Part shown: positions 1-64,000 of the stretch, in pieces
How positions within the stretch are numbered: the first letter of the stretch is position 1
How the letters are laid out: every line of letters begins with the position of its first letter
From: Dysgonomonas sp. BGC7
GTDB lineage: Bacteria > Bacteroidota > Bacteroidia > Bacteroidales > Dysgonomonadaceae
Reading direction: 5' to 3'
DNA length: 64,000 nt
Assembly (NCBI RefSeq): GCF_001261735.1
Contig: NZ_CVRP01000007.1
Span: 1-64,000 of the forward strand
Position numbers and translations under genes: made by a program
Notes under the pieces: model-generated
Database searches by the model: none
Seen by the model: the letters and a program-made list of their open reading frames with translations, nothing else
Told to the model about the DNA's origin: nothing

Positions 1-389
1 GTATAAGCGACAAAAAAATAGATATGGCTCATGCACGTACCCTTATTCCTCTCGAAGATGTTGCAGCACAGCTTGAGGTTTACGAACTTATACTCGAAGA
101 AGGTCTTTCTGTTCGCAAGGTGGAAGAATATGTGCGAGCAATCACTAAAGGTGAAAAGTTAGAAGAGCTGCTTAAAGAAGAGAAAGCTGTAGAAGTAGTG
201 AAGAAATCCGGTGTAAAGAAAGCTACTCCGGAAGAGTTCGAAATGCTAAAAACTCATTTGTCAAAATTCTTTGCTGCAAAGGTTCAACTGACATGTAATG
301 AGAATGGTAAAGGTAAAATAAGTATTCCATTCAAGTCGGAAGAAGAATTGGAAAGGATAATTTCGATATTCGATCAACTAAAAAAATAA
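1..389 (+). CDS. parB: ParB chromosome-partitioning protein, C-terminal part (5' end outside window)
   Basis: The frame is open from the first complete codon at base 3, so the gene begins before the window and only about 128 C-terminal codons are visible. The first visible residues (KKIDMAHART) match the end of the ParB helix-turn-helix core, where family members read like ISMGHARAL. They are followed by a helical linker rich in Glu and Lys and a C-terminal dimerisation region. ParB binds parS sites near the origin, loads as a CTP-dependent clamp and works with ParA and SMC in origin segregation. The gene is followed by DUF5683, mltD and rel, an order that is common after parA-parB in Bacteroidales. 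The ATG at base 24 is internal and is not the start. Confidence 0.9.
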   Translation, partial: ISDKKIDMAHARTLIPLEDVAAQLEVYELILEEGLSVRKVEEYVRAITKGEKLEELLKEEKAVEVVKKSGVKKATPEEFEMLKTHLSKFFAAKVQLTCNENGKGKISIPFKSEEELERIISIFDQLKK

Positions 390-415
390 AAAAGATTATT
401 TTTCGTATTAAATAT

Positions 416-1108
416 ATGAGAAGAGAGTCAGTGATTGGTTTGTGTCTTGTTTTGGGAGGGTTTTTGTCTTTCTTGAGTGCACAAGGTACATCTGGTCGTG
501 TTTCTCAAGATTCAATACCTCAGAAACGACAAAGGGAGGTTAAAACAAATTCGGATACTGTAGCCCCGTTTATTGCCGAAAAAAAAATAGTTTTACAGGA
601 TTCTGTTATTTTTAACAAACCTGAATTTAAACCAGATTCAAAAAAAGCAGTCATATATTCGGCTATTTTTCCGGGCTTAGGGCAGTTGTATAATCGTAAG
701 TACTGGAAATTGCCTATTATATATGGTGGCGCTATTGGGCTTACCTATGCCATTACATGGAATGGACGCGTTTATAACGATTACAATAAAGCATATAGGG
801 ATTTGATGGTAGGTCCCGGCGACAGTTATAAGGATTTTTTGGGAGTAGATACTGATGTATATGCAAGAAAAGATTATTATGCATCTTTACTGAAACGCAG
901 GAAGGATTTTTATCGTCGCAATAGAGATTTGGCCATTATTGTGGCAGTGGGAGTATATGCTTTATGTATGATTGATGCATATGTTGATGCTCAATTGTAC
1001 GATTTTGATATGTCTACGGATCTTTCGATGAGAGTTGTTCCTATTATATTGGGTCCCACCTCATACTCTAAAACAAGCTTCGGGCTTCAGTGTAGTATAA
1101 ATTTTTAA
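416..1108 (+). CDS. DUF5683 membrane protein
   Basis: A 230-residue protein. An N-terminal signal peptide or anchor covers roughly residues 1-22 (ending near FLSAQG), then a low-complexity Ser/Lys/Asp linker. The DUF5683 core starts near residue 75 and contains the family-typical PGLGQLYN at about 86-93, followed by hydrophobic segments near 103-116 and 172-190. DUF5683 proteins are a Bacteroidetes family of unknown biochemical function, usually beside parB and an MltD-type lytic transglycosylase, as here. The gene begins 26 bases after parB and is probably co-transcribed. A role at the envelope is an inference from the signal sequence and the neighbours. Confidence 0.85.
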   Translation: MRRESVIGLCLVLGGFLSFLSAQGTSGRVSQDSIPQKRQREVKTNSDTVAPFIAEKKIVLQDSVIFNKPEFKPDSKKAVIYSAIFPGLGQLYNRKYWKLPIIYGGAIGLTYAITWNGRVYNDYNKAYRDLMVGPGDSYKDFLGVDTDVYARKDYYASLLKRRKDFYRRNRDLAIIVAVGVYALCMIDAYVDAQLYDFDMSTDLSMRVVPIILGPTSYSKTSFGLQCSINF

Positions 1109-1164
1109 GTAAAACGGTATATTGTTGTAATGCGGTTGCCGTACATACCGTAAAAAAACACCTA

Positions 1165-3087
1165 ATGTTTAAAAGAATAATATTTACAGGGCTATTATTT
1201 GGTTTCACAGTTTTAGCTTCAGCTCAATATACAGGAGTTGTGAATGATGATAGTACGGATACACCATCCGAGTTTAAGCGTAATTATGATTTACTATTAT
1301 CTAAAAAAGGTATAGTTACGACAGATAATGGATTTTCTGATCAAACAGTATTGTTTGACGACTCGGTATATATTAAGCGATTGCATTCTTTGCCTACAGA
1401 AATGGAGCTTGTCTTCAACCCTGCGGTAAAGGCTCAGATCGAGTTATATGCCGGAAAGCGAAAAAATCAGGTAAGTTATATGTTGGGTGAGGGGAAGTAT
1501 TATTTTCCTATTTTCGAGCAGGTGCTCGATAAAGAAGGCTTGCCATTGGAGTTAAAATACCTTCCGGTCATAGAATCGGCTCTCAACCCTGTTATCCGTT
1601 CCAGGGTAGGTGCATCTGGTTTATGGCAATTTATGGCGGCTACCGGAAAGATGTACGATCTTGAGGTTAATAGTCTTGTTGATGAGCGTTTCGATCCTCA
1701 CAAATCCACAGTGGCAGCAGTGAAATATTTAAAAGACCTTTATGCTAAGTACAATGATTGGAATCTTGTAATTGCTGCATATAATTGTGGGCCCGGGCGT
1801 GTAGATAAAGCCATAAGCCGAAGCGGAGGGCAGACTGACTATTGGGCACTTTACCCTTATTTGCCGAAGGAAACAAGAGGCTATGTACCTATCTTTATCG
1901 CCGCTACATATATAATGAACTATTTTCAAGAGCATAATATTACTCCTATGAATTGCCCTAAACCGGCAACAATGGATTCACTGATTGTAAACAAGACTGT
2001 TCATTTTCAGCAAATATCTGATGTTTTGAACATTCCAGTAGATGATATTCGTAAGTTCAATCCTCAGTTTAAGAAAGATGTTATACCTGGAGATTATAAA
2101 GGATATACATTGAATTTACCTATCAATAATCTGACAGATTTTATTAAGAATGAAGATGCAATATACGGTTACAAGAAAGACGAATTATTACCTCATCGAA
2201 AAGTGGCTGGGCTGGATGTTGTAGGAGGTGCTCCGCTAGGTGCTTCAACAATAACTTATCGTGTAAAAAGGGGCGATACTTTGGCTCGTATTGCCGGCAC
2301 GTACGGAGTAACTTCGAGTCAGATAAAACAATGGAATGGGCTTTCTTCCAATAAGCTTTCTGTTGGTCGCAGACTAAAAATATATCGTCAGCAGCAGGAG
2401 TTGCAGACCAATGTTTTGGCTGATAATAATAGTGCTCTTAGTAGCCAATCTGATACTACTGTGCTTTCGGTGTCGGGTCTTACGCGTACAGTTGCCGTTC
2501 CTAAAACAACTGTTTCGTATTACAAAGTTCGAAGAGGCGATACATGGGCTGGTATAGCTAAAAAGAATAAGGCTTCTATTGCGGATATAAAATCGTGGAA
2601 CAATATAAAATCTAATAAGCTGATTGCAGGGACTTCTTTGAAAATACAGAAAACAGAATATGTGGAAATTCAAGAAGCTGTAAAGTTGCCTGAGCCTCAG
2701 TTGTCCGTAGTTCTTATTGATTCTACCTACACTGCCGATGTTATAAATAATTATGTAAAGAATATTGTTCGGGACGAGTCTTCATTACCATTGGTACGTA
2801 TATCTCCAACAGATGGGGATGAGCAACAGGAGCGCAATAGGATGGACGATACCAAAATAATCTATCACAAAGTAAAGATAGGTGAAACAATGACTCAGAT
2901 AGCGTCACGCTATAATGTTTCTAAAAAAGATATTATGTCTTGGAACAAGTTGTCGTCTAATATAGCTAAGGTGGGGCAGAGATTATTAATTCTTTTGCCC
3001 GATCGTCAAGAATCCGGTACAAGTAATATGGGCGATACGGGAGTTAAAGAAACAGGAAGTAAAACACCATTGACTTCAACTTTGTAG
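1165..3087 (+). CDS. mltD: Membrane-bound lytic murein transglycosylase D with LysM repeats
   Basis: A 640-residue secreted enzyme that cleaves the MurNAc-GlcNAc bond of peptidoglycan to give 1,6-anhydro products. The signal peptide ends near FTVLASAQ (about residue 20). The GH23/SLT domain spans about 120-225, with the catalytic Glu at about 137 in VIESALNP, then ASGLWQF and AAYNCGPG. Three clear LysM modules follow, starting near residues 363, 451 and 566 (RVKRGDTL, KVRRGDTW, KVKIGETM), and a degenerate one lies near 275-320. Linkers between LysM units are Ser/Thr rich. It sits between DUF5683 and rel, as in other Bacteroidales. Confidence 0.92.
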   Translation: MFKRIIFTGLLFGFTVLASAQYTGVVNDDSTDTPSEFKRNYDLLLSKKGIVTTDNGFSDQTVLFDDSVYIKRLHSLPTEMELVFNPAVKAQIELYAGKRKNQVSYMLGEGKYYFPIFEQVLDKEGLPLELKYLPVIESALNPVIRSRVGASGLWQFMAATGKMYDLEVNSLVDERFDPHKSTVAAVKYLKDLYAKYNDWNLVIAAYNCGPGRVDKAISRSGGQTDYWALYPYLPKETRGYVPIFIAATYIMNYFQEHNITPMNCPKPATMDSLIVNKTVHFQQISDVLNIPVDDIRKFNPQFKKDVIPGDYKGYTLNLPINNLTDFIKNEDAIYGYKKDELLPHRKVAGLDVVGGAPLGASTITYRVKRGDTLARIAGTYGVTSSQIKQWNGLSSNKLSVGRRLKIYRQQQELQTNVLADNNSALSSQSDTTVLSVSGLTRTVAVPKTTVSYYKVRRGDTWAGIAKKNKASIADIKSWNNIKSNKLIAGTSLKIQKTEYVEIQEAVKLPEPQLSVVLIDSTYTADVINNYVKNIVRDESSLPLVRISPTDGDEQQERNRMDDTKIIYHKVKIGETMTQIASRYNVSKKDIMSWNKLSSNIAKVGQRLLILLPDRQESGTSNMGDTGVKETGSKTPLTSTL

Positions 3088-3159
3088 AGATTAAAATGTT
3101 AGGAATAAGATAAAATCAATTTTGATAGGTAATTTAACTACCATTAGAATTGATTTTAT

Positions 3160-3167
3160 TATTTTTG
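3160..3167 (+). promoter_or_regulatory. Bacteroidetes -7 box for rel
   Basis: TATTTTTG matches the Bacteroidetes TAnnTTTG element. A transcript would start near base 3173, about a dozen bases before the ATG at 3185. I see no good -33 TTTG at the usual spacing; the nearest is TTTA at 3133-3136. The box lies downstream of the in-frame TTG at 3122, which argues that the TTG is not the start codon. Confidence 0.6.
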
Positions 3168-3184
3168 CTACCTTATCACTGTTT

Positions 3185-5431
3185 ATGGGAAAAGAGGATA
3201 TACATATTAATGATGATTTGCTGATAGAACAAGAATTTAATAATCTTATCAGCGACTATCTTAAAACTAATCATCGGCGTAAAGTTGATATTATTACTAA
3301 GGCTTTCTTGTTGGCTAAGGAAGCTCATAAAGGTGCTCGCCGTCGTTCGGGAGAGCCCTATATACTACATCCGATAGCAGTTGCCAGAATTGTTTGTGGT
3401 GAGATAGGACTGGGATCTACTTCAATCTGTGCTGCTCTTCTGCACGATGTTGTTGAAGATACAGAATATACTGTCGAAGATCTGCGTGTTTTGTTTGGTG
3501 ATAAAATAGCGCAGATAGTAGATGGATTGACAAAAATATCCAGTGGAATGTTTGGAGAGAATGTTTCTGCTCAGGCCGAAAATTTCCGAAAACTACTACT
3601 TACTATGTCAGACGATATACGTGTTATTCTGGTAAAAATTGCCGATCGTCTGCATAATATGCGTACACTGGGTTCTATGGCTCCTGCCAAACAATATAAG
3701 ATAGCAGGAGAAACCATGTATATCTATGCCCCTTTAGCACATCGGCTCGGGCTGTTTGCTATAAAAACAGAATTAGAAGAGCTTAGTTTTAAGTGGGAGA
3801 ATCCGGAGGTGTATAATGAGATAGCTTTAAAGCTACAGGCATCTCATAGTGCCAGAACTAATGTATATGAGCACTTTGCTCGTCCCGTAGTCGATAAGCT
3901 CAATGAATTGGGTTTTAAATACGAAATAAGGGCAAGAGAGAAATCTATTTATTCCATCTGGAACAAGATGCAGGCCAAAGGAGTCCCCTTCGAAGAAATA
4001 TATGATATTTTTGCAGTCCGCATTATTTTTGAGAATGGGCCCGGTGTAGATGAAAAAAAGCGATGTTGGGACATTTATTCTGTTATTACTGATATTTATA
4101 AATTACGTCCCGATAGGATAAGGGATTGGGTAAGCCGACCAAAGTCTAATGGGTATCAGGCATTACACCTTACAGTGATGGGACCCGATGGTCAGTGGAT
4201 AGAGATTCAGATACGGAGTCGCCGAATGGATGATATTGCAGAGAAAGGTTTTGCAGCTCATTGGAAGTATAAAGAAGGAAAAATAGAAGAGGATACTGAG
4301 CTAGACAAATGGCTCAAAACAATTAAAGAAATCCTCGAAAGTCCAAGTCCTAATGCAATGGACTTTCTCGATACCATAAAACTTAATCTATTTTCGCAGG
4401 AAATATTTGTTTTTACCCCTAAAGGAGAAATTCGGACTCTGGCACAGGGAGCAACAGCTCTTGATTTTGCTTACGATGTTCACTCCGATATTGGAGATCA
4501 TTGTATTGGCGCAAAAGTAAATCACAAGCTTGTCCCTTTGAGCGAAAAACTCAATAGTGGAGATCAGGTGGAAATCTTAACCTCAAAAACACAACGTCCA
4601 AAATCCGAATGGCTTACACTTGTTACCACAGCCAAAGCCCGAACTAAAATAGAATATGCATTAAGAAGATCACGTCGTGAAACGTCGAAGCGCGGAGAGG
4701 AAATTATAACTAATGGATTTGCCGAAGCAGGTATTGAATTTACTCCGGACGTATTGGTGAAAATGATAGATTATTATCAGAAAACAACAAAAGATGATCT
4801 GTTCTTTGCTATAGGAAATCATGATATTATTTTGCCGCAAAAGATAGAGAAACTGTTAGCACTAAAGAAACAAGGGCAGGATAATCTTTTGCTTAGATAT
4901 ATGAAGCAGGCTTTTCATGTAGTGAAAAGGCCAGAGAAAGAAAAGGTTAGTAAACCGGAGGATAGCGAACCCATAAACCCGAAAAAAACATATATTCTCG
5001 AAGAAGATTCTTTTAGTAAGAATTTTAGAATGCCATCTTGCTGCAATCCGATACCGGGAGATAAAGTGTTTGGTTATTTGACAGACAATAATGAAGTAGA
5101 AGTGCACAGTATTCATTGTCCCGTCGGCTTAAAACTGAAAGCCAGTCAAGGAGACCGTATTGTTAATCTCGAGTGGGGTAGTTATACTCAGTTTCCGTTT
5201 ATGTCTACTATTATAGTTACAGGTATAGATCGTATGGGGATGCTTAATGATATAACAAAAGTGATAACAGCAGGCTCGTTGAATATAAAAGAAATGAATA
5301 TAGAAACTAACGATGGTGTTTTCGAAGGTCGTATAGTTGTATATGTTCACGATGTGAATGATCTTCAGACCTTATGCTCCCGTATAGCCAAAATAAAAGG
5401 AGTAAAAGCTGTAAATAGAAAACAATCTTAA
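3185..5431 (+). CDS. rel: RelA/SpoT-family (p)ppGpp synthetase/hydrolase
   Basis: A 748-residue stringent-response enzyme that makes and probably also hydrolyses (p)ppGpp. Domains in order: HD hydrolase with an intact HDVVED at about residues 87-92; nucleotidyltransferase synthetase with SNGYQALHL near 320; TGS domain starting near 407 (FVFTPKGEI); a zinc-finger-like conserved region with CCNPIPGD; and a C-terminal ACT domain from about 668. The intact HDxxED suggests a bifunctional Rel/SpoT rather than a synthetase-only RelA. The start at 3185 (MGKEDIHIND) is chosen because a -7 promoter box lies just upstream, whereas the longer frame from TTG 3122 would begin before that promoter. The gene follows mltD by about 100 bases. 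Confidence 0.92.
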   Translation: MGKEDIHINDDLLIEQEFNNLISDYLKTNHRRKVDIITKAFLLAKEAHKGARRRSGEPYILHPIAVARIVCGEIGLGSTSICAALLHDVVEDTEYTVEDLRVLFGDKIAQIVDGLTKISSGMFGENVSAQAENFRKLLLTMSDDIRVILVKIADRLHNMRTLGSMAPAKQYKIAGETMYIYAPLAHRLGLFAIKTELEELSFKWENPEVYNEIALKLQASHSARTNVYEHFARPVVDKLNELGFKYEIRAREKSIYSIWNKMQAKGVPFEEIYDIFAVRIIFENGPGVDEKKRCWDIYSVITDIYKLRPDRIRDWVSRPKSNGYQALHLTVMGPDGQWIEIQIRSRRMDDIAEKGFAAHWKYKEGKIEEDTELDKWLKTIKEILESPSPNAMDFLDTIKLNLFSQEIFVFTPKGEIRTLAQGATALDFAYDVHSDIGDHCIGAKVNHKLVPLSEKLNSGDQVEILTSKTQRPKSEWLTLVTTAKARTKIEYALRRSRRETSKRGEEIITNGFAEAGIEFTPDVLVKMIDYYQKTTKDDLFFAIGNHDIILPQKIEKLLALKKQGQDNLLLRYMKQAFHVVKRPEKEKVSKPEDSEPINPKKTYILEEDSFSKNFRMPSCCNPIPGDKVFGYLTDNNEVEVHSIHCPVGLKLKASQGDRIVNLEWGSYTQFPFMSTIIVTGIDRMGMLNDITKVITAGSLNIKEMNIETNDGVFEGRIVVYVHDVNDLQTLCSRIAKIKGVKAVNRKQS

Positions 5432-5468
5432 AATGAGAGAGAAGAATACAATATATTTGCTTTCGAAA

Positions 5469-5500
5469 TTTGGAATAGGAAAATATTTTTATTATTTTTG
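5469..5500 (+). promoter_or_regulatory. Promoter of the rimP-nusA operon
   Basis: A textbook Bacteroidetes promoter: -33 TTTG at 5469-5472, a 20-base spacer, and -7 TATTTTTG at 5493-5500. The expected transcription start is about 5505, giving a leader of about 60 bases before rimP that contains the hairpin at 5520-5541. Confidence 0.75.
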
Positions 5501-5519
5501 CAATCGAATATAGAGGGAG

Positions 5520-5552
5520 AGAGGAGGCTGTGGCTTCCTCTTTGTTGTTCTT
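5520..5552 (+). promoter_or_regulatory. Hairpin with T-rich tail in the rimP leader (possible attenuator)
   Basis: Bases 5520-5528 pair with 5533-5541 (nine pairs, one of them G-T) around a four-base loop TGTG. A T-rich tail (TTTGTTGTTCTT) follows. The element lies between the rimP promoter and the rimP start, where it could act as an attenuator or a weak terminator for read-through from rel. Function is inferred from position and shape only. Confidence 0.4.
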
Positions 5553-5565
5553 AGAACTGATGTGT

Positions 5566-6036
5566 ATGATAGAGAAAAGTCTGATCGAAGATATTGCTAA
5601 TGGTTTTCTGCACAAAACTGCAGATATGTTTCTTGTGGAAGTTGTTATTAGACCCGGCAATGTAATAGTTGTAGAGGTTGATAGTGATAATGGTGTGAGT
5701 ATCGATGACTGCATTGCCCTTAGTCGTAGTATCGAATCCGAGTTGGACAGAGATGCTGAGGATTTCGAATTGGAAGTTGGTTCGGCAGGGGTTACGTCTC
5801 CTTTCAAGATTCTTCGCCAATATGAGAAAAATATAGGTAATGAAGTTGAAGTCTTGACTAAATCGGGAAATAAACTATCAGGTGTGCTTAAATCTGCAGA
5901 TGCTGTTAAGTTTGTTATAACAATAACAAAAATGGTCAAACCAGAAGGCGCTAAGAAGAAAACAGCAATGGAAGAGGATTTATCTTTTGCATACGATGAA
6001 GTAAAATATACAAAATATTTAATAAGATTTAAATAA
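5566..6036 (+). CDS. rimP: Ribosome maturation factor RimP
   Basis: A protein of about 156 residues needed for maturation of the 30S subunit. The N-terminal alpha/beta domain carries the family pattern VEVDSDNGVSIDDC followed by SRSIESELDR, then ELEVGSAGV. The C-terminal Sm-like barrel ends with YTKYLIRFK, as in Bacteroides RimP. The start at ATG 5566 (MIEKSLIED) agrees with the family N-terminus. ATG 5560 is possible, and the longer GTG start at 5530 falls inside the leader hairpin and is unlikely. nusA follows after five bases, the near-universal rimP-nusA-infB order. Confidence 0.93.
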   Translation: MIEKSLIEDIANGFLHKTADMFLVEVVIRPGNVIVVEVDSDNGVSIDDCIALSRSIESELDRDAEDFELEVGSAGVTSPFKILRQYEKNIGNEVEVLTKSGNKLSGVLKSADAVKFVITITKMVKPEGAKKKTAMEEDLSFAYDEVKYTKYLIRFK

Positions 6037-6041
6037 CTATT

Positions 6042-7304
6042 ATGGCTAAAAAGGAAGTTATTAGTCTGATTGATACGTTCTCTGAGTTTAAAGAACTGAA
6101 GAACATTGACAGAATGACAATGATAAGTGTTCTTGAAGATTCGTTTCGTAACGTTATAGCGAAACTATTTGGTGCGAACGACAATTATGATGTTATCATC
6201 AATCCGGATAAAGGAGATCTTGAAATCTGGCGCAACCGTACAATTGTAGAGGACAATGAACTAGAAGATCCGAATATTCAAATATCTCTTACCGAAGCAA
6301 GAAAGATAGATGAAGATTTCGAAGTAGGAGAAGATGTAACTGATGAAGTGTTTTTTGAAGACTTCGGACGTCGCGCTATCTTGAATCTTCGTCAAACACT
6401 CACATCTAAGATTCTTGAACTTCAAAAAGAAGGCCTGTATAACCGATATAAAGAGAAAGTAGGAGAGATTGTTTCCGGCGAAGTTTATCAAATCTGGAAG
6501 AAAGAAATCTTGCTTTTAGATGACGAGAAAGAAGAGCTTTTGCTTCCTAAAACAGAACAAATACCAAGCGACTTTTTCCGCAAAGGAGAACACGTTCGTG
6601 CAGTAGTCGAAAGGGTAGAGAATAAAAATAATAATCCAAAAATTATTCTTTCCAGAACTTCTCCTGTATTTTTGGAAAGATTGCTTGAGTTGGAAGTTCC
6701 TGAAATTAATGATGGTTTGATAACTATCAAGAATATAGCACGAATCCCTGGAGAAAGAGCTAAAGTTGCTGTAGAATCGTACGATGAGCGTATCGATCCT
6801 GTAGGAGCTTGTGTGGGAATGAAAGGTTCTCGTATTCATGGCATTGTTCGTGAACTGCGAAATGAGAATATTGATATAATTAATTATACGCCAAACACCA
6901 ATTTGTATATACAGCGTGCCCTTAGTCCTGCTAAGATTACTTCTGTAAAGTTGAACGAAGAAGAGAAGCGGGCAGAAGTGTTATTGCGTCCCGAAGAAGT
7001 TTCGCTTGCTATTGGTAAAGGAGGATTTAATATCAAACTTGCGAGTATGCTCACAGGCTATACTATTGATGTGTACCGAGATATTGATGATTTCGACGAA
7101 GAAGATATCTACTTAGATGAATTCCGTGACGAAATAGACGGATGGGTTATTGATCAGTTGAAGAAGATTGGTTGTGTCACTGCAAAAAATGTATTGGCTG
7201 CAGACCGTGAAAAGCTTATTCAAGAAGCAGATCTTGAAGAAAATACAGTAGATGAAATTTTGAGTATATTAAGTGCTGAATTTGACGACGAAGATCACGC
7301 TTGA
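6042..7304 (+). CDS. nusA: Transcription termination/antitermination factor NusA
   Basis: A 420-residue RNA polymerase-associated factor that affects pausing, termination and antitermination. The N-terminal polymerase-binding domain is followed by an S1 domain (about 130-200), KH1 with GMKGSRIHGI near 258-267, and KH2 with IGKGGFNIKLA near 324-334. The C-terminus is acidic (EFDDEDHA) and lacks the long tandem acidic repeats of enterobacterial NusA, which fits the Bacteroidetes length. It lies in the operon after rimP and has no Shine-Dalgarno sequence. Confidence 0.95.
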   Translation: MAKKEVISLIDTFSEFKELKNIDRMTMISVLEDSFRNVIAKLFGANDNYDVIINPDKGDLEIWRNRTIVEDNELEDPNIQISLTEARKIDEDFEVGEDVTDEVFFEDFGRRAILNLRQTLTSKILELQKEGLYNRYKEKVGEIVSGEVYQIWKKEILLLDDEKEELLLPKTEQIPSDFFRKGEHVRAVVERVENKNNNPKIILSRTSPVFLERLLELEVPEINDGLITIKNIARIPGERAKVAVESYDERIDPVGACVGMKGSRIHGIVRELRNENIDIINYTPNTNLYIQRALSPAKITSVKLNEEEKRAEVLLRPEEVSLAIGKGGFNIKLASMLTGYTIDVYRDIDDFDEEDIYLDEFRDEIDGWVIDQLKKIGCVTAKNVLAADREKLIQEADLEENTVDEILSILSAEFDDEDHA

Positions 7305-7336
7305 TTTGGTTTTTGTTTGTTTTCTTAATACTTTTG
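7305..7336 (+). promoter_or_regulatory. Promoter of infB
   Basis: -33 TTTG at 7305-7308, a 20-base spacer, and -7 TACTTTTG at 7329-7336. This places a separate start for infB directly after the nusA stop codon, with a leader of about 80 bases. Confidence 0.7.
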
Positions 7337-7425
7337 TGTTTTAAGTGGCAAGATTATATCGTTCTCAAGCCGTGGTAGCTTAATTATTTCAGGTTCACTG
7401 TTCATTTAGAATTTTAAATACATAT

Positions 7426-10287
7426 ATGTCTATAAGATTAATAAAAATATCAAAAGATTTGAATGTAGGTATCAGCAGTTTAGTTGAATACTTGCAAAAA
7501 AAAGGGTTTGATGTAGAGTCAAATCCTAATACTAAAATTGACAGTGGGCAACAAGAAATACTTATCAGAGAATTTGGTAATGCTACAGATCTTCAATCTT
7601 TTTTCAATAACAGAAAAGAAAGAGAGAAAGAAGAAGTCAAAAATGAGGTACAACCTGAAGTCGCAGAGCCAAAGAATGAGGTAAGTGTAGAGGAAATAAA
7701 AACCGAAGTTCCGGAATCAGTTAAGCCTCATGTGCAGATAATCGATAAAATAGATCTTGATGCTATAAACAGACCCAAGAAAGTTGAAGTGAAGCATGAG
7801 GAGCCTCTGCCTGAACCTAAAATAAAAGAACCTGTAATAGAACCTGTCGTAAAAGAAGAACCTCTACCTGAACCGGTAATTCCGATACAAGAGGAAGAAA
7901 AAGTAGAAAAAGAAGAACCTGTGTTGATAAAAGAAAAAGAAGAACCAGAACAAGAAGCTTCGGAGGTTATAACTGAACAAAAAGAAGAACAAAAGGAAAC
8001 TAATAGTGTTTTCCGATTAAATAAAGCTACGCTTAAGTCTAATATAGTAGTTAAAGGTTCTATTGACCTTAGTACAATAAATGACAAAACTCGTCCGGCT
8101 AAAAAAACTAAAGCAGAAAAGAAAAAAGAACGTCTTGAGAAAGAACAGCAAGATCAGAAAAAAGTAAAAGAGAATACTGTTCGTCTGCTGAAGAAAGAAA
8201 CCGACGAGGAAGCTAAGAAGCGTAAAGCCAACGAAGATAACGATGATGCCGGAAAGAAAAAACGAAATCGTATCAAGAAGGGCAAAGTCGATATCGAAAA
8301 AGGTGCTACCCCTCAGCCCGGACAACATTCGGGAGGAGACAGAACACGTCATAATCTACGTAAACCTATTGTTAAGCATGTGGTTAACGAGGAGGATGTT
8401 CAAAAACAAATAAAAGAGACTCTTGCCCGATTAACAGGCAAAGGAAATAAAGGTAAAGGGGCTAAATACCGTAGAGATAAACGTGATGCTGTTTCTCAAA
8501 GACAGCAAGAAGAGCTCGAATTGCAGGAACAGGAAAGCCGTGTTCTTAAGATCACGGAATTTGTAACTGCAAATGATTTGGCCAACATGATGAATGTGCC
8601 TGTAGTTCAGGTTATATCTACATGTATGAGTATCGGTATTATGGTTTCTATAAATCAAAGGCTTGATGCAGAGACCATAAATATAGTAGCAGAAGAATTT
8701 GGCTTTAAAACAGAGTATGTGAGTGCCGAAGTTATTGAAGCCATTAACGAAGAAGAAGATAGTCCTGAAGAATTAGAGCCACGCGCACCTATTGTAACAG
8801 TGATGGGACACGTTGACCATGGTAAAACATCCCTTTTAGACAATATCCGTCAGGAGAATGTTATTGCTGGTGAAGCAGGAGGAATTACCCAACATATTGG
8901 AGCATATAATGTGAAGCTGAAATCGGGACGACGTATTACATTTCTCGATACTCCCGGCCATGAGGCATTTACTGCGATGAGGGCACGTGGAGCTAAAGTT
9001 ACAGATATAGCAATAATTATTGTTGCAGCAGACGATAATGTCATGCCTCAAACTGTGGAAGCTATCAATCATGCTTCTGCGGCAGGTGTGCCTATTGTGT
9101 TTGCGATCAATAAAATAGATAAACCATCTGCGAATCCTGAAAAAATAAAGGAAACTTTAGCAGGTATGAATTATCTGGTTGAAGAATGGGGGGGTAAATA
9201 CCAGTCTCAGGACATTTCGGCAAAACAAGGGCTAGGAGTAGATGAATTACTTGAAAAAGTATTACTCGAAGCTGAACTTCTTGACCTGAAAGCTAATCCT
9301 AATAGGCGAGCTACAGGATCGGTTATAGAATCGTCTCTTGATAAAGGGCGTGGGTATCTATCTACTGTACTGGTAGAAAACGGTACACTCAAAAAAGGAG
9401 ATATAGTACTTGCGGGAACATATTTCGGACGTGTAAAAGCGATGTTTAACGAGCGTAATGCTAGTATAGATGCTGCTCCTCCGGCAAGTCCGGCCTTGGT
9501 TCTAGGACTTAATGGGGCACCTCAGGCAGGAGATATATTCCACGTACTCGAAACAGAACAAGAGGCGCGTGATATTGCAACCAAAAGAGAGCAGTTGCAG
9601 CGTGAACAAGGACTTCGTACTCAGAAGATTCTTACGCTTGATGATATCGGCCGCCGTATAGCTATCGGTAACTTCCAGCAGTTAAATGTTATTGTCAAAG
9701 GAGATGTGGATGGTTCAGTCGAAGCTCTTTCCGACTCTTTAATAAGATTGTCTACAGAAGAAATTCAAGTAAATGTAATCCATAAAGCGGTAGGGCAAAT
9801 TTCCGAATCTGATATTACGTTAGCTGCAGCATCAGATGCTATTATCATAGGATTCCAGGTACGCCCGTCTCAGGCTGCACGTAGAGCGGCAGAAAAAGAT
9901 GGAGTTGAAATTCGCCTATATTCTATTATATACGATGCTATAGATGAAGTGAAATCAGCTATGGAAGGTATGCTGTCTCCTGAAATAAAAGAAGTACAGA
10001 CTGGATATGTTGAAGTACGTGAAGTCTTTAAAATTACTAAAGTCGGCACAGTTGCCGGATGTATGGTCAAAGAAGGTAAGCTTAAGAGAGCTAATAAGAT
10101 AAGGATTATACGAGATGGTATTGTAGTGTATTCCGGAGAACTGGGATCTCTCAAGAGATTTAAGGATGATGTAAAAGAAGTATCTGCCGGATATGAGTGC
10201 GGTTTGAATATACATAACTATAATGATATAAAAGTGGGCGACGTAATTGAGCCTTTCGAAGAAATAGAAATAAAGAAAACATTGTAA
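7426..10287 (+). CDS. infB: Translation initiation factor IF-2
   Basis: A 953-residue GTPase that places initiator fMet-tRNA on the 30S subunit and promotes subunit joining. An IF2_N module covers residues 1-50. A long charged extension (about 60-350) carries Pro-Glu-rich repeats (EPLPEP, EEPVL) and then Lys-rich segments. A second IF2_N-like module lies near 375-425. The G domain starts near 455, with GHVDHGKT at about 463-470, DTPGHEAF and NKIDKP. Domains II, III and the fMet-tRNA-binding domain IV follow to the end. The size is at the long end for the family because of the extension. It is separated from nusA by 121 bases with its own promoter. Confidence 0.96.
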
Positions 10288-10311
10288 TATTCAAAATATT
10301 ATATATCTTTG
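10281..10311 (+). promoter_or_regulatory. Promoter of the structured leader and ompH
   Basis: -33-like ATTG at 10281-10284 overlaps the end of infB. A 19-base spacer follows, then -7 TATCTTTG at 10304-10311. The predicted transcript starts near 10316-10320, exactly where the folded region begins. Confidence 0.65.
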
Positions 10312-10317
10312 TACACA

Positions 10318-10445
10318 ATATAACCTAAAGAAAACCAATTGATAGTTGTTGCCAAGCAATCTTGCCTTGAAATCCGGTGGTACTAACCATACCACCGAAA
10401 CACACAACTATCAACAGGTTTAAAGGTTAACTCGGTTTCTTCGTC
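10318..10445 (+). ncRNA. Structured RNA leader with long stem and two-hairpin junction, family not recognised
   Basis: The segment folds by nested complementarity. Helix 1: 10321-10326 with 10424-10429 (six pairs). Helix 2: AAACC 10332-10336 with GGTTT 10417-10421. Helix 3: TTGATAGTTGT 10339-10349 with 10404-10414 (11 perfect pairs). The junction holds a small hairpin CAAG/CTTG (10353-10364) and a perfect 8-bp hairpin, 10375-10382 with 10390-10397, around a 7-base loop. A promoter directly precedes it and no terminator separates it from ompH, so it is a cis leader or a processed small RNA. It does not match the riboswitch, 6S, SRP or hammerhead patterns I know. The structure is seen in sequence; the role is unknown. 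Confidence 0.6.
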
Positions 10446-10484
10446 TGATTCGATAAGTTGCAATACTACAAAATAGCAATTGTC

Positions 10485-11006
10485 ATGAAGAAAAAAATAG
10501 TTTTATCAGTAATCTTAGTGTTTTCAATATTATTTGTAAATGATATTTATGCTCAGTCTGCGCAGCAAATAGCTTTTGTAAATTCGAATGAACTTTTAGA
10601 TGCTATTCCGGAAAAAGTTACTGCTGCTAATCTGATCAATGATCTGAATAGGAAATATAAAGAAGAGTTGCAGGTAATGCAAAATGATTATAATAAAAAA
10701 TACTCGGACTTTATCTCTTATCAAAACTCTATGGCTGACAATGTACGTCTTCGTCGTATGCAGGAACTCTATGAACTCGAACGTCAGATTAATAGTTTTA
10801 TGAAAGTAGCTCAAGATGACATCCAAAATCAGGAGAAAAACCTTATAGCACCACTACGTCAAAAAGTAAAAGATGCTATTTATCTGGTTGGAGTAGAACA
10901 AGGATATATTTGTATATATGATATGGCAAATCCTACAATTGCTTTTATCACTCCCGATGCTCATGATGCCAATCCGCAAGTAAAGCAGAAATTGGGAGTA
11001 CAATAA
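10485..11006 (+). CDS. OmpH/Skp-family periplasmic chaperone
   Basis: A protein of about 173 residues. The signal peptide covers about 1-24 (MKKKIVLSV... ending YAQS). The mature part begins with AFVNSNELLDAIPE, typical of OmpH, followed by long amphipathic helices (about 45-125) that form the Skp coiled-coil tentacles, and ends with a short beta segment. Skp-type proteins hold unfolded outer-membrane proteins in the periplasm. The start at ATG 10485 is supported by the signal peptide; the frame from TTG 10458 would put residues ahead of it. It is preceded by the structured leader and followed by a terminator. A second OmpH-like gene lies at 53497. Confidence 0.88.
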   Translation: MKKKIVLSVILVFSILFVNDIYAQSAQQIAFVNSNELLDAIPEKVTAANLINDLNRKYKEELQVMQNDYNKKYSDFISYQNSMADNVRLRRMQELYELERQINSFMKVAQDDIQNQEKNLIAPLRQKVKDAIYLVGVEQGYICIYDMANPTIAFITPDAHDANPQVKQKLGVQ

Positions 11007-11024
11007 AGCTGACAGGAAGAATGT

Positions 11025-11057
11025 AAAAAAGATGCTCTTGAAATAAGAGCATTTTTT
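11025..11057 (+). terminator. Intrinsic terminator after ompH
   Basis: ATGCTCTT at 11032-11039 pairs with AAGAGCAT at 11045-11052 around a five-base loop, with an A-run before and a T-run after. It separates ompH from murI. Confidence 0.85.
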
Positions 11058-11068
11058 GTATCTAAATA

Positions 11069-11908
11069 ATGACTAAGATAATGCTAAAACCTGGGCCTAT
11101 AGGTGTTTTTGATTCAGGATACGGAGGATTGACGATCCTTTCTGAAATACAGAAATTATTACCTGAATATGATTATTGCTATCTGGGTGATAATTCCCGT
11201 GCGCCATATGGAACACGTTCTTTCGATATTGTGTATGAATTTACAAAACAAGCAGTATTAGCTCTGTTCGACATGGGGTGTAATCTTGTTATCTTAGCAT
11301 GTAATACTGCATCCGCCAAAGCTCTCAGAACTATACAGCAAAAAGATCTGCCTCTTATAGATCCCGATAAAAGAGTGCTCGGTGTTATCAGACCTACTGC
11401 CGAAATAATAGGAAGTATAACTCGTAGCCGGCATATTGGTGTGCTTGGTACTATGGGAACAATACAGTCAGAATCTTACCCGATAGAGATACATAAATTA
11501 TTTCCAGATATTGAAATTACAAGTGAAGCATGTCCTATGTGGGCACCTTTAGTAGAAAACAGAGAATACGAAAATGAAGGTGCAGATTATTTTATAAAGA
11601 AGAACTTGAATAATGTATTGACTAAAGATCCACAGATAGATACACTTATATTGGGGTGTACACATTATCCGTTGCTGCTGCATAAAATAAAATCTTTCTT
11701 GCCTGTCGGTGTCACAGCTCTTGCGCAAGGAGAATATGTTGCACGTAGTTTGCAGGATTATTTCTATCGACATCCCGAAATGGATAATATGTGTACGAAA
11801 AATTCAACTACACGCTATTTCACAACCGAATCTACCGAAAAATTTTCTGAAGCTGCTACTATCTTTTTGAATAAAAGTATTGAAGTAGAGCGTATAACAT
11901 TCGATTGA
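11069..11908 (+). CDS. murI: Glutamate racemase
   Basis: A 279-residue cytoplasmic enzyme that interconverts L- and D-glutamate for peptidoglycan. FDSGYGGLT at about 14-22 holds the conserved Asp-Ser pair, ACNTASA near residue 80 carries the first catalytic Cys, and LGCTHYPLL near 197 carries the second. The length is normal. The start at ATG 11069 follows the terminator by only 12 bases, so the promoter may lie inside or upstream of the ompH terminator region. ATG 11081 is an alternative start. Confidence 0.95.
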   Translation: MTKIMLKPGPIGVFDSGYGGLTILSEIQKLLPEYDYCYLGDNSRAPYGTRSFDIVYEFTKQAVLALFDMGCNLVILACNTASAKALRTIQQKDLPLIDPDKRVLGVIRPTAEIIGSITRSRHIGVLGTMGTIQSESYPIEIHKLFPDIEITSEACPMWAPLVENREYENEGADYFIKKNLNNVLTKDPQIDTLILGCTHYPLLLHKIKSFLPVGVTALAQGEYVARSLQDYFYRHPEMDNMCTKNSTTRYFTTESTEKFSEAATIFLNKSIEVERITFD

Positions 11909-11971
11909 TAGCCATTACCGAAGATTGCATTTGTGGTTTAAGTGAGTGTTTTGTAGCCGAACGGAAAAGTT

Positions 11972-13057
11972 ATGAGAAAAATAATTCACATAGACATGGA
12001 TGCTTTCTACGCTTCTATAGAGCAGCGCGACAATGCGGACTATAGAGGTAAGCCTTTGGCTGTAGGGTATGCCGGCCCGCGGGGAGTTGTTGCCGCTGCT
12101 AGTTACGAGGCTCGCCGTTATGGTGTTCGTTCAGCGATGGCTTCAAAGACGGCATTGCGAAAGTGCCCTCACTTAATTTTTGTACCAACACGTTTCGATG
12201 TATATAGATCTGTGTCGAGGCAGATTATGAGTATATTTCATGAATATACCGATCTTGTAGAACCTCTTTCCCTAGATGAAGCTTTTCTTGATGTAACCGA
12301 AAATTTTATGAATATATCTTCTGCCACCCAGATCGCTCAGGAGATAAAGCAAAAGATATTTGAGACTACTGGTCTGACTGCTTCTGCAGGCGTCTCATTC
12401 AATAAGCTTTTGGCAAAAATAGCATCCGATCAAAATAAACCTAATGGACTATTTGTGGTGAAACCAAAGACTGCTGAAAAATTTATCGAAACACTTAAAG
12501 TTGAGCAATTCTTTGGAGTAGGCAAAGTCACTGCTCGACGTATGCATGAGTTAGGTATTTATACCGGATGGGATTTGAAACAGAGATCGGAACAAGAATT
12601 GATCGGTGTCTTTGGCAAAGCCGGACATATCTACTATCTCAATGCGAGAGCTATTGATGACAGACCTGTCGAATCGGAGCGTATTCGTAAATCGATTAGT
12701 TCAGAGACCACCTTCGATCGGGATATTGATAATGTTGACGAATTGGCTGTCGAATTAGATACAGTGGCTAAAGATGCTTTCGAAGACATAGCTAAGAAGA
12801 GATTTAGCGGACGTACTATCACGTTGAAGATTAAGTATGCGGATTTTAAGATTATTACCCGTAGCAAAACGTTTTCTATGCCTGTTTCAGATTATGAAAT
12901 GTTTTACAAAACTGGTTTCGATCTGTTGAAAACTGTAGACCTGACACCTAAAGTCAGACTGATAGGCTTAGGTCTAAAAAACAATGAAGATGAAATAAAT
13001 TGGAGTAATGCTGTTCAGTTGCGTATCAATTTCAAAGATAAAGATGAGGTAGAATAG
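11972..13057 (+). CDS. dinB: DNA polymerase IV (Y-family)
   Basis: A 361-residue translesion polymerase. The catalytic residues are visible in HIDMDAFYASIEQRD (Asp 8) and SLDEAFLDVT (near 102-111). The helix-hairpin-helix region FFGVGKVTARRMHELGI lies near 173-189, and the little-finger domain follows from about 235. The C-terminus (DEVE) does not show an obvious beta-clamp motif of the QxxLF type, so clamp contact may be atypical. It follows murI by 63 bases. Confidence 0.95.
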   Translation: MRKIIHIDMDAFYASIEQRDNADYRGKPLAVGYAGPRGVVAAASYEARRYGVRSAMASKTALRKCPHLIFVPTRFDVYRSVSRQIMSIFHEYTDLVEPLSLDEAFLDVTENFMNISSATQIAQEIKQKIFETTGLTASAGVSFNKLLAKIASDQNKPNGLFVVKPKTAEKFIETLKVEQFFGVGKVTARRMHELGIYTGWDLKQRSEQELIGVFGKAGHIYYLNARAIDDRPVESERIRKSISSETTFDRDIDNVDELAVELDTVAKDAFEDIAKKRFSGRTITLKIKYADFKIITRSKTFSMPVSDYEMFYKTGFDLLKTVDLTPKVRLIGLGLKNNEDEINWSNAVQLRINFKDKDEVE

Positions 13058-13083
13058 TTTCGATGTAAATATTCTCTATTAAA

Positions 13084-13117
13084 TACTTTTGCATATACAG
13101 ATAAGTAGTTACTTTTG
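13084..13117 (+). promoter_or_regulatory. Two overlapping -7 boxes before the RHH-like gene
   Basis: TACTTTTG occurs at 13084-13091 and again at 13110-13117. The TTTG of the first copy (13088-13091) stands 18 bases before the second copy and could serve as its -33 element. The second box ends five bases before the ATG at 13123, so a transcript from it would have almost no leader. Confidence 0.55.
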
Positions 13118-13122
13118 CAGAG

Positions 13123-13338
13123 ATGAAACTAAAAAAGAAAGGGATACATACTAATCGCAACAAACATTTACTTTTTTCTCTGAATGAAGAAGAGTATGCT
13201 CTTATTGTATCTTATATGAAAAAATATAAAATAGAGAACCGATCACGTTGGTGCAGAGAGACTATAATTGCCCACGTATTGAAAAATCTCGAACAGGATT
13301 ATCCTACTCTTTTTGGTGAAAATGAAATGCGCCGGTGA
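13123..13338 (+). CDS. Small basic protein, ribbon-helix-helix-like
   Basis: A 71-residue basic protein. After a Lys-rich tail, residues about 14-60 read like a ribbon-helix-helix unit: a short strand (HLLFSLNEEE) followed by two helices (YALIVSYMKKYKI, then RSRWCRETIIAHVLKNL). This resembles the DNA-binding part of MobC-like and Arc-like proteins, but no relaxase is nearby. Its stop codon overlaps the GTG start of tadA (GTGA), so the two are translationally coupled. The DNA-binding role is an inference from the pattern. Confidence 0.6.
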   Translation: MKLKKKGIHTNRNKHLLFSLNEEEYALIVSYMKKYKIENRSRWCRETIIAHVLKNLEQDYPTLFGENEMRR

Positions 13339-13784
13339 ATACAAATTTACTTAACGATGAATACTATATGCGTCAGGCTTTAAATGAAGCCCGTATCGCC
13401 TATGAGAAAGATGAAGTCCCTGTAGGAGCCATAATAGTTTGTAAAGGGCGGATTATTGCGAGAGCTCATAATCTTACAGAGACATTGAACGACGTGACGG
13501 CTCACGCAGAGATGCAGGCAATTACAGCTGCTGCCAATATTTTGGGAGGAAAATATCTGACAGATTGTACACTCTATGTTACTTTAGAGCCATGTCCGAT
13601 GTGTGCTGGAGGGCTGCTTTGGTCTCAAATATCGACAATTATTTATGGAGCTCGTGACCAAAAAAGAGGTTATTCCCTATTTAGTCCGGGTATTCTTCAT
13701 CCGAAGACGACAATAAAAGGAGGAGTGTTGGAGGAGGAGTGTATTACTCTGATGAAAGATTTCTTCAAAGAGAAAAGAAAGTAA
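13335..13784 (+). CDS. tadA: tRNA-specific adenosine deaminase
   Basis: A 149-residue zinc enzyme that makes inosine at the wobble position of tRNA-Arg. HAE at residues 57-59 gives the zinc His and proton-shuttling Glu, and PCPMC (Cys 87 and Cys 90) completes the site. VPVGAIIV near 28-35 is typical. The GTG start at 13335 overlaps the stop of the upstream small gene by three bases; an internal ATG at 13368 would remove the start of the first helix. Some Bacteroidetes relatives are annotated as general nucleoside deaminases, but the length and motifs favour TadA. Confidence 0.9.
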   Translation: MNTNLLNDEYYMRQALNEARIAYEKDEVPVGAIIVCKGRIIARAHNLTETLNDVTAHAEMQAITAAANILGGKYLTDCTLYVTLEPCPMCAGGLLWSQISTIIYGARDQKRGYSLFSPGILHPKTTIKGGVLEEECITLMKDFFKEKRK

Positions 13785-13917
13785 CAGATCTGTTTATTAA
13801 ACTTTTACTTCTTGTGAACTTTAACATTTATTTCAATTTTGTCATGCAGCATGACTGCAAAAATCACATCTTATTAGTGTGAGTAAACTAATCAATGAAC
13901 TTATAAAAATAAAAGAT

Positions 13918-14673
13918 ATGAGAAAGTATATGAAACTATTTTCAGCACTGATCTTATCATCAGTTTTGTTGTTGGGAGTCTCATCATGTTCGGATGATGA
14001 TGGGTATTCTCTTGGGGACTTTTGGGAATCTATTGTTACTGTCAACGAGATAGGTAATGGTACTTATGATTTCACTCTTGATAACGGCAAGAAACTATGG
14101 GTGGCAGCTCCAGCCGGACTGAATCTTAAACCTAAGTATGACAGAGCAATAATTAACTATACAATTTTGTCTGATAAAGTAGAAGGATATGATCATTATA
14201 TCAGACTCAATGGTTTTTATGATGTACTGACAAAGGGTGCAATATATATTGCCTCTGACGATCAGGTGAAGCAAGACAGTATAGGAAACAATCCTATAAA
14301 AGTACATTCGATGTGGGAAGGTGGAGGTTACCTTAATGTCTATTTCGGTTACAATGCAGGAGGTAAAGACTCCCATATGTTAAACCTTGTATCGGCAAAA
14401 TCTGATCTGGGTATAAACGATGAAGTTGTAAAGCTAGAATTCAGACATAATATTAGAGGCGATTATGAAAATTACCCTGTAAGAGGGTATGTTTCATTCA
14501 ACCTGGCACCATACAAAGCAGAAGGTAAAGAAAAGGCCGTTTTTGAAATCTCATGGAAAGATTTTGGCGGAGAAACTAAGACAAAAACAATAGAATATAA
14601 ATTCGGTACTGAGACTACTCAACCTGATGAAGGTTTTATTGAAAATACAGATACTAACCTGAATATTTATTAA
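13918..14673 (+). CDS. NigD-like lipoprotein
   Basis: About 251 residues. A lipoprotein signal peptide (MRKYMKLFSAL..., lipobox VSSC near residue 25) is followed by SDDDGYSLGDFWESIVTVN, the hallmark N-terminus of the NigD family, and a two-domain beta-rich body (NigD1/NigD2: oligonucleotide-binding-like fold and beta-sandwich). NigD was named from a bacteriocin locus of Prevotella nigrescens, and most Bacteroidales homologues have no known role. The longer frame from GTG 13879 would bury the signal peptide, so ATG 13918 is preferred (13930 also possible). A terminator follows. Confidence 0.82.
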   Translation: MRKYMKLFSALILSSVLLLGVSSCSDDDGYSLGDFWESIVTVNEIGNGTYDFTLDNGKKLWVAAPAGLNLKPKYDRAIINYTILSDKVEGYDHYIRLNGFYDVLTKGAIYIASDDQVKQDSIGNNPIKVHSMWEGGGYLNVYFGYNAGGKDSHMLNLVSAKSDLGINDEVVKLEFRHNIRGDYENYPVRGYVSFNLAPYKAEGKEKAVFEISWKDFGGETKTKTIEYKFGTETTQPDEGFIENTDTNLNIY

Positions 14674-14695
14674 TATTCTTTTTGATTTCCTTTCG

Positions 14696-14725
14696 AAAAA
14701 GAGAGCTCGTGAGAGTTCTCTTTTT
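14696..14725 (+). terminator. Intrinsic terminator after the NigD-like gene
   Basis: AAAAAGAGA at 14696-14704 pairs with TCTCTTTTT at 14717-14725, with further partial pairing inside and a T-rich tail. Confidence 0.75.
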
Positions 14726-14786
14726 GTTTTTTACCTATACCCGTACATTTTCTTTCAGATACGCCGTTTATTCGTCAAAAAAGATG

Positions 14787-14794
14787 TATTTTTG
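14787..14794 (+). promoter_or_regulatory. -7 box of the fur-purA operon
   Basis: TATTTTTG lies 22 bases before the ATG at 14817. No clear -33 TTTG is seen at the usual distance. Confidence 0.5.
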
Positions 14795-14816
14795 TTCGTA
14801 ACAGATTTTATCAAAA

Positions 14817-15326
14817 ATGGACAATTCGAAGTTGAAAGAACAGGTGAAAAATGAGTTTACGGAATATTTGAATTCTCATAAACACCGTAAAACTCCGGAA
14901 AGATATGCCATATTAGAGCATATTTATTCTGCCAAAGGTCATTTTGACATGGATTCTCTATATAATGCTATGAAAGAATCTGCTTTTAGAGTTAGCCGTG
15001 CTACGCTTTATAATACAATAGAGTTGTTGTTGGATTGCGGATTGGTTGTAAAACATCAATTTGGAGCCAATGTCTCGCAATATGAGCGTGCATACGGAAA
15101 TGAAAATCACGATCATCTTATTTGTCTCGGTTGTGGAGAAGTAAAAGAGCATAAGAACGGAAATCTTTTTACTCCTGCACAGCAAAAGAAACTGCAACGT
15201 TTTAAGATAAGCTATTACAGTATGTATATATACGGCACATGTAATAAGTGTATGCGTGCAAAAAAAGCAGATGAGAAGAAGAATAAAGTAACAGAAAATA
15301 AAAATACACGTATTAAGAAAAAATGA
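14817..15326 (+). CDS. Fur-family transcriptional repressor
   Basis: A 169-residue metal-dependent regulator. The N-terminal winged helix includes KTPERYAILEHI and SRATLYNTIELLLDCGLV, and the dimerisation domain carries metal ligands in NENHDHLICLGCGEV (near 97-111) and a C-terminal CNKCM. The tail is Lys-rich. The purA start ATG overlaps its stop codon by four bases (ATGA), an arrangement known in other Bacteroidales. Which metal or peroxide signal it senses cannot be told from sequence. Confidence 0.88.
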   Translation: MDNSKLKEQVKNEFTEYLNSHKHRKTPERYAILEHIYSAKGHFDMDSLYNAMKESAFRVSRATLYNTIELLLDCGLVVKHQFGANVSQYERAYGNENHDHLICLGCGEVKEHKNGNLFTPAQQKKLQRFKISYYSMYIYGTCNKCMRAKKADEKKNKVTENKNTRIKKK

Positions 15327-16588
15327 AATTAGACGTATTGCTTGGGCTACAGTGGGGTGATGAAGGAAAAGGTAAGATAGTAGATGTACTTACTCCCGAA
15401 TATGAAATTGTAGCACGTTTTCAGGGCGGGCCAAATGCCGGTCATACTCTCGAATTTGAAGGAAAGAAGTATGTGTTACGCTCGGTACCTTCCGGTATTT
15501 TTCAAGGAAATAAAATAAATATTATAGGAAACGGGGTTGTTCTCGATCCTGCACTTTTTAAGGGCGAGATAGAAGCTTTGGAAGCTTCTGGCCACGACCT
15601 GACGAAGCGTTTACTTGTTTCTAAAAAAGCCCACTTAATCTTACCGACTCACCGTCTTTTAGATGCATGCTATGAGGCAGCAAAAGGAGATTCTAAAATA
15701 GGAACAACAGGAAAAGGTATAGGCCCTACTTATACAGATAAGATAAGTCGTAATGGCTTGCGTGTAGGAGATATCTTACACAATTTTGAAGAAAAATACA
15801 ATCAGGCAAAGAATAAGCATCTGAAGATATTGGCTCAGTACGGGTTCGATATAAGTGCTTTGGCTGATATTGAGAAAGAGTGGTTTGTAGGAGTTAAGAA
15901 ACTGAAAGAATTCACTTTTATAGATAGTGAGCATTATATAAACGATGCAATAAAAAACAATAAAAAGATATTGGCCGAAGGAGCACAAGGTACAATGCTT
16001 GATATAGATTTCGGATCTTATCCTTTTGTTACCTCATCCAATACTATTTCGGCAGGAGCTTGTACCGGACTTGGGATTTCTCCGCAAGCTGTTGGTGAAG
16101 TATATGGTATTTTCAAAGCATATTGTACCCGTGTAGGAAGTGGCCCATTCCCAACAGAACTGTTTGATGAAACCGGAGATAAGCTAAGAGAATTCGGATT
16201 CGAGTTCGGTTCGGTTACAGGGCGTCCACGCCGATGTGGGTGGATAGATCTGGTTGCTCTTCGTTATGCTATAATGGTGGATGGAGTTACACAACTTATA
16301 ATGATGAAAAGTGATGTGCTGGATACATTCGAGACTATTAGAGCATGTGTTGCTTATGAAATAGATGGGCAAAAGGTGACAGATTTTCCGTTCGAAGTAG
16401 ATGATGCTATTAAACCTGTGTATATTGACTTGAAAGGCTGGCAAACAGATATGACAAAAATGCGTAAAGAAGATGAATTTCCTACAGAATTTAATCAATA
16501 TCTGGCTTTTCTCGAAAGAGAACTCGGAGTACCTATTAGCATAGTTTCTATAGGTCCTGATAGAGATCAGACAATAATTAGGAAATAA
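15323..16588 (+). CDS. purA: Adenylosuccinate synthetase
   Basis: A 421-residue enzyme joining IMP and aspartate with GTP hydrolysis in AMP synthesis. LQWGDEGKGKIVD at about 9-21 holds catalytic Asp 13, GGPNAGHT near 35-42 holds the catalytic His, and GTTGKGIGPTY and EGAQGTMLDID complete the IMP/GTP site. It is coupled to the Fur-family gene by a four-base overlap and is followed by a strong terminator. purB lies separately at 22821. Confidence 0.96.
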   Translation: MKLDVLLGLQWGDEGKGKIVDVLTPEYEIVARFQGGPNAGHTLEFEGKKYVLRSVPSGIFQGNKINIIGNGVVLDPALFKGEIEALEASGHDLTKRLLVSKKAHLILPTHRLLDACYEAAKGDSKIGTTGKGIGPTYTDKISRNGLRVGDILHNFEEKYNQAKNKHLKILAQYGFDISALADIEKEWFVGVKKLKEFTFIDSEHYINDAIKNNKKILAEGAQGTMLDIDFGSYPFVTSSNTISAGACTGLGISPQAVGEVYGIFKAYCTRVGSGPFPTELFDETGDKLREFGFEFGSVTGRPRRCGWIDLVALRYAIMVDGVTQLIMMKSDVLDTFETIRACVAYEIDGQKVTDFPFEVDDAIKPVYIDLKGWQTDMTKMRKEDEFPTEFNQYLAFLERELGVPISIVSIGPDRDQTIIRK

Positions 16589-16611
16589 TTAAGCTTTTAT
16601 AAGATTCATGT

Positions 16612-16644
16612 ATGTGCCGATTAAAACAATTGGCACATTTTTTG
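16612..16644 (+). terminator. Intrinsic terminator after purA
   Basis: An 11-pair stem (16612-16622 with 16628-16638, one G-T pair) with loop AAAAC and a following T-run. Confidence 0.85.
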
Positions 16645-16696
16645 TGTTTAAATTAATAAGAAATTAGATCAAAAAAATAAATTTAATATAATAAAT

Positions 16697-17386
16697 ATGT
16701 TTATAGGTTGGGTTCTGCTTATTGTTATTGGAGTGGGAGGTATGATAGTCTCTCAGGTGTTGAAAAGTAAATTTAATAAGTATTCGAAGGTTCCATTGGA
16801 TAGTCGGATGACCGGACGCGATGTTGCAGAAAAGATGCTTCACGATAACGGTATATACGATGTGAAAGTAACATCTACACCTGGTATGCTTACAGACCAT
16901 TATAATCCTGCAAATAAAACAGTTAATCTGAGCGAAGGGGTTTATGCCAGCAATAGTGTTGCTGCCGTAGCAGTTGCAGCTCACGAATGCGGACACGCTG
17001 TACAGCATGCATACGCATACGGGCCACTGAAAATGCGCTCTGCGTTGGTGCCTGTTGTTAGTCTTGCTTCCAAATGGGTGATGTGGGTGCTTCTCGGAGG
17101 TATCTTTATGATACAAATGACTCATTCTACAACTTTATTATGGATTGGTATAGCTTTGTTTGCTGTTACAACTGTATTTAGTTTTATCACTCTTCCTGTA
17201 GAAATAAATGCAAGTAGTAGAGCTTTAGTTTGGCTAAATACTGCGGGTATAACTAATGTAAATAATCATGATATGGCAAAAGATGCTCTTAAATGGGCTG
17301 CATACACCTATGTTGTTGCCGCAATAGGATCTTTGGCCACATTGATATATTACGTAATGATTGCCCTTAGCGGAAGGCGAAATTAA
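16697..17386 (+). CDS. Membrane zinc metallopeptidase (Zn_peptidase_2, YugP-like)
   Basis: A 229-residue protein with an N-terminal membrane segment (about 3-20), HECGHAVQHA at about 96-105 as the zinc-binding and catalytic site, and two more membrane segments (about 130-170) plus one near the C-terminus (about 200-222). This matches Bacteroidetes homologues of Bacillus YugP. The physiological substrate is unknown. It stands alone between two terminators. Confidence 0.85.
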   Translation: MFIGWVLLIVIGVGGMIVSQVLKSKFNKYSKVPLDSRMTGRDVAEKMLHDNGIYDVKVTSTPGMLTDHYNPANKTVNLSEGVYASNSVAAVAVAAHECGHAVQHAYAYGPLKMRSALVPVVSLASKWVMWVLLGGIFMIQMTHSTTLLWIGIALFAVTTVFSFITLPVEINASSRALVWLNTAGITNVNNHDMAKDALKWAAYTYVVAAIGSLATLIYYVMIALSGRRN

Positions 17387-17412
17387 CCTTTCGTATAAGG
17401 TATCGAATAAGA

Positions 17413-17442
17413 AGAGTAACCCTCATAGGCTACTCTTTTTTT
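17413..17442 (+). terminator. Intrinsic terminator after the zinc peptidase
   Basis: AGAGTA at 17413-17418 pairs with TACTCT at 17431-17436, with a short inner CC/GG pairing and a T-run to 17442. Confidence 0.7.
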
Positions 17443-17474
17443 ATCACAAATATCTTATAGTAAGTAAGATTCTG

Positions 17475-17482
17475 TATCTTTG
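17475..17482 (+). promoter_or_regulatory. -7 box before the phosphoesterase pair
   Basis: TATCTTTG fits TAnnTTTG and lies 38 bases before the ATG at 17521. The -33 element is not clear. Confidence 0.5.
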
Positions 17483-17520
17483 CATTACTGGTAATATCTA
17501 CGCACACTGATAAAATACAA

Positions 17521-18663
17521 ATGAAAATAATAGGATTTCTTATAATATTTGTAGTATATATTCTTGCAAACTTTTATGTTTTTCATCATATATGGATGGC
17601 TATGCCACCCAATACAATAGGGCGTGTAAGTCTTGTTTCGTTTGCTGTTATAGCTGTATCTTCTTTTTTCCTTTCTTTTTTTCTGGGAGACTCCATGCCT
17701 GTATGGTTGGCTTCGGGTCTTTATAAAATAGGTACGGCATGGTTGTTCATTCTACTCTATTTTTTTATAGTGATGGCAGCCAAAGACCTGTTTGGGTTGG
17801 CGAATAAGCTATTGCACTTTATGCCGGGCGATGCGATTACACGATACACCAAAGAAAACTGGGTAGGACTGGGATTTATGGTTGGCTTTATCACTTTGGT
17901 TATGGTTTGCGGCTATCTCAAATATCAATCGAAAGTGCGGGTAGAACTTCCTGTCGAGACATCTAAAATTATAGGAGATTCTATATTGACGAAGCCGTTG
18001 CGAATAGTTGCCATTAGCGATTTGCATTTAGGTTATGGTATCGGTAAGAAGGAGTTTGAAACGTGGGTAGAGCTTATTAATGCCGAGAAACCCGATATGG
18101 TTCTCATTGCCGGCGATATTATCGACAATAGCGTTCGTCCGTTGGAAAAAGGAAATTTTGCTGAGAGTTTCCATAAGATAAAAGCCCCTATGGGAATCTA
18201 TGCCTGTCCAGGTAATCATGAATATATAAGCGGAATAAAAGGTAGTCTCGATTTTATTGAGAAGACAGGAGTGAGGCTATTGCGTGATTCTGTTGCCGAG
18301 GTAGATAGTTGTATATATGTGATAGGTAGAGACGATCGTTCCAATGAAGGCAGAAAATCTTTGAAGGAACTTACCGATTCGCTCGATCATTCTAAATTTA
18401 TTATCCTTCTCGATCATCAACCTTATAATTTGGAAGAGTCTGAACAGCAAGGAGTAGATTTGCAAATATCGGGACATACGCATCAAGGACAGGTGTGGCC
18501 TATCTCGGCTATCACTAAAGCCTTATATGAAATAGATCATGGGTTTCTCAAGAAAGGAAATACGGATATATTCGTCAGTTCGGGCATAGGAATCTGGGGA
18601 GGAAAGTTTAGGATAGGTACACAGTCGGAATATGTTGTAATAGATATTGATAGAAAAAGATGA
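17521..18663 (+). CDS. Membrane-anchored calcineurin-like metallophosphoesterase (first of tandem pair)
   Basis: A 380-residue protein: four hydrophobic N-terminal segments (about 1-140), then a metallophosphoesterase domain. The metal ligands are in AISDLHLGYG (near 163), LIAGDIIDN (near 196), PGNHEY (near 236) and SGHTHQGQ (near 320). The layout resembles YkuE/YaeI-type enzymes, some of which act on lipids or nucleotides at the membrane; the substrate here is unknown. The next gene starts within its stop codon (ATGA overlap) and is a diverged copy of the same architecture, so the pair is an operon that arose by duplication. Confidence 0.88.
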   Translation: MKIIGFLIIFVVYILANFYVFHHIWMAMPPNTIGRVSLVSFAVIAVSSFFLSFFLGDSMPVWLASGLYKIGTAWLFILLYFFIVMAAKDLFGLANKLLHFMPGDAITRYTKENWVGLGFMVGFITLVMVCGYLKYQSKVRVELPVETSKIIGDSILTKPLRIVAISDLHLGYGIGKKEFETWVELINAEKPDMVLIAGDIIDNSVRPLEKGNFAESFHKIKAPMGIYACPGNHEYISGIKGSLDFIEKTGVRLLRDSVAEVDSCIYVIGRDDRSNEGRKSLKELTDSLDHSKFIILLDHQPYNLEESEQQGVDLQISGHTHQGQVWPISAITKALYEIDHGFLKKGNTDIFVSSGIGIWGGKFRIGTQSEYVVIDIDRKR

Positions 18664-19862
18664 GAGTATTCTTTAATGCCATAATAATTCAGATATTTCT
18701 TAGTGCTTATATCTATTGGCGAGGTTGGCAAGGCTTACCCGATAAAAAATATATAAAGATACCTTATGCTGCTATTTTCGGTATAGAGTTGGCTATATAT
18801 TTTATTGGTTTCTTTATTTCGGGAACCGGATTGCTGGGCTTTGAGGCTTTGCATGATTTGGCTTGGGTAGGTACTACCTGGATGATCTTTGCCATTTACA
18901 TGACAGGCTTATTGTTGATCTACGATCTGTTTAAATTCATAGATAAAAAAAGAAAAATATTTCCGGCATCGTTAGATTTGAAGGCGAAAAAGCCTAGGCT
19001 ATTCTATTTTTGCCTTTCTTTGATCATTGTTTGCGGAGTGATGGTACATGGTAATTATTGCTTTTTTCATCCTGTGGTTACAAAGATGGATTTGACTATC
19101 GAGAAGCATTCCCCTAATATAAAAGAACTTAAAATTGTGGTTGCAACAGATGTTCATGCAGGGTATCTCATTGATAAAAGTATCATATCCATGTATGTGG
19201 ATAAAATAATGGAACAGAAGCCCGATCTTATACTGTTGGTAGGCGACATAATAGACTATGATGCCAAATCGTTGTACGAACAGCGTATGGAGACCGAATT
19301 TCTCCGTCTAAAAGCTCCTTATGGTGTTTATGCTTCTACGGGCAATCATGAATATATAGAGATAAATAATGAAGTAGAAGATGAGAAAATATTATGGCTT
19401 AGTCAGAAAGGGGGAATGACGGTTTTGCGTGATACTGCTGTATTGATTGCCGATTCGTTCTATCTAGTTGGGCGAGAAGATGATAAATGTAAAACTCGCA
19501 AAAGCTTACCGGATATAATGAAGGGGGTAGATCGTCAGTATCCTGTGATTGTTATGAACCATGAACCCCATCGTCTACAGGAAGAAGTCGATGCAGGTGC
19601 AGATATAGCGTTGTATGGGCATACACACAACGGGCAATTTTTCCCGAATAATACAATCATGGCCTTATCTTCGAAAATATATAATACAGGTATAGTGCCC
19701 GAAAATATGAAAATGAGATTTATGTACGAAATACCTTTTGGATATAAGAAAAAAGAAAATACACATGTTTATGTTTCTTCCGGGCTGGGTTTGGCCGGGC
19801 CTCAGTTTCGTATAGGTACTATTTCCGAACTGGTAGTTCTTAATGTGAAATTTAATAAATAA
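18660..19862 (+). CDS. Membrane-anchored calcineurin-like metallophosphoesterase (second of tandem pair)
   Basis: A 400-residue paralogue of the upstream protein. N-terminal membrane segments (about 1-135) precede the phosphoesterase domain with ATDVHAGYL, LVGDIIDYD, TGNHEY, MNHEPHR and YGHTHNGQ. The first His of the usual D-x-H motif is retained as DVH. A 40-residue insertion after the GHTH motif, absent from the first copy, makes it longer. Both copies keep all expected metal ligands, so both should be active. recN follows after 23 bases. Confidence 0.88.
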   Translation: MRVFFNAIIIQIFLSAYIYWRGWQGLPDKKYIKIPYAAIFGIELAIYFIGFFISGTGLLGFEALHDLAWVGTTWMIFAIYMTGLLLIYDLFKFIDKKRKIFPASLDLKAKKPRLFYFCLSLIIVCGVMVHGNYCFFHPVVTKMDLTIEKHSPNIKELKIVVATDVHAGYLIDKSIISMYVDKIMEQKPDLILLVGDIIDYDAKSLYEQRMETEFLRLKAPYGVYASTGNHEYIEINNEVEDEKILWLSQKGGMTVLRDTAVLIADSFYLVGREDDKCKTRKSLPDIMKGVDRQYPVIVMNHEPHRLQEEVDAGADIALYGHTHNGQFFPNNTIMALSSKIYNTGIVPENMKMRFMYEIPFGYKKKENTHVYVSSGLGLAGPQFRIGTISELVVLNVKFNK

Positions 19863-19885
19863 TTGACTGTTAATAATATTTATTT

Positions 19886-21544
19886 ATGTTGAAGTCGCTT
19901 TATATAAAAAACTATGCTCTTATAGATAGTCTTGAAATTGATTTCGGACAAGGCTTTTCTGTTATAACGGGTGAAACTGGTGCGGGAAAATCTATTATAC
20001 TGGGGGCATTGTCACTTATATTAGGGCAACGTGCCGATATAAAAGCAATAAAGCAGGGTGAAAATAAATGTGTTATTGAAGGAGTGTTTGATGTTTCTGC
20101 CTACGATCTGAAATCTTTTTGCGAAGAGAAGGGGATAGAATATGATCCTGATAGCTATATCTTGCGTAGGGAAATATTATCGTCAGGCAAATCGAGGGCT
20201 TTTATAAATGACTCTCCTGTTTCTCTGGCCGATTTAAAAGAATTGGGCAGTCAATTGATAGATATACATTCTCAACATCAGAATTTATTATTGAGTGATA
20301 CCCGTTTTCAAATGCAGGTGATAGATGCTTTAGCAGGAAATAAAGACTTACTCAAAGAATATCAGAATGCGTTTTCTGCATACAGGCAAGAAGAACAAGC
20401 TTTAGTTGCCCTTCGCGATGTTGTTCGCAAAAGTAAAGAGGAGGAAGATTATTTGCGTTTTCAGTACGAATCTTTATCCGAAGCAGCTTTGCAGGAAGGA
20501 GAGCAAGACGATTTGGAAAGCGAACTGGAAACATTGAATCATGCAGAAGATATTAAAACTGCATTGTATAAAATTCATTCGCTATTGTCTGATGATGATC
20601 GGGGGATTGTGCCCGAATTGAAAGATTGCCTTAATACGTCTTCGGCTTTAGGAAAAGTATATACGAAAGCCGAGACTATTACCCAGCGGATAGAAACCGC
20701 ATATATTGATCTCAAAGATTTATCTTCGGATATGGAGCGGCTGGCAAACGATGTGGAGTTTAATCCCGAACGGCTGACATTTATTGAATCACGTCTCGAC
20801 TTAATATATTCTTTGGAGAAAAAACATCATGTAGACTCGGTTTCGAATTTGCTGGATTTGTATAAAGATATAGCTCGCAAATTGGAAAATATTGATTCTT
20901 CTGATCAGCAGGTTGAAGCATTGGAAAAAGAAGTGGCTCGTAAATATACGAGAGTCCTTGAGTTGGCAGATAGCTTAACTAAAAGCAGGGCTTCGATTAT
21001 TCCCAGATTCGAAAGTGAGCTCATCGACAAGATTGCATATTTAGGTATGCCCAATACTCGGTTTAAGTGTGAGCTTACTCCCGAAGACTTACCTAATCTC
21101 TATGGTGCAGATGATTTGGTCTTTCTTTTCTCTGCCAATAAGAATGCAGCATTGCAGCCTGTAGCTAATATTGCATCGGGAGGAGAGGTGTCTCGTCTTA
21201 TGTTGTGCCTCAAGTCGATGATAGCAGGAGCTACAGCTTTGCCGTCTATCATTTTCGATGAGATTGATACCGGCGTTTCGGGAGAAATTGCAGATAAGAT
21301 GGGGCAGGTGATGAGTGATTTTGGTCAGAAGATGCAAGTAATTGCAATTACGCATCTACCTCAGATAGCAGCTAAAGGAAAGGCACACTATAAGGTCTAT
21401 AAACAGGATGATGAGGATGCCACAACTACTCATCTCGAACGTTTGGATAATTCGGAGCGGCTTGAAGAAATAGCCCGTATGCTAAGTGGCGCAATAGTGA
21501 CTGAGGCCGCTATTCAAAATGCAAAAGTAATGTTAGGTTTCTAA
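19886..21544 (+). CDS. recN: DNA repair protein RecN
   Basis: A 552-residue SMC-like ATPase acting at double-strand breaks. The Walker A motif is GETGAGKS near residue 31, the central region (about 150-350) is coiled coil, the ABC signature is [11 protein letters not shown] near 430, Walker B is [14 protein letters not shown] near 453, and the switch region is THLPQIA. The length is normal for the family. The aminotransferase gene begins 10 bases later. Confidence 0.95.
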
Positions 21545-21554
21545 TTTTAAGACA

Positions 21555-22658
21555 ATGAACGAGATCCCTTTCCTTGATCTTAAGCGCGAGAATGCACGTT
21601 ATGCTTCCGATATAAGAGAAGCTGTGATGCGTGTGCTTGATTCCGGTTGGTATATTTTAGGAACGGAAAAGGAGGCTTTTGAGAACGAGTTTGCTACATA
21701 TTGTGAGGCTAAAGATTGTGTAGGAGTGGGCAATGGCCTCGATGCCCTCCGGCTTATATTCATGGCTTACATCAGACTTGGTTTCTTGAAAGAGAAAGAT
21801 GAAGTCATTCTTCCGGCGAATAGCTTTATTGCTACAGCCTTAGCTGTTTCCCAAAGTGGACTTGTCCCTGTTTTTGCCGATTGTGATATCAATACTTATA
21901 ATATTTGCCCCCGATCGGTAGTAGAGAAATTGACAGAAAAGACTAGAGCTATAGTTGCGGTTCATCTGTATGGGCAGGTAGCTCCAATGGAGGAGTTGCA
22001 GAAAATAGCTAAAGAGAATAATCTTAAGCTAATTGAGGATGCTGCTCAGGCTCATGGGGCTGTCTATCAGGGTAGGAGAGTAGGCAGTTTGGCTGATGCG
22101 GCTGCATTCAGCTTCTATCCGGTGAAAAATCTGGGTGCATTGGGCGATGCCGGAGCCGTTGTTTCTAGTGATGCCGAACTAATGCAAGTAATACGCTCCA
22201 TAGCAAATTACGGTTCGGAAGAAAAGTATATGAATCGCTATAAGGGGATTAATTCTCGTCTCGATGAAATTCAGGCTGCTGTCCTTTCTGTAAAGCTGAG
22301 GTATCTGAATCGTGATAATGATTGTCGGATTAAAATAGCTTCTTTCTATTCAGAAAATATTGTGAATGATAAGCTGATTTTGCTCCATACTCCTCCTGAT
22401 AATAGTCATGTCTTTCATCTTTATGTTATTCGGACAAATGAGAGAGAGTCTTTGCAAGGCTATTTACACGATAACGGCATCGGTACTCAAATACACTATC
22501 CTTTGTCAATACATAAACAAGAGGCATACCAAGAGCTCTCGGAAGTAAAAGCTCCTGTTGCAGAACGTATCCAAAACGAGGTGTTGAGCCTTCCTTTATA
22601 TCCATCTCTTACTCGTTTAGAACAGAAAAGAGTGGTTGAAGTATTAAATAAATGGTAA
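21555..22658 (+). CDS. DegT/DnrJ/EryC1-family sugar aminotransferase
   Basis: A 367-residue PLP enzyme of the nucleotide-sugar aminotransferase type. [10 protein letters not shown] near 57-66, [11 protein letters not shown] near 162-172 and [17 protein letters not shown] near 188-204 are diagnostic; the Lys in PVKNLG forms the PLP aldimine. It most resembles enzymes that make 3-amino-3,6-dideoxyhexoses (FdtB/QdtB type), but the substrate cannot be fixed from sequence. It sits with recN and purB rather than in a glycan cluster, which is unusual; the glycan genes of this window are 36 kb away. Confidence 0.88.
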
Positions 22659-22709
22659 AAAAAGAGAGAAAATATATAAAAAAATAACATTTTACCTCGT
22701 CCAAAAACA

Positions 22710-22738
22710 CTTGTACTCTAATATTTGTTATATCTTTG
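22710..22738 (+). promoter_or_regulatory. Promoter of purB
   Basis: -7 TATCTTTG at 22731-22738, with CTTG at 22710-22713 as a possible -33 (17-base spacer, shorter than usual). The leader would be about 75 bases. Confidence 0.5.
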
Positions 22739-22820
22739 TAATGTAGATTCAAAGTAAATAGAGATATCGAAAGGAATGCTTATTCAGTAAAACACAAGAA
22801 TCAAATTATTTTGTAATATA

Positions 22821-24164
22821 ATGACATTAACACCCTTAACCTCTATCTCGCCTATAGATGGACGTTATCGTAGTAAAACAGAAAAACTAGCAGATTATTT
22901 TTCAGAATATGCGCTTATAAAATATCGGGTACTGGTAGAAGTAGAGTATTTTATTGCACTATGTGAGTTGCCTCTACCTCAATTGGAGAATATTGATAAG
23001 GCTGTTTTCCCTAAACTGAGAAATATTATCTCTGATTTTTCAGAGCAAGATGCAATCCGTATCAAGGATACTGAAAAGATAACGAACCACGATGTAAAGG
23101 CTGTAGAGTATTTTATCAAAGAAAAATTTGAAGAGTTAAGTCTGCACGAGTATAAGGAATTTATCCATTTCGGATTAACTTCACAAGATATAAATAATAC
23201 TTCTATTCCATTGTCTTTGAAAGATGCTTTGGTAGAAGTGTATTATCCTATGCTCGAAGAGCTTATATCTTCACTGAAAGCTAAGGCTGAAGAATGGAGC
23301 GATATTCCTATGCTTGCCAAAACGCATGGGCAACCGGCATCTCCTACTCGGTTGGGTAAGGAGATTATGGTTTTTGTAAGTCGTCTCGAAGGGCAGTTGG
23401 CTCTATTGAAGACTATACCGTTATCGGCGAAATTTGGAGGGGCTACAGGCAATTATAATGCACATAATGTAGCATATCCTTCTTATGATTGGAAAAAGTT
23501 TGGTAATGAATTCGTAGAAAAAAATCTGGGACTTGTAAGAGAGCAATGGACTACGCAGATTTCTAACTATGATAATCTGGCTGCAATATTCGATGGTTTG
23601 AAACGTATTGATACCATAATGATAGATCTCAATCGTGATTTTTGGCAATACATCTCAATGGAATATTTTAAGCAAAGGATCAAAGAAGGAGAGATAGGTT
23701 CGTCCGCTATGCCTCACAAGGTGAATCCGATAGATTTTGAGAATGCTGAAGGTAATTTGGGTATAGCTAATGCTATACTCGAGCATCTTGCTTCCAAACT
23801 GCCTGTTTCGCGTCTACAAAGAGATCTGACAGATTCTACTGTACTTCGTAATGTTGGTGTCCCTTTCGGGCATATTGTTATAGCGTTACAGAGTACGCAG
23901 AAAGGTTTGGATAAATTATTATTGAATAAAGAAGAACTTTATAGCGATCTAGATAATTGTTGGGCTGTTGTCGCTGAAGGTATACAGACGATTTTGCGTC
24001 GAGAAGGATACCCGAAGCCTTACGAAGCTCTGAAAGCGCTGACTCGTACCAATAATACAATTACGGCTGATTCTATAGCCGGATTTATTAATGGGCTAGA
24101 TGTAAGTGAAGATGTGAAAAGTGAATTAAGAAAGATTACACCTCATTCTTATACAGGTGTATAA
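22821..24164 (+). CDS. purB: Adenylosuccinate lyase
   Basis: A 447-residue fumarase/aspartase-superfamily enzyme that removes fumarate from SAICAR and adenylosuccinate. The N-terminus TSISPIDGRY is typical of the PurB subgroup, with KTHGQPASPT near 170 and the signature GSSAMPHKVNPIDFENAEGN near 293-312. The product of purA (15323) is its substrate. It is followed by rluB after 68 bases with no clear terminator. Confidence 0.95.
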   Translation: MTLTPLTSISPIDGRYRSKTEKLADYFSEYALIKYRVLVEVEYFIALCELPLPQLENIDKAVFPKLRNIISDFSEQDAIRIKDTEKITNHDVKAVEYFIKEKFEELSLHEYKEFIHFGLTSQDINNTSIPLSLKDALVEVYYPMLEELISSLKAKAEEWSDIPMLAKTHGQPASPTRLGKEIMVFVSRLEGQLALLKTIPLSAKFGGATGNYNAHNVAYPSYDWKKFGNEFVEKNLGLVREQWTTQISNYDNLAAIFDGLKRIDTIMIDLNRDFWQYISMEYFKQRIKEGEIGSSAMPHKVNPIDFENAEGNLGIANAILEHLASKLPVSRLQRDLTDSTVLRNVGVPFGHIVIALQSTQKGLDKLLLNKEELYSDLDNCWAVVAEGIQTILRREGYPKPYEALKALTRTNNTITADSIAGFINGLDVSEDVKSELRKITPHSYTGV

Positions 24165-24232
24165 AGGAATGTGTAACCGCGAGGTTATTTAATTAAAGTA
24201 TTTGTATATTTTTTATTTAAAAAAACAAAAAA

Positions 24233-25591
24233 ATGGTGACAGACAAAGGAAATGATAGGGAAAGCCGAGAGGGCCACTCATCATCAGAAAACAACAATGG
24301 ATCAGAGCCTGTAAAGAAAAAGCGTGCCCGTGTAGGGGATTTGCGCAAACAGGCCTATGATGTGAATCCGGAACGCGGAAGAGAAAGGAACCCTTACAGA
24401 TCTAATGATGGAGGAGACAGAGATGACAGGCAAGATAGGCCGTCATATAATAACCAAGATCGACCAAGAAGCTATGAAAGACGAGATGACGGAGAACGTC
24501 GTTCGTACAACAGCCAGCCTCGTACAACAGGAAATAGAGGAGGATATGGAGACGACAATAGAGGAGGAGGTTACTCCAACAATCGTGGCGAAGGAGGTTA
24601 TTCTAATAACCGCGGAGGCGGTGGGTACTCAAATAATCGCGGAGGCAGTGGATACTCAAATAACCGTAGTGAAGGAGGCTATTCTAACAACAGAGGCGGA
24701 GGCTATTCTAACTATTCGGGAGGTGGAGATAATCGCTCGTATGGAAATAACAGAGGTGGAGGATATGATAATCGTCGTCCATCAGGAGGACAACACTCTG
24801 GCGGATCAAGGTCTTTTGATGGTGTGAAAAAACTGGTTAAGCCTGTAAAATATAAAGAGAATATAGATCCAAGTACTCCTTTACGTTTAAATAAATATCT
24901 GGCAAATGCCGGAGTCTGTTCACGTCGCGAGGCTGATGCATTTATTACATCAGGAGTGGTAAAAGTAAACGGAGAGGTTGTAGACCAATTAGGCGCTAAA
25001 GTAACCCGTGGCGACATGGTGACATTTAAAGATCAGCCGGTGCGGTTAGAGAGCAAAGTATATGTGCTTCTGAATAAGCCTAAGAATTGTGTTACAACGT
25101 CAGATGATCCTCAAAATCGTTTGACAGTAATGGACTTAGTGAAAAATGCTTGTCCCGAACGCATCTATCCGGTAGGACGTCTTGATAGAAATACAACAGG
25201 TGTATTATTGCTTACTAATGACGGCGATTTAGCATCTAAGTTGATGCACCCTAAGTTTAAGAAAAAGAAAATCTATCAGGTTACTCTTGATCGTGATGTA
25301 GCTATTGAGGATATGCAGACTATCGCTGATGGTGTAGAATTAGACGATGGAGAAATCCATGCGGATTCTATCGCTTATCAGGCAGAAGATGTGCTTAATG
25401 TAGTTGGTATAGAAATACACTCGGGACGTAATCGTATCGTACGCCGTATATTTGAAAAACTTGGATATCAGGTGATGAAATTAGACCGCGTATATTTTGC
25501 CGGACTTACAAAGAAAAATGTACTTCGTGGAAAATGGCGCTATCTGACAGAAAAAGAAGTAAACATGCTTCGTATGGGAGCTTTTGAATAA
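24233..25591 (+). CDS. rluB: 23S rRNA pseudouridine synthase (RluB-like) with Arg/Gly/Asn-rich N-terminal extension
   Basis: A 452-residue protein. Residues about 1-205 form a charged, low-complexity extension with tandem copies of a YSNNRGGGG-type unit (DNA 24570-24710). An S4 RNA-binding domain follows (about 217-265, [16 protein letters not shown]), then the RsuA/RluB catalytic domain with [12 protein letters not shown] near 316, whose Asp is the catalytic residue, and [14 protein letters not shown] near 401. Members of this group make pseudouridine in 23S rRNA helix 89. The extension resembles RGG-box RNA-binding tails and is common but very variable in Bacteroidetes. The asnS gene starts 25 bases later. 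Confidence 0.9.
24570..24720 (+). repeat. Tandem ~36-base repeats encoding YSNNRGGGG units
   Basis: About five imperfect copies of a 33-36-base unit encode Tyr-Ser-Asn-Asn-Arg followed by Gly/Ser/Glu. Third-codon positions differ between copies (AACAAT, AATAAC, AATAAT), so the protein repeat is kept while the DNA drifts. A second long open frame in the same region is a by-product of this composition. Confidence 0.85.
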
Positions 25592-25616
25592 AAAAGGAAA
25601 AAATATAGATATAAAG

Positions 25617-27014
25617 ATGGAGAGTATTCGCAGAACAAAGATTGTGGATCTATTTAAAGATCCCAAGTTTGGAACTACTGTAGATGTTAAAGGATGGGTT
25701 CGTACCATTCGTGGTAACAAATATGTGAATTTTATTCACCTCAATGATGGTTCTACTATTCATAATCTTCAAATTGTAGCAGATGTTCAGAAGTTTGGAG
25801 ATGACTTTTTTAAGCCAATCACAACAGGGGCCTGTATTCATGTAATAGGTACTTTAGTAGAATCGCAAGGTAAGGGACAGAGCGCCGAAATTCAGGCAGA
25901 TAGTATCGAAATATACGGAACTGCCGATCCGGAGACATATCCTTTGCAAAAGAAAGGTCATTCCCTTGAGTTTCTTAGAGAAATTGCATATTTACGGCCA
26001 CGTACAAATACATTTGGGGCAATATTTCGTATACGCCATCATATGTCTTATGCTATACATAAGTATTTCAACGATAACGGCTTCTTCTATTTTCATACAC
26101 CTATAGTAACGGCTTCTGATGCTGAAGGTGCCGGCTCTATGTTTCAGGTTACTACTCTTGACTTAAATAATGTTTCTAGAAACGAAGAAGGAAAAGTTGA
26201 TTATACCGAAGATTTCTTCGGCAGTCAGACCAATTTGACAGTTTCAGGTCAGTTGGAGGGTGAGCTTGGGGCAATGGCTCTTGGTGCTATTTACACATTT
26301 GGACCTACTTTCAGAGCTGAGAATTCCAATACGCCACGACACTTGGCTGAGTTTTGGATGATAGAGCCTGAAGTTGCTTTTTATGATATCCAGGATAATA
26401 TGAATTTAGCAGAGGATTTTCTTAAATATCTGATTCGATATGCTTTAGAGCATTGCAAAGACGATATAGAATTCCTTGGCGAACATTTCGATAAAGAACT
26501 TGTAGATCGTTTGAACTTTGTGATTGCAAATGATTTTGTTCGGCTTACTTACACAGAAGGTGTGGAAATACTGGAGAAAAGTGGACATAAGTTCGAATTC
26601 CCTGTATATTGGGGAGCAGACCTTCAGTCAGAACATGAACGCTATTTGGTAGAAAACCATTTCAAGCGTCCTGTTATTCTTACCGACTATCCTAAAGAGA
26701 TCAAATCTTTCTATATGAAGCAAAACGAAGATGGGAAGACTGTTCGTGGGATGGATGTTCTTTTTCCGAAAATTGGAGAGATAATCGGAGGTTCGGAACG
26801 TGAGGTTGATTATGATAAATTGGTAGGGCGTACTAAAGAATTAAATATGAATACAGATCCTATATGGTGGTATATGGAAACCCGTAAATTCGGAACAGCA
26901 CCACATTCCGGGTTTGGTTTAGGTTTCGAACGTCTGATACTGTTTATTACTGGTATGGCGAATATTCGCGATGTGATACCTTTTCCTCGCACACCAAATA
27001 ATGCAGAGTTCTAA
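25617..27014 (+). CDS. asnS: Asparaginyl-tRNA synthetase
   Basis: A class IIb synthetase of about 465 residues. The OB-fold anticodon-binding domain covers about 15-110 ([15 protein letters not shown]). The catalytic domain carries motif 2 in [23 protein letters not shown] and motif 3 in [15 protein letters not shown] near 438-452. The start at ATG 25617 gives [13 protein letters not shown], in line with Bacteroides AsnS; a longer frame from TTG 25584 overlaps rluB and adds a non-conserved tail. A terminator follows. Confidence 0.95.
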
Positions 27015-27036
27015 AATACAATAACTGAATATAGGA

Positions 27037-27066
27037 AAGCAGTAGGGTAAGCCTTACTGCTTTTTT
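27037..27066 (+). terminator. Intrinsic terminator after asnS
   Basis: An 11-pair stem (27037-27047 with 27052-27062, one G-T pair) with loop TAAG and a T-run. Confidence 0.85.
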
Positions 27067-27180
27067 GTTTAAAGATAATTTATATTGCTTGTATATCTTT
27101 ATCTTTGAAAAGAATTATCTTTATCAGAGAATTAAATGTATTTGTTGGTAAAACTTACGGAAAGTAACAATATGAAAGTT

Positions 27181-27220
27181 GATGAAATTGTGTTACTTTT
27201 GTCACCTTTTAGTTAAAAAG
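27181..27220 (+). promoter_or_regulatory. Promoter of the DUF6056 gene carrying a 24-base block shared with zwf
   Basis: -7 TACTTTTG is at 27194-27201. Bases 27195-27218 (from ACTTTTGTCACC through TTTTAGTTAAAA) are identical to the reverse complement of 43673-43696 upstream of zwf, and 34 of the 40 bases 27181-27220 match. The block covers the -7 region and the first bases of the predicted transcript, so it may be a shared operator or a shared transcript start. Confidence 0.7.
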
Positions 27221-27239
27221 AGAAACAGTATATTTAGAA

Positions 27240-28628
27240 ATGATTAAACAACAAGTAGATATAAAAGACGGAAGGAATGGTTATATGGATAGGGTATATA
27301 AGTGTTTCGAAGACCTCTCCTATTCTATTACAAATAATCCTAACGGGTTAAAAGTGTTATGGGCTATTATGGTCGTAGCTTCTTTCTCTTCTATTTTGTT
27401 TTTGAATATATTGACACCTCTTATCTCCGACGATTTTGCCTATCTGTTTATTTATAATGAGAATGTGAGAGTAGAATCAATAGGAGATATAATACAGTCT
27501 CAGATCAATCATTATTACCTGTGGGGAGGACGTAGTGTAGTTCATTTTATTGCGCAGGTGTTACTGTTATTGCCTCCTTGTATTGCCGATATTCTCAATT
27601 CGCTTATATATATAGGATATGTATTTCTTATTTATTGGCATGTAAAAGGAAATGGTAAAAATAGTGTTTCTCTATTCATGTTTATCAATCTTACGGTTTG
27701 GTTCTTTCAGCCTGTTTTGGGAGATACCGTTTTTTGGATTACCGGTTCAGCAAATTATTTGTGGGGAACTTTCTTTATATTGCTATTCTTATTGCCATTT
27801 CGCCTTTATAGAGATAGAAAGATAAATGTAGCCTCTAACATTATTATTTCGGTAGGAATGTTTATTCTTGGTATAATTGCCGGTTGGACCAACGAGAATA
27901 CAGCAGGGGCAATGATTCTCATAGCTTTCTTGTATATGTTTTATTTTTGTCGTAAGAAGTGGCTTATGCCTATTTGGGGTTATTGTGGTATAGTCGGCGC
28001 TATTATTGGGTTTGCTGTAATGATACTAGCTCCCGGAAATTTTGAAAGAGCAGGAGAGGGGGGGCTTAGCTTCTTTTTACTAGCCTATCGGGTCTTTAAT
28101 GCTACTTTGACTTTTTTTTACTACTGCGGCCCTCTTATTATGGTCTGTGTTGTAGTATTTATCCTGTCTTATCATTACAATAAGAATAGGGAGGGCGAAG
28201 TGAAAGATACTTTGGTACGTACGCTTATTTATTATATAGCAGCTGTGGCGGCTGTGTATGCTATGTTATTGTCTCCTACGTTCCCAAGAAGAGCCTTGTT
28301 CGGGGTTGTTTCATTTTTAATTATAGGGGTAGGTATATTGGTTTATACTATTGATTATAGTAATCGTTTCTTGAGACAAATAAGAAATTCAGTATTGATT
28401 ATTGGCACAATAGGGTTCTTCTTTACATTTTATCTGGCTTCAAAAGAAATTAATACATATAGGCAAATTCTTTTAGAAAGAAACATCCTTATAGAAAATA
28501 CAATAGAATCGGGCGGAAATTACTGCGAATTTGAACGTTACGATGGAGGTATTTATATACATGGGGAAGATCCGTTCTCCGAAAAACTGATGAGTAGATA
28601 TTATGGAATAACTATAAAATTGAAATAG
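27240..28628 (+). CDS. DUF6056-family polytopic membrane protein
   Basis: A 462-residue protein with a cytoplasmic N-terminus of about 40 residues and 10-12 predicted membrane helices. It has the family features LISDDFAY near 60, YYLWGGRSVVHF near 92-103, WITGSANYLWG near 165, TNENTAGAM near 212 and APGNFERAG near 262. The acidic DD in the first loop and the topology recall GT-C-type membrane glycosyltransferases, but catalysis is not proven for DUF6056. It has its own promoter and converges on the LysE-type gene with only four bases between the stop codons. Its promoter region is nearly the same as that of zwf. Confidence 0.8.
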   Translation: MIKQQVDIKDGRNGYMDRVYKCFEDLSYSITNNPNGLKVLWAIMVVASFSSILFLNILTPLISDDFAYLFIYNENVRVESIGDIIQSQINHYYLWGGRSVVHFIAQVLLLLPPCIADILNSLIYIGYVFLIYWHVKGNGKNSVSLFMFINLTVWFFQPVLGDTVFWITGSANYLWGTFFILLFLLPFRLYRDRKINVASNIIISVGMFILGIIAGWTNENTAGAMILIAFLYMFYFCRKKWLMPIWGYCGIVGAIIGFAVMILAPGNFERAGEGGLSFFLLAYRVFNATLTFFYYCGPLIMVCVVVFILSYHYNKNREGEVKDTLVRTLIYYIAAVAAVYAMLLSPTFPRRALFGVVSFLIIGVGILVYTIDYSNRFLRQIRNSVLIIGTIGFFFTFYLASKEINTYRQILLERNILIENTIESGGNYCEFERYDGGIYIHGEDPFSEKLMSRYYGITIKLK

Positions 28629-28632
28629 AATA

Positions 28633-29283
28633 TCAGAAGATATCTATTCCCATAAGTGATCCTGTTATTATACCAGCCACGCCCAAACCTATTAAAAGAA
28701 GTCCTATTATTCGATTGAATATTTGTAGTCCTCTCGGGTTAAATCTTGTTCTCAGTTTATTCACTATATATGTAACAAGTAGCCACCAAAGGAATGCCCC
28801 TATTCCGATGAAGAAAATAGTGATGAGGTCATAACCAAAAGGCTTTTCTGAATCTATCACATTGAACCGTGCAAATAGGGCTATGTATAAAAATAAAGTG
28901 GCTATATTAGATATGGTGAGTATAAATGAAGAAATGAACACTTTCCAGAATGAAGTAGTTTTCTCTTTTAGTTTAGTAAGGTTCTTTGAGGGGTTTTTAT
29001 TGAATACAAAGTATCCGAATACGATCAAGACTATACTTCCTACAACCTTTAATGGACCTTCATGCTGTTGTATAAATTCGGTACTGAATCCTAAGCCCAA
29101 GGCAGCAATAATAGCTAGTAGTGCTATGACCATGTCGCCTACAACAGCACCAATACCAGTGAATAGTCCGTGCTTTTTTCCCTCGTTGAGGGTTCGCTGA
29201 ATACACAGCATTCCCACAGGTCCCATAGGGGCGGAAGATAAAAAACCAATAAATAATCCTTTTATAATGATATATACCATCAA
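28633..29283 (-). CDS. LysE-family exporter
   Basis: A 216-residue membrane protein with six predicted helices. The family signature APMGPVGMLCIQRTLNEGKKHG lies near residues 17-38, followed by GIGAVVGDM. LysE/RhtB proteins export amino acids or related small molecules; the substrate is not predictable here. A -7 box lies about 70 bases upstream on the minus strand. It converges on the DUF6056 gene. Confidence 0.87.
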   Translation of the reverse strand: MMVYIIIKGLFIGFLSSAPMGPVGMLCIQRTLNEGKKHGLFTGIGAVVGDMVIALLAIIAALGLGFSTEFIQQHEGPLKVVGSIVLIVFGYFVFNKNPSKNLTKLKEKTTSFWKVFISSFILTISNIATLFLYIALFARFNVIDSEKPFGYDLITIFFIGIGAFLWWLLVTYIVNKLRTRFNPRGLQIFNRIIGLLLIGLGVAGIITGSLMGIDIF

Positions 29284-29354
29284 CCTATTTTTTCAGCAAC
29301 TGCTTTTTCAAGGTATGAAATAGTTTTATACAAAAACAGACGCATATAGAGTCA

Positions 29355-29362
29355 CAAAGATA
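29355..29362 (-). promoter_or_regulatory. -7 box of the LysE-type gene
   Basis: CAAAGATA on the plus strand reads TATCTTTG on the minus strand, about 70 bases upstream of the start at 29283. The rest of 29284-29490 is AT-rich and shows nothing else I can name. Confidence 0.5.
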
Positions 29363-29494
29363 ACATCAAAATCCCATAAAATGGTACGATGAATAGTAAA
29401 AGGGAAAGAGTCGTTAAGTATTTTTAATTTAACAGATCTATTCTGTTAACTAAATTACACTGATTTGCCAAACTCTATAGCTATAGGAGAATGT

Positions 29495-29549
29495 AAAAAA
29501 ATACACAGTCAAAGATTCTCTTTAGAGAGAGTAATACTTTGACTGTGTA
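29495..29549 (-). terminator. Intrinsic terminator after the DUF4270 gene
   Basis: A 13-base perfect inverted repeat (29502-29514 with 29537-29549) with a 22-base loop. On the minus strand it is followed by a T-run (plus-strand A-run at 29495-29501). Confidence 0.8.
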
Positions 29550-29579
29550 CTTTATGTTTAATAATGATTCTTGTCTGTC

Positions 29580-30983
29580 TTATTTTCGACTATTATATTG
29601 GCTGAATATAAGAGACATTCTCATGTTTTCTGTGTCGGTTCTCAATATAGCAGATGTTGGAGCCATCATATTGTATATGTCTGCAACGATCGGATTGGAA
29701 GAAGTTGAAGATTCTGAATAAGAGACAGATATAGGAATTAGCAGATAATGCAAATCCGGTAGCTGTTCCTGATCTTTAAATTTGTCTGTATAGTAATTTA
29801 CTATAGTTGCTATATTGCCTAAATTATAGGTGTTGTTAGATGTAGTTCTGTCAATCTTAAAACTTGTAAGATTATCATACTTCTTCCTGTTGAAGAAGAA
29901 ATTAGGTAGTGAATCTTTATTTATCAGAAGTAGACTCGACGGTCGGGCAAGCCCAGACTTTGTTTCTTCTTCTGTATACCCTTTTATTTTCAGTGCAGCT
30001 GAGTTTATAGTAAAGCTTTGGTTATTGTTCATTTTCTTTTTAGCTGCATCTTTTATCTCTTGCAATGGAATTGTAATTTGAGTGTATACTCCTGCCGGAG
30101 TTTTCAAATAAGTCTTCGTGTCCTTATCTTCTTTTAGCTTTTCCAGCACTGATGCCGAATTTTTAATGCGGTTCATCTGAATTACTTCCGGAGTTACAGG
30201 TAAATTGAATTTACCGACTACAGCAGAGTCTCCTGTATTTGCATTGTTTCTTATATGATAAGTGTAATAGATATTCAAGTCGGTAGCTGCGGTATTAATA
30301 ATGCTGCCTGTACCAAAATTAGTAGTGACGTATACTCCTTTGAAGAACTCTTTCAAGGTTTCAGAGTTTGTAAATGTACCTTTGTTCTCTGACCATTCTT
30401 TATAGAATCTCTTTCCTAACTTTACATCTAGCTCTGTAGATAATTGCTTAACATAAGTGCTCGAATATGATACATAGGGTAGATCTTTAATCGTATAAAT
30501 ACTTTGACCTAAAACCTTAGTCATATCACAATATTTTTCAGGATTTATGTTTGTGAAGAAAAATGGTTTCAAAGAAGACGTTACTTCATAAACAGAAACC
30601 CCCATAGGGGAAATCGTGTCTCCCAGAAAAGATGAGAATTTTGTATCTAAAAATACTGAATCTATTGTAATAGGTGTGTCTTCTTCTGATGTATTTTGTT
30701 CGAAATAAGCATTCTTGCAATAGAATTCACATAGATAATCTGACTTTATTTTGCCAAATATCGGATCTATATATTCACCGAGGATCCCATAGACGGTACG
30801 TGCATATATAGAATCGTCGAATAATACGGTTTCTGCCTTGATAGTTAGGGTATCTGCTCCTACCGATATACCATCTCCGTCAGGTTGTATGCTTAATCCG
30901 GTGCTGTTCAGATCGTCATTACAAGCTATAAAGATGATCGAAAGTGAGGCTATTGCCAGCGTTAAAAGAGTTTTAATTTTCAT
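29580..30983 (-). CDS. DUF4270 lipoprotein
   Basis: A 467-residue predicted lipoprotein: signal peptide MKIKTLLTLAIASLSIIFIAC with the lipid-modified Cys near 21, then NDDLNSTGLSIQPDGD and a beta-rich body with a DPIFGKIKSDYLCEFY segment, typical of DUF4270. No function is established for the family. It is downstream of the half-length glycogen-synthase-like gene on the same strand (97 bases apart), and the same pair lies beside panC in other Bacteroidales. A strong terminator closes the unit. Confidence 0.85.
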   Translation of the reverse strand: MKIKTLLTLAIASLSIIFIACNDDLNSTGLSIQPDGDGISVGADTLTIKAETVLFDDSIYARTVYGILGEYIDPIFGKIKSDYLCEFYCKNAYFEQNTSEEDTPITIDSVFLDTKFSSFLGDTISPMGVSVYEVTSSLKPFFFTNINPEKYCDMTKVLGQSIYTIKDLPYVSYSSTYVKQLSTELDVKLGKRFYKEWSENKGTFTNSETLKEFFKGVYVTTNFGTGSIINTAATDLNIYYTYHIRNNANTGDSAVVGKFNLPVTPEVIQMNRIKNSASVLEKLKEDKDTKTYLKTPAGVYTQITIPLQEIKDAAKKKMNNNQSFTINSAALKIKGYTEEETKSGLARPSSLLLINKDSLPNFFFNRKKYDNLTSFKIDRTTSNNTYNLGNIATIVNYYTDKFKDQEQLPDLHYLLIPISVSYSESSTSSNPIVADIYNMMAPTSAILRTDTENMRMSLIFSQYNSRK

Positions 30984-31080
30984 TCAAATTAATGTTAAAT
31001 CAATTTTAGGGCTCAAATATCCCAAAAAATACGGCTTACAAAGAATAAAACAGTATTTTTCTGATTTTATTTTAGATACT

Positions 31081-31887
31081 TTAAAGATTCTGGTAAAAAT
31101 TATTGATAGCATCTACAGATTCTTCTACTCCGCCGTTGTATGGTAAATAGTTTTTCCCCGATTTATTAACGTAGTCTAGTACGTTTTTATTTATTTCCGG
31201 TTCACATTGAATTACCCCATCAGCGTATTTAACGGCAAAGTTAGAAAGTGTTTCGAAATCTACAACATCTTTTAAGTCTGAGAGGCTTTTATCCTTTATC
31301 CCATCAAACTTAAGTTTGTCAAGAAAGCCTTTGTCGAAAGGTTGCTTAAAGTCATCGTTGTATAAGGAATATACTACTTTCGAATTTTTGAAGCAGGGAT
31401 CGTCTGCATAAGCAGTTTTTATATACAGTCCGGTCAGAGCTGTCATCCATCCATGACAATCTATAACATCCGGTATCCATCTTAATTTCTTTATTGTTTC
31501 CAATACTCCGCGTACATAGAATATGCTTCGTTCGTCATTGTCGGCGAACTCAACACCTTTATCATCAGCAACGGCATGTTTCCTTTTGAAATAATCATCA
31601 TTGTCGATAAAGTATATTTGCATTCTAGCTGCCTGAATAGAAGCTACTTTTATGATTAGAGGGTGATCTGTGTCATCAATGATAAGGTTCATTCCCGAAA
31701 GGCGGATTACTTCATGTAATTGATTCCTTCTTTCGTTTATGTTTCCAAATTTTGGCATGAAGGTTCTTATTTCCTGGCCTTTTTCCTGTATAGCTTGTGG
31801 CAAGTATCTGCAATTTATTGAAATTGGTGACTCTGGTAAATAAGGAGTGATCTCCTGCGTAATGTATAAAATCTTTTTCGTACTCAT
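31081..31887 (-). CDS. Glycogen/starch-synthase-like protein, GT5 N-terminal domain only
   Basis: A 268-residue protein that matches the N-terminal Rossmann half of GT5 glycogen synthases: ILYITQEITPYLPES at the start, CRYLPQAIQEKGQEIRTFMPKFG, and DVIDCHGWMTALTGLYIK near 140-157. Full glycogen synthases have about 480 residues and a second Rossmann domain with the nucleotide-sugar site. That half is absent here, and the frame ends cleanly. The KxGG motif near the N-terminus of true synthases is not visible, so glucosyl transfer is doubtful. A short protein of this type beside DUF4270 and panC is known in Bacteroides, so this is not a recent truncation. Role unknown. Confidence 0.75.
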   Translation of the reverse strand: MSTKKILYITQEITPYLPESPISINCRYLPQAIQEKGQEIRTFMPKFGNINERRNQLHEVIRLSGMNLIIDDTDHPLIIKVASIQAARMQIYFIDNDDYFKRKHAVADDKGVEFADNDERSIFYVRGVLETIKKLRWIPDVIDCHGWMTALTGLYIKTAYADDPCFKNSKVVYSLYNDDFKQPFDKGFLDKLKFDGIKDKSLSDLKDVVDFETLSNFAVKYADGVIQCEPEINKNVLDYVNKSGKNYLPYNGGVEESVDAINNFYQNL

Positions 31888-31927
31888 TTATTTATTTCTC
31901 GATTATTCCATTATATATTTGGACGTA

Positions 31928-31962
31928 CAAAGATAATAAAAAAAAATCTTGTTTTTTGCAAA
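31928..31962 (-). promoter_or_regulatory. Promoter of the GT5-like/DUF4270 unit
   Basis: Read on the minus strand: TTTG (complement of 31959-31962), a 23-base spacer, and TATCTTTG (complement of 31928-31935), about 40 bases before the start codon at 31887. The spacer is a little long. Confidence 0.5.
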
Positions 31963-32117
31963 CTTTACCTCTCAAAATCTAGTGTTTACTCTTTTTTAGA
32001 GCTTTGGTGTTTGTGTTGTCGTAATATTTTCGTTAAATTTTGAAACAAAAAGAAACTATTGTTTCGAGTTTCCACAAATATTTAGTTGCTTTGTATCCGC
32101 TTTTATTATATAGATAA

Positions 32118-32966
32118 ATGATCTTAGTAAAAACAGCAAAAGAGGTGCAAAGTGTTGTTGCATCTTTGCATCTGGAAGGTAAAACAATAGGCTTTGTTCC
32201 TACAATGGGGGCTTTGCATGAAGGGCACCTGTCCCTGGTAAAACAATGTATTGCAGATAATAATGCTTGCGTTGTCAGTATTTTTGTCAATCCCACACAG
32301 TTTAATAACAAAGAAGATTTAGAGAAGTATCCAAGAACTCTCGATCGTGATTGTGAACTACTTAGTAAAGCTGGGGTGGATATTGTATTTGCACCCGGAG
32401 TGGAAGATGTTTATCCGGAGCCTGATATGCGGCAATTCGATTTCGGACAGATTGATAAAGTGATGGAGGGTGTACATCGTCCCGGACACTTCAATGGAGT
32501 GGCACAGGTTGTCAGTCGTCTGTTTGATATAGTTAAACCGGATAAAGCATATTTTGGACAAAAAGACTTTCAACAGTTGGCTATAATAAGAGCTATGGTA
32601 AAACAACTGGGTTTACCTGTTCAGATAGTTCCTATGCCAATAATGCGTGAGGCTAGCGGTCTGGCGCTGAGTAGCAGAAACGAACGTCTGACAAATGATC
32701 AAAAGGAGATTGCTGTTAATATATCCAAGGTGCTTTTCGAAAGCCGTGAATGGATGGCAGATTGTACTGTAGAAGAAGTTGTCGAAAAAGTAGTAAGTAA
32801 ACTGAACTCTATTGAAGAATTAGAAGTCGAATATTATGAAATTGTAGATGGATATACACTACAGTCTCTTGCCAATTGGAATTCTTCTTATGTCGTGGGT
32901 TGTATTGCTGTTTATTGTGGCAATGTTCGTTTGATTGATAATGTAGTATATAAGGCGAATAGCTAA
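32118..32966 (+). CDS. panC: Pantothenate synthetase
   Basis: A 282-residue enzyme that joins pantoate and beta-alanine with [17 protein letters not shown] (near 28-41, HxGH adenylate site), SIFVNPTQF (near 54-62), [14 protein letters not shown] (near 147-160) and SSRNERL (near 191) are all present. It is divergent from the GT5-like gene and 16 bases before panD, so beta-alanine made by PanD feeds directly into this step. Confidence 0.96.
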
Positions 32967-32982
32967 AATAGGAAATAAAAGT

Positions 32983-33336
32983 ATGATAATAGAAGTTGTA
33001 AAATCAAAGTTGCATCGTGTCACTGTAACTGAAGCCAACTTAAACTACATAGGTAGTATCACGATAGACGAAGACCTGATGGACGCTGTAAACCTGATAG
33101 AAGGGGAAAAAGTGCAGATCGTAAACAACAATAATGGCGAACGTTTAGAGACCTATATTATAAAAGGCGAGCGTGGTTCTGGTGCTATATGCCTGAATGG
33201 TGCTGCCGCCCGTAAAGTTCAGCCGGGGGATATTGTCATAATAATGTCGTATGCTCAGATGGACTTTGAAAAAGCTAAAAAGTTTAAACCTTGGGTAGCT
33301 TTTCCTGATACAAAAACAAATAAACTGATTAAATAA
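32983..33336 (+). CDS. panD: Aspartate 1-decarboxylase proenzyme
   Basis: A 117-residue proenzyme that cleaves itself at Gly24-Ser25 (in YIGSITID) to form the pyruvoyl cofactor and then makes beta-alanine from aspartate. [10 protein letters not shown] near the N-terminus and Asn-Gly-Ala-Ala (LNGAAAR) near 70-76 are typical. It is in an operon with panC. Confidence 0.96.
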
Positions 33337-33390
33337 AACTATACATCTAACCTGCTGATAACTGCTGGTTGGTAGTTATTAGCTCATATT

Positions 33391-34746
33391 ATGCATTCAT
33401 ATTCGTATAAAGATATATGGAGGGTAAGTGTTCCCATCATGCTGGGATTGCTCGCTCAAAATATTGTTCAACTTACCGGAACTTTTTTTCTTGGTCATGT
33501 TTCCGATCCTAGTCAGCCGGGTATAGCAGGTATATACCAAAGTGCTTCCGGATTGGCAGGTATCTATTATGTGGCTATATTCACCATTTGCTTTGGATTT
33601 AGTATTGGTGGACAGATTATGATTAGTCGCCGTAATGGTGAAAAGAATTATGATAAGATAGGAAGCATTGTGATACAGGGTATTATTTTTCTTCAGATTT
33701 TTGCTCTCATTCTTTTCTTTCTGTCTGGCTTTTTAGCAGACAACGTTCTGTCAATGTTCATGAAATCTCCCAAGATTTATGCGGCCACAGAGGCTTATCT
33801 CTCGTGGCGAGTTTATGGTTTCTTTTTTGCTGCCATCAATGTCATGTTCAGGGCTTTTTATGTTGGAATAGCTCGAACAAAGGTTCTTACGTTCAATGCT
33901 ATTGCAATGGCAGTTATAAATGTAATAGGTGACTATTTACTCATATTCGGTAATTTGGGTTTTCCTAAACTGGGTATTGAGGGTGCGGCGATTGCCGCGG
34001 TGTTGTCAGAGATTGCTTCTGTATTGTTTTTTGCGATATACACATTTGCTACTATCGACTTTAAGAAATATGGATTTGTAAAAATGAGATTTAAGATGTC
34101 GATAATAAAAAGTATTCTTAATATCTCATCGTTCACTATGTTGCAATACCTGATTTCGATGTCAACATGGTTTGTCTTCTTTGTTGCTGTTGAGCAACAC
34201 TCCGAAGATGCTCTTAAAATTACAAATCTGGTTCGAAGCCTCTATCTTGTATATTTTATTCCAATGAATGCTTTAGCTACTACGGCTAACACATTGGTGG
34301 GTAACACAATGGGGATGGGAAATATAAAGGGGGTTATACCGCTTGTCAAGCGGATATGTGTGCTTAATCTGGCTATTATTCTTGTTATGGTTGTAGCTAC
34401 GCTCGTTTCACCCGAATTTTGGATATCTATTATTGCACCCAGAGATGAAGTTTCTATTATAGCAGATACGGTCTTGCCTCTTATTGTATTGCTGTTTTCT
34501 CTACCAATATCTTCTCTAAGTATTGTTATATTTAGTTCTATATCGGGAACCGGCAATACGAGGGCCGCACTTATTCTTGAGATGATCACAATGGTTATAT
34601 ATATACTGGCTATGTTTTGGATTGTAATCTATAAACAGATGTCTGTGGCTTGGTGTTGGACTGTAGAATATTTTTATTGGGGACCTCTGCTTGTCTTTTC
34701 TATTATATATCTTTCACGTGCCAAATGGCAAAATAAAAGGATATAA
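33391..34746 (+). CDS. MATE-family efflux transporter
   Basis: A 451-residue membrane protein with about 12 helices in two related halves. The first half begins DIWRVSVPIMLGLLAQNIVQLTGTFFLGHVSD, the usual MATE opening, and the second half repeats the pattern near 240. MATE pumps export cationic drugs and metabolites by Na+ or H+ antiport. It follows panD by 54 bases and may be co-transcribed. The substrate is not predictable. Confidence 0.88.
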   Translation: MHSYSYKDIWRVSVPIMLGLLAQNIVQLTGTFFLGHVSDPSQPGIAGIYQSASGLAGIYYVAIFTICFGFSIGGQIMISRRNGEKNYDKIGSIVIQGIIFLQIFALILFFLSGFLADNVLSMFMKSPKIYAATEAYLSWRVYGFFFAAINVMFRAFYVGIARTKVLTFNAIAMAVINVIGDYLLIFGNLGFPKLGIEGAAIAAVLSEIASVLFFAIYTFATIDFKKYGFVKMRFKMSIIKSILNISSFTMLQYLISMSTWFVFFVAVEQHSEDALKITNLVRSLYLVYFIPMNALATTANTLVGNTMGMGNIKGVIPLVKRICVLNLAIILVMVVATLVSPEFWISIIAPRDEVSIIADTVLPLIVLLFSLPISSLSIVIFSSISGTGNTRAALILEMITMVIYILAMFWIVIYKQMSVAWCWTVEYFYWGPLLVFSIIYLSRAKWQNKRI

Positions 34747-34768
34747 GGGTTGTAGGTAAAATCGGAGA

Positions 34769-35482
34769 TTATAGTTTTAAATAGAAGTCTTTGACCAATT
34801 CTGTGAATTCATCAGAATAAATATGACGGCTTTCTTCTATTGTAAGACTATTCTCTTGAATAGAGGTTTGGTTTTTTGATATCTCTAGTAGAATGCGTTT
34901 AGGTTGAGAGCTTGATGTTGGATAAACATTCGTTGCTTTATTTATAAACAGGTTATTCAGTTTTGCTATGTCAAGTATTGCTCTTTTGTATTCGTAAGGA
35001 TATATCAAGGATAGTTTACCATTGTTGTTGAGTAGCTTAGCGGATGCTTTTAGTAAGTCATTTATACTCAAAGTGTCGTCGTGTCTGGCCAAAGATCTTT
35101 GGTTGTCAGGTGATTTTAAGGATTCTGCGAAAAAAGGAGGGTTTGAGACTATGATATCATATTTCTTCTCGTATTTCTCAGCAAATTCCTGTACGGAGCA
35201 TTGAGTGCATTTTATCTGAGTCGCAAAAGGAGAGTTTTTTATATTGTCTTTTGCTTGGGCTATAGCATCTATCTCAATGTCAATAGCATCTATAGTGATA
35301 TTGCTATTTCTCTGAGCTATCATTAATGAGATTAGTCCCGTGCCTGTGCCTATGTCTAAAGCTGTTTTTGCATCAGAAATATCTGTCCATGCACCTAGTA
35401 GTACACCGTCTGTACCTACTTTCATTGCACAACGATCATGATAAACTGTAAACTGTTTGAAATGGAAAAACGGATTTGGCAT
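34769..35482 (-). CDS. trmN6: tRNA1(Val) (adenine37-N6)-methyltransferase
   Basis: A 237-residue SAM-dependent methyltransferase. FHFKQFTVYHDRCAMKVGTDGVLLGAW at the start is the TrmN6/YfiC signature, followed by DIGTGTGLISLMIAQR (SAM-binding motif I, near 40-55) and VSNPPFF (near 112-118, the catalytic NPPF). It methylates A37 of tRNA1(Val). It converges on the MATE gene and is divergent from lon. Confidence 0.9.
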   Translation of the reverse strand: MPNPFFHFKQFTVYHDRCAMKVGTDGVLLGAWTDISDAKTALDIGTGTGLISLMIAQRNSNITIDAIDIEIDAIAQAKDNIKNSPFATQIKCTQCSVQEFAEKYEKKYDIIVSNPPFFAESLKSPDNQRSLARHDDTLSINDLLKASAKLLNNNGKLSLIYPYEYKRAILDIAKLNNLFINKATNVYPTSSSQPKRILLEISKNQTSIQENSLTIEESRHIYSDEFTELVKDFYLKL

Positions 35483-35613
35483 ATAAGCAGAACTATTTGT
35501 CTGTTTTTAATGGCACGAATTTTGTTATATTAAAGCAAAGTTAGTTATAATTCTGTACTTTTACAGTCCTTTAAAATATAAAGGATAGAATCCAATAAAA
35601 GAGGATAAAGATT

Positions 35614-38100
35614 ATGTTTAATAAAAAGAATGGATTACTCAGTGTCGAAGAAGGTGGTGAACCGGTTATCTCTATTATTACCAACGATTTCGATGACGGA
35701 GATTGTTATATAAATGAAAAAGATTTGAAAGAAGATTTACCTATTTTGCCTCTTCGCAATACGGTAATCTTTCCGGGTACAAGTATGCCGATATCAATAG
35801 CCCGTAAGAAATCTTTAAAATTGATAAAAGCGGTAAATCGTCAGAAAGGGAAGTATGTAGGTCTTGTCTGCCAAAAAGAAGCAGAAAACGAAGACCCGGA
35901 CATGAACGATCTGTATTCAATCGGAGTTATCGGTGAAATTATCAGAGTGATAGAATTGCCCGATGATGAAAATGTGACAGTCATTTTTCAAGGAAAAAAA
36001 CGCTTTCGACTGACAGAACTGACACAAGCTGATCCGTATCTGAAAGGACATTTTGAAATAAAAGAAACAACTCCTGTGCAGAAAGCTGATACAGAGTATA
36101 AGGCTTTGATGGACTCGATACGAGATCTAATGATTCAGATGCTACGCATGTATGGAGAGCCGCCAAAAGAATTTATACAACGGCTGAAATCTGATTTGGT
36201 TTCGCCTCTGTTGGTAAATTACTGTTGTGCAAACTTACCGGTGTCAGGAGCAGAAAAACAGTCATTGCTGGATGTAGACGATGATAAGGAACGGGCTTAC
36301 CGTCTGTTAGTAGTTCTCAACCGTGAGACTCAGATGATGGAGATGAAACTCAATATCCAGATGAAGACTCGTGAAGAGTTGAATCAACAACAGAAAGAGT
36401 ATTTCTTGCAGCAACAGATTAAGACTATTCAGGATGAGCTCGGGGGTAACCCGCAGCAGGCAGATGTTGATGATCTGTGGTTGCGTGCCGAAAAAAAGAA
36501 ATGGAGCGGAGATGTGGCAAAAGTATTCGAAAAAGAAATACATAAGCTGGAACGTTTGCATCCTCAATCTCCTGATTATTCGACACAGTTTACTTATCTG
36601 GAGACTCTTCTCGATTTGCCATGGGGAGAATATACCAAAGATAACTTCAACCTGAAAAATGCACAGAAAGTGCTGGATCAGGATCATTTCGGATTGGAAA
36701 AGGTAAAAGAACGTATAATAGAGCATTTAGCAGTTCTTAAGCTAAAAGGTGATTTGAAATCTCCTATAATCTGTCTGTATGGACCTCCCGGAGTAGGGAA
36801 AACGTCATTGGGCAAATCTATAGCAAAGGCTTTGAATCGAAACTATGTTCGGGTATCGTTCGGAGGGCTTCATGACGAGTCGGAAATAAGGGGGCATCGG
36901 CGCACATATATTGGGGCAATGCCGGGTCGTATAATACAAAATATACAGAAGGTTGGTTCTTCAAATCCTGTATTTGTTTTAGATGAAATAGATAAGATCG
37001 GAAACGATTTTAAAGGAGATCCGTCTTCTGCATTATTAGAAGTGCTCGATCCTGAACAGAATTTCGCATTCCATGACAATTATCTTAATATAGATTATGA
37101 TTTGTCGAAAGTGATGTTTATAGCCACTGCGAATAATCTGTCTACAATATCGCAACCTCTGCTCGATCGTATGGAGCTTATAGACGTTAGCGGTTATATA
37201 ATAGAAGAGAAAGTAGAGATAGCCCGTCGTCATTTAATTCCAAAACAGTTGGAAAATCATGGACTAAATAAGGATGTGATAGAGATTCCTAAGAAAACGC
37301 TGGAGAAAATCGTCGAAAATTATACCCGCGAATCGGGAGTGCGTGAGCTGGATAAGAAAGTCGCAAAAATAATGCGTAAGGTTGCTCGTAAGGTTGCCTC
37401 AGAGGAAGTATATAAAAAGATAATGGAGGTCGAAGACTTACACGAATATCTGGGAGCTGTAGAATATACCAGAGATCAATATCAAGGTAATGGTTATGCG
37501 GGTGTTGTTACGGGCTTAGCTTGGACTTCGGTCGGGGGAGAGATCTTGTTTATAGAAACATCTCTGAGTAAAGGTAAAGGAGGAAAACTTACTCTTACCG
37601 GTAATCTGGGTGATGTGATGAAGGAGTCTGCTGTGCTGGCTTTAGAATATATACGTTCCCATAATAATGTATTGAGCATAGATGAAAAGGTATTTGATAA
37701 TTGGAATGTTCATGTGCATGTACCGGAAGGTGCTATACCAAAAGATGGCCCTTCGGCAGGTATTACAATGATTACCTCTCTTGCGTCAGCATTTACCCAA
37801 CGTAAGGTAAAAGCAAATTTGGCAATGACAGGAGAAATCACGTTGCGAGGAAAGGTTCTTCCTGTAGGAGGAATCCGTGAAAAAATACTGGCCGCCAAAC
37901 GTGCAGGTATCAAAGAAATTATCTTGTGTAAAGAGAATAGAAAAAATATAGAAGAGATTAAACCTCTTTATCTGAAAGGGTTGACATTCCATTATGTAGA
38001 TGATATAACTCAAGTACTCGATATTGCTTTGTTGAAAGAGAAAGTGAAACATCCGCTCAACTTAGATATTAAAGAAGAGAAACAAGAGAAAGGTAATTGA
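35614..38100 (+). CDS. lon: ATP-dependent protease La (Lon)
   Basis: An 828-residue AAA+ serine protease. The N-terminal substrate domain begins near LPILPLRNTVIFPG (about 42-55) and a coiled-coil region is centred near 250. Walker A is GPPGVGKTS near 390-398, Walker B is VFVLDEIDKIGN near 450, and the protease domain carries the catalytic dyad Ser in KDGPSAGI (near 713) and Lys in IREKILAAK (near 756). The C-terminus ends in a charged tail (KEEKQEKGN). A -7-like TACTTTTA lies at 35556-35563, one base off consensus. Confidence 0.96.
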   Translation: MFNKKNGLLSVEEGGEPVISIITNDFDDGDCYINEKDLKEDLPILPLRNTVIFPGTSMPISIARKKSLKLIKAVNRQKGKYVGLVCQKEAENEDPDMNDLYSIGVIGEIIRVIELPDDENVTVIFQGKKRFRLTELTQADPYLKGHFEIKETTPVQKADTEYKALMDSIRDLMIQMLRMYGEPPKEFIQRLKSDLVSPLLVNYCCANLPVSGAEKQSLLDVDDDKERAYRLLVVLNRETQMMEMKLNIQMKTREELNQQQKEYFLQQQIKTIQDELGGNPQQADVDDLWLRAEKKKWSGDVAKVFEKEIHKLERLHPQSPDYSTQFTYLETLLDLPWGEYTKDNFNLKNAQKVLDQDHFGLEKVKERIIEHLAVLKLKGDLKSPIICLYGPPGVGKTSLGKSIAKALNRNYVRVSFGGLHDESEIRGHRRTYIGAMPGRIIQNIQKVGSSNPVFVLDEIDKIGNDFKGDPSSALLEVLDPEQNFAFHDNYLNIDYDLSKVMFIATANNLSTISQPLLDRMELIDVSGYIIEEKVEIARRHLIPKQLENHGLNKDVIEIPKKTLEKIVENYTRESGVRELDKKVAKIMRKVARKVASEEVYKKIMEVEDLHEYLGAVEYTRDQYQGNGYAGVVTGLAWTSVGGEILFIETSLSKGKGGKLTLTGNLGDVMKESAVLALEYIRSHNNVLSIDEKVFDNWNVHVHVPEGAIPKDGPSAGITMITSLASAFTQRKVKANLAMTGEITLRGKVLPVGGIREKILAAKRAGIKEIILCKENRKNIEEIKPLYLKGLTFHYVDDITQVLDIALLKEKVKHPLNLDIKEEKQEKGN

Positions 38101-38109
38101 TAAATAATA

Positions 38110-38143
38110 ATGAGTGCAAATCCTAAAATTTGCACTCATTTGT
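38110..38143 (+). terminator. Terminator-like hairpin after lon
   Basis: A 12-base perfect stem (38110-38121 with 38128-38139) with loop CCTAAA. The following T-run is interrupted (TTGTTT), so efficiency is uncertain. Confidence 0.65.
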
Positions 38144-38174
38144 TTAAAACAAATTATGTACATTTGTACCACTT

Positions 38175-38732
38175 ATGGAGAATGAGAAAAAAATAGAGGG
38201 AATCTTTTCTGTTATCAATAAATATGCAATGTACTACGGACTATTGTTGGGTGCATTTTGGGTATTCAGATACTTGTTTTTTATTGTAGCAGGAGCAGGT
38301 GTGTCCGATAGATTTTTGTTCTTGTTTTATCTTCTGAATATAGGGACATTGCTTTTGATGTATGTCTTCTTCAATAAATTTAAATTCTTGGATGAGAGTA
38401 AGCCTAAAGGAGCAATATATTGTATTTTCTTTATGGTGTTGATGAGTTTCTATGCCTCTTTTCTTGAGGGAGCTATAATGTATGCTCATTTCAAGTTTAT
38501 TGATCCTGCTTATTTTTCTAGTTTGGTATCGACTTCATTGAAGGCTATTGAAGCTACTCCCCGGATGGGTACTGATGAGGCTCAGTATGCCATGGTAAAA
38601 GAAATTGTAGGATCTATATATTCTAGTAAGTTTATTTATATAGCCATCGAATTCGTGAAAAATATAATTCTAGGTTTATTTCTGGGTGTTATACTTAACT
38701 TTGTTGTTGCTAACGTAAAAAAGAGCTCGTGA
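38175..38732 (+). CDS. DUF4199 membrane protein
   Basis: A 185-residue protein with four predicted membrane helices (about 15-40, 45-65, 80-100 and 155-180) and a soluble loop between the third and fourth (about 110-150), the DUF4199 layout. No function is known. It is followed after three bases by a GT2 glycosyltransferase, and this DUF4199-GT2 pair is frequent in Bacteroidetes, which suggests the two act together at the membrane. Confidence 0.82.
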   Translation: MENEKKIEGIFSVINKYAMYYGLLLGAFWVFRYLFFIVAGAGVSDRFLFLFYLLNIGTLLLMYVFFNKFKFLDESKPKGAIYCIFFMVLMSFYASFLEGAIMYAHFKFIDPAYFSSLVSTSLKAIEATPRMGTDEAQYAMVKEIVGSIYSSKFIYIAIEFVKNIILGLFLGVILNFVVANVKKSS

Positions 38733-38735
38733 AAC

Positions 38736-39683
38736 ATGGATATATCTGTTGTAATACCTTTGCTGAATGAAGAAGAGTCTCTTCCTGAACTATATAATTG
38801 GATAGTTCGTGTAATGGAAGAGAATGACTTTTCTTACGAGATTATATTCGTTGATGATGGCAGTACTGATAATTCATGGAATGTCATAAAAGGGCTGCAA
38901 GAGTCTTCCTCGAATGTAAAAGCAATACGTTTTCGTCGCAATTACGGTAAATCACCAGCTCTTTACTGTGCCTTTCAGAAAGCGCAAGGTGATGTTGTAA
39001 TAACAATGGATGCCGACATGCAGGACAGTCCTGATGAAATACCTGAATTGTACAGAATGATAAAGGAAGAAGGCTATGATCTTGTTTCGGGATGGAAGAA
39101 GAAACGTTACGATCCCCTGTCTAAAACTATTCCTACAAAGATATTTAATGCAACTGCCCGTAAAGTATCGGGTGTGAAGTTGCACGATTTTAATTGTGGA
39201 CTAAAGTCATATCGCAACGATGTTGTCAAAAATATAGAGGTGTATAATGACATGCACCGATATATTCCCTATTTAGCTAAGATTGCGGGGTTTAATAAGA
39301 TCGGAGAGAAGGTTGTACAACATAGAGCCCGTAAGTATGGAAAAAGCAAATTTGGATTGAGTCGTTTTGTCAATGGTTATCTCGACTTGATGACACTTTG
39401 GTTTCTGTCTGTTTTTGGACGTAAGCCCATGCACTTTTTTGGGCTGTGGGGGTCTGTTATGTTTTTGCTTGGGTTTATATCCGCTGCTCTTGTCGGTGCA
39501 AATAAGCTATATGCTATTAGTCAGGGAATACCACATCCTTTAGTTACTAATTCTCCATATTTCTATATGTCATTGACTTTGATGATATTGGGTACGCAAC
39601 TGTTTCTGGCTGGTTTCCTCGGAGAGATTACCTCCCGAAGTTCGTCAAGCAGGAATGATTATAAGATAGAGGAAGAACTATAA
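38736..39683 (+). CDS. GT2 membrane glycosyltransferase (DPM1/GtrB-like)
   Basis: A 315-residue protein. The GT-A domain begins ISVVIPLLNEEESLPELYNW, with VDDGSTDNSW near 42-51 and the metal-binding TMDADMQDSP near 91-100. Two C-terminal membrane helices (about 235-258 and 275-295) are as in polyprenyl-phosphate glycosyltransferases that charge undecaprenyl phosphate with a hexose. The product probably serves a glycan or lipid modification outside the membrane; the sugar is unknown. Confidence 0.88.
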   Translation: MDISVVIPLLNEEESLPELYNWIVRVMEENDFSYEIIFVDDGSTDNSWNVIKGLQESSSNVKAIRFRRNYGKSPALYCAFQKAQGDVVITMDADMQDSPDEIPELYRMIKEEGYDLVSGWKKKRYDPLSKTIPTKIFNATARKVSGVKLHDFNCGLKSYRNDVVKNIEVYNDMHRYIPYLAKIAGFNKIGEKVVQHRARKYGKSKFGLSRFVNGYLDLMTLWFLSVFGRKPMHFFGLWGSVMFLLGFISAALVGANKLYAISQGIPHPLVTNSPYFYMSLTLMILGTQLFLAGFLGEITSRSSSSRNDYKIEEEL

Positions 39684-39692
39684 ACTATATAT

Positions 39693-39718
39693 GCCGATAC
39701 TAAAATATCGGCTTTTTT
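39693..39718 (+). terminator. Intrinsic terminator after the GT2 gene
   Basis: GCCGATA at 39693-39699 pairs with TATCGGC at 39706-39712, followed by six T. Confidence 0.8.
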
Positions 39719-39736
39719 GTAATTGTAAGATCAACT

Positions 39737-40255
39737 ATGAATTTGAAAGAACTTATTGAGGAACGTTATTCAGTAAGAGCTTATTTGCCCCAATCGGTAG
39801 AACGGGAGAAAATAGAGTATATTCTCGAATGTGCCAGATTGGCACCCTCAGCATCTAATAACCAACCTTGGAAATTTTATGTGGTGAGAGATAGCGCTGC
39901 AATGTCGAAGCTCTATGAATCGTACCACCGCGAGTGGTTCAGGACAGCACCGATGGCTATTGTTGTATGTAAAGATACATCTGCATCGTGGAAACGTACA
40001 GCGTCGGATGGAAAAGATCATTCTGATATAGATGCGGCGATTGCCTCAGAACATATCTGTCTGGCAGCAGCGTCAATAGGCTTGGGCACATGCTGGATTT
40101 GTAACTTCAACCCCGAGATGGTTTCTTCGATATTAAGCTTGCCTGCACATATAGAACCTATTGCGATATTCCCTATTGGTTATGTAGATACTACAAAGGG
40201 TACATCTCCGATCAAGAGGCGTAAGGGTATTGCAGAAATTACGGAATGGATATGA
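39737..40255 (+). CDS. Nitroreductase-family flavoprotein
   Basis: A 172-residue FMN-dependent oxidoreductase. MNLKELIEERYSVRAYLPQSV at the start and LAPSASNNQPWKFYVV near 34-49 form the FMN-binding pattern, with GLGTCWICNF near 115. The substrate is unknown. Its end overlaps the start of mntP by ten bases. Confidence 0.88.
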   Translation: MNLKELIEERYSVRAYLPQSVEREKIEYILECARLAPSASNNQPWKFYVVRDSAAMSKLYESYHREWFRTAPMAIVVCKDTSASWKRTASDGKDHSDIDAAIASEHICLAAASIGLGTCWICNFNPEMVSSILSLPAHIEPIAIFPIGYVDTTKGTSPIKRRKGIAEITEWI

Positions 40256-40827
40256 TTCAAATGATTGTTCTAGCGATAGGTCTGTCTATGGATAGCCTTA
40301 TTATTGCTCTAACGAGTGGAGCTATAATAGGAAATCATAATACAGTAAATATTCTTAAAATAGCCGGAATGTTGGCTTTCATCCAGATGTCTCTTACTGT
40401 TTTCGGTTGGTTTATTGGTTCTACATTTGCTCAGTATATTGCAGACTTCGACCATTGGCTTGCATTTGGCATTTTGTTCTTTCTCGGAGCTAAAGTCATA
40501 ATTTCGAGTATGAAAGAAGAGGAAAGTGCCCCTTTCAATCCTTTAAGTTTTAAGGTTATGCTAGGCTTGGCCATTGCTACCAGTATAGACGCTACGGCTG
40601 TCGGATTGTCATTGTCTCTAGTAGGAAGAGAAGTGTTGTCTCCGGCTATTCTTATTGGTTTGGTCACTTTTATAGTTTCTTCTATGGGTATTATTTTTGG
40701 ATGTAAAGTCGGACAAAGATACAACCTAAGGATAAATATTTTAGGTGGCATAATACTAATAGTCATAGGTTGTAGCATCTTGCTAGAACACACTATTTTC
40801 AATGCGGGTACCATTGCCCTTCTATAG
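40246..40827 (+). CDS. mntP: Manganese efflux pump MntP
   Basis: A 193-residue membrane protein with six helices in two DUF204 repeats: AIGLSMDSLIIALTSG near 11-26 and ATSIDATAVGLSLS near 110-123, each with the conserved Asp used for Mn2+ transport. The start overlaps the nitroreductase end; later ATG codons at 40252 and 40261 are also possible. No yybP-ykoY manganese riboswitch fits upstream, because the space is coding. Confidence 0.9.
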   Translation: MDMIQMIVLAIGLSMDSLIIALTSGAIIGNHNTVNILKIAGMLAFIQMSLTVFGWFIGSTFAQYIADFDHWLAFGILFFLGAKVIISSMKEEESAPFNPLSFKVMLGLAIATSIDATAVGLSLSLVGREVLSPAILIGLVTFIVSSMGIIFGCKVGQRYNLRINILGGIILIVIGCSILLEHTIFNAGTIALL

Positions 40828-40921
40828 AGTGATATAATATAAGATACATTGTCTTTGGTTTATAATAATAAAGGTTTGTTAAATATAAAAAATAAGATAA
40901 CCAATTTCCTTTAATTGGCGT

Positions 40922-40929
40922 TATATTTG
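40922..40929 (+). promoter_or_regulatory. -7 box before the DUF4834 gene
   Basis: TATATTTG fits TAnnTTTG and lies 36 bases before the ATG at 40966. The -33 element is not clear. Confidence 0.45.
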
Positions 40930-40965
40930 ATATAGATAAACTAGAACAATTAAAATGCACATAAA

Positions 40966-41208
40966 ATGAGTCTTATATTCTTTATTATATTTGCAGTGAT
41001 GATATTGGGAGTAATGATGTTGCTCTCAGTTATTAAGGGAGTAGCTTCGCTCATTTTTCGCAGGCCGTCTTCTTCTTATAATGCTGCATCGGGAAATCAA
41101 TACAGGTCATCAACAAGCCGAGGAGATAGTAACTCAGCCGGTGAATCTAAAAAAGTGTTCTCAAAGAATGAAGGAGAATATGTGTCTTATGAGGAGATTA
41201 AAGATTGA
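40966..41208 (+). CDS. DUF4834 small membrane protein
   Basis: An 80-residue protein with one N-terminal membrane helix (about 2-26), a short basic patch (FRRPSSS), a Ser-rich linker and a conserved acidic end (GEYVSYEEIKD). This matches the Bacteroidales DUF4834 family. Function unknown. It has its own -7 box and a strong terminator. Confidence 0.78.
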   Translation: MSLIFFIIFAVMILGVMMLLSVIKGVASLIFRRPSSSYNAASGNQYRSSTSRGDSNSAGESKKVFSKNEGEYVSYEEIKD

Positions 41209-41237
41209 CGAGTAGACTAATATATTAAAATATTATT

Positions 41238-41274
41238 AGGGCGATATGGTATTATAACTATATCGCCCTTTTTC
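41238..41274 (+). terminator. Terminator between DUF4834 and pgl
   Basis: AGGGCGATAT at 41238-41247 pairs with ATATCGCCCT at 41260-41269 around a 12-base loop, with a T-run on the plus strand. The stem also ends the converging pgl transcript, though that side lacks a good T-run. Confidence 0.8.
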
Positions 41275-41282
41275 TTCTCTTC

Positions 41283-42008
41283 TTATAAAAGGCTCGCTGC
41301 GTCTTCGTCCAGGAACCAGTATAAATATCCTTTTTTAGGATTTACTTTTGCCGCAGGATACTTGTCTATGAGAGATTTTCTATCCTTTATTATCTCTCTT
41401 ACTTTTTCTGCCTTGTTCTTACCTGTTGCTAGAAAAATGACATATTGGGCATTGTTGACAACACGTCCACTGATGCTTACGCGTTGCATGCCTGTTTCAG
41501 GGTGTTCTGCTACAACGCAAATATCTTTACTGTCCCATAGCCCAATCTGATTGGGGAAAATAGAAACTGTGTGTCCATCGTCGCCCAGCCCAAGCATAAC
41601 TATCTCAAAGCTAGGTATGTCCATCCGTTGCATAAGCTTGCTGCTTAGTATTTTGCTATACCAAAGAGCTTCTTCTTCAGGTTCATTTTCACCATGTATT
41701 CTGTATATATTATTATTTGGAATATTTGGAACTTTATCAAATAAATGATCCTTTGTCATTCCAAAGTTGTTCATTACATTTTCCGGAGGTACACACCTTT
41801 CATCACCCCAGAAAAATGAAATACGATTCCAGTCTAATGTGTCTTTACAATGCTCTGCCCAATAATCGAATATTACCTTTGGGGTAGTTCCTCCTGACAG
41901 AGCCAGGTTTACATGTGGATATACATTCATTAGTTTCTTTAAAAACTCGGTAAATCCTTTACTTAGATCTGTAGGATCCTGAAAAATCTTAATTTCTTCT
42001 TTTATCAT
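41283..42008 (-). CDS. pgl: 6-phosphogluconolactonase
   Basis: A 241-residue enzyme of the NagB/Pgl fold that hydrolyses 6-phosphogluconolactone. LALSGGTTPKVIFDYW (near 36-51), WGDERCVPP (near 67-75) and LGLGDDGHTVSIFP (near 137-150) are diagnostic. It overlaps the end of zwf by four bases, so both are made from one transcript, giving two successive steps of the oxidative pentose phosphate path. Confidence 0.95.
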   Translation of the reverse strand: MIKEEIKIFQDPTDLSKGFTEFLKKLMNVYPHVNLALSGGTTPKVIFDYWAEHCKDTLDWNRISFFWGDERCVPPENVMNNFGMTKDHLFDKVPNIPNNNIYRIHGENEPEEEALWYSKILSSKLMQRMDIPSFEIVMLGLGDDGHTVSIFPNQIGLWDSKDICVVAEHPETGMQRVSISGRVVNNAQYVIFLATGKNKAEKVREIIKDRKSLIDKYPAAKVNPKKGYLYWFLDEDAASLL

Positions 42009-43540
42009 AATTCACAATATATTCCATCATCAGATAGGTTTTTGCATGGGTATCTCCACGTAAGCCCCTTGCCTTCTATAAGGTCGTCGGCACAGTTCGG
42101 GCCCCACGATCCGGCAGGATAGCCATGCAACGGCGCGTCAGGATTTTTATCCCAGAAGTCGATTAGAGGTTGAACGAATTTCCATGTAGCTTCTAAAGCA
42201 TCTCCCCTGATATATAAGGTTGAGTCTCCTGTCATGCAGTCGAGCAGAAGCCTTTCGTACGCTTCGGGAAGATAGGTGTCTGTGAGTTGAGAGTAATGAA
42301 AATCCATGTTTACATTTTTTACCTGATATCCGCTGCCCGGTACTTTCATCTTTGTTTTTAACAATATACCTTCGTCAGGCTGTATTCTCAGCACCAACTG
42401 ATTTTCGTCATTGTTGAGGTCTACACTCTGAGGGAAGAGCTTTTGCGGAGCCGGCTTGAAGTGTATTACGACTTCTGATACCCGCGTTGGTAAGCGTTTG
42501 CCTGTACGTATATAGAAAGGTACATCGCCCCACCGCCAGTTGTCGATAAACAGTTTCATGGCGAGGTAAGTTTCTGTTCTCGAATCAGGGTTTACGTCTT
42601 TTTCCTCTCTGTATCCTTTTGCGTATTTACCTTTTATATTCGATGCAGTATACTGCCCTCGTATAATATTCTTAAAGAGGTCTTCGTCAGACATTGGTCT
42701 CAAAGCCTGAAATACCTTGAGCTTCTCGTTGCGGATAGATACTGAATCTATAGACATTGGAGGCTCCATTGCAACAAGGGCTACTATCTGTAGCAAGTGG
42801 TTTTGAACCATATCTCGCAGTGCTCCCGAATGGTCATAATAGCCACCTCTGTTTTCTACACCAATACTTTCAGCCGCAGTTATTTCTACGTGTTGAATAT
42901 AATTTCTGTTCCAGAGAGGTTCGTATATTCCGTTTGCAAAACGGGTGACCAACATATTCTGTACAGTTTCTTTACCTAAATAATGATCTATCCGATAGAT
43001 TTGTTCTTCCTCGTAGTTCTCTAAGAGGGAAGCATTTAGGTCTATAGCCGATTTTAGGTCTGTACCAAACGGTTTTTCTATAATGATACGTCTAAACCCT
43101 TTATCTTCATTGTTCAGTCCTTGCTCTGCTAAGAATTTGGGGATAAGTTGATATAAGGAAGGGGGGGTGGAAAGGTAAAAAATGTAATTACCGGCAGTGT
43201 TTTCTTCCTTATCCAGCCCGTCGAGCCGATCTTTCAACTTAGAATATTCTTTACCATCGTCAGTATTTATAGACAGATAGTGAAGCTTTTGGCAGAATGT
43301 ATTCAGTTCTTCGTCAGAAGCATCCTTTGCTGTTGCAAATTGCCTGATACCGTCTTTCATCTTTTCGCGGAAAGAGTCGTCATTAAATGCACTGCGAGCT
43401 ACTCCCAATACAGCAAAGTTTGACGGTAATGCCTCTTGTTTATACAGGTCGAATACCGCGGGAATAAGTTTTCTATATGTTAGATCTCCCGAAGCTCCGA
43501 AAATTATCAGAGCCAGATCCTGTGTTGCTTTTGATTTCAT
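42005..43540 (-). CDS. zwf: Glucose-6-phosphate 1-dehydrogenase
   Basis: A 511-residue enzyme, first step of the oxidative pentose phosphate path. IFGASGDLTYRKLIPA (near 13-28) is the coenzyme site, IIEKPFGTD (near 158) is conserved, and RIDHYLGKETVQNML (near 190-204) holds the catalytic His and Lys. An AGGAGG Shine-Dalgarno sequence (complement of 43546-43551) lies five bases before the ATG, which is rare in this phylum. The leader is about 140 bases if the promoter near 43690 is used. pgl follows with an overlap. Confidence 0.96.
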   Translation of the reverse strand: MKSKATQDLALIIFGASGDLTYRKLIPAVFDLYKQEALPSNFAVLGVARSAFNDDSFREKMKDGIRQFATAKDASDEELNTFCQKLHYLSINTDDGKEYSKLKDRLDGLDKEENTAGNYIFYLSTPPSLYQLIPKFLAEQGLNNEDKGFRRIIIEKPFGTDLKSAIDLNASLLENYEEEQIYRIDHYLGKETVQNMLVTRFANGIYEPLWNRNYIQHVEITAAESIGVENRGGYYDHSGALRDMVQNHLLQIVALVAMEPPMSIDSVSIRNEKLKVFQALRPMSDEDLFKNIIRGQYTASNIKGKYAKGYREEKDVNPDSRTETYLAMKLFIDNWRWGDVPFYIRTGKRLPTRVSEVVIHFKPAPQKLFPQSVDLNNDENQLVLRIQPDEGILLKTKMKVPGSGYQVKNVNMDFHYSQLTDTYLPEAYERLLLDCMTGDSTLYIRGDALEATWKFVQPLIDFWDKNPDAPLHGYPAGSWGPNCADDLIEGKGLTWRYPCKNLSDDGIYCEL

Positions 43541-43545
43541 TGAAT

Positions 43546-43551
43546 CCTCCT
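43546..43551 (-). promoter_or_regulatory. Strong Shine-Dalgarno sequence of zwf
   Basis: CCTCCT on the plus strand reads AGGAGG on the minus strand, five bases before the ATG. Nearly all other genes in the window have no such sequence. Confidence 0.7.
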
Positions 43552-43670
43552 AAGCATCTTCAACAGAGTGAAGTGATAATTTATAATTTGTTTAATTCTT
43601 ATTTCTATTTACTGAAAATCTATAGATTACTTTACTTAGAATAACTACCTTGCTGATATCAGTAAAGAAC

Positions 43671-43710
43671 TATTTTAACTAAAAGGTGACAAAAGTTACA
43701 CTTTTTCATT
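43671..43710 (-). promoter_or_regulatory. zwf promoter region with the block shared with the DUF6056 gene
   Basis: On the minus strand, AACTTTTG (complement of 43690-43697) stands where a -7 box is expected. Bases 43673-43696 are the exact reverse complement of 27195-27218. Identity extends to 34 of 40 bases and fades on both sides. The rest of 43552-43827 is AT-rich and shows no gene. Confidence 0.65.
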
Positions 43711-43827
43711 TGTTTTTACTTGTGTCATTTAACATTATCTCGAAAAAGATATTTTCTTTATAGATAAAGCTTTTAGGTCTTAGTGATAATTTCGGCTATA
43801 GATTTATATTAGCGATAGAAACAGTCT

Positions 43828-44724
43828 TTAATCCTTTTTGATTTCGTGTCCGCCAAACTGGTTTCTCATAGCAGCAAGAAGCTTCATTGCATAAGAGCTT
43901 TCTTGTCTCGATTCGAAACGAGTAAATAATGAAGCTGTAATAACATGAGCCGGAACATCGAAGTCTATGGCTGTCTGAACAGTCCAGCGCCCTTCTCCGC
44001 TGTCTGATACATAGTCTTTTATACCATCAAGATTTTCGTTGCCTTCCAGTGCATTTCCTATCAGTTCCAATAGCCAAGAGCGAACAACTGAACCTTGCAT
44101 CCATACGCGTGATATTTTTTCCAGATCAACATTGTAAGGAGAGCTTTTCATTATTTCGAAACCTTCGGCATAAGCCTGCATCATACCGTATTCTATTCCG
44201 TTGTGCACCATTTTCACCATATGCCCCGAGCCGCTTTCTCCACATCGGATATATCCGTTTTCGGGAGCCAGACTTTTGAATATTGGTTCAGCAAAATCAC
44301 ATGCTTCTTTGTCTCCTCCATACATAAGGCAGTACCCATTTTGAAGACCCCATACGCCGCCGCTTGTGCCACAGTCCAGGTAGTGGATACCTTTTACTTT
44401 TATTTTTTTACCGCGTTCAACAGTTTCGCGCCAATAACTATTTCCTCCGTCTACAATGATATCGTTAGGCTTGAGTAAGGTGAGTAGTTGTGCTATATTT
44501 TCTTCTACGGGTTTTCCTGCAGGAACCATCAACCATACAAGTTTTCTGTCTCCCAATTTGCTAACCAGATCTTCGAGGCTAGAGGATGGTATTGCTCCTT
44601 TTGCAGCTACCTCGTCTATCTCTTTCTGAGTTAAATTGTAAACTACTACTTCGTGTCCGAAATTTAAAAGGCGTTCTACCATTTTTCCGCCCATTTTACC
44701 TAATCCTACGAATCCTATTTTCAT
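43828..44724 (-). CDS. gnd: 6-phosphogluconate dehydrogenase, short form
   Basis: A 298-residue enzyme: Rossmann domain MKIGFVGLGKMGGKMVERL, DGGNSYWRET near 93-102, DCGTSGGVWG near 117-126 and KMVHNGIEYGMMQAY near 171-185. The classical enzyme is about 470 residues; this short form (GntZ/YqeC-like) lacks the C-terminal helical tail and is often NAD+-dependent, which is family knowledge and not visible here. It completes zwf-pgl-gnd, but is separated from zwf by 287 bases. Confidence 0.92.
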   Translation of the reverse strand: MKIGFVGLGKMGGKMVERLLNFGHEVVVYNLTQKEIDEVAAKGAIPSSSLEDLVSKLGDRKLVWLMVPAGKPVEENIAQLLTLLKPNDIIVDGGNSYWRETVERGKKIKVKGIHYLDCGTSGGVWGLQNGYCLMYGGDKEACDFAEPIFKSLAPENGYIRCGESGSGHMVKMVHNGIEYGMMQAYAEGFEIMKSSPYNVDLEKISRVWMQGSVVRSWLLELIGNALEGNENLDGIKDYVSDSGEGRWTVQTAIDFDVPAHVITASLFTRFESRQESSYAMKLLAAMRNQFGGHEIKKD

Positions 44725-44959
44725 GTTAAATTCTATTTTTTGATTTTATATTGTGAATGATTTATCCTTTCGAATATTCTGATCTTTAAATAGTTTCTTT
44801 AATTTTTCAAACTTTACGAAGTTAATACTTTTATAACTATATGTCTAAAAAATATACTCTTTTCTTTCATTCTTCTTTTATTTATTCTGGGTATCAGTTA
44901 ATTAATAGATTATAGAGGGCGTCGATATTGCTGTTTAGTATATTTATTTCGTTTATGTT

Positions 44960-45742
44960 TTAGAGATCTTTTGATGAAAGATTCAGATTGCATATTTCTA
45001 TCCCATTCTTGTCGTTATAGATATGGATCATAGTTACTCCTCCATCTATCAGTTTCTTCGAATCGGGTACATTAATTATATTGTTCTTGATATTTTTTTT
45101 CATCTGTTCTGCAAAATCTGCATTTAGCTCCTTCTTGTCGGCATTGATTCTATATACATACTTTATAGTCTTATTTGATAATGATTGACAATCTGTTAAT
45201 ACTGTTATTTCATCTACTTGCATCGGCAGATGCTGGCGAATTCCTGATACAATTTTGTCTAGTAAATTGTCTGCATCTTGTGAAGACATAGAGGTAAAGT
45301 CGCCTTTGTCGTTTTCTTTTATTGGTTGATTGTATTCATCAGGGCCTATGGTTATTTCGCCAAGAGTTTTGCCCGAATCGTCATTGTATGAGTATGTAAA
45401 TATGACACCTTGTTCTCTTGCTAATTTTAAGGCATCATTGGTTTGGATAGTGTATAAAAGTGCCGGCTTGGACATCTGTATAAATTCTTCTGTATTGAAA
45501 TCGTTAGCATTGATATAAGATATTGTAGCAAAAGTTTTCATTGTCATCTTGTCTGATACTTTACAACTGTCGATTCTGACTGACTGATTCAATTGTATAG
45601 GGCATTGGTCATTTATGGTTTTAACCTGTACTTCCAAAAATTTTGTAATAGCAACCTTTTTCGCATCTTTACATTGAATAAAGAATATAGAGATGACTAG
45701 AATAGAGATGACCGTAATTGTCATTTTTGTTAAATTTTTCAT
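44960..45742 (-). CDS. Predicted lipoprotein with two related halves
   Basis: A 260-residue protein I do not recognise. The signal peptide ends in a lipobox (FFIQC, Cys near 24). Residues about 37-136 and 165-258 look like two diverged copies of one domain. Each begins with a short strand containing a Cys (VRIDSC and TVLTDC), then a T-I-x-Y or T-x-K-Y-V-Y strand, an Asn-Asp/Asp-Lys helix region, and ends with a Y-N/D-D strand followed by Gly and a final strand. The conserved Cys in each half could form a disulfide. It has a -7-like TATCTTTA about 40 bases upstream and stands alone between gnd and rplI. Confidence 0.65.
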   Translation of the reverse strand: MKNLTKMTITVISILVISIFFIQCKDAKKVAITKFLEVQVKTINDQCPIQLNQSVRIDSCKVSDKMTMKTFATISYINANDFNTEEFIQMSKPALLYTIQTNDALKLAREQGVIFTYSYNDDSGKTLGEITIGPDEYNQPIKENDKGDFTSMSSQDADNLLDKIVSGIRQHLPMQVDEITVLTDCQSLSNKTIKYVYRINADKKELNADFAEQMKKNIKNNIINVPDSKKLIDGGVTMIHIYNDKNGIEICNLNLSSKDL

Positions 45743-45824
45743 AAGTATTTTTTTAATTGATTATATCTAATAAAGATAAGTATCTTTTTTTGTTAGGTTG
45801 CATGTATATCGTATTTGTGCTATG

Positions 45825-45860
45825 CAAAAAAAGGGTTACATCTCACTTGATGTAACCCTT
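45825..45860 (-). terminator. Intrinsic terminator of the rpsF-rpsR-rplI operon
   Basis: A 12-base perfect inverted repeat (45831-45842 with 45849-45860) with a six-base loop. On the minus strand it ends in a T-run (plus-strand A-run 45825-45832). Confidence 0.88.
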
Positions 45861-45886
45861 CTTGTATTATAATTGTATCCTATTCC

Positions 45887-46330
45887 TTATTCAGAAACTA
45901 CTTCGAATGGAATTTCTACAGATACTTCTTTGTGTAGTTTTGCTACAGCCTTGTAGCTTCCTACTTCTTTTACAGCTTCTTTGATAACGATGATTTTTCT
46001 ATCAACATTATAGCCTAGTTTTTCTAGGGCTTCTGCTATCTGAATGTTTGTTACAGATCCGAAGATAGTGCCTGTAGAGCTAGTTTTTGCTCCTATAGTT
46101 AATGAAACACCTTCTAGTTTTGCAGCCAGATCTTGAGCATCTTGTTTGATTTTCTCAAGTTTGTGAGCGCGTTGTTTTAGGTTTTCAGCTAATACTTTCT
46201 TCGCAGATTCTGATGCTATTACAGCTTTTCCTTGAGGGATAAGGTAATTACGTCCGTAGCCGTCTTTTACAGTTACTACTTCGTCTTTGTATCCTAGGTT
46301 AAGGATATCTTCTTTCAATATTACTTGCAT
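45887..46330 (-). CDS. rplI: 50S ribosomal protein bL9
   Basis: A 147-residue ribosomal protein with [32 protein letters not shown] at the N-terminus, a long central helix and a C-terminal RNA-binding domain. It is the last gene of rpsF-rpsR-rplI. An AAAGGAGG sequence (complement of 46339-46346) lies eight bases before the ATG, a strong Shine-Dalgarno match. Confidence 0.97.
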
Positions 46331-46346
46331 TTCTTTATCCTCCTTT
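46331..46346 (-). promoter_or_regulatory. Shine-Dalgarno sequence of rplI
   Basis: The complement of 46339-46346 reads AAAGGAGG, with an eight-base spacer to the start codon. Unusual against the window background. Confidence 0.7.
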
Positions 46347-46348
46347 TT

Positions 46349-46615
46349 TTATTTCATTAAGTCTGTTACATAAGGAAGCAAAGCCAAATGGCGAGCTCTT
46401 TTTACTGCTTGTGCAACTCGACGTTGGAATTTAAGAGATGTTCCGGTAATACGACGAGGAAGAATTTTTCCTTGTTCGTTAAGGAATTTCTTCAAAAACT
46501 CAGGATCTTTATAGTCGATATACTTGATACCGTTCTTTTTGAAACGGCAGTATTTCTTTTTCTTCACGTCAACTGAAGGCGGAGTCAAATATCTGATTTC
46601 TGATTGCTGTGCCAT
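46349..46615 (-). CDS. rpsR: 30S ribosomal protein bS18
   Basis: An 88-residue basic protein with [27 protein letters not shown] and the C-terminal [15 protein letters not shown] pattern of bS18. It partners bS6 on the 30S platform. A Shine-Dalgarno-like AAAGGAG, made from the last codons of rpsF, lies nine bases before its ATG. In Bacteroidetes ribosomes bS18 lies next to the sequestered anti-Shine-Dalgarno sequence. Confidence 0.97.
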
Positions 46616-46632
46616 AATTTAGTTCTCCTTTA
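46616..46632 (-). promoter_or_regulatory. Shine-Dalgarno sequence of rpsR inside the rpsF end
   Basis: The complement reads AAAGGAG followed by AACTAAATT and ATG. The GAG AAC TAA part is the last two sense codons and stop of rpsF, so the site is embedded in coding sequence. Confidence 0.65.
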
Positions 46633-46975
46633 CTTCTTCTTTTTTAGATGATTTCAAATTTCTTCTCTTTTGCGCATACTCGTGTGCAAACTTATCTTGA
46701 CGGAAAGTCAGGAAGCGGATTACACGCTCGTCGCGACGGAAGTTGATTTCTAGCTTAGCGATCACAGCCGGATCAGCTTCGAACTCTAACATAGCATAAA
46801 AACCGGTAGATTTCTTCTGAATTGGATAAGCCAATTTGCGAAGTCCCCAGTTTTCTTCATTTACTATTTTTGCACCTTCGTTGGTCAAAATAGTCCTGAA
46901 TTTTTCTACCGCTTCCTTCATCTGTACATCAGACAAAACGGGAGTCAAAATGAAAACGGTTTCGTAATTGTTCAT
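46619..46975 (-). CDS. rpsF: 30S ribosomal protein bS6
   Basis: A 118-residue protein: [15 protein letters not shown], then [17 protein letters not shown] near 45-61 and [17 protein letters not shown] near 79-95, as in bS6. The tail is Lys/Glu-rich. It is the first gene of the operon, has no Shine-Dalgarno sequence, and lies 47-77 bases downstream of a well-formed promoter. Confidence 0.97.
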
Positions 46976-47022
46976 AAATTAATTAGTTATAAATTAAACA
47001 TCTGATTTTTTCAAATGAGGTG

Positions 47023-47052
47023 CAAAGATAGGCTTTTTTATAAAAAAACAAA
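47023..47052 (-). promoter_or_regulatory. Promoter of the rpsF-rpsR-rplI operon
   Basis: On the minus strand: TTTG (complement of 47049-47052), an 18-base spacer, and TATCTTTG (complement of 47023-47030). The leader before rpsF is about 40 bases. It is back to back with the marR promoter. Confidence 0.7.
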
Positions 47053-47071
47053 AGTAAAAGCTTTAAAATTA

Positions 47072-47102
47072 TTTGATAAACAGACTTCTTGTCTTACTTT
47101 TG
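47072..47102 (+). promoter_or_regulatory. Promoter of the marR gene
   Basis: -33 TTTG at 47072-47075, then -7 TACTTTTG at 47095-47102, 19 bases between. It fixes the start codon at 47124 rather than the upstream TTG at 47073. Confidence 0.7.
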
Positions 47103-47123
47103 TACATCAATATTGGTGAATAT

Positions 47124-47594
47124 ATGAATAAAGAAGATATACTAAGTGTAGATCAGGATCAGGATCTTATATTTCCTATTATAAACGGAAAGGTGTCGAT
47201 GGCCATAAACCGGATGATGTATCGCAACTTTAGGAAAGAGGGGCTAGATATAACTCCTGAACAATGGACGGTTCTGGCTTTTCTATGGAGAGAAGATGGT
47301 GTGACGCAGCAGACTTTGTGTAATTCCACGTTTAAAGATAAACCGAGTATGACACGTCTTATTGATAATTTGACGAAACAAAATCTGGTGTATCGTAATG
47401 CTTCTACCACCGACAGGCGTTCCAATTATGTTTATCTTACCGATTTGGGGAAATCTATAAAGGATAAGGCTAATAAAGCTGTTTATGAAACAATGAATTC
47501 TGCTCTTGCTGGTATAGATGAGGATGGGTTGAAACAGGTACGTTTTCTGCTTGCTTCTGTTTTTGGAAATATACAGGATGCTTTGAATGGCTGA
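47124..47594 (+). CDS. MarR-family transcriptional regulator
   Basis: About 156 residues. The winged helix-turn-helix spans about 45-120: LDITPEQWTVLAFLWREDGVTQQTLCNSTFKDKPSMTRLIDNL is the recognition region and NASTTDRRSNYVYLTDLG is the wing. Flanking helices make the dimer. MarR proteins usually repress nearby or own genes and respond to small aromatic ligands; no effector gene lies beside it, since the downstream gene converges. The start at ATG 47124 is chosen because the promoter lies between it and the TTG at 47073. Confidence 0.88.
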   Translation: MNKEDILSVDQDQDLIFPIINGKVSMAINRMMYRNFRKEGLDITPEQWTVLAFLWREDGVTQQTLCNSTFKDKPSMTRLIDNLTKQNLVYRNASTTDRRSNYVYLTDLGKSIKDKANKAVYETMNSALAGIDEDGLKQVRFLLASVFGNIQDALNG

Positions 47595-47601
47595 TCTTTA
47601 T

Positions 47602-48474
47602 CTATTTTAGAGCCTCAATTAATTTCTCGTATAGTTTCTCCGATACGGGATATTCAAATTTACGGGCAAACAAGGCGTCCGAATTCATTATGTTGTCATA
47701 GTCCCTTTCGTCTAAATTGGCGGGAGATATTCCATCCCTGTGTTTCCATTCTATAAAGCGAAGGCTGTTTTGTCGTATATTGTCTTTATAGGGTGAATTC
47801 ATTAATATAGTGTGCAGTAAAATTTCTTCGGAACAAAATGTATATCTGAAAGCAGATAATATCTCTTTGTTCTTGTTTAGGTAATCAATAATGTATTCTA
47901 CAGCACTCGAAGTAAGAGTCCAGTAAGTAGAGCCTCCATAAAGAAGGGGCAGGCTAGCAGGTAATTCTCTTTTGTAGCTAATGGCCTTTTGTAGTAAGAC
48001 AAACGCTTTTATAAAGATACGTTGCCAATTTCTTCCATTGAATACTTCGTAGGGGCTGTAATAATATATCCTGTCTGCTCCTCCGTTTTTCCAGAGTTGG
48101 TGAGGTAGTGACTGTCCTGTCATAAATTCTGTCCCTGAATTGTTTTGTAAAAACTCAGATATTTGCTTGGGTGTCTTTATGGGAAAGTCTTGTCCTGTGA
48201 TTAAATGGATATATTCGGCATCTTTGTTCTCTATACATTTACGAGCCAGAAGTAAGATTGCTTCCAAATGCTGGATGCTACCCCAATTTACTTTATATCT
48301 GCGTGAAAGAAGTTTTACTTTCGGGTTATTTTTCAGTATGCTTATTTTTTCGTCCGAAAGTTTGCTCTTTTGGTCGATATGGATATAGAAAGAATAATCG
48401 TTGTTGAAGAAATCTACCATTCTGATCAGGTGATCTATATTCTTGTAGGCTGTTATTAATATAGCTTGCTTCAT
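47602..48474 (-). CDS. GT14-like glycosyltransferase (core-2/I-branching type)
   Basis: A 290-residue protein: AILITAYKNIDHLIRMVDFF, YSFYIHIDQKSKL, the pattern HLITGQDFPIKTP near 90-103, and GGSTYWTLTSSAVEYI near 178-193 followed by SEEILLHTIL. This is the bacterial branch of the family that makes beta-1,6-GlcNAc branches in animals; bacterial members modify surface glycans, with acceptor unknown. It is the last gene of a minus-strand operon with a DsbA-like protein, a beta-helix lipoprotein and an EEP phosphatase. Confidence 0.85.
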   Translation of the reverse strand: MKQAILITAYKNIDHLIRMVDFFNNDYSFYIHIDQKSKLSDEKISILKNNPKVKLLSRRYKVNWGSIQHLEAILLLARKCIENKDAEYIHLITGQDFPIKTPKQISEFLQNNSGTEFMTGQSLPHQLWKNGGADRIYYYSPYEVFNGRNWQRIFIKAFVLLQKAISYKRELPASLPLLYGGSTYWTLTSSAVEYIIDYLNKNKEILSAFRYTFCSEEILLHTILMNSPYKDNIRQNSLRFIEWKHRDGISPANLDERDYDNIMNSDALFARKFEYPVSEKLYEKLIEALK

Positions 48475-48506
48475 CCTTTCTTTCGGCTTAAATTTAGACT
48501 GTAAAG

Positions 48507-49559
48507 TTAATTCTCTTTGATCAGTAAATCAAAATAGATTGGCAAATGATCGCTAAATCCGCCAAGATATTTATATCCCGAATAGGTTCGGAAAGGTTTG
48601 CTCCCTCCGTATTTATTATTGTCAGTTTCCAACAGGAAGTCTGCGTTGTAAACATGTGCAGTATTTTCTTTTATAGAAATGTTGTTGATATTCAGTAAAT
48701 TTCCGCTTACAATGAACTGGTCTATATAGTTCCATTTTCCTCTATACTTGTACGATCCTGTATCTTCCTTTTTCTCTGTAGCTTGATGGTAAAAGAGATT
48801 GTACAGTTTTGATTTGTCAGGACTAGGATCTGTCCCGAATGTGTTCAGTGTGTCTTTTATGCTAGTGTCGTACGGATAGTCGTTGAAGTCTCCCATGATG
48901 ATGATATTAGCTCTTTTGCGAATAGAAAACAGACTATCTGTCTTTTGTCTCAATAGTTTTGCACAGGTAATTCTATAAGGCCTGCTTTTCTTTATGCCCT
49001 TACTCCTGGAGGGAAAATGGCAAATGAATATATCTATTGTTTCTCCATTGACGACTTTTCCTGTTACATGTAGAATGTCTCTTGTGGTGACAACAGAATC
49101 TTGCGTCTCATATATAACAGGAGTGTAACTCTTTGTTCCGATTATTTTTATCTGATCGCGTTGGTAGAGTAGGGCTACATTCGATCCACGGGAGTCTTTC
49201 GAATTGGTTATTATATATTCGTATTTGTGGCGTTGCAGTGCTGCACGCTTAGTCAGGTCGAATAAAACAGAGTCATTCTCTACTTCGCACAATCCTACTA
49301 ATGCAGGAGGGTGTCCCGATCCTACCGAGGAAATAACTTTGCTAATGTCATGCAGCTTTTTCCAATATCTATATTTGTTCCATCTGAGATTTCCTTCAGG
49401 GGTGAGGTCGTCATCGCTGGTGTTTGGGTTGTTTTTTGTGTCGTAAAGGTTTTCCGTGTTGTAGAACATCACTCGAAACCTTTCCTGTGCATGGCTGATT
49501 TGTCCTGACAAGAAAAAGAGAAAGGGGAGTAAAAATATAGACTTACTTGCTCCATTCAT
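48507..49559 (-). CDS. Secreted endonuclease/exonuclease/phosphatase-family protein
   Basis: A 350-residue protein with signal peptide (about 1-24, ending ISHAQ). The EEP fold is shown by FRVMFYNTENLYDTKNNP near 27-44, GLCEVENDSVL near 92, NIIIMGDFNDYP near 218 and the C-terminal GGFSDHLPIYFDLL. Asn, Glu, Asp and His of the catalytic set are present. Secreted members degrade DNA or act on phosphodiesters. The start overlaps the upstream beta-helix gene by 17 bases. Confidence 0.88.
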   Translation of the reverse strand: MNGASKSIFLLPFLFFLSGQISHAQERFRVMFYNTENLYDTKNNPNTSDDDLTPEGNLRWNKYRYWKKLHDISKVISSVGSGHPPALVGLCEVENDSVLFDLTKRAALQRHKYEYIITNSKDSRGSNVALLYQRDQIKIIGTKSYTPVIYETQDSVVTTRDILHVTGKVVNGETIDIFICHFPSRSKGIKKSRPYRITCAKLLRQKTDSLFSIRKRANIIIMGDFNDYPYDTSIKDTLNTFGTDPSPDKSKLYNLFYHQATEKKEDTGSYKYRGKWNYIDQFIVSGNLLNINNISIKENTAHVYNADFLLETDNNKYGGSKPFRTYSGYKYLGGFSDHLPIYFDLLIKEN

Positions 49560-50931
49560 AGCATCCTATATCGGGGTTGGTGTCGCTTAATCGCGATTTC
49601 CCTTTTATGTCGGTCGGGGCTGATGTCGAGTACGTTTTATCGGCGTTGTTTATAGCCGGAGATCCTTCAGTCAGCTCGAAGCTGTATGAATAATCATTAT
49701 TATTGTTTATGTTTTTGAATAAAGGGTCTTTGTTCCATATTATATTGGAGAAATGAGCTTCGTTTGTCTCCACTCCTTTTATAAGGCAGTTGATAAACTG
49801 ATAGTTCATACTCGAAATGTTTTGTCCTATGGCTAGCTCTTTACTTACCGAGCCGTATATAATACTGTTGATAATATCACATTTTCCGAGAGGATCGTTC
49901 GAACTGGTTAAAACAAGGCTTTCTTTGGTTCTGTTGCCCCAACTATAATAATTAGCAATAGTACAGTGCAGGAACGAATATTCTCCACCTCTGAGCTCTA
50001 CTGATGCTCCTTGCGAATTAGCGAACAGGCAATTTGTAGCATTTATACTACAGTTTGTAGCACGTACATCATATAGAGAGGTATTCTGTACCGAAGTATT
50101 AATCAATGTGGCTTTCTTCTTCGATATATCTGATCTGTAAAAGGTCAGAGCACCAATAGCATTACGAATATGTACATTCTTAAATATGTTATTGTAGCTA
50201 TTCGGATAGAAGAAAATGCCTCCCCATTGCCCGGGTACATTGTCATATGGAATATTACTCTCAATCTTGTCGAATCGGGCTCCTCTTATCGTAATAGGTT
50301 TCGATATGCTCCCATTGGCTTCTATGTTGCCATGTATATCTATATATGCATTATCCTTAAGGAAGATTGTAACACCTGCGTCAATAGTCAGTGTAGCCCC
50401 TTTTTTCACAACAAGAGAGTCAAAAATGAGCAATGGCTTGGTATTGGTGATAACAGAATCTTTGGTAACGGCCATTCTTCTCCATATATGCACATCTTGT
50501 CCTATAGCATCCACATATACATATTGAATATTGCCATTTGTAATAAATTGGATAGAGTCTTGTATAAGCACAGGGCTATTCGAGTCTAAAGGGTTTATCC
50601 TAACTTGGATAAACCCGAATAGACTGTCTTTCTTTAATATTTCCACATTTTTCAATTGTGGGCCTTTTTGTCCATCTATATTTATGTAAAATCCGCTTTT
50701 TTCGGGATTCATTAATTTTATAGATGCTATTTGTAACGATTGGCTGTTTGTATTGTATATTTTGAACTGCTTGGTTGCAGACCCCATTTCCGTAAATATG
50801 GTGTCGAAATTTATTGTTGCAGACGAGAAAGTCAGCGATAAATTTCCATCCGACGAGAAGTCATCATCATTGGCGCAAGCAAAAAATGAGAGGATGATGG
50901 ATATGAGTATACAGTAAACGGCCTTTTTCAC
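49543..50931 (-). CDS. Lipoprotein with right-handed parallel beta-helix
   Basis: About 462 residues. The preferred start is the GTG at 50931, giving VKKAVYCILISIILSFFAC, a clean lipoprotein signal with Cys near 19; the longer in-frame start at 50991 would overlap the upstream DsbA-like gene and hide the signal. The middle (about 160-410) has the pattern of repeated short strands with Asn ladders (ITIRGARF, FKNVHIRNAIGALTF, NTSVQNTSLYDVRATNCSINATNCLFAN) that form a parallel beta-helix. The end (SPAINNADK, DIGCYEW) is common in secreted beta-helix proteins. It may bind or cleave a polysaccharide. Confidence 0.78.
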   Translation of the reverse strand: MKKAVYCILISIILSFFACANDDDFSSDGNLSLTFSSATINFDTIFTEMGSATKQFKIYNTNSQSLQIASIKLMNPEKSGFYINIDGQKGPQLKNVEILKKDSLFGFIQVRINPLDSNSPVLIQDSIQFITNGNIQYVYVDAIGQDVHIWRRMAVTKDSVITNTKPLLIFDSLVVKKGATLTIDAGVTIFLKDNAYIDIHGNIEANGSISKPITIRGARFDKIESNIPYDNVPGQWGGIFFYPNSYNNIFKNVHIRNAIGALTFYRSDISKKKATLINTSVQNTSLYDVRATNCSINATNCLFANSQGASVELRGGEYSFLHCTIANYYSWGNRTKESLVLTSSNDPLGKCDIINSIIYGSVSKELAIGQNISSMNYQFINCLIKGVETNEAHFSNIIWNKDPLFKNINNNNDYSYSFELTEGSPAINNADKTYSTSAPTDIKGKSRLSDTNPDIGCYEWSK

Positions 50932-50953
50932 TCTGAGTTCTATGATTAATTTG

Positions 50954-51679
50954 TTAGCTGCACACTCCATCGATAGAGCAAGACTGGCCACTTATTGTTT
51001 CCCCTTTTTGGTCAGATGCACCATTTGTACTCCATTCGCTATAGGCTTCGTGAAGAACTTTTAAGTAATTTTCTACAGCAATTGATCCTTGAACGATTTG
51101 TTTGTTGTTGAAAACATAAAACGGGATATACTCTAGCTGTAATTCGTTTTCGCTATATTCTATATCTTGTTTTATTTCGGCTAAGTATTTATCACTGTTT
51201 AGCATTTCCTTTATTTCAGACTCTTTCAATCCGATTTTAGAGCCGAGGTCTGATAATACGACAAGGTCGCTTATGTTTTTTCCTTCTACAAAATAGGATT
51301 TGAATAGAATTTCCTCTGCTTCTGTTGCTAAACCATATTCTTTAGCAAGTTTAACTAAGCGTAAAGCATCGGAAGTATTGGCCACAATCAGTTTATCGAA
51401 ATCATAATTTAGATCGACCTCTTTAGCAAGTCTGGCTGTATTATCCATGTTCTCTCTTGCTTCCTCCTCTGTCATACTATACTTTCTTGCAAAGTAGGTG
51501 TATATAGATTCTTGAAGAGCCTGTTTGGGTAATCGCGGATCGAGTTCGTAGCTATGCCACACAAGTTCAACGTTTTCTTTGTGAGGGAACCGGCTTAGAG
51601 CCATTTCTAGTTTCCTTTTGCCTATATAGCAAAATGGGCAGGCTATGTCCGACCATATATCTATTTTCATTTTATTCAT
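50954..51679 (-). CDS. DsbA-family oxidoreductase (FrnE-like)
   Basis: A 241-residue thioredoxin-fold protein: MKIDIWSDIACPFCYIGKRKLEMAL near the N-terminus with the CPFC redox motif, and cis-Pro region EYIPFYVFNNKQIVQG near 190-205. No signal peptide is seen, so it is cytosolic, unlike true DsbA, and most like FrnE disulfide isomerases. The C-terminal tail has two further Cys (QSCSIDGVCS). The alternative start is ATG at 51670. It opens the four-gene minus-strand operon; a -7 box lies upstream. Confidence 0.88.
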   Translation of the reverse strand: MNKMKIDIWSDIACPFCYIGKRKLEMALSRFPHKENVELVWHSYELDPRLPKQALQESIYTYFARKYSMTEEEARENMDNTARLAKEVDLNYDFDKLIVANTSDALRLVKLAKEYGLATEAEEILFKSYFVEGKNISDLVVLSDLGSKIGLKESEIKEMLNSDKYLAEIKQDIEYSENELQLEYIPFYVFNNKQIVQGSIAVENYLKVLHEAYSEWSTNGASDQKGETISGQSCSIDGVCS

Positions 51680-51711
51680 GTTTTATCTTTTTACAGGGTG
51701 AAACATTGATG

Positions 51712-51719
51712 CAAAGATA
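51712..51719 (-). promoter_or_regulatory. -7 box of the DsbA-like operon
   Basis: The complement reads TATCTTTG, about 33 bases before the start at 51679. A weak -33 (TTTC) is 17 bases further up. Confidence 0.5.
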
Positions 51720-51756
51720 CCAATAAATTAGTTCTTGAAATTATACGTTTCGTTAT

Positions 51757-51792
51757 AAAAAAATATTCGCCAATTATATTTCAGCGAATATT
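51757..51792 (-). terminator. Intrinsic terminator after pepD
   Basis: AATATTCGC at 51762-51770 pairs with GCGAATATT at 51784-51792 with a 13-base loop, and a T-run follows on the minus strand. Confidence 0.75.
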
Positions 51793-51821
51793 CTTTATAT
51801 GCTAATATCTTAACTCTAGAA

Positions 51822-53279
51822 TTACTTTGCAGGAACATTTTTTAAAATTTCCAACAAGAATACCCACCATTTATCTACAGAAGGGATATGCACTTTCTCG
51901 TCAGGAGAGTGTGCATCTCTTATTGTCGGCCCACAAGAGATCATATCCAGATGAGGATATTTCTCTAAGAATAAACCACATTCAAGTCCGGCATGTATAG
52001 CCATAATCTCAGCTTCTTTATCGAAAAGATCTTTATAGGCCTTCTTTGCAACAGATAGTATCTTCGAGTCCGGGTTTGGACGCCATCCCGGATAGCCGGC
52101 AGAATGTTTTACCTCGGCTTTGGCTAGTGTAAATACAGCGTTCAGAATATTTCCCGCATCGTCTTTAAGCGAGTTGGTTGAACTTCTCTGGCTGGTAGTG
52201 ATTAATATTGTATTATTCTCCTTCATCTTTATAGATGCTAGGTTTGTCGAAGTTTCCACTAATCCCGAGATCTCATGGCTCATACCAAGTACTCCGTGAG
52301 GACATGCGTATATCGCATTGAGGAAATTTGCTGTAGTATCTTTGTCGATAGTAAAAGACGGAGTATCTGTTGATTCTATAGTTATCTTCAGATTAGGATC
52401 TACCGCTTTTAATTCAGCCTCTATTTCAGGAGCCAAGGTGTTCAACTCGATAATTACATTTTCTTTTTTCGAGTATGGTACTCCTGCTATCGCATATGCC
52501 TCACGGGCAATAGCATTGTGAAGATTACCTCCATCTATTTCTGCTAATACTAGGTCGTATTTTTTGCTAAGAGTCCATAGGTAGCGATTCAGTATCTTGT
52601 TCGCATTGCCTAGTCCTTTGTGTATTTCCGATCCGGAGTGCCCTCCGTTAAGTCCTTTTACTTGTGCTCTGAACCAGAAATAGTTTTCAGGGGTAGCCGC
52701 TTGTTTGTATGTAAAAGTTGCAGTGGTAATTTTCCCTCCTGCACATCCTATATAGACCTCGCCTTCTTCTTCTGTATCCAGATTGATAAGGATATCTCCT
52801 TTCAGAAAATCCTTTCCTAAGGCGTAAGCTCCAGTAAGTCCTGTCTCTTCATCTACTGTAAACAGGCATTCCAGCTTGCTATGTTGTATATCGTCCGATG
52901 CTAATATTGCAAGAGCCGCAGCTGCACCTACTCCGTTGTCTGCGCCTAAGGTTGTTCCTTTTGCTTTCAACCAATCTCCCTCTATTACGGTTTCTATAGG
53001 GTCATTGTCGAAGTCATGTACTGTGCCACTGTTTTTTTCGCAAACCATATCTACGTGTCCTTGCAGTATTACTGTGGGTAGGTTTTCCATACCTTTAGTT
53101 GCTGCTTTTGTGATGAGTACGTTGCCGGCTTCATCCTTTATGGCTTCCAGATTATGTTTTTTTGCAAAATCCAGAAGGTAAGCTATTACCTTTTCTTCTT
53201 TTTTTGATGGGCGAGGAATGCGAGTCAACTCGTAAAAATAGTTCCAAACGATATTCGGTTTTAGATCTTTTATTGTCAT
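51822..53279 (-). CDS. pepD: Aminoacyl-histidine dipeptidase (peptidase D)
   Basis: A 485-residue M20-family zinc dipeptidase that cleaves Xaa-His dipeptides. LQGHVDMVCEKN (near 69-80), ADNGVGAA (near 111), DEETGLTGA (near 139) and LINLDTEEEGEVYIGCAGG (near 163-181) hold the metal ligands and catalytic Glu. The length matches the Xaa-His dipeptidase subgroup. A terminator lies at its end. Confidence 0.93.
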   Translation of the reverse strand: MTIKDLKPNIVWNYFYELTRIPRPSKKEEKVIAYLLDFAKKHNLEAIKDEAGNVLITKAATKGMENLPTVILQGHVDMVCEKNSGTVHDFDNDPIETVIEGDWLKAKGTTLGADNGVGAAAALAILASDDIQHSKLECLFTVDEETGLTGAYALGKDFLKGDILINLDTEEEGEVYIGCAGGKITTATFTYKQAATPENYFWFRAQVKGLNGGHSGSEIHKGLGNANKILNRYLWTLSKKYDLVLAEIDGGNLHNAIAREAYAIAGVPYSKKENVIIELNTLAPEIEAELKAVDPNLKITIESTDTPSFTIDKDTTANFLNAIYACPHGVLGMSHEISGLVETSTNLASIKMKENNTILITTSQRSSTNSLKDDAGNILNAVFTLAKAEVKHSAGYPGWRPNPDSKILSVAKKAYKDLFDKEAEIMAIHAGLECGLFLEKYPHLDMISCGPTIRDAHSPDEKVHIPSVDKWWVFLLEILKNVPAK

Positions 53280-53395
53280 ATACTTAAATTATTTTTTGAT
53301 TAAATCTCTTTCATTTTTCATTAACATCATATAAAAATAGGTATATGACATATAAAAAGCAATTTTTTTACAACTTTTAAAGGTTTCTTTATAGC

Positions 53396-53423
53396 TTTGT
53401 TTTAACATAAAGCTATATCTTTG
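53396..53423 (+). promoter_or_regulatory. Promoter of the second OmpH-like gene
   Basis: TTTG at 53396-53399 and TATCTTTG at 53416-53423; the 16-base spacer is short. The leader would be about 68 bases. Confidence 0.5.
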
Positions 53424-53496
53424 CCAAGTCATTTTGGATGATACGCCAATTTTCCGGAATCACAAAGGTTTAGATTAACTAAATGCAAAATAATAA

Positions 53497-54111
53497 ATGA
53501 AGAATATCTCTTATGTAATTAATGGCGTTCTTGCGGTGGCAATAATTGTCCTTTTTGTTTTGTTTTTTACTTCTAATAAAAAAGATGGAGATGGTTCAGC
53601 TGCTCTAACTTTTTCGGGTGGAGATTCTGCCAGCGTATTGCCTTTGGCTTATGTCAACTTAGACTCATTGTTGTTACATTATAATTTATATAAGGATGCA
53701 AATGATGCTTTGATGAAAAAGTCGAATAGTGCAAATGCAACATTAAATCAAAAACAAAGACAATTTGAGACAGAGGTTGCAGATTTTCAGAAAAAGGTAC
53801 AGAATAATGCTTTTTTAAGCCAAGAGCGTGCGCAACAAGAGTCTGTACGTCTTCAGAAAATGGAAGGAGACCTTCATGCGTTAGCTCAAAAATTACAGGA
53901 AGATTATTTAAAGGAACAAGCCAAGCTTAATTCGCAGATTGCGGATTCTGTACGTTTGTGTTTGAAGGATTATAATAAGACTGCTAATTATCAAATGATA
54001 TTTACTAATACAGGAATGGACAACATTCTGCTAGCTAAAGATTCTTATGATATTACGCAGCAGATATCGAAGCTTTTGAATAGTCGGTATAAACCGGAAG
54101 CTTCAAAATAG
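53497..54111 (+). CDS. OmpH-family protein with N-terminal membrane anchor
   Basis: A 204-residue protein. One hydrophobic segment (about 6-24) acts as signal anchor or uncleaved signal. After a Ser/Gly/Asp linker comes LAYVNLDSLLLHYNLYKDAND, a typical OmpH opening, and then a long coiled coil (about 70-155). It is longer than the chaperone at 10485 and shares its core pattern. A role as periplasmic chaperone is likely; membrane anchoring is inferred from the lack of a clear cleavage site. Confidence 0.82.
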   Translation: MKNISYVINGVLAVAIIVLFVLFFTSNKKDGDGSAALTFSGGDSASVLPLAYVNLDSLLLHYNLYKDANDALMKKSNSANATLNQKQRQFETEVADFQKKVQNNAFLSQERAQQESVRLQKMEGDLHALAQKLQEDYLKEQAKLNSQIADSVRLCLKDYNKTANYQMIFTNTGMDNILLAKDSYDITQQISKLLNSRYKPEASK

Positions 54112-54132
54112 TAAAATATATATTATAAAATG

Positions 54133-54166
54133 GGATAACAACTATCTGGGGTTATCCTTTTTTTTG
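54133..54166 (+). terminator. Intrinsic terminator after the second OmpH-like gene
   Basis: GGATAAC at 54133-54139 pairs with GTTATCC at 54151-54157, followed by a long T-run. Confidence 0.75.
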
Positions 54167-54213
54167 CACTCTCGGGTCGCTTTTGTTTATTTAACCAGAT
54201 AAAACTAATAAGT

Positions 54214-54957
54214 ATGGATATATATGGTCTTATAGGACACCCTTTAAAGCACTCTTTTTCTCAACGGTTCTTTACCGAAAAGTTTGCAAAAGAAGGTATT
54301 GATGCAGAATATCATACTTTCGATATTCCGGATATCGCCCTTTTGGAAAAAATAATGGAGTTACACAAAGGTCTTAATGGTCTGAATGTTACAATACCAT
54401 ATAAAGAAAAGGTTATTCAGTATTTGGATAGCTTAGATCCGGAGGCAGAAAAAATAGGTGCAGTTAATGTTATCAAGTTTTTGAGAGATGAGGAAGGGCT
54501 TAGGCTTGTTGGTTATAATTCAGATATAGTTGGATTTCAAAGTTCTATAAAACCGCTTATCAATAATTTGATTCATAAAAAAGCATTGATATTAGGTACC
54601 GGAGGTGCTTCTAAAGCAGTGAAGCATGGGTTGCAGAATTTAGGCTTAGAGACGAAATTCGTATCTCGCACCTCTAAGAATGGTTCATATACATATCAGG
54701 ACTTGAGTAAAGAGATTCTTAGTGAATATAAGGTAATAGTAAATTCATCTCCTGTCGGAACTTTCCCCGATATAGATTCGTCTCCTGATATTCCATATCA
54801 GTATCTCACAGCAGATCATTTGCTGTACGACCTTGTTTATAATCCTGCCGAAACCAGCTTTCTGAAACAGGGTAAGGCTATGGGAGCTACAGTGAAAAAT
54901 GGTGCGGAAATGTTGGAGTTGCAGGCTATTGAGGCTTGGGATATCTGGAATAGATGA
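54214..54957 (+). CDS. aroE: Shikimate dehydrogenase
   Basis: A 247-residue enzyme reducing 3-dehydroshikimate with NADPH. GLIGHPLKHSFSQRFF near 5-20 (shikimate site), NVTIPYKEKVI near 60-70 with the catalytic Lys, and LGTGGASKAVKHGL near 128-141 (NADP site) are present. It is slightly short for the family but complete. It lies 54 bases before upp. Confidence 0.93.
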   Translation: MDIYGLIGHPLKHSFSQRFFTEKFAKEGIDAEYHTFDIPDIALLEKIMELHKGLNGLNVTIPYKEKVIQYLDSLDPEAEKIGAVNVIKFLRDEEGLRLVGYNSDIVGFQSSIKPLINNLIHKKALILGTGGASKAVKHGLQNLGLETKFVSRTSKNGSYTYQDLSKEILSEYKVIVNSSPVGTFPDIDSSPDIPYQYLTADHLLYDLVYNPAETSFLKQGKAMGATVKNGAEMLELQAIEAWDIWNR

Positions 54958-55011
54958 CCAGGGTATACTCCATCTTTTAAAAAAGAAACAATAAATTAGC
55001 CAAAATAAAAA

Positions 55012-55668
55012 ATGAAAGTAGTAAATCTATCAGAGCAGAATACAGTCTTGAACCGTTTTGTCAGCGAACTGCGTGATGTAAATATTCAGGGTGATAGTAT
55101 GCGTTTCAGAAGGAATGTGGAACGTATAGGTGAGATAATGGCATATGAAATAAGTAAAGAATTGGATTATTTTCCTATCGAAACACAAACCCCATTGGGT
55201 ATCTCTGTGACAAATGTTCCCTCAGACTCTGTTGTGATCGGAACTATTCTGAGAGCCGGTTTGGTCTTCCATCATGGCTTCCTTAATTGCTTCGATAAAG
55301 CTGAAAATGCATTTGTTTCTGCATATAGGAGATATCGGGAAAATCATCAGAGCTTTCATGTTCATATTGAATACATCGCATCTCCTAGAATAGATGATAA
55401 AGTGCTAATTCTTACAGACCCGATGCTTGCAACCGGAGGGAGTATGGATTTGTCTTATCAGGCACTTGTAACTAAGGGTGAGCCTAAACATATCCATATT
55501 GCTACAATCATATCCAGTCAGGCGGCTATAGAATATTGTAAAGAAACTTTTCCGAATAGCAAGACTACTATTTGGGCTGCTGCTATAGACCCGGAGTTGA
55601 ATGAATCGGCCTATATAGTGCCCGGTTTAGGAGATGCCGGAGATTTGGCTTATGGGGAAAAAGAATAA
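55012..55668 (+). CDS. upp: Uracil phosphoribosyltransferase
   Basis: A 218-residue pyrimidine salvage enzyme that makes UMP from uracil and PRPP. The PRPP-binding loop is LILTDPMLATGGSMDLSY near 140-157, and the uracil-site region near the C-terminus reads PELNESAYIVPGLGDAGDLAYG. The length is typical. Confidence 0.94.
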   Translation: MKVVNLSEQNTVLNRFVSELRDVNIQGDSMRFRRNVERIGEIMAYEISKELDYFPIETQTPLGISVTNVPSDSVVIGTILRAGLVFHHGFLNCFDKAENAFVSAYRRYRENHQSFHVHIEYIASPRIDDKVLILTDPMLATGGSMDLSYQALVTKGEPKHIHIATIISSQAAIEYCKETFPNSKTTIWAAAIDPELNESAYIVPGLGDAGDLAYGEKE

Positions 55669-55685
55669 ATCGATGATTATATAAT

Positions 55686-55718
55686 AAAAAAGTCCGAATA
55701 ATTTATTCGGACTTTTTT
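55686..55718. terminator. Bidirectional terminator between upp and the HU/SPOR gene
   Basis: AGTCCGAATA at 55691-55700 pairs with TATTCGGACT at 55704-55713, with an A-run before and a T-run after, so it can end transcripts from both sides. Confidence 0.85.
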
Positions 55719-55742
55719 ATTATATCGTATTTGTATGAATTC

Positions 55743-56624
55743 TTAATTCTTTTTAGAATATAACCATGCAGATGTATATTTAGAATTGTTCGAGCGGAAA
55801 GATTTGAGATAGTTCTCAGCTTCCTGTTTGTCATCAAAAGAAGCAACATAAATCCTAAATCTATCGTTTGAGTTGATAATAGCTGCATTCGGAAAATCAG
55901 ATTCTTGTATCTTCTTCAAAAGAATACTTGCTCTGTTTTCTGCGCTCTCTCCTCCAATGACTATATAATATGAGCGAGTGGAAATGTTTTTTATCTCACT
56001 TTCTTGAACTTGCGCATCTTTCTTTGAGTTGGCAATCGAAAGAGAAGATGTTACGGTTGAGATGAAATCTGCATTTTGAATTTTATTGTCTTTTATGCTG
56101 GTCGAAGGAGTAACAAATAGTAATAAGGCGATAGATGCAGCAGCCAATCCTGTTGTTATATATCTGATTGAATTTCTTTGTCTATCTTTTTTATGAGAGA
56201 TTTTTATTGAGTCTATTTTTTTTATGTTTGTTTGCTTTAGACCTAAAAAATCCGGATATAAATAAGATTTATTGGCAGAAAATAAAATTTTACCTTCATC
56301 GTTTAAGGATAAAGTACCAATATTACCACATAGTATGCTTTTCCCTGCTTTTAAGTCTGCTTTAATTAATATTACGGCATCTTTTATTTTTTCTAATGCA
56401 GCGTTATAGGTTATATTGCAGTCTTTACTAAAGTGTGATGCTATTATGCCGTCATTGTATTTCAATTCGGGGTTAAATGCTAACGTATAATAAGGAGGAG
56501 TAATCCTATCTTTATTTATTGTTGCTTCTTCCAGATTGATAATAAATGCACCTAAATTGGGCATAACTACACACTTGTGCGTAGGTAATAAAATATTCAG
56601 GTATTTCAATATTTCTGTGTTCAT
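55743..56624 (-). CDS. HU (CCDC81-like) plus SPOR-domain protein
   Basis: A 293-residue protein. Residues about 1-135 have two HU-like helical units of the CCDC81-like type (LLPTHKCVVMPNLGAFIIN; LKAGKSILCGNIGTLSL). A membrane helix lies near 155-172 (GLAAASIALLLFVTP) and a C-terminal SPOR domain from about 215 to the end (SYYIVIGGESAENRA, RFRIYVASFDDKQEA) that should bind denuded peptidoglycan at the septum. The HU part would be cytoplasmic and the SPOR part periplasmic. A -7 box lies four bases before the ATG. Confidence 0.87.
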   Translation of the reverse strand: MNTEILKYLNILLPTHKCVVMPNLGAFIINLEEATINKDRITPPYYTLAFNPELKYNDGIIASHFSKDCNITYNAALEKIKDAVILIKADLKAGKSILCGNIGTLSLNDEGKILFSANKSYLYPDFLGLKQTNIKKIDSIKISHKKDRQRNSIRYITTGLAAASIALLLFVTPSTSIKDNKIQNADFISTVTSSLSIANSKKDAQVQESEIKNISTRSYYIVIGGESAENRASILLKKIQESDFPNAAIINSNDRFRIYVASFDDKQEAENYLKSFRSNNSKYTSAWLYSKKN

Positions 56625-56628
56625 CTTA

Positions 56629-56636
56629 CAAAGATA
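56629..56636 (-). promoter_or_regulatory. -7 box directly before the HU/SPOR gene start
   Basis: The complement reads TATCTTTG and ends four bases from the ATG at 56624. A transcript from it would be leaderless or nearly so. No -33 element is seen. Confidence 0.4.
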
Positions 56637-56837
56637 ATTAGATGTTCGATATAATGAGAAATAAAAAGATTAATTCTTTTGAACAAATTATGAACAAAAA
56701 GATAAGTAAATTGCTTAATAATATATCTCGTTTTGAAGAATAGAATATAAGCCGAAGAAAATAAATATATTTTGTTCTTATAATGGGTATGTTGATTCAA
56801 AATATTATTTTTACATTTTATATAAAAAATAGATATA

Positions 56838-57419
56838 GTGGATATTATAAAACGTCAGATTAAAGAATCTATTGCAGTTAAAGAATTGATTCTTAAAGAT
56901 GAAAATTTAATTAAGGATATTGAGAGAGCTGTTCGTATGGTAACAGATACTTATCAGCAAGGAGGGAAAACTCTTTTGGCTGGTAATGGAGGAAGTGCTG
57001 CTGATGCCCAGCATATAGCCGGTGAATTTGTTAGCCGTTTTTATTTTGATCGTCCGGGTATTCCTTCTATCTCTCTTTCTACAGATACTTCTATTCTGAC
57101 AGCCATAGGTAATGATTATGGATTCGACAGGCTGTTTGAAAGACAAGTTCAAGCTCAAGGACAGGCAGGAGATACTTTTATTGGAATTACAACATCTGGT
57201 AACTCTGAAAATATTGTGAGGGCATTGGATATGTGTCGTCAAAAAGATATTAAGACAATCATTCTTACAGGGCAATCAGGAGGGAAGGTTACCACTCTTT
57301 GTGATCTCTGTCTGAAAGTTCCTTCATCGGAAACACCCCGAATACAGGAATCTCATATTCTGCTTGGGCATATAATCTGTTGTTTGGTAGAAGAGAATTT
57401 ATTTGGAAATCGAAGATAA
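56838..57419 (+). CDS. gmhA: Phosphoheptose isomerase
   Basis: A 193-residue SIS-domain enzyme that converts sedoheptulose 7-phosphate to D-glycero-D-manno-heptose 7-phosphate for LPS or capsule. LLAGNGGSAADAQHIAGEF (near 47-65) and TTSGNSENIVRAL (near 115-127) are typical, and IQESHILLGHIIC near 173-185 holds active-site Glu and His. The start is GTG 56838; no ATG gives the full N-terminal helix. It precedes the export operon, so it may supply a heptose precursor. Confidence 0.9.
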   Translation: MDIIKRQIKESIAVKELILKDENLIKDIERAVRMVTDTYQQGGKTLLAGNGGSAADAQHIAGEFVSRFYFDRPGIPSISLSTDTSILTAIGNDYGFDRLFERQVQAQGQAGDTFIGITTSGNSENIVRALDMCRQKDIKTIILTGQSGGKVTTLCDLCLKVPSSETPRIQESHILLGHIICCLVEENLFGNRR

Positions 57420-57428
57420 TGCTCAGTG

Positions 57429-57440
57429 TTGTATATACAA
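57429..57440 (+). repeat. Perfect 12-base palindrome upstream of the wza-like promoter
   Basis: TTGTATATACAA is a perfect palindrome centred about 55 bases before the -33 box of the export operon. It could be an operator for a dimeric regulator; AT content makes chance possible. Confidence 0.35.
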
Positions 57441-57481
57441 TATGTACTACCCTTGTAAACTCAAAAATGTGTAATAATCTA

Positions 57482-57513
57482 CTTGTTATCTGTTAAAAAA
57501 AATTATACCTTTG
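57482..57513 (+). promoter_or_regulatory. Promoter of the polysaccharide export operon
   Basis: CTTG at 57482-57485, a 20-base spacer, and -7 TACCTTTG at 57506-57513. The leader to the ATG at 57620 is about 100 bases and shows no strong hairpin. Confidence 0.65.
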
Positions 57514-57619
57514 CTCCGCCTAAAATAGAATGTAGGGCAAACATAAAGAGACTAACAGAAGAGTAGGGGATATTCTTGGATAGAAAAACGTTTTGATCGA
57601 ATCAAAAATTACAAAAACG

Positions 57620-58429
57620 ATGAAGTTTTTATTTAGAAAAATGTATTTGGTATTTCTTATACCAATTTTATTAGGTTCATGCACTGCTTATAAAAAACTA
57701 CCTTACGTAAAAGAAGCGGAGACCATATCAAAAGAAGAGTTTGAGAAGGCTGCAAAAAATTATGAAGCAAAAATTATGCCTAACGATGAGTTGAGTATAA
57801 TTGTTACAACACCGACTATTGCTGCTTCTTCTGGATTTAATCCGTTATACTCTACTCAATTAGCTGATGATACAGGGTTAAAGTCTCTTTCTAATAATCA
57901 AGGACAGGTACAAACTTATATTGTAGATAGTCAAGGGTATATAAATTTCCCAATTTTAGGAAAATTGAAACTTGGAGGTCTCACAAAAGGAGAAGCACTA
58001 ACTCTGTTACATGGCTTATTATATCCTAAGTATATAAATGAAGAGCCTGTTATAAATATCAGATTTCTCAATTATAAAGTGACAGTTTTAGGTGAAGTTG
58101 CTAAACCTGGCATATATACTAGCTCTAACGAGCAAATGACTATCTTTGACGCATTGGCTTCAGCAGGGGATCTGACTATATATGGGAAAAGAAGTAATGT
58201 ACTACTTATAAGAGAAAACGCAGCAGGAGAGAGAAATATTCATCGAATAGATCTTCAAGATAAGAATATCTTATTAGACAATAATATATATTATCTGCAG
58301 CAAAATGATAAGATATTCGTTGAAGCGAATAAATCTAAAGGGAATAACTCTCAATTTGGAACATTGGAAGGATTAGCTATATCTGGGGTATCTCTTCTTT
58401 TATCAATTATATCTTTAATAACTAGATAA
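57620..58429 (+). CDS. Polysaccharide export lipoprotein (Wza/BexD-like)
   Basis: About 269 residues. The lipoprotein signal is MKFLFRKMYLVFLIPILLGSC with Cys near 21. The polysaccharide biosynthesis/export domain follows (NDELSIIVTTPT, then VDSQGYINFPILGKLKLGGLT), and SLBB-type units appear with VTVLGEVAKPGIYTSSNEQMTIFDALASAGDLT. A C-terminal hydrophobic segment (about 245-265) could be the outer-membrane helix of Wza. The frame from TTG 57593 is longer, but the signal peptide fixes ATG 57620. The kinase gene follows after five bases. Confidence 0.9.
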   Translation: MKFLFRKMYLVFLIPILLGSCTAYKKLPYVKEAETISKEEFEKAAKNYEAKIMPNDELSIIVTTPTIAASSGFNPLYSTQLADDTGLKSLSNNQGQVQTYIVDSQGYINFPILGKLKLGGLTKGEALTLLHGLLYPKYINEEPVINIRFLNYKVTVLGEVAKPGIYTSSNEQMTIFDALASAGDLTIYGKRSNVLLIRENAAGERNIHRIDLQDKNILLDNNIYYLQQNDKIFVEANKSKGNNSQFGTLEGLAISGVSLLLSIISLITR

Positions 58430-58434
58430 TAAGT

Positions 58435-60804
58435 ATGAATAAGTTCTCGACTGCAAAAAATACAAATATAGAAGAAGCCGATGATATTAATATAAGGGAG
58501 ATTATTTCCGAATATCTGATTCATTGGAAGTGGTTTTTATTTTCTGTCTGCGTTTTTATCATTATAGGAACGTTAGTGTATCTTCAGAAAGATCGCATAT
58601 TCGATGTGTCAACATCTATTTTAATAAAAGAAGGCAAAGGTTCCTCTAGTAGCCAGGTCGGATCTTTAGGTGATCTTGAGTCTTTAGGGCTAATAAGCAC
58701 TACAAATAATATAGACAATGAAGTAGCAGTGTTGTCATCTCCTAATCTGATGAAGCAGGTTGTTGATTCCTTAAATTTGCATACCTCTTATTATATCAAT
58801 GGTTTTTTTCGAGATACAGAGATTTATACAAACTGTCCTTATGTTGTGACTTTAGAAGATACCGATCCGAAAAAACTGAATGGGAAAATTACTTTAAAAA
58901 TTAAAACCTCAAATATAGGAGTTGATATATCCGGAACTTATGAAGTCGGAAACTCTCAGGTGGAAATTCCTTCTAAAACGATAGGTCTACCTGGTAATGT
59001 TGATCTGCCTGAAGGATTGGGTAAACTTGCTATTGGGTACAGATCAGGTTATGAGAATAGTAAAGATAATCCTGATTATGTTGTGGAAATTCAAAATGCA
59101 TCAGCAGTTGCAGGAGGTATTGCTTCTAGGATACAAATTAATACAACAACAAAAGGTTCTTCTGTATTGAGAATTACTTTAAGCGTATTGAATACGACCA
59201 AAGGTATTGATATTCTTAATACTATTGTGAAAATATATAATGCTAATAATGTAGATGAGAATAATGAAATAGCAGTCAATACAGCAAGATTCATTGAGGA
59301 TCGATTGATTACGATTAACTCTGAGCTGAAAGGTGTTGAGGATAAGGTTGTTAGCTTTAAGACTCAACAGGGAATAACTGATTTGGAATCTGAAGCCCAG
59401 GTATTCGTAGGTCAGACGTCTTCTCTAGAACAAAACAGAATAGAAATAGAGACTCAGCTAAAAACTATAGAATTGATAGAAGGCTTTACACGAAATCCAC
59501 AGAATAAGGCCAAGTTGATACCTAATTTAGTTGTCAATGATCCGGGGCTAGCAACACTAATCTCTGAATATAACACATCTCTATTAGCATACGAACGATT
59601 GGAGAAAAGTACAGGAGAGTCAAATCCTACACGGATAAAGGCACAGGAGAGCCTAAGTAATATGCGTGAAGGAATACAACTCTCAATTAATAATGTTAAA
59701 AACAGTATTAATGTATCGAAGCGACAATTAGATAAACAGCTTTCAAAGGTCTCATCTAAGATAAGGTCTTTACCTACTCAGCAAAGAGAGCTTCTTGAAA
59801 TAATGAGACAGCAACAGGTAAAACAATCTATTTCTTTATTTTTAATGCAAAAGCTGGAAGAAACAAACTTAACAATGGCTGCTACTTCGGATAAAGCTAA
59901 AGTTATCACAGATCCTTTATCTTCTTCGGGTTTTGTTTCACCAAATAGAAATACAATCTTTTTGGCCTTCTTCCTTATAGGTTTGCTGATACCTATTATT
60001 GTAATATTTATAAAAGGTAAGTTACAGTTAAGTATAACCGGTAGAGAAGAACTGGAAAAATTATCAGCAGTAACTGTTGTTGGAGAAATCATGAAAAAAG
60101 AAGAAGATGCTGTTGTTGTTGTTGGTAAAGATAAAACTACTCCGATTGTTGAGCTTTTCAGAACATTACGCAACAATATTAAATTTATACTTGACGAACC
60201 TGATAAAAAAGTTGTTTTGGTTACTTCTACTATCCCGGGAGAAGGCAAAACCTTTGTCAGTATAAATCTATCAGCATCATTTGCACTTTCTGATAAAAAA
60301 GTATTACTAATAGGCATGGATATTCGTAATCCAAAGTTGGCTGCAGAAATGAATTTTCGGAAAGGAGTAGGTCTGTCTTCTTACCTTTCCGGAAGTGAAC
60401 CTGATTGGGTGTCAATGTTGTCTTCAATACAAGATTTTCCGAATCTATCAATCCTTCAAGCAGGAGCTATACCTCCTAATCCTAACGAATTATTGATGAA
60501 ACCAGCCTTGTCGAAATTATTGGAAGAAGCGAGAGAACAATTTGATATAATAATAATAGACTCTGCCCCTATTGGTGTGGTTTCAGATACATTCCTTATT
60601 AGTTCTCTGGCCGATGCTACGGTCTATGTGACAAGGGAAGGAGTTACTCCTAAAAATGCAGTTTCGTTTATTAATGAAGTATATGCCGATAACAAATTGC
60701 CGGAAATGTATCTAGTCTTGAATGATGTAGAACCTTCTAAAAATAAAGGAAGATATGGCAGATACGGTTATGGATACACTTATGGTTATGGAGCTGTGAA
60801 ATGA
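58435..60804 (+). CDS. Chain-length regulator and BY-type tyrosine kinase (Wzc-like)
   Basis: A 789-residue inner-membrane protein that controls export and length of polysaccharide. Two membrane helices (about 33-52 and 505-525) flank a periplasmic Wzz-like domain with coiled coil (about 270-400) and a GNVR-like region. The cytoplasmic BY-kinase has Walker A STIPGEGKTF (near 600), Walker A' LLIGMDIRNPKL (near 623) and Walker B IIIIDSAPIGV (near 704). The C-terminus is a Tyr-rich cluster (RYGRYGYGYTYGYG), the site of autophosphorylation in this family. Confidence 0.92.
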   Translation: MNKFSTAKNTNIEEADDINIREIISEYLIHWKWFLFSVCVFIIIGTLVYLQKDRIFDVSTSILIKEGKGSSSSQVGSLGDLESLGLISTTNNIDNEVAVLSSPNLMKQVVDSLNLHTSYYINGFFRDTEIYTNCPYVVTLEDTDPKKLNGKITLKIKTSNIGVDISGTYEVGNSQVEIPSKTIGLPGNVDLPEGLGKLAIGYRSGYENSKDNPDYVVEIQNASAVAGGIASRIQINTTTKGSSVLRITLSVLNTTKGIDILNTIVKIYNANNVDENNEIAVNTARFIEDRLITINSELKGVEDKVVSFKTQQGITDLESEAQVFVGQTSSLEQNRIEIETQLKTIELIEGFTRNPQNKAKLIPNLVVNDPGLATLISEYNTSLLAYERLEKSTGESNPTRIKAQESLSNMREGIQLSINNVKNSINVSKRQLDKQLSKVSSKIRSLPTQQRELLEIMRQQQVKQSISLFLMQKLEETNLTMAATSDKAKVITDPLSSSGFVSPNRNTIFLAFFLIGLLIPIIVIFIKGKLQLSITGREELEKLSAVTVVGEIMKKEEDAVVVVGKDKTTPIVELFRTLRNNIKFILDEPDKKVVLVTSTIPGEGKTFVSINLSASFALSDKKVLLIGMDIRNPKLAAEMNFRKGVGLSSYLSGSEPDWVSMLSSIQDFPNLSILQAGAIPPNPNELLMKPALSKLLEEAREQFDIIIIDSAPIGVVSDTFLISSLADATVYVTREGVTPKNAVSFINEVYADNKLPEMYLVLNDVEPSKNKGRYGRYGYGYTYGYGAVK

Positions 60805-60849
60805 TAAATGTAAGAACTTGCTTCAATTTTTGTATTAACTCTAAGAGTC

Positions 60850-62148
60850 TTGAGTAAGTTGTATAATATAAAGAATCATCCCCACTATGCAAAAGCATTA
60901 CACTGGGGCAAATTAATCTCTGTTACAGGTTCTGCACAGATGATTGTGCAAGCAGTCGGTTTTGTTAGTGGAATATTAGTGATCCGAATGCTTCCTGTAG
61001 AGGAATATGCGATATATACATTAGCAAACACAATGTTGGGCACAATGACAGTACTTTCCGATGGAGGTATCTCTACCGGAGTAATGGCTCAGGGAGGTAA
61101 AGTTTGGCAAGATAGAGAGAAGTTAGGAGCAGTTCTGGCTACAGGCTTGGATCTACGGCGTAAGTTTGCGATTGGTAGTTTAATTATCTCAATACCTATA
61201 TTAGCCTATCTTTTACATACTCATGGAGTTAGTTGGCTGACCATAGCTCTCATAACAGTATCTTTAATCCCGGCTTTTTTTGCAGCATTATCTGATACAT
61301 TACTACAAGTTCCGGCAAAACTGCATCAAGCTATACTTCCTTTGCAACGAAATCAAGTAGAGGTTGGTATTGGTCGCCTGGTGTTGACCGGAATATCTAT
61401 TTTTGCTTTCCCTTGGGCTTTTGTAGCTGTTTTGGCAAGTGGTATACCTCGTATGTATGGTAATATAAAGTTAAGAAAGATTGCAAATGTATTTGTTGAT
61501 AAGAGCCAAGAGCCAAATTTAGAAGACAGAAAGAACGTGTTGAAGATAGTAAAACGTTTATATCCAAGTTCTCTTTATTATGCCTTTTCTGGACAGATTA
61601 CGATTTGGCTGATTTCTGTATTTGGTAATACATATTCTGTTGCAGAATTAGGCGCATTAACAAGAATCGTTGTGTTATTTACCATGTTTGAGATTTTGAT
61701 AAATACATTATTTATACCTCGTTTTGCTATATTGACTCAAAAGAAATATCTTATGAGATGTTTCTTTTTCGTTATATCTTTTGTCTTAATTTTAGCTTTG
61801 CTTTTATTGATATTTACATATCTCTTGTCTGATCCTATTTTATGGCTTTTAGGGAATAACTACAAAAATCTAAATCTTGCCCTATTGTTAAAAGTTACTG
61901 GTAGCTGTATTGGTTTGTTTTCTAGAGCTGTTTATGCTATGTCAACCTCAAAAGGTTGGGTAATAAATCCAATGATATCTATTCCTATTAATTTATTGGC
62001 TATAATAGTAGGAATTCTTCTTTTTAATTTATCGACTTTAGAGGGTGTGTTAGTTTATAGTATATATTTATTGATAATTGAAGTTTTTGTCAATCTATCC
62101 TTTTTCTTTTTTAGGATTAAAAACTATAATCAACAGGTCGTAGGATGA
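60850..62148 (+). CDS. Polysaccharide flippase (Wzx-like)
   Basis: A 432-residue membrane protein with about 12 helices, matching the oligosaccharide flippase/polysaccharide-synthase group (SAQMIVQAVGFVSGILVIRMLPVEEYAIYTL). It moves lipid-linked repeat units across the inner membrane. The TTG start at 60850 gives MSKLYNIKNHPHYAKALHW; the first ATG would start near residue 31 and cut the first helix, so TTG is the best choice but is not certain. It lies 45 bases after the kinase. Confidence 0.82.
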   Translation: MSKLYNIKNHPHYAKALHWGKLISVTGSAQMIVQAVGFVSGILVIRMLPVEEYAIYTLANTMLGTMTVLSDGGISTGVMAQGGKVWQDREKLGAVLATGLDLRRKFAIGSLIISIPILAYLLHTHGVSWLTIALITVSLIPAFFAALSDTLLQVPAKLHQAILPLQRNQVEVGIGRLVLTGISIFAFPWAFVAVLASGIPRMYGNIKLRKIANVFVDKSQEPNLEDRKNVLKIVKRLYPSSLYYAFSGQITIWLISVFGNTYSVAELGALTRIVVLFTMFEILINTLFIPRFAILTQKKYLMRCFFFVISFVLILALLLLIFTYLLSDPILWLLGNNYKNLNLALLLKVTGSCIGLFSRAVYAMSTSKGWVINPMISIPINLLAIIVGILLFNLSTLEGVLVYSIYLLIIEVFVNLSFFFFRIKNYNQQVVG

Positions 62149-62245
62149 TTATTTTGTTTAACTTAGTAAGTTAGATGAAAATAAAAGCAGATTATTTAAT
62201 TCAAGAGGTGATTAAATCGGAATATTGTAATTTATAAATTTAAAT

Positions 62246-63268
62246 ATGAAATATTATTATATCGTAGAAGGAAAATATAGAGGTAACTTAGGAGATGTTT
62301 TACAAGGAATGGTTGCCAAGCCATTTTTACCTCAGAATGCAATTCCTGCTGATCGAGAAGATTTAGCTTCTTTAGATAAGAATGAGCAAGGACTTCTTGT
62401 TGGGAACGCTTGGTATATGCATAGTTGGGATCGTTTTCCGCCACCAGATAATATTCAGCCAGTTTATGTCTCTGTGCATATCGCAGAATCTAAAATGCTT
62501 AAAGAAAAGTATGTAAGAGATCATTTCTTGAAAAATGCACCTATTGGATGTCGAGATAAGAAAACATTAAATTTATTTTTAGGCTGGGGGATACCAGCAT
62601 ATTATTCTGGATGTTTAACAATAACAACTGAGCGAAGGCCTGAAATTAATAACACGGGAAAAGGAGAATATCTATTAGTGGATAATGTTGATCATCCAAT
62701 TCCAGACAATGTGGTGATGGCTCTTGAAAAACAGTTCAAACAGCAATTTATAAGAGTTTCGCATAATCCTCCAGTCGCCGATATTTCATTTGATCAATAT
62801 GTTGATGAAGCTTCTCTTTTAATGAATTCTTTATTAGAGAGATATTGTAAGGCTGCATTGGTTATTACAACAAAAATTCATTGTGCTTTACCTTGTTTAG
62901 CTATGGGGGCAAACGTAGTTTTGATACATCCTAATTTAAACGACCCTAGAATTGCTTCTGTTAGTGAGTTTATGCAGATATATTCATATGAAGATGTTTT
63001 GAGGCAAGATAGATTGGAAAAGCCCAGAATAAATAGAAAAAGGATCGAATCAAGAAAGCAATTTCTATCTAATATTGTTGTGGAATCTGTTAAGGCTGGT
63101 TACAATATAATGAAAAGCCCTCAAGATTTAAAATTAAAAAAAATTAGAAGGACATCTTTTATTAAGGCAAGCATTTATAGTCGAGTGATATCCCTTTGGC
63201 TAAAGATAGGATTCTATCCTCCAAATTTGAAAAGAGTATATAGTCTAAAATCGAAAGGACATGACTAA
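62246..63268 (+). CDS. Polysaccharide pyruvyltransferase family protein
   Basis: A 340-residue protein with MKYYYIVEGKYRGNLGDVLQG near the N-terminus, APIGCRDKKTLNLFLGWGIPAYYSGCLTIT near 95-125, and TTKIHCALPCLAMGANVVLI near 209-228; these match the WcaK/AmsJ-type pyruvyltransferases that put ketal pyruvate on exopolysaccharides. Pyruvyl groups add negative charge. The C-terminal 80 residues are basic and may be partner-specific. It overlaps the next gene by eight bases. Confidence 0.83.
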   Translation: MKYYYIVEGKYRGNLGDVLQGMVAKPFLPQNAIPADREDLASLDKNEQGLLVGNAWYMHSWDRFPPPDNIQPVYVSVHIAESKMLKEKYVRDHFLKNAPIGCRDKKTLNLFLGWGIPAYYSGCLTITTERRPEINNTGKGEYLLVDNVDHPIPDNVVMALEKQFKQQFIRVSHNPPVADISFDQYVDEASLLMNSLLERYCKAALVITTKIHCALPCLAMGANVVLIHPNLNDPRIASVSEFMQIYSYEDVLRQDRLEKPRINRKRIESRKQFLSNIVVESVKAGYNIMKSPQDLKLKKIRRTSFIKASIYSRVISLWLKIGFYPPNLKRVYSLKSKGHD

Positions 63269-64000
63269 GATTTTATTGTATTGTACTCAATTAACTGAGA
63301 CAGGAGGAATAGAAAATCATATCTTAGAATTTTGTCAAAAGATGTGCTCTGTGGGCGTTGAAATAGATCTTATTGTTCCTCGTTTTAAAATGTTGGATAG
63401 GGATCAACAAACACTAAGAGATAATTGCTTAAACACTTATTTTTACTATAGTCCTCAAAAATATAAAAGTACGTTGTGGTTAATAAAGACATTATTGAAA
63501 CTCCGTAATAAGAATTATGATGCCCTATATACTAATGGACAAGGTGAGAGTATTTATATTGTCGGAAAACTAATGGGAATCCCTAATTGGGTACATCACC
63601 ATCACTCCTCTGGAGGAAAAGGAGATCAAGAAACATGGGGAAACCAATATACAAAGGCCTTAAGGGGAGCGAAGACTATTATTGCTTGTTCTAATAAAAA
63701 TGCAAGAGAAATAGAGGATGTTGTAGGGCGAAGAATTGATTCTATACCATGTTTTTCTAGAGATCTTGGTGATAGTATTTCAGGGCCATTAGGAAACTCA
63801 GATATTCTTAACTTCGGATATTATGGACGTTTAATTAATGGTAAAGGTATAGAGCTAATTTGTCAGTTAAGTAATGATAAAGATTGTTCTCATATAGTGT
63901 TTAACCTTTGGGGGATAGGAGATGTTTTTACACCTAAATATTTTGAACAATTCCCCAATATCGTTTTTCATGGAGGATTTAAAACGAAAGAAGAACTTAT
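63261..64000 (+). CDS. GT4-type glycosyltransferase, 3' end outside window
   Basis: The frame from ATG 63261 is open to the end of the window (about 246 codons). It begins MTKILLYCTQLTETGGIENHILEF, a GT4 N-terminal Rossmann opening with the GGIE loop. WVHHHHSSGGKGDQE near 114-128 and ACSNKNAREIEDVVG near 148 are usual in this family, and GYYGRLINGKGIELICQL near 188 is the start of the nucleotide-sugar-binding half. The start overlaps the end of the pyruvyltransferase gene. Sugar and linkage are not predictable. Confidence 0.85.
   Translation, partial: MTKILLYCTQLTETGGIENHILEFCQKMCSVGVEIDLIVPRFKMLDRDQQTLRDNCLNTYFYYSPQKYKSTLWLIKTLLKLRNKNYDALYTNGQGESIYIVGKLMGIPNWVHHHHSSGGKGDQETWGNQYTKALRGAKTIIACSNKNAREIEDVVGRRIDSIPCFSRDLGDSISGPLGNSDILNFGYYGRLINGKGIELICQLSNDKDCSHIVFNLWGIGDVFTPKYFEQFPNIVFHGGFKTKEEL

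Follow-up and report, generated by a model that had tools for sequence, protein, structure and literature searches.

A conserved structured RNA element between infB and ompH in the Dysgonomonadaceae, a candidate leader of ompH mRNA

The 5´ untranslated region (UTR) of E. coli ompA is a stabiliser with a stable stem near its 5´ end, and ribosomal-protein leaders are protein-binding leaders. We are aware of few structured mRNA leaders reported from Bacteroidota, and of no RNA-binding activity of Skp/OmpH. The Bacteroidota motifs named in PMC2864571 include Bacteroid-trp (RF01692), Bacteroidales-1 (RF01693), Bacteroides-1 (RF01694) and 6S-Flavo (RF01685). For Bacteroides thetaiotaomicron, the main text of PMC7366714 gives an average 5´ UTR length of 52 nt and a median of 32 nt, and suggests that long leaders hold regulatory elements. 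It also reports TAnnTTTG as the −7 consensus of sigma-ABfr promoters in Bacteroides and does not mention 'ompH'.

The element analysed here lies between infB and ompH in a window of 64,000 nt from Dysgonomonas sp. BGC7 (contig NZ_CVRP01000007.1, positions 1 to 64,000, forward strand). It exists as two related forms, subtype 1 (the Dysgonomonas type) and subtype 2. The Dysgonomonas literature searched for RNA motifs or riboswitches yielded no paper, and the searches made of the wider literature, by titles and abstract openings, returned nothing on the element. The genes ompH, skp and infB are absent from the main text of the genome-wide ncRNA papers PMC8632094 and PMC6429828.

The locus, its predicted fold and its promoter

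In the window, infB ends at 10287, ompH starts at 10485 and murI follows; infB and murI are what we take these genes to be from our own reading of the translations, with murI also matching PF01177. A DNA search found a single copy of the element in its own genome, and a repeated or mobile element was rejected on this one match. The genome holds three further OmpH-family genes (at 53647-54078 in the window and at G000:C9:112054-113055); the element was found solely before the ompH at 10485. The features of the locus, all on the + strand, are the following:

10282..10311, +: promoter of the Bacteroidota sigma-ABfr type, with TTG at 10282-10284, a 19-nt spacer and TATCTTTG at 10304-10311
10318..10434, +: core structured RNA element, 117 nt, matched by covariance model R1 (134.2 bits, E 1.6e-23; this sequence is itself among the 24 from which R1 was built)
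10321-10326 / 10424-10429, +: outer helix, 6 bp, from the minimum-energy fold
10332-10336 / 10417-10421, +: middle helix, 5 bp, from the fold; it belongs to the shuffle-tested duplexes
10335..10349, +: near-invariant 15-nt CCAATTGATAGTTGT, containing the 5´ strand of the long stem, identical in 24/24 rows of alignment A1
10339-10349 / 10404-10414, +: long stem, 11 bp, from the fold, with 3´ strand ACAACTATCAA
about 10353-10369, +: small hairpin CAAGC..GCCTTG of subtype 1, from fold and alignment
10375-10382 / 10390-10397, +: apical perfect 8-bp hairpin CGGTGGTA/TACCACCG, from the fold and both-side changes
10398..10405, +: conserved AAACACAC on the 3´ side of the hairpin, resembling AACACA in subtypes 1 and 2, with its final bases entering the long stem
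10436..10450, +: segment TTTCTTCGTCTGATT, complementary to the ompH start region (ATGAAGAAA), from the alignment, in part of Dysgonomonas
10485..11006, +: ompH, Skp/OmpH family, 173 aa (PF03938, 77.4 bits)

The preliminary description had drawn 10318-10445 as three helices of 6, 5 and 11 pairs carrying two hairpins, with more pairing than chance would give. Folding reproduced these helices and hairpins as placed, the minimum-energy structure adding two inner pairs to the long stem. The minimum free energy of −37.0 kcal/mol compares with a shuffled mean of −19.88 (sd 3.16); with z −5.42 and none of 200 shuffles as good, a chance fold was ruled out. For the outer helix, a UAACC/GGUUA-like pairing is repeated in many subtype-1 loci and beats shuffles at p≤0.05 in 8 of the 29 tested (L056 and L067 being skipped), with p 0.11 at the window locus. 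The CCTTGA of the small hairpin is common to subtype 1 and most of subtype 2. A candidate pseudoknot between the hairpin loop and GGUUA was seen by eye in Dysgonomonas.

No known family was matched. The Rfam search that had been named as a test returned 0 matches at the gathering score in the window, with three chance-level matches in 10200-10550 (E 4.8 to 8.3). Rfam 15 likewise gave no match above the gathering cut-off in 13 loci of both subtypes. An identity as 6S RNA was rejected, the sole 6S-Flavo match of the genome lying elsewhere (C7:589593-589716) at 23.9 bits against a cut-off of 85.

A promoter directly upstream, as proposed from the sequence, is supported by Bacteroidota-type elements that are conserved in subtype 1. 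The TTG of the window promoter is the last infB codon. TAnnTTTG ends 17-32 nt before CCAATTG in 29/31 subtype-1 loci, and a TTG stands 17-23 nt further upstream in 21 of these 29; the background of TAnnTTTG is 269 of 5114 75-nt stretches of the window (5%). An E. coli-type promoter scan of the + strand of the locus found nothing, and Bacteroidota promoters differ from those of E. coli. In subtype 2, the strict TAnnTTTG is found within 90 nt upstream in only 5/45 loci. The motif starts 2 nt past the infB stop in L105, L154 and L164, so cotranscription with infB is possible there.

Downstream, the terminator scan found none in 10280-10500, in agreement with the earlier claim that no terminator precedes ompH; an intrinsic terminator between element and ompH, the mark of a transcription attenuator, is thus not found in that interval. 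Across 9900-11200, a single terminator was listed, after ompH and on the − strand. It corresponds to a hairpin with a T-run at 11028-11058, between ompH and murI, which is probably a terminator and which the scan lists on the − strand only. By eye, a CCCG/CGGG hairpin is visible just upstream of the element and after infB in L095, L138, L149 and L153, possibly an infB terminator, and in L056, L058 and L071 ompH is closely preceded by a short hairpin of the AAGGTCT.. type.

Distribution of two subtypes within the family

In a DNA search of 61 genomes, the element was recovered from numerous members of the genus and also from two further genera within the family. In all 24 loci of the unfitted alignment A1, it lies between infB and ompH, and the covariance model R1, built from these loci, scores 31/101 Dysgonomonadaceae genomes at E≤2e-4. 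Among weaker R1 matches, those in G031 and G122 also lie between infB and ompH, and that in G008 has neither gene.

The DNA following infB in 40 more genomes revealed subtype 2, a related but distinct element present in 17 of 23 family loci; in 17 other-family loci, neither ompH nor murI follows infB, one of them, L085, being a short contig end. The subtype-2 layout consists of ACCAGTTGACATTGT, ACCTTGA, a longer hairpin, AACACAC and then mostly the partner strand. Model R3, built from 18 subtype-2 sequences that include the intermediates L068 and L069 and otherwise no Dysgonomonas-type (R1/R2) sequence, scores 48/101 family genomes at E≤2e-10. Combined, R1 and R3 cover 79/101 Dysgonomonadaceae genomes and 13/15 genera, the family being taken from record names. 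Of the 23 named subtype-1 loci, R3 also detects 21 at E≤0.1, in the expected position and on the expected strand. Antisense matches of similar size exist on these loci because the hairpins are self-complementary; therefore, the argument from this cross-match lies in the consistent position and not in any single E-value.

The position of the element is uniform. The motif pattern was found in 77 of 88 loci (it missed L146, L161 and L163, all three found by R3). Two of the 77, L088 and L136, end with the contig; the other 75 hold both genes, and in all of them the motif lies between infB and ompH on one strand, the same-strand position upstream of one gene that marks a leader. Strong sense-strand R1/R3 matches number one per genome; the exception is G114, which has two, each on a short contig ending at the locus. 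One further pattern match, in G054, was rejected: it is antisense in a long open frame, presumably glycogen phosphorylase by our own naming, and folds differently.

Across 393 genomes of the order, strong R2 and R3 matches fell only inside the family, in scans that scored few candidates per genome and whose strict filters can miss weak ones. Marginal R2 matches outside the family in two of these genomes (E 0.013 and 0.027) were rejected, their neighbouring open frames being unlike ompH or infB; marginal R3 matches occur in ten (E 0.029-0.091). In the named collection, from which the window's own record may be missing, records called Dysgonomonas hold the closest relatives by OmpH, some of the records being labelled Prevotella. 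As a side observation, the records of L165, L170, L172, L175 and L178 are labelled Prevotella and carry a Dysgonomonas-type locus; they are probably misnamed.

Among 80 named OmpH loci, 23 carry subtype 1 (R2, E≤2e-10) and 39 subtype 2 (R3, E≤2e-11), L220 is truncated where its contig ends, and the remaining 17 match neither model. Thirteen of the unmatched loci come from records named Dysgonomonas, Petrimonas, Fermentimonas, Dysgonomonadaceae or only Bacteroidales, Bacteroidetes or Bacteroidia, and keep the infB-side ompH; the other four are labelled Parabacteroides or Barb4 (12 of the 13 and all four were viewed by eye). In L100 and L092, the infB-ompH gap is only ~40 nt and, by comparison with L105, these loci retain ompH but have none of the element. 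Thus, the element can be lost while ompH persists.

Partial loss is seen as well. Seven loci of the Proteiniphilum-type genus g10 (L106, L142, L144, L145, L147, L148 and L150) lack the 3´ partner strand, with 99-106 nt from motif to ATG versus mostly 133-179 elsewhere, and retain the 5´ strand, the hairpin and AACACA. The long stem is therefore dispensable in these loci and, as judged from their sequences, the 5´ strand is kept there for something other than long-stem pairing.

Covariation and the strand of the RNA

Compensatory changes in relatives, which had been named as a test of the structure, were found in alignment A3 and in the subtype-2 hairpin. A3 comprises 29 of 33 sources, with L015 and L018 left out as near-duplicates and L068 and L069 omitted for scores within or below antisense noise. 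In A3, 99.3% of cells are paired versus 16-61% when the alignment is slid, and four pairs show both-side changes versus 0.7 after shuffling, all four among the eight pairs of the apical hairpin. Since A3 was fitted to R1, these counts lean towards the R1 structure; in the unfitted A1, the signal is weaker, with both-side change in 1/20 pairs. In the subtype-2 alignment A4 (18 of 19 sequences, L106 being omitted as it has no 3´ strand), the hairpin is 94.9% paired versus 26-53% when slid. It has 38 cells with both-side changes versus 12.0 shuffled. By a weaker measure, 9/13 hairpin pairs have both-side changes versus 6.1 shuffled, a value reached by 5/500 shuffles. Conserved secondary structure with covariation, as a structured mRNA leader would have, is thus present, more weakly in A1.

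The claim of a structured RNA is supported, but needs amending for the long stem: none of its 11 pairs shows both-side changes in subtype 1, because the 5´ strand hardly varies. Its pairing is supported there by one-sided changes to G–U, the clear covariation being in the hairpin. In 25/30 subtype-1 and 21/43 subtype-2 loci, no more than 1 in 100 shuffles outdoes the long stem (L024 and L136 were skipped, their loop pattern not being found). Stem cells of A3 are changed in 3/319 cases on the 5´ strand and 11/318 on the 3´ strand. The hairpin is skewed the same way (6/232 versus 16/232), and the skew by itself therefore does not set the stem apart. Among later A3 rows, CCAATTGATAGTTGT is altered in L059, L067 and L071.

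The strand can be read from the same alignments. G–U cells exceed A–C cells by 20:0 in A3 and 13:5 in the A4 hairpin; this bias indicates that the + strand is the RNA. Structure, strand and position are conserved in the loci compared, as is the promoter sequence in subtype 1.

A proposed role in ompH expression

The explanation that we favour, with moderate confidence, is that the element is a structured 5´ leader of ompH mRNA with a regulatory function, and that it represents a new RNA family, restricted in the genomes searched to the Dysgonomonadaceae. Transcription would begin from the housekeeping-type promoter just 3´ of infB, a few nucleotides before the structure, as its promoter sequence suggests. 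The 5´ end of the RNA would then be closed into the long basal stem, which bears the apical hairpin and the flanking CCUUGA and AACACA. The element probably controls ompH. The structure may set ompH output by shielding the mRNA from decay and translation or exposing it to them, and the near-invariant 5´ strand, together with the flanking nucleotides or internal loop, would be bound by a trans-acting factor, most probably a protein. Part of Dysgonomonas may have additional translational control, through pairing of the start codon with another segment immediately downstream of the structure. A bolder version, which we regard as speculative and rather unlikely, is a new class of sensing RNA: the 5´ strand and internal loop would be the receptor for a specific protein or metabolite signalling the state of the envelope, and in part of Dysgonomonas the start-codon helix would act as a switch. 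If true, this would put an outer-membrane chaperone of Bacteroidota under RNA control.

An alternative role would be mainly mechanical: with no regulator involved, the closed 5´ end would protect ompH mRNA against decay, as in the E. coli ompA leader. The stable fold fits, and so does the predicted start of subtype 1, which lies a few nucleotides before the closing helix. However, the identity of 15 nt in every A1 row exceeds what pairing needs and the strand is kept where the stem has been lost, so that we consider this role improbable.

The element could also be a riboswitch, altering ompH expression when its junction or internal loop is occupied by a small metabolite or ion. The stem-junction-hairpin shape, the conserved flanking nucleotides and the leader position are in keeping with it. 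The TTTCTTCGTCTGATT segment, TTTCTTCGTCAGATT-like, is carried by 15 of the 17 subtype-1 loci tested (31 in all). Its pairing with the start beats shuffles at p≤0.08 in 12 of these 15 related loci and at p≤0.05 in 7. This segment may represent lineage-specific start-codon control in part of Dysgonomonas, and it is a point for the riboswitch. Family-wide sequestration of the start codon, assessed as AUG opening energy against shuffled spacers (loci with very long spacers were omitted by a length limit), was not found. The energy is slightly raised in subtype 1 (4.88 versus 4.16 kcal/mol shuffled, 21/31 loci above the shuffled mean) but not in subtype 2 (2.85 versus 3.00 kcal/mol, 19/44 above). 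Pairing of the 5´ strand with the ompH start region was rejected as a conserved alternative, the mean z being −0.73 over 30 loci of subtype 1 and +0.15 over 43 of subtype 2; some Dysgonomonas loci reach p 0.02-0.04. Neither the 5´-strand pairing nor the start-opening tests revealed an expression platform common to the family. With no terminator found in 10280-10500, variable hairpin loop sequences and an element seen solely in front of ompH, neither a metabolic nor a transport gene, a riboswitch is decidedly improbable. A leader peptide was rejected by eye: there is no ATG between promoter and ompH start, and a TTG frame is broken by 1-nt indels among close relatives.

A trans-acting small RNA, made as its own transcript or cut from the ompH leader, could use the invariant 5´ strand as its seed, and would suit the element's own promoter, near-invariant strand and very stable fold. 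Against it, the element adjoins ompH in every locus with both genes, no terminator was found 3´ of it in 10280-10500 and the long stem hides the supposed seed in most copies. Moreover, the 19-nt motif, with at most three mismatches, has one other site in the genome, as does its reversed control. We consider a small RNA very unlikely. A DNA-level element, such as an operator or internal promoter that looks palindromic only by coincidence, would agree with the 5´ strand retained without its partner and with a subtype-2 TTGAC...TACCTTGA that looks promoter-like by eye, but it is extremely unlikely given the RNA signatures of compensatory change and G–U bias (20:0 and 13:5) and the clear promoter already upstream in subtype 1.

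Taken as a regulatory leader of ompH mRNA, a family-wide element before the gene for an Skp/OmpH chaperone would point to RNA-level control of outer-membrane biogenesis, and the near-invariant strand, which persists where its pairing partner has been lost, poses a well-defined problem of a size that can be dissected.

Like the E. coli ompA 5´ UTR, the element would place a stable stem close to the 5´ end of an mRNA for an envelope protein; it differs from that UTR in the 15-nt strand that is identical in 24/24 A1 rows. Ribosomal-protein leaders precede a ribosomal-protein gene, unlike the element, whose downstream gene is ompH; in both cases a single gene, in a single lineage, has a short conserved RNA in its leader, with conserved nucleotides next to a hairpin. 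Bacteroid-trp, Bacteroidales-1, Bacteroides-1 and 6S-Flavo, as named in PMC2864571, are, like the element, structured RNAs of Bacteroidota from comparative genomics; unlike them, it has no Rfam match at the gathering score. Finally, it shares the sigma-ABfr promoter type with the B. thetaiotaomicron 5´ UTRs in the main text of PMC7366714, and its predicted ompH leader of ~165 nt compares with their average of 52 nt and median of 32 nt.
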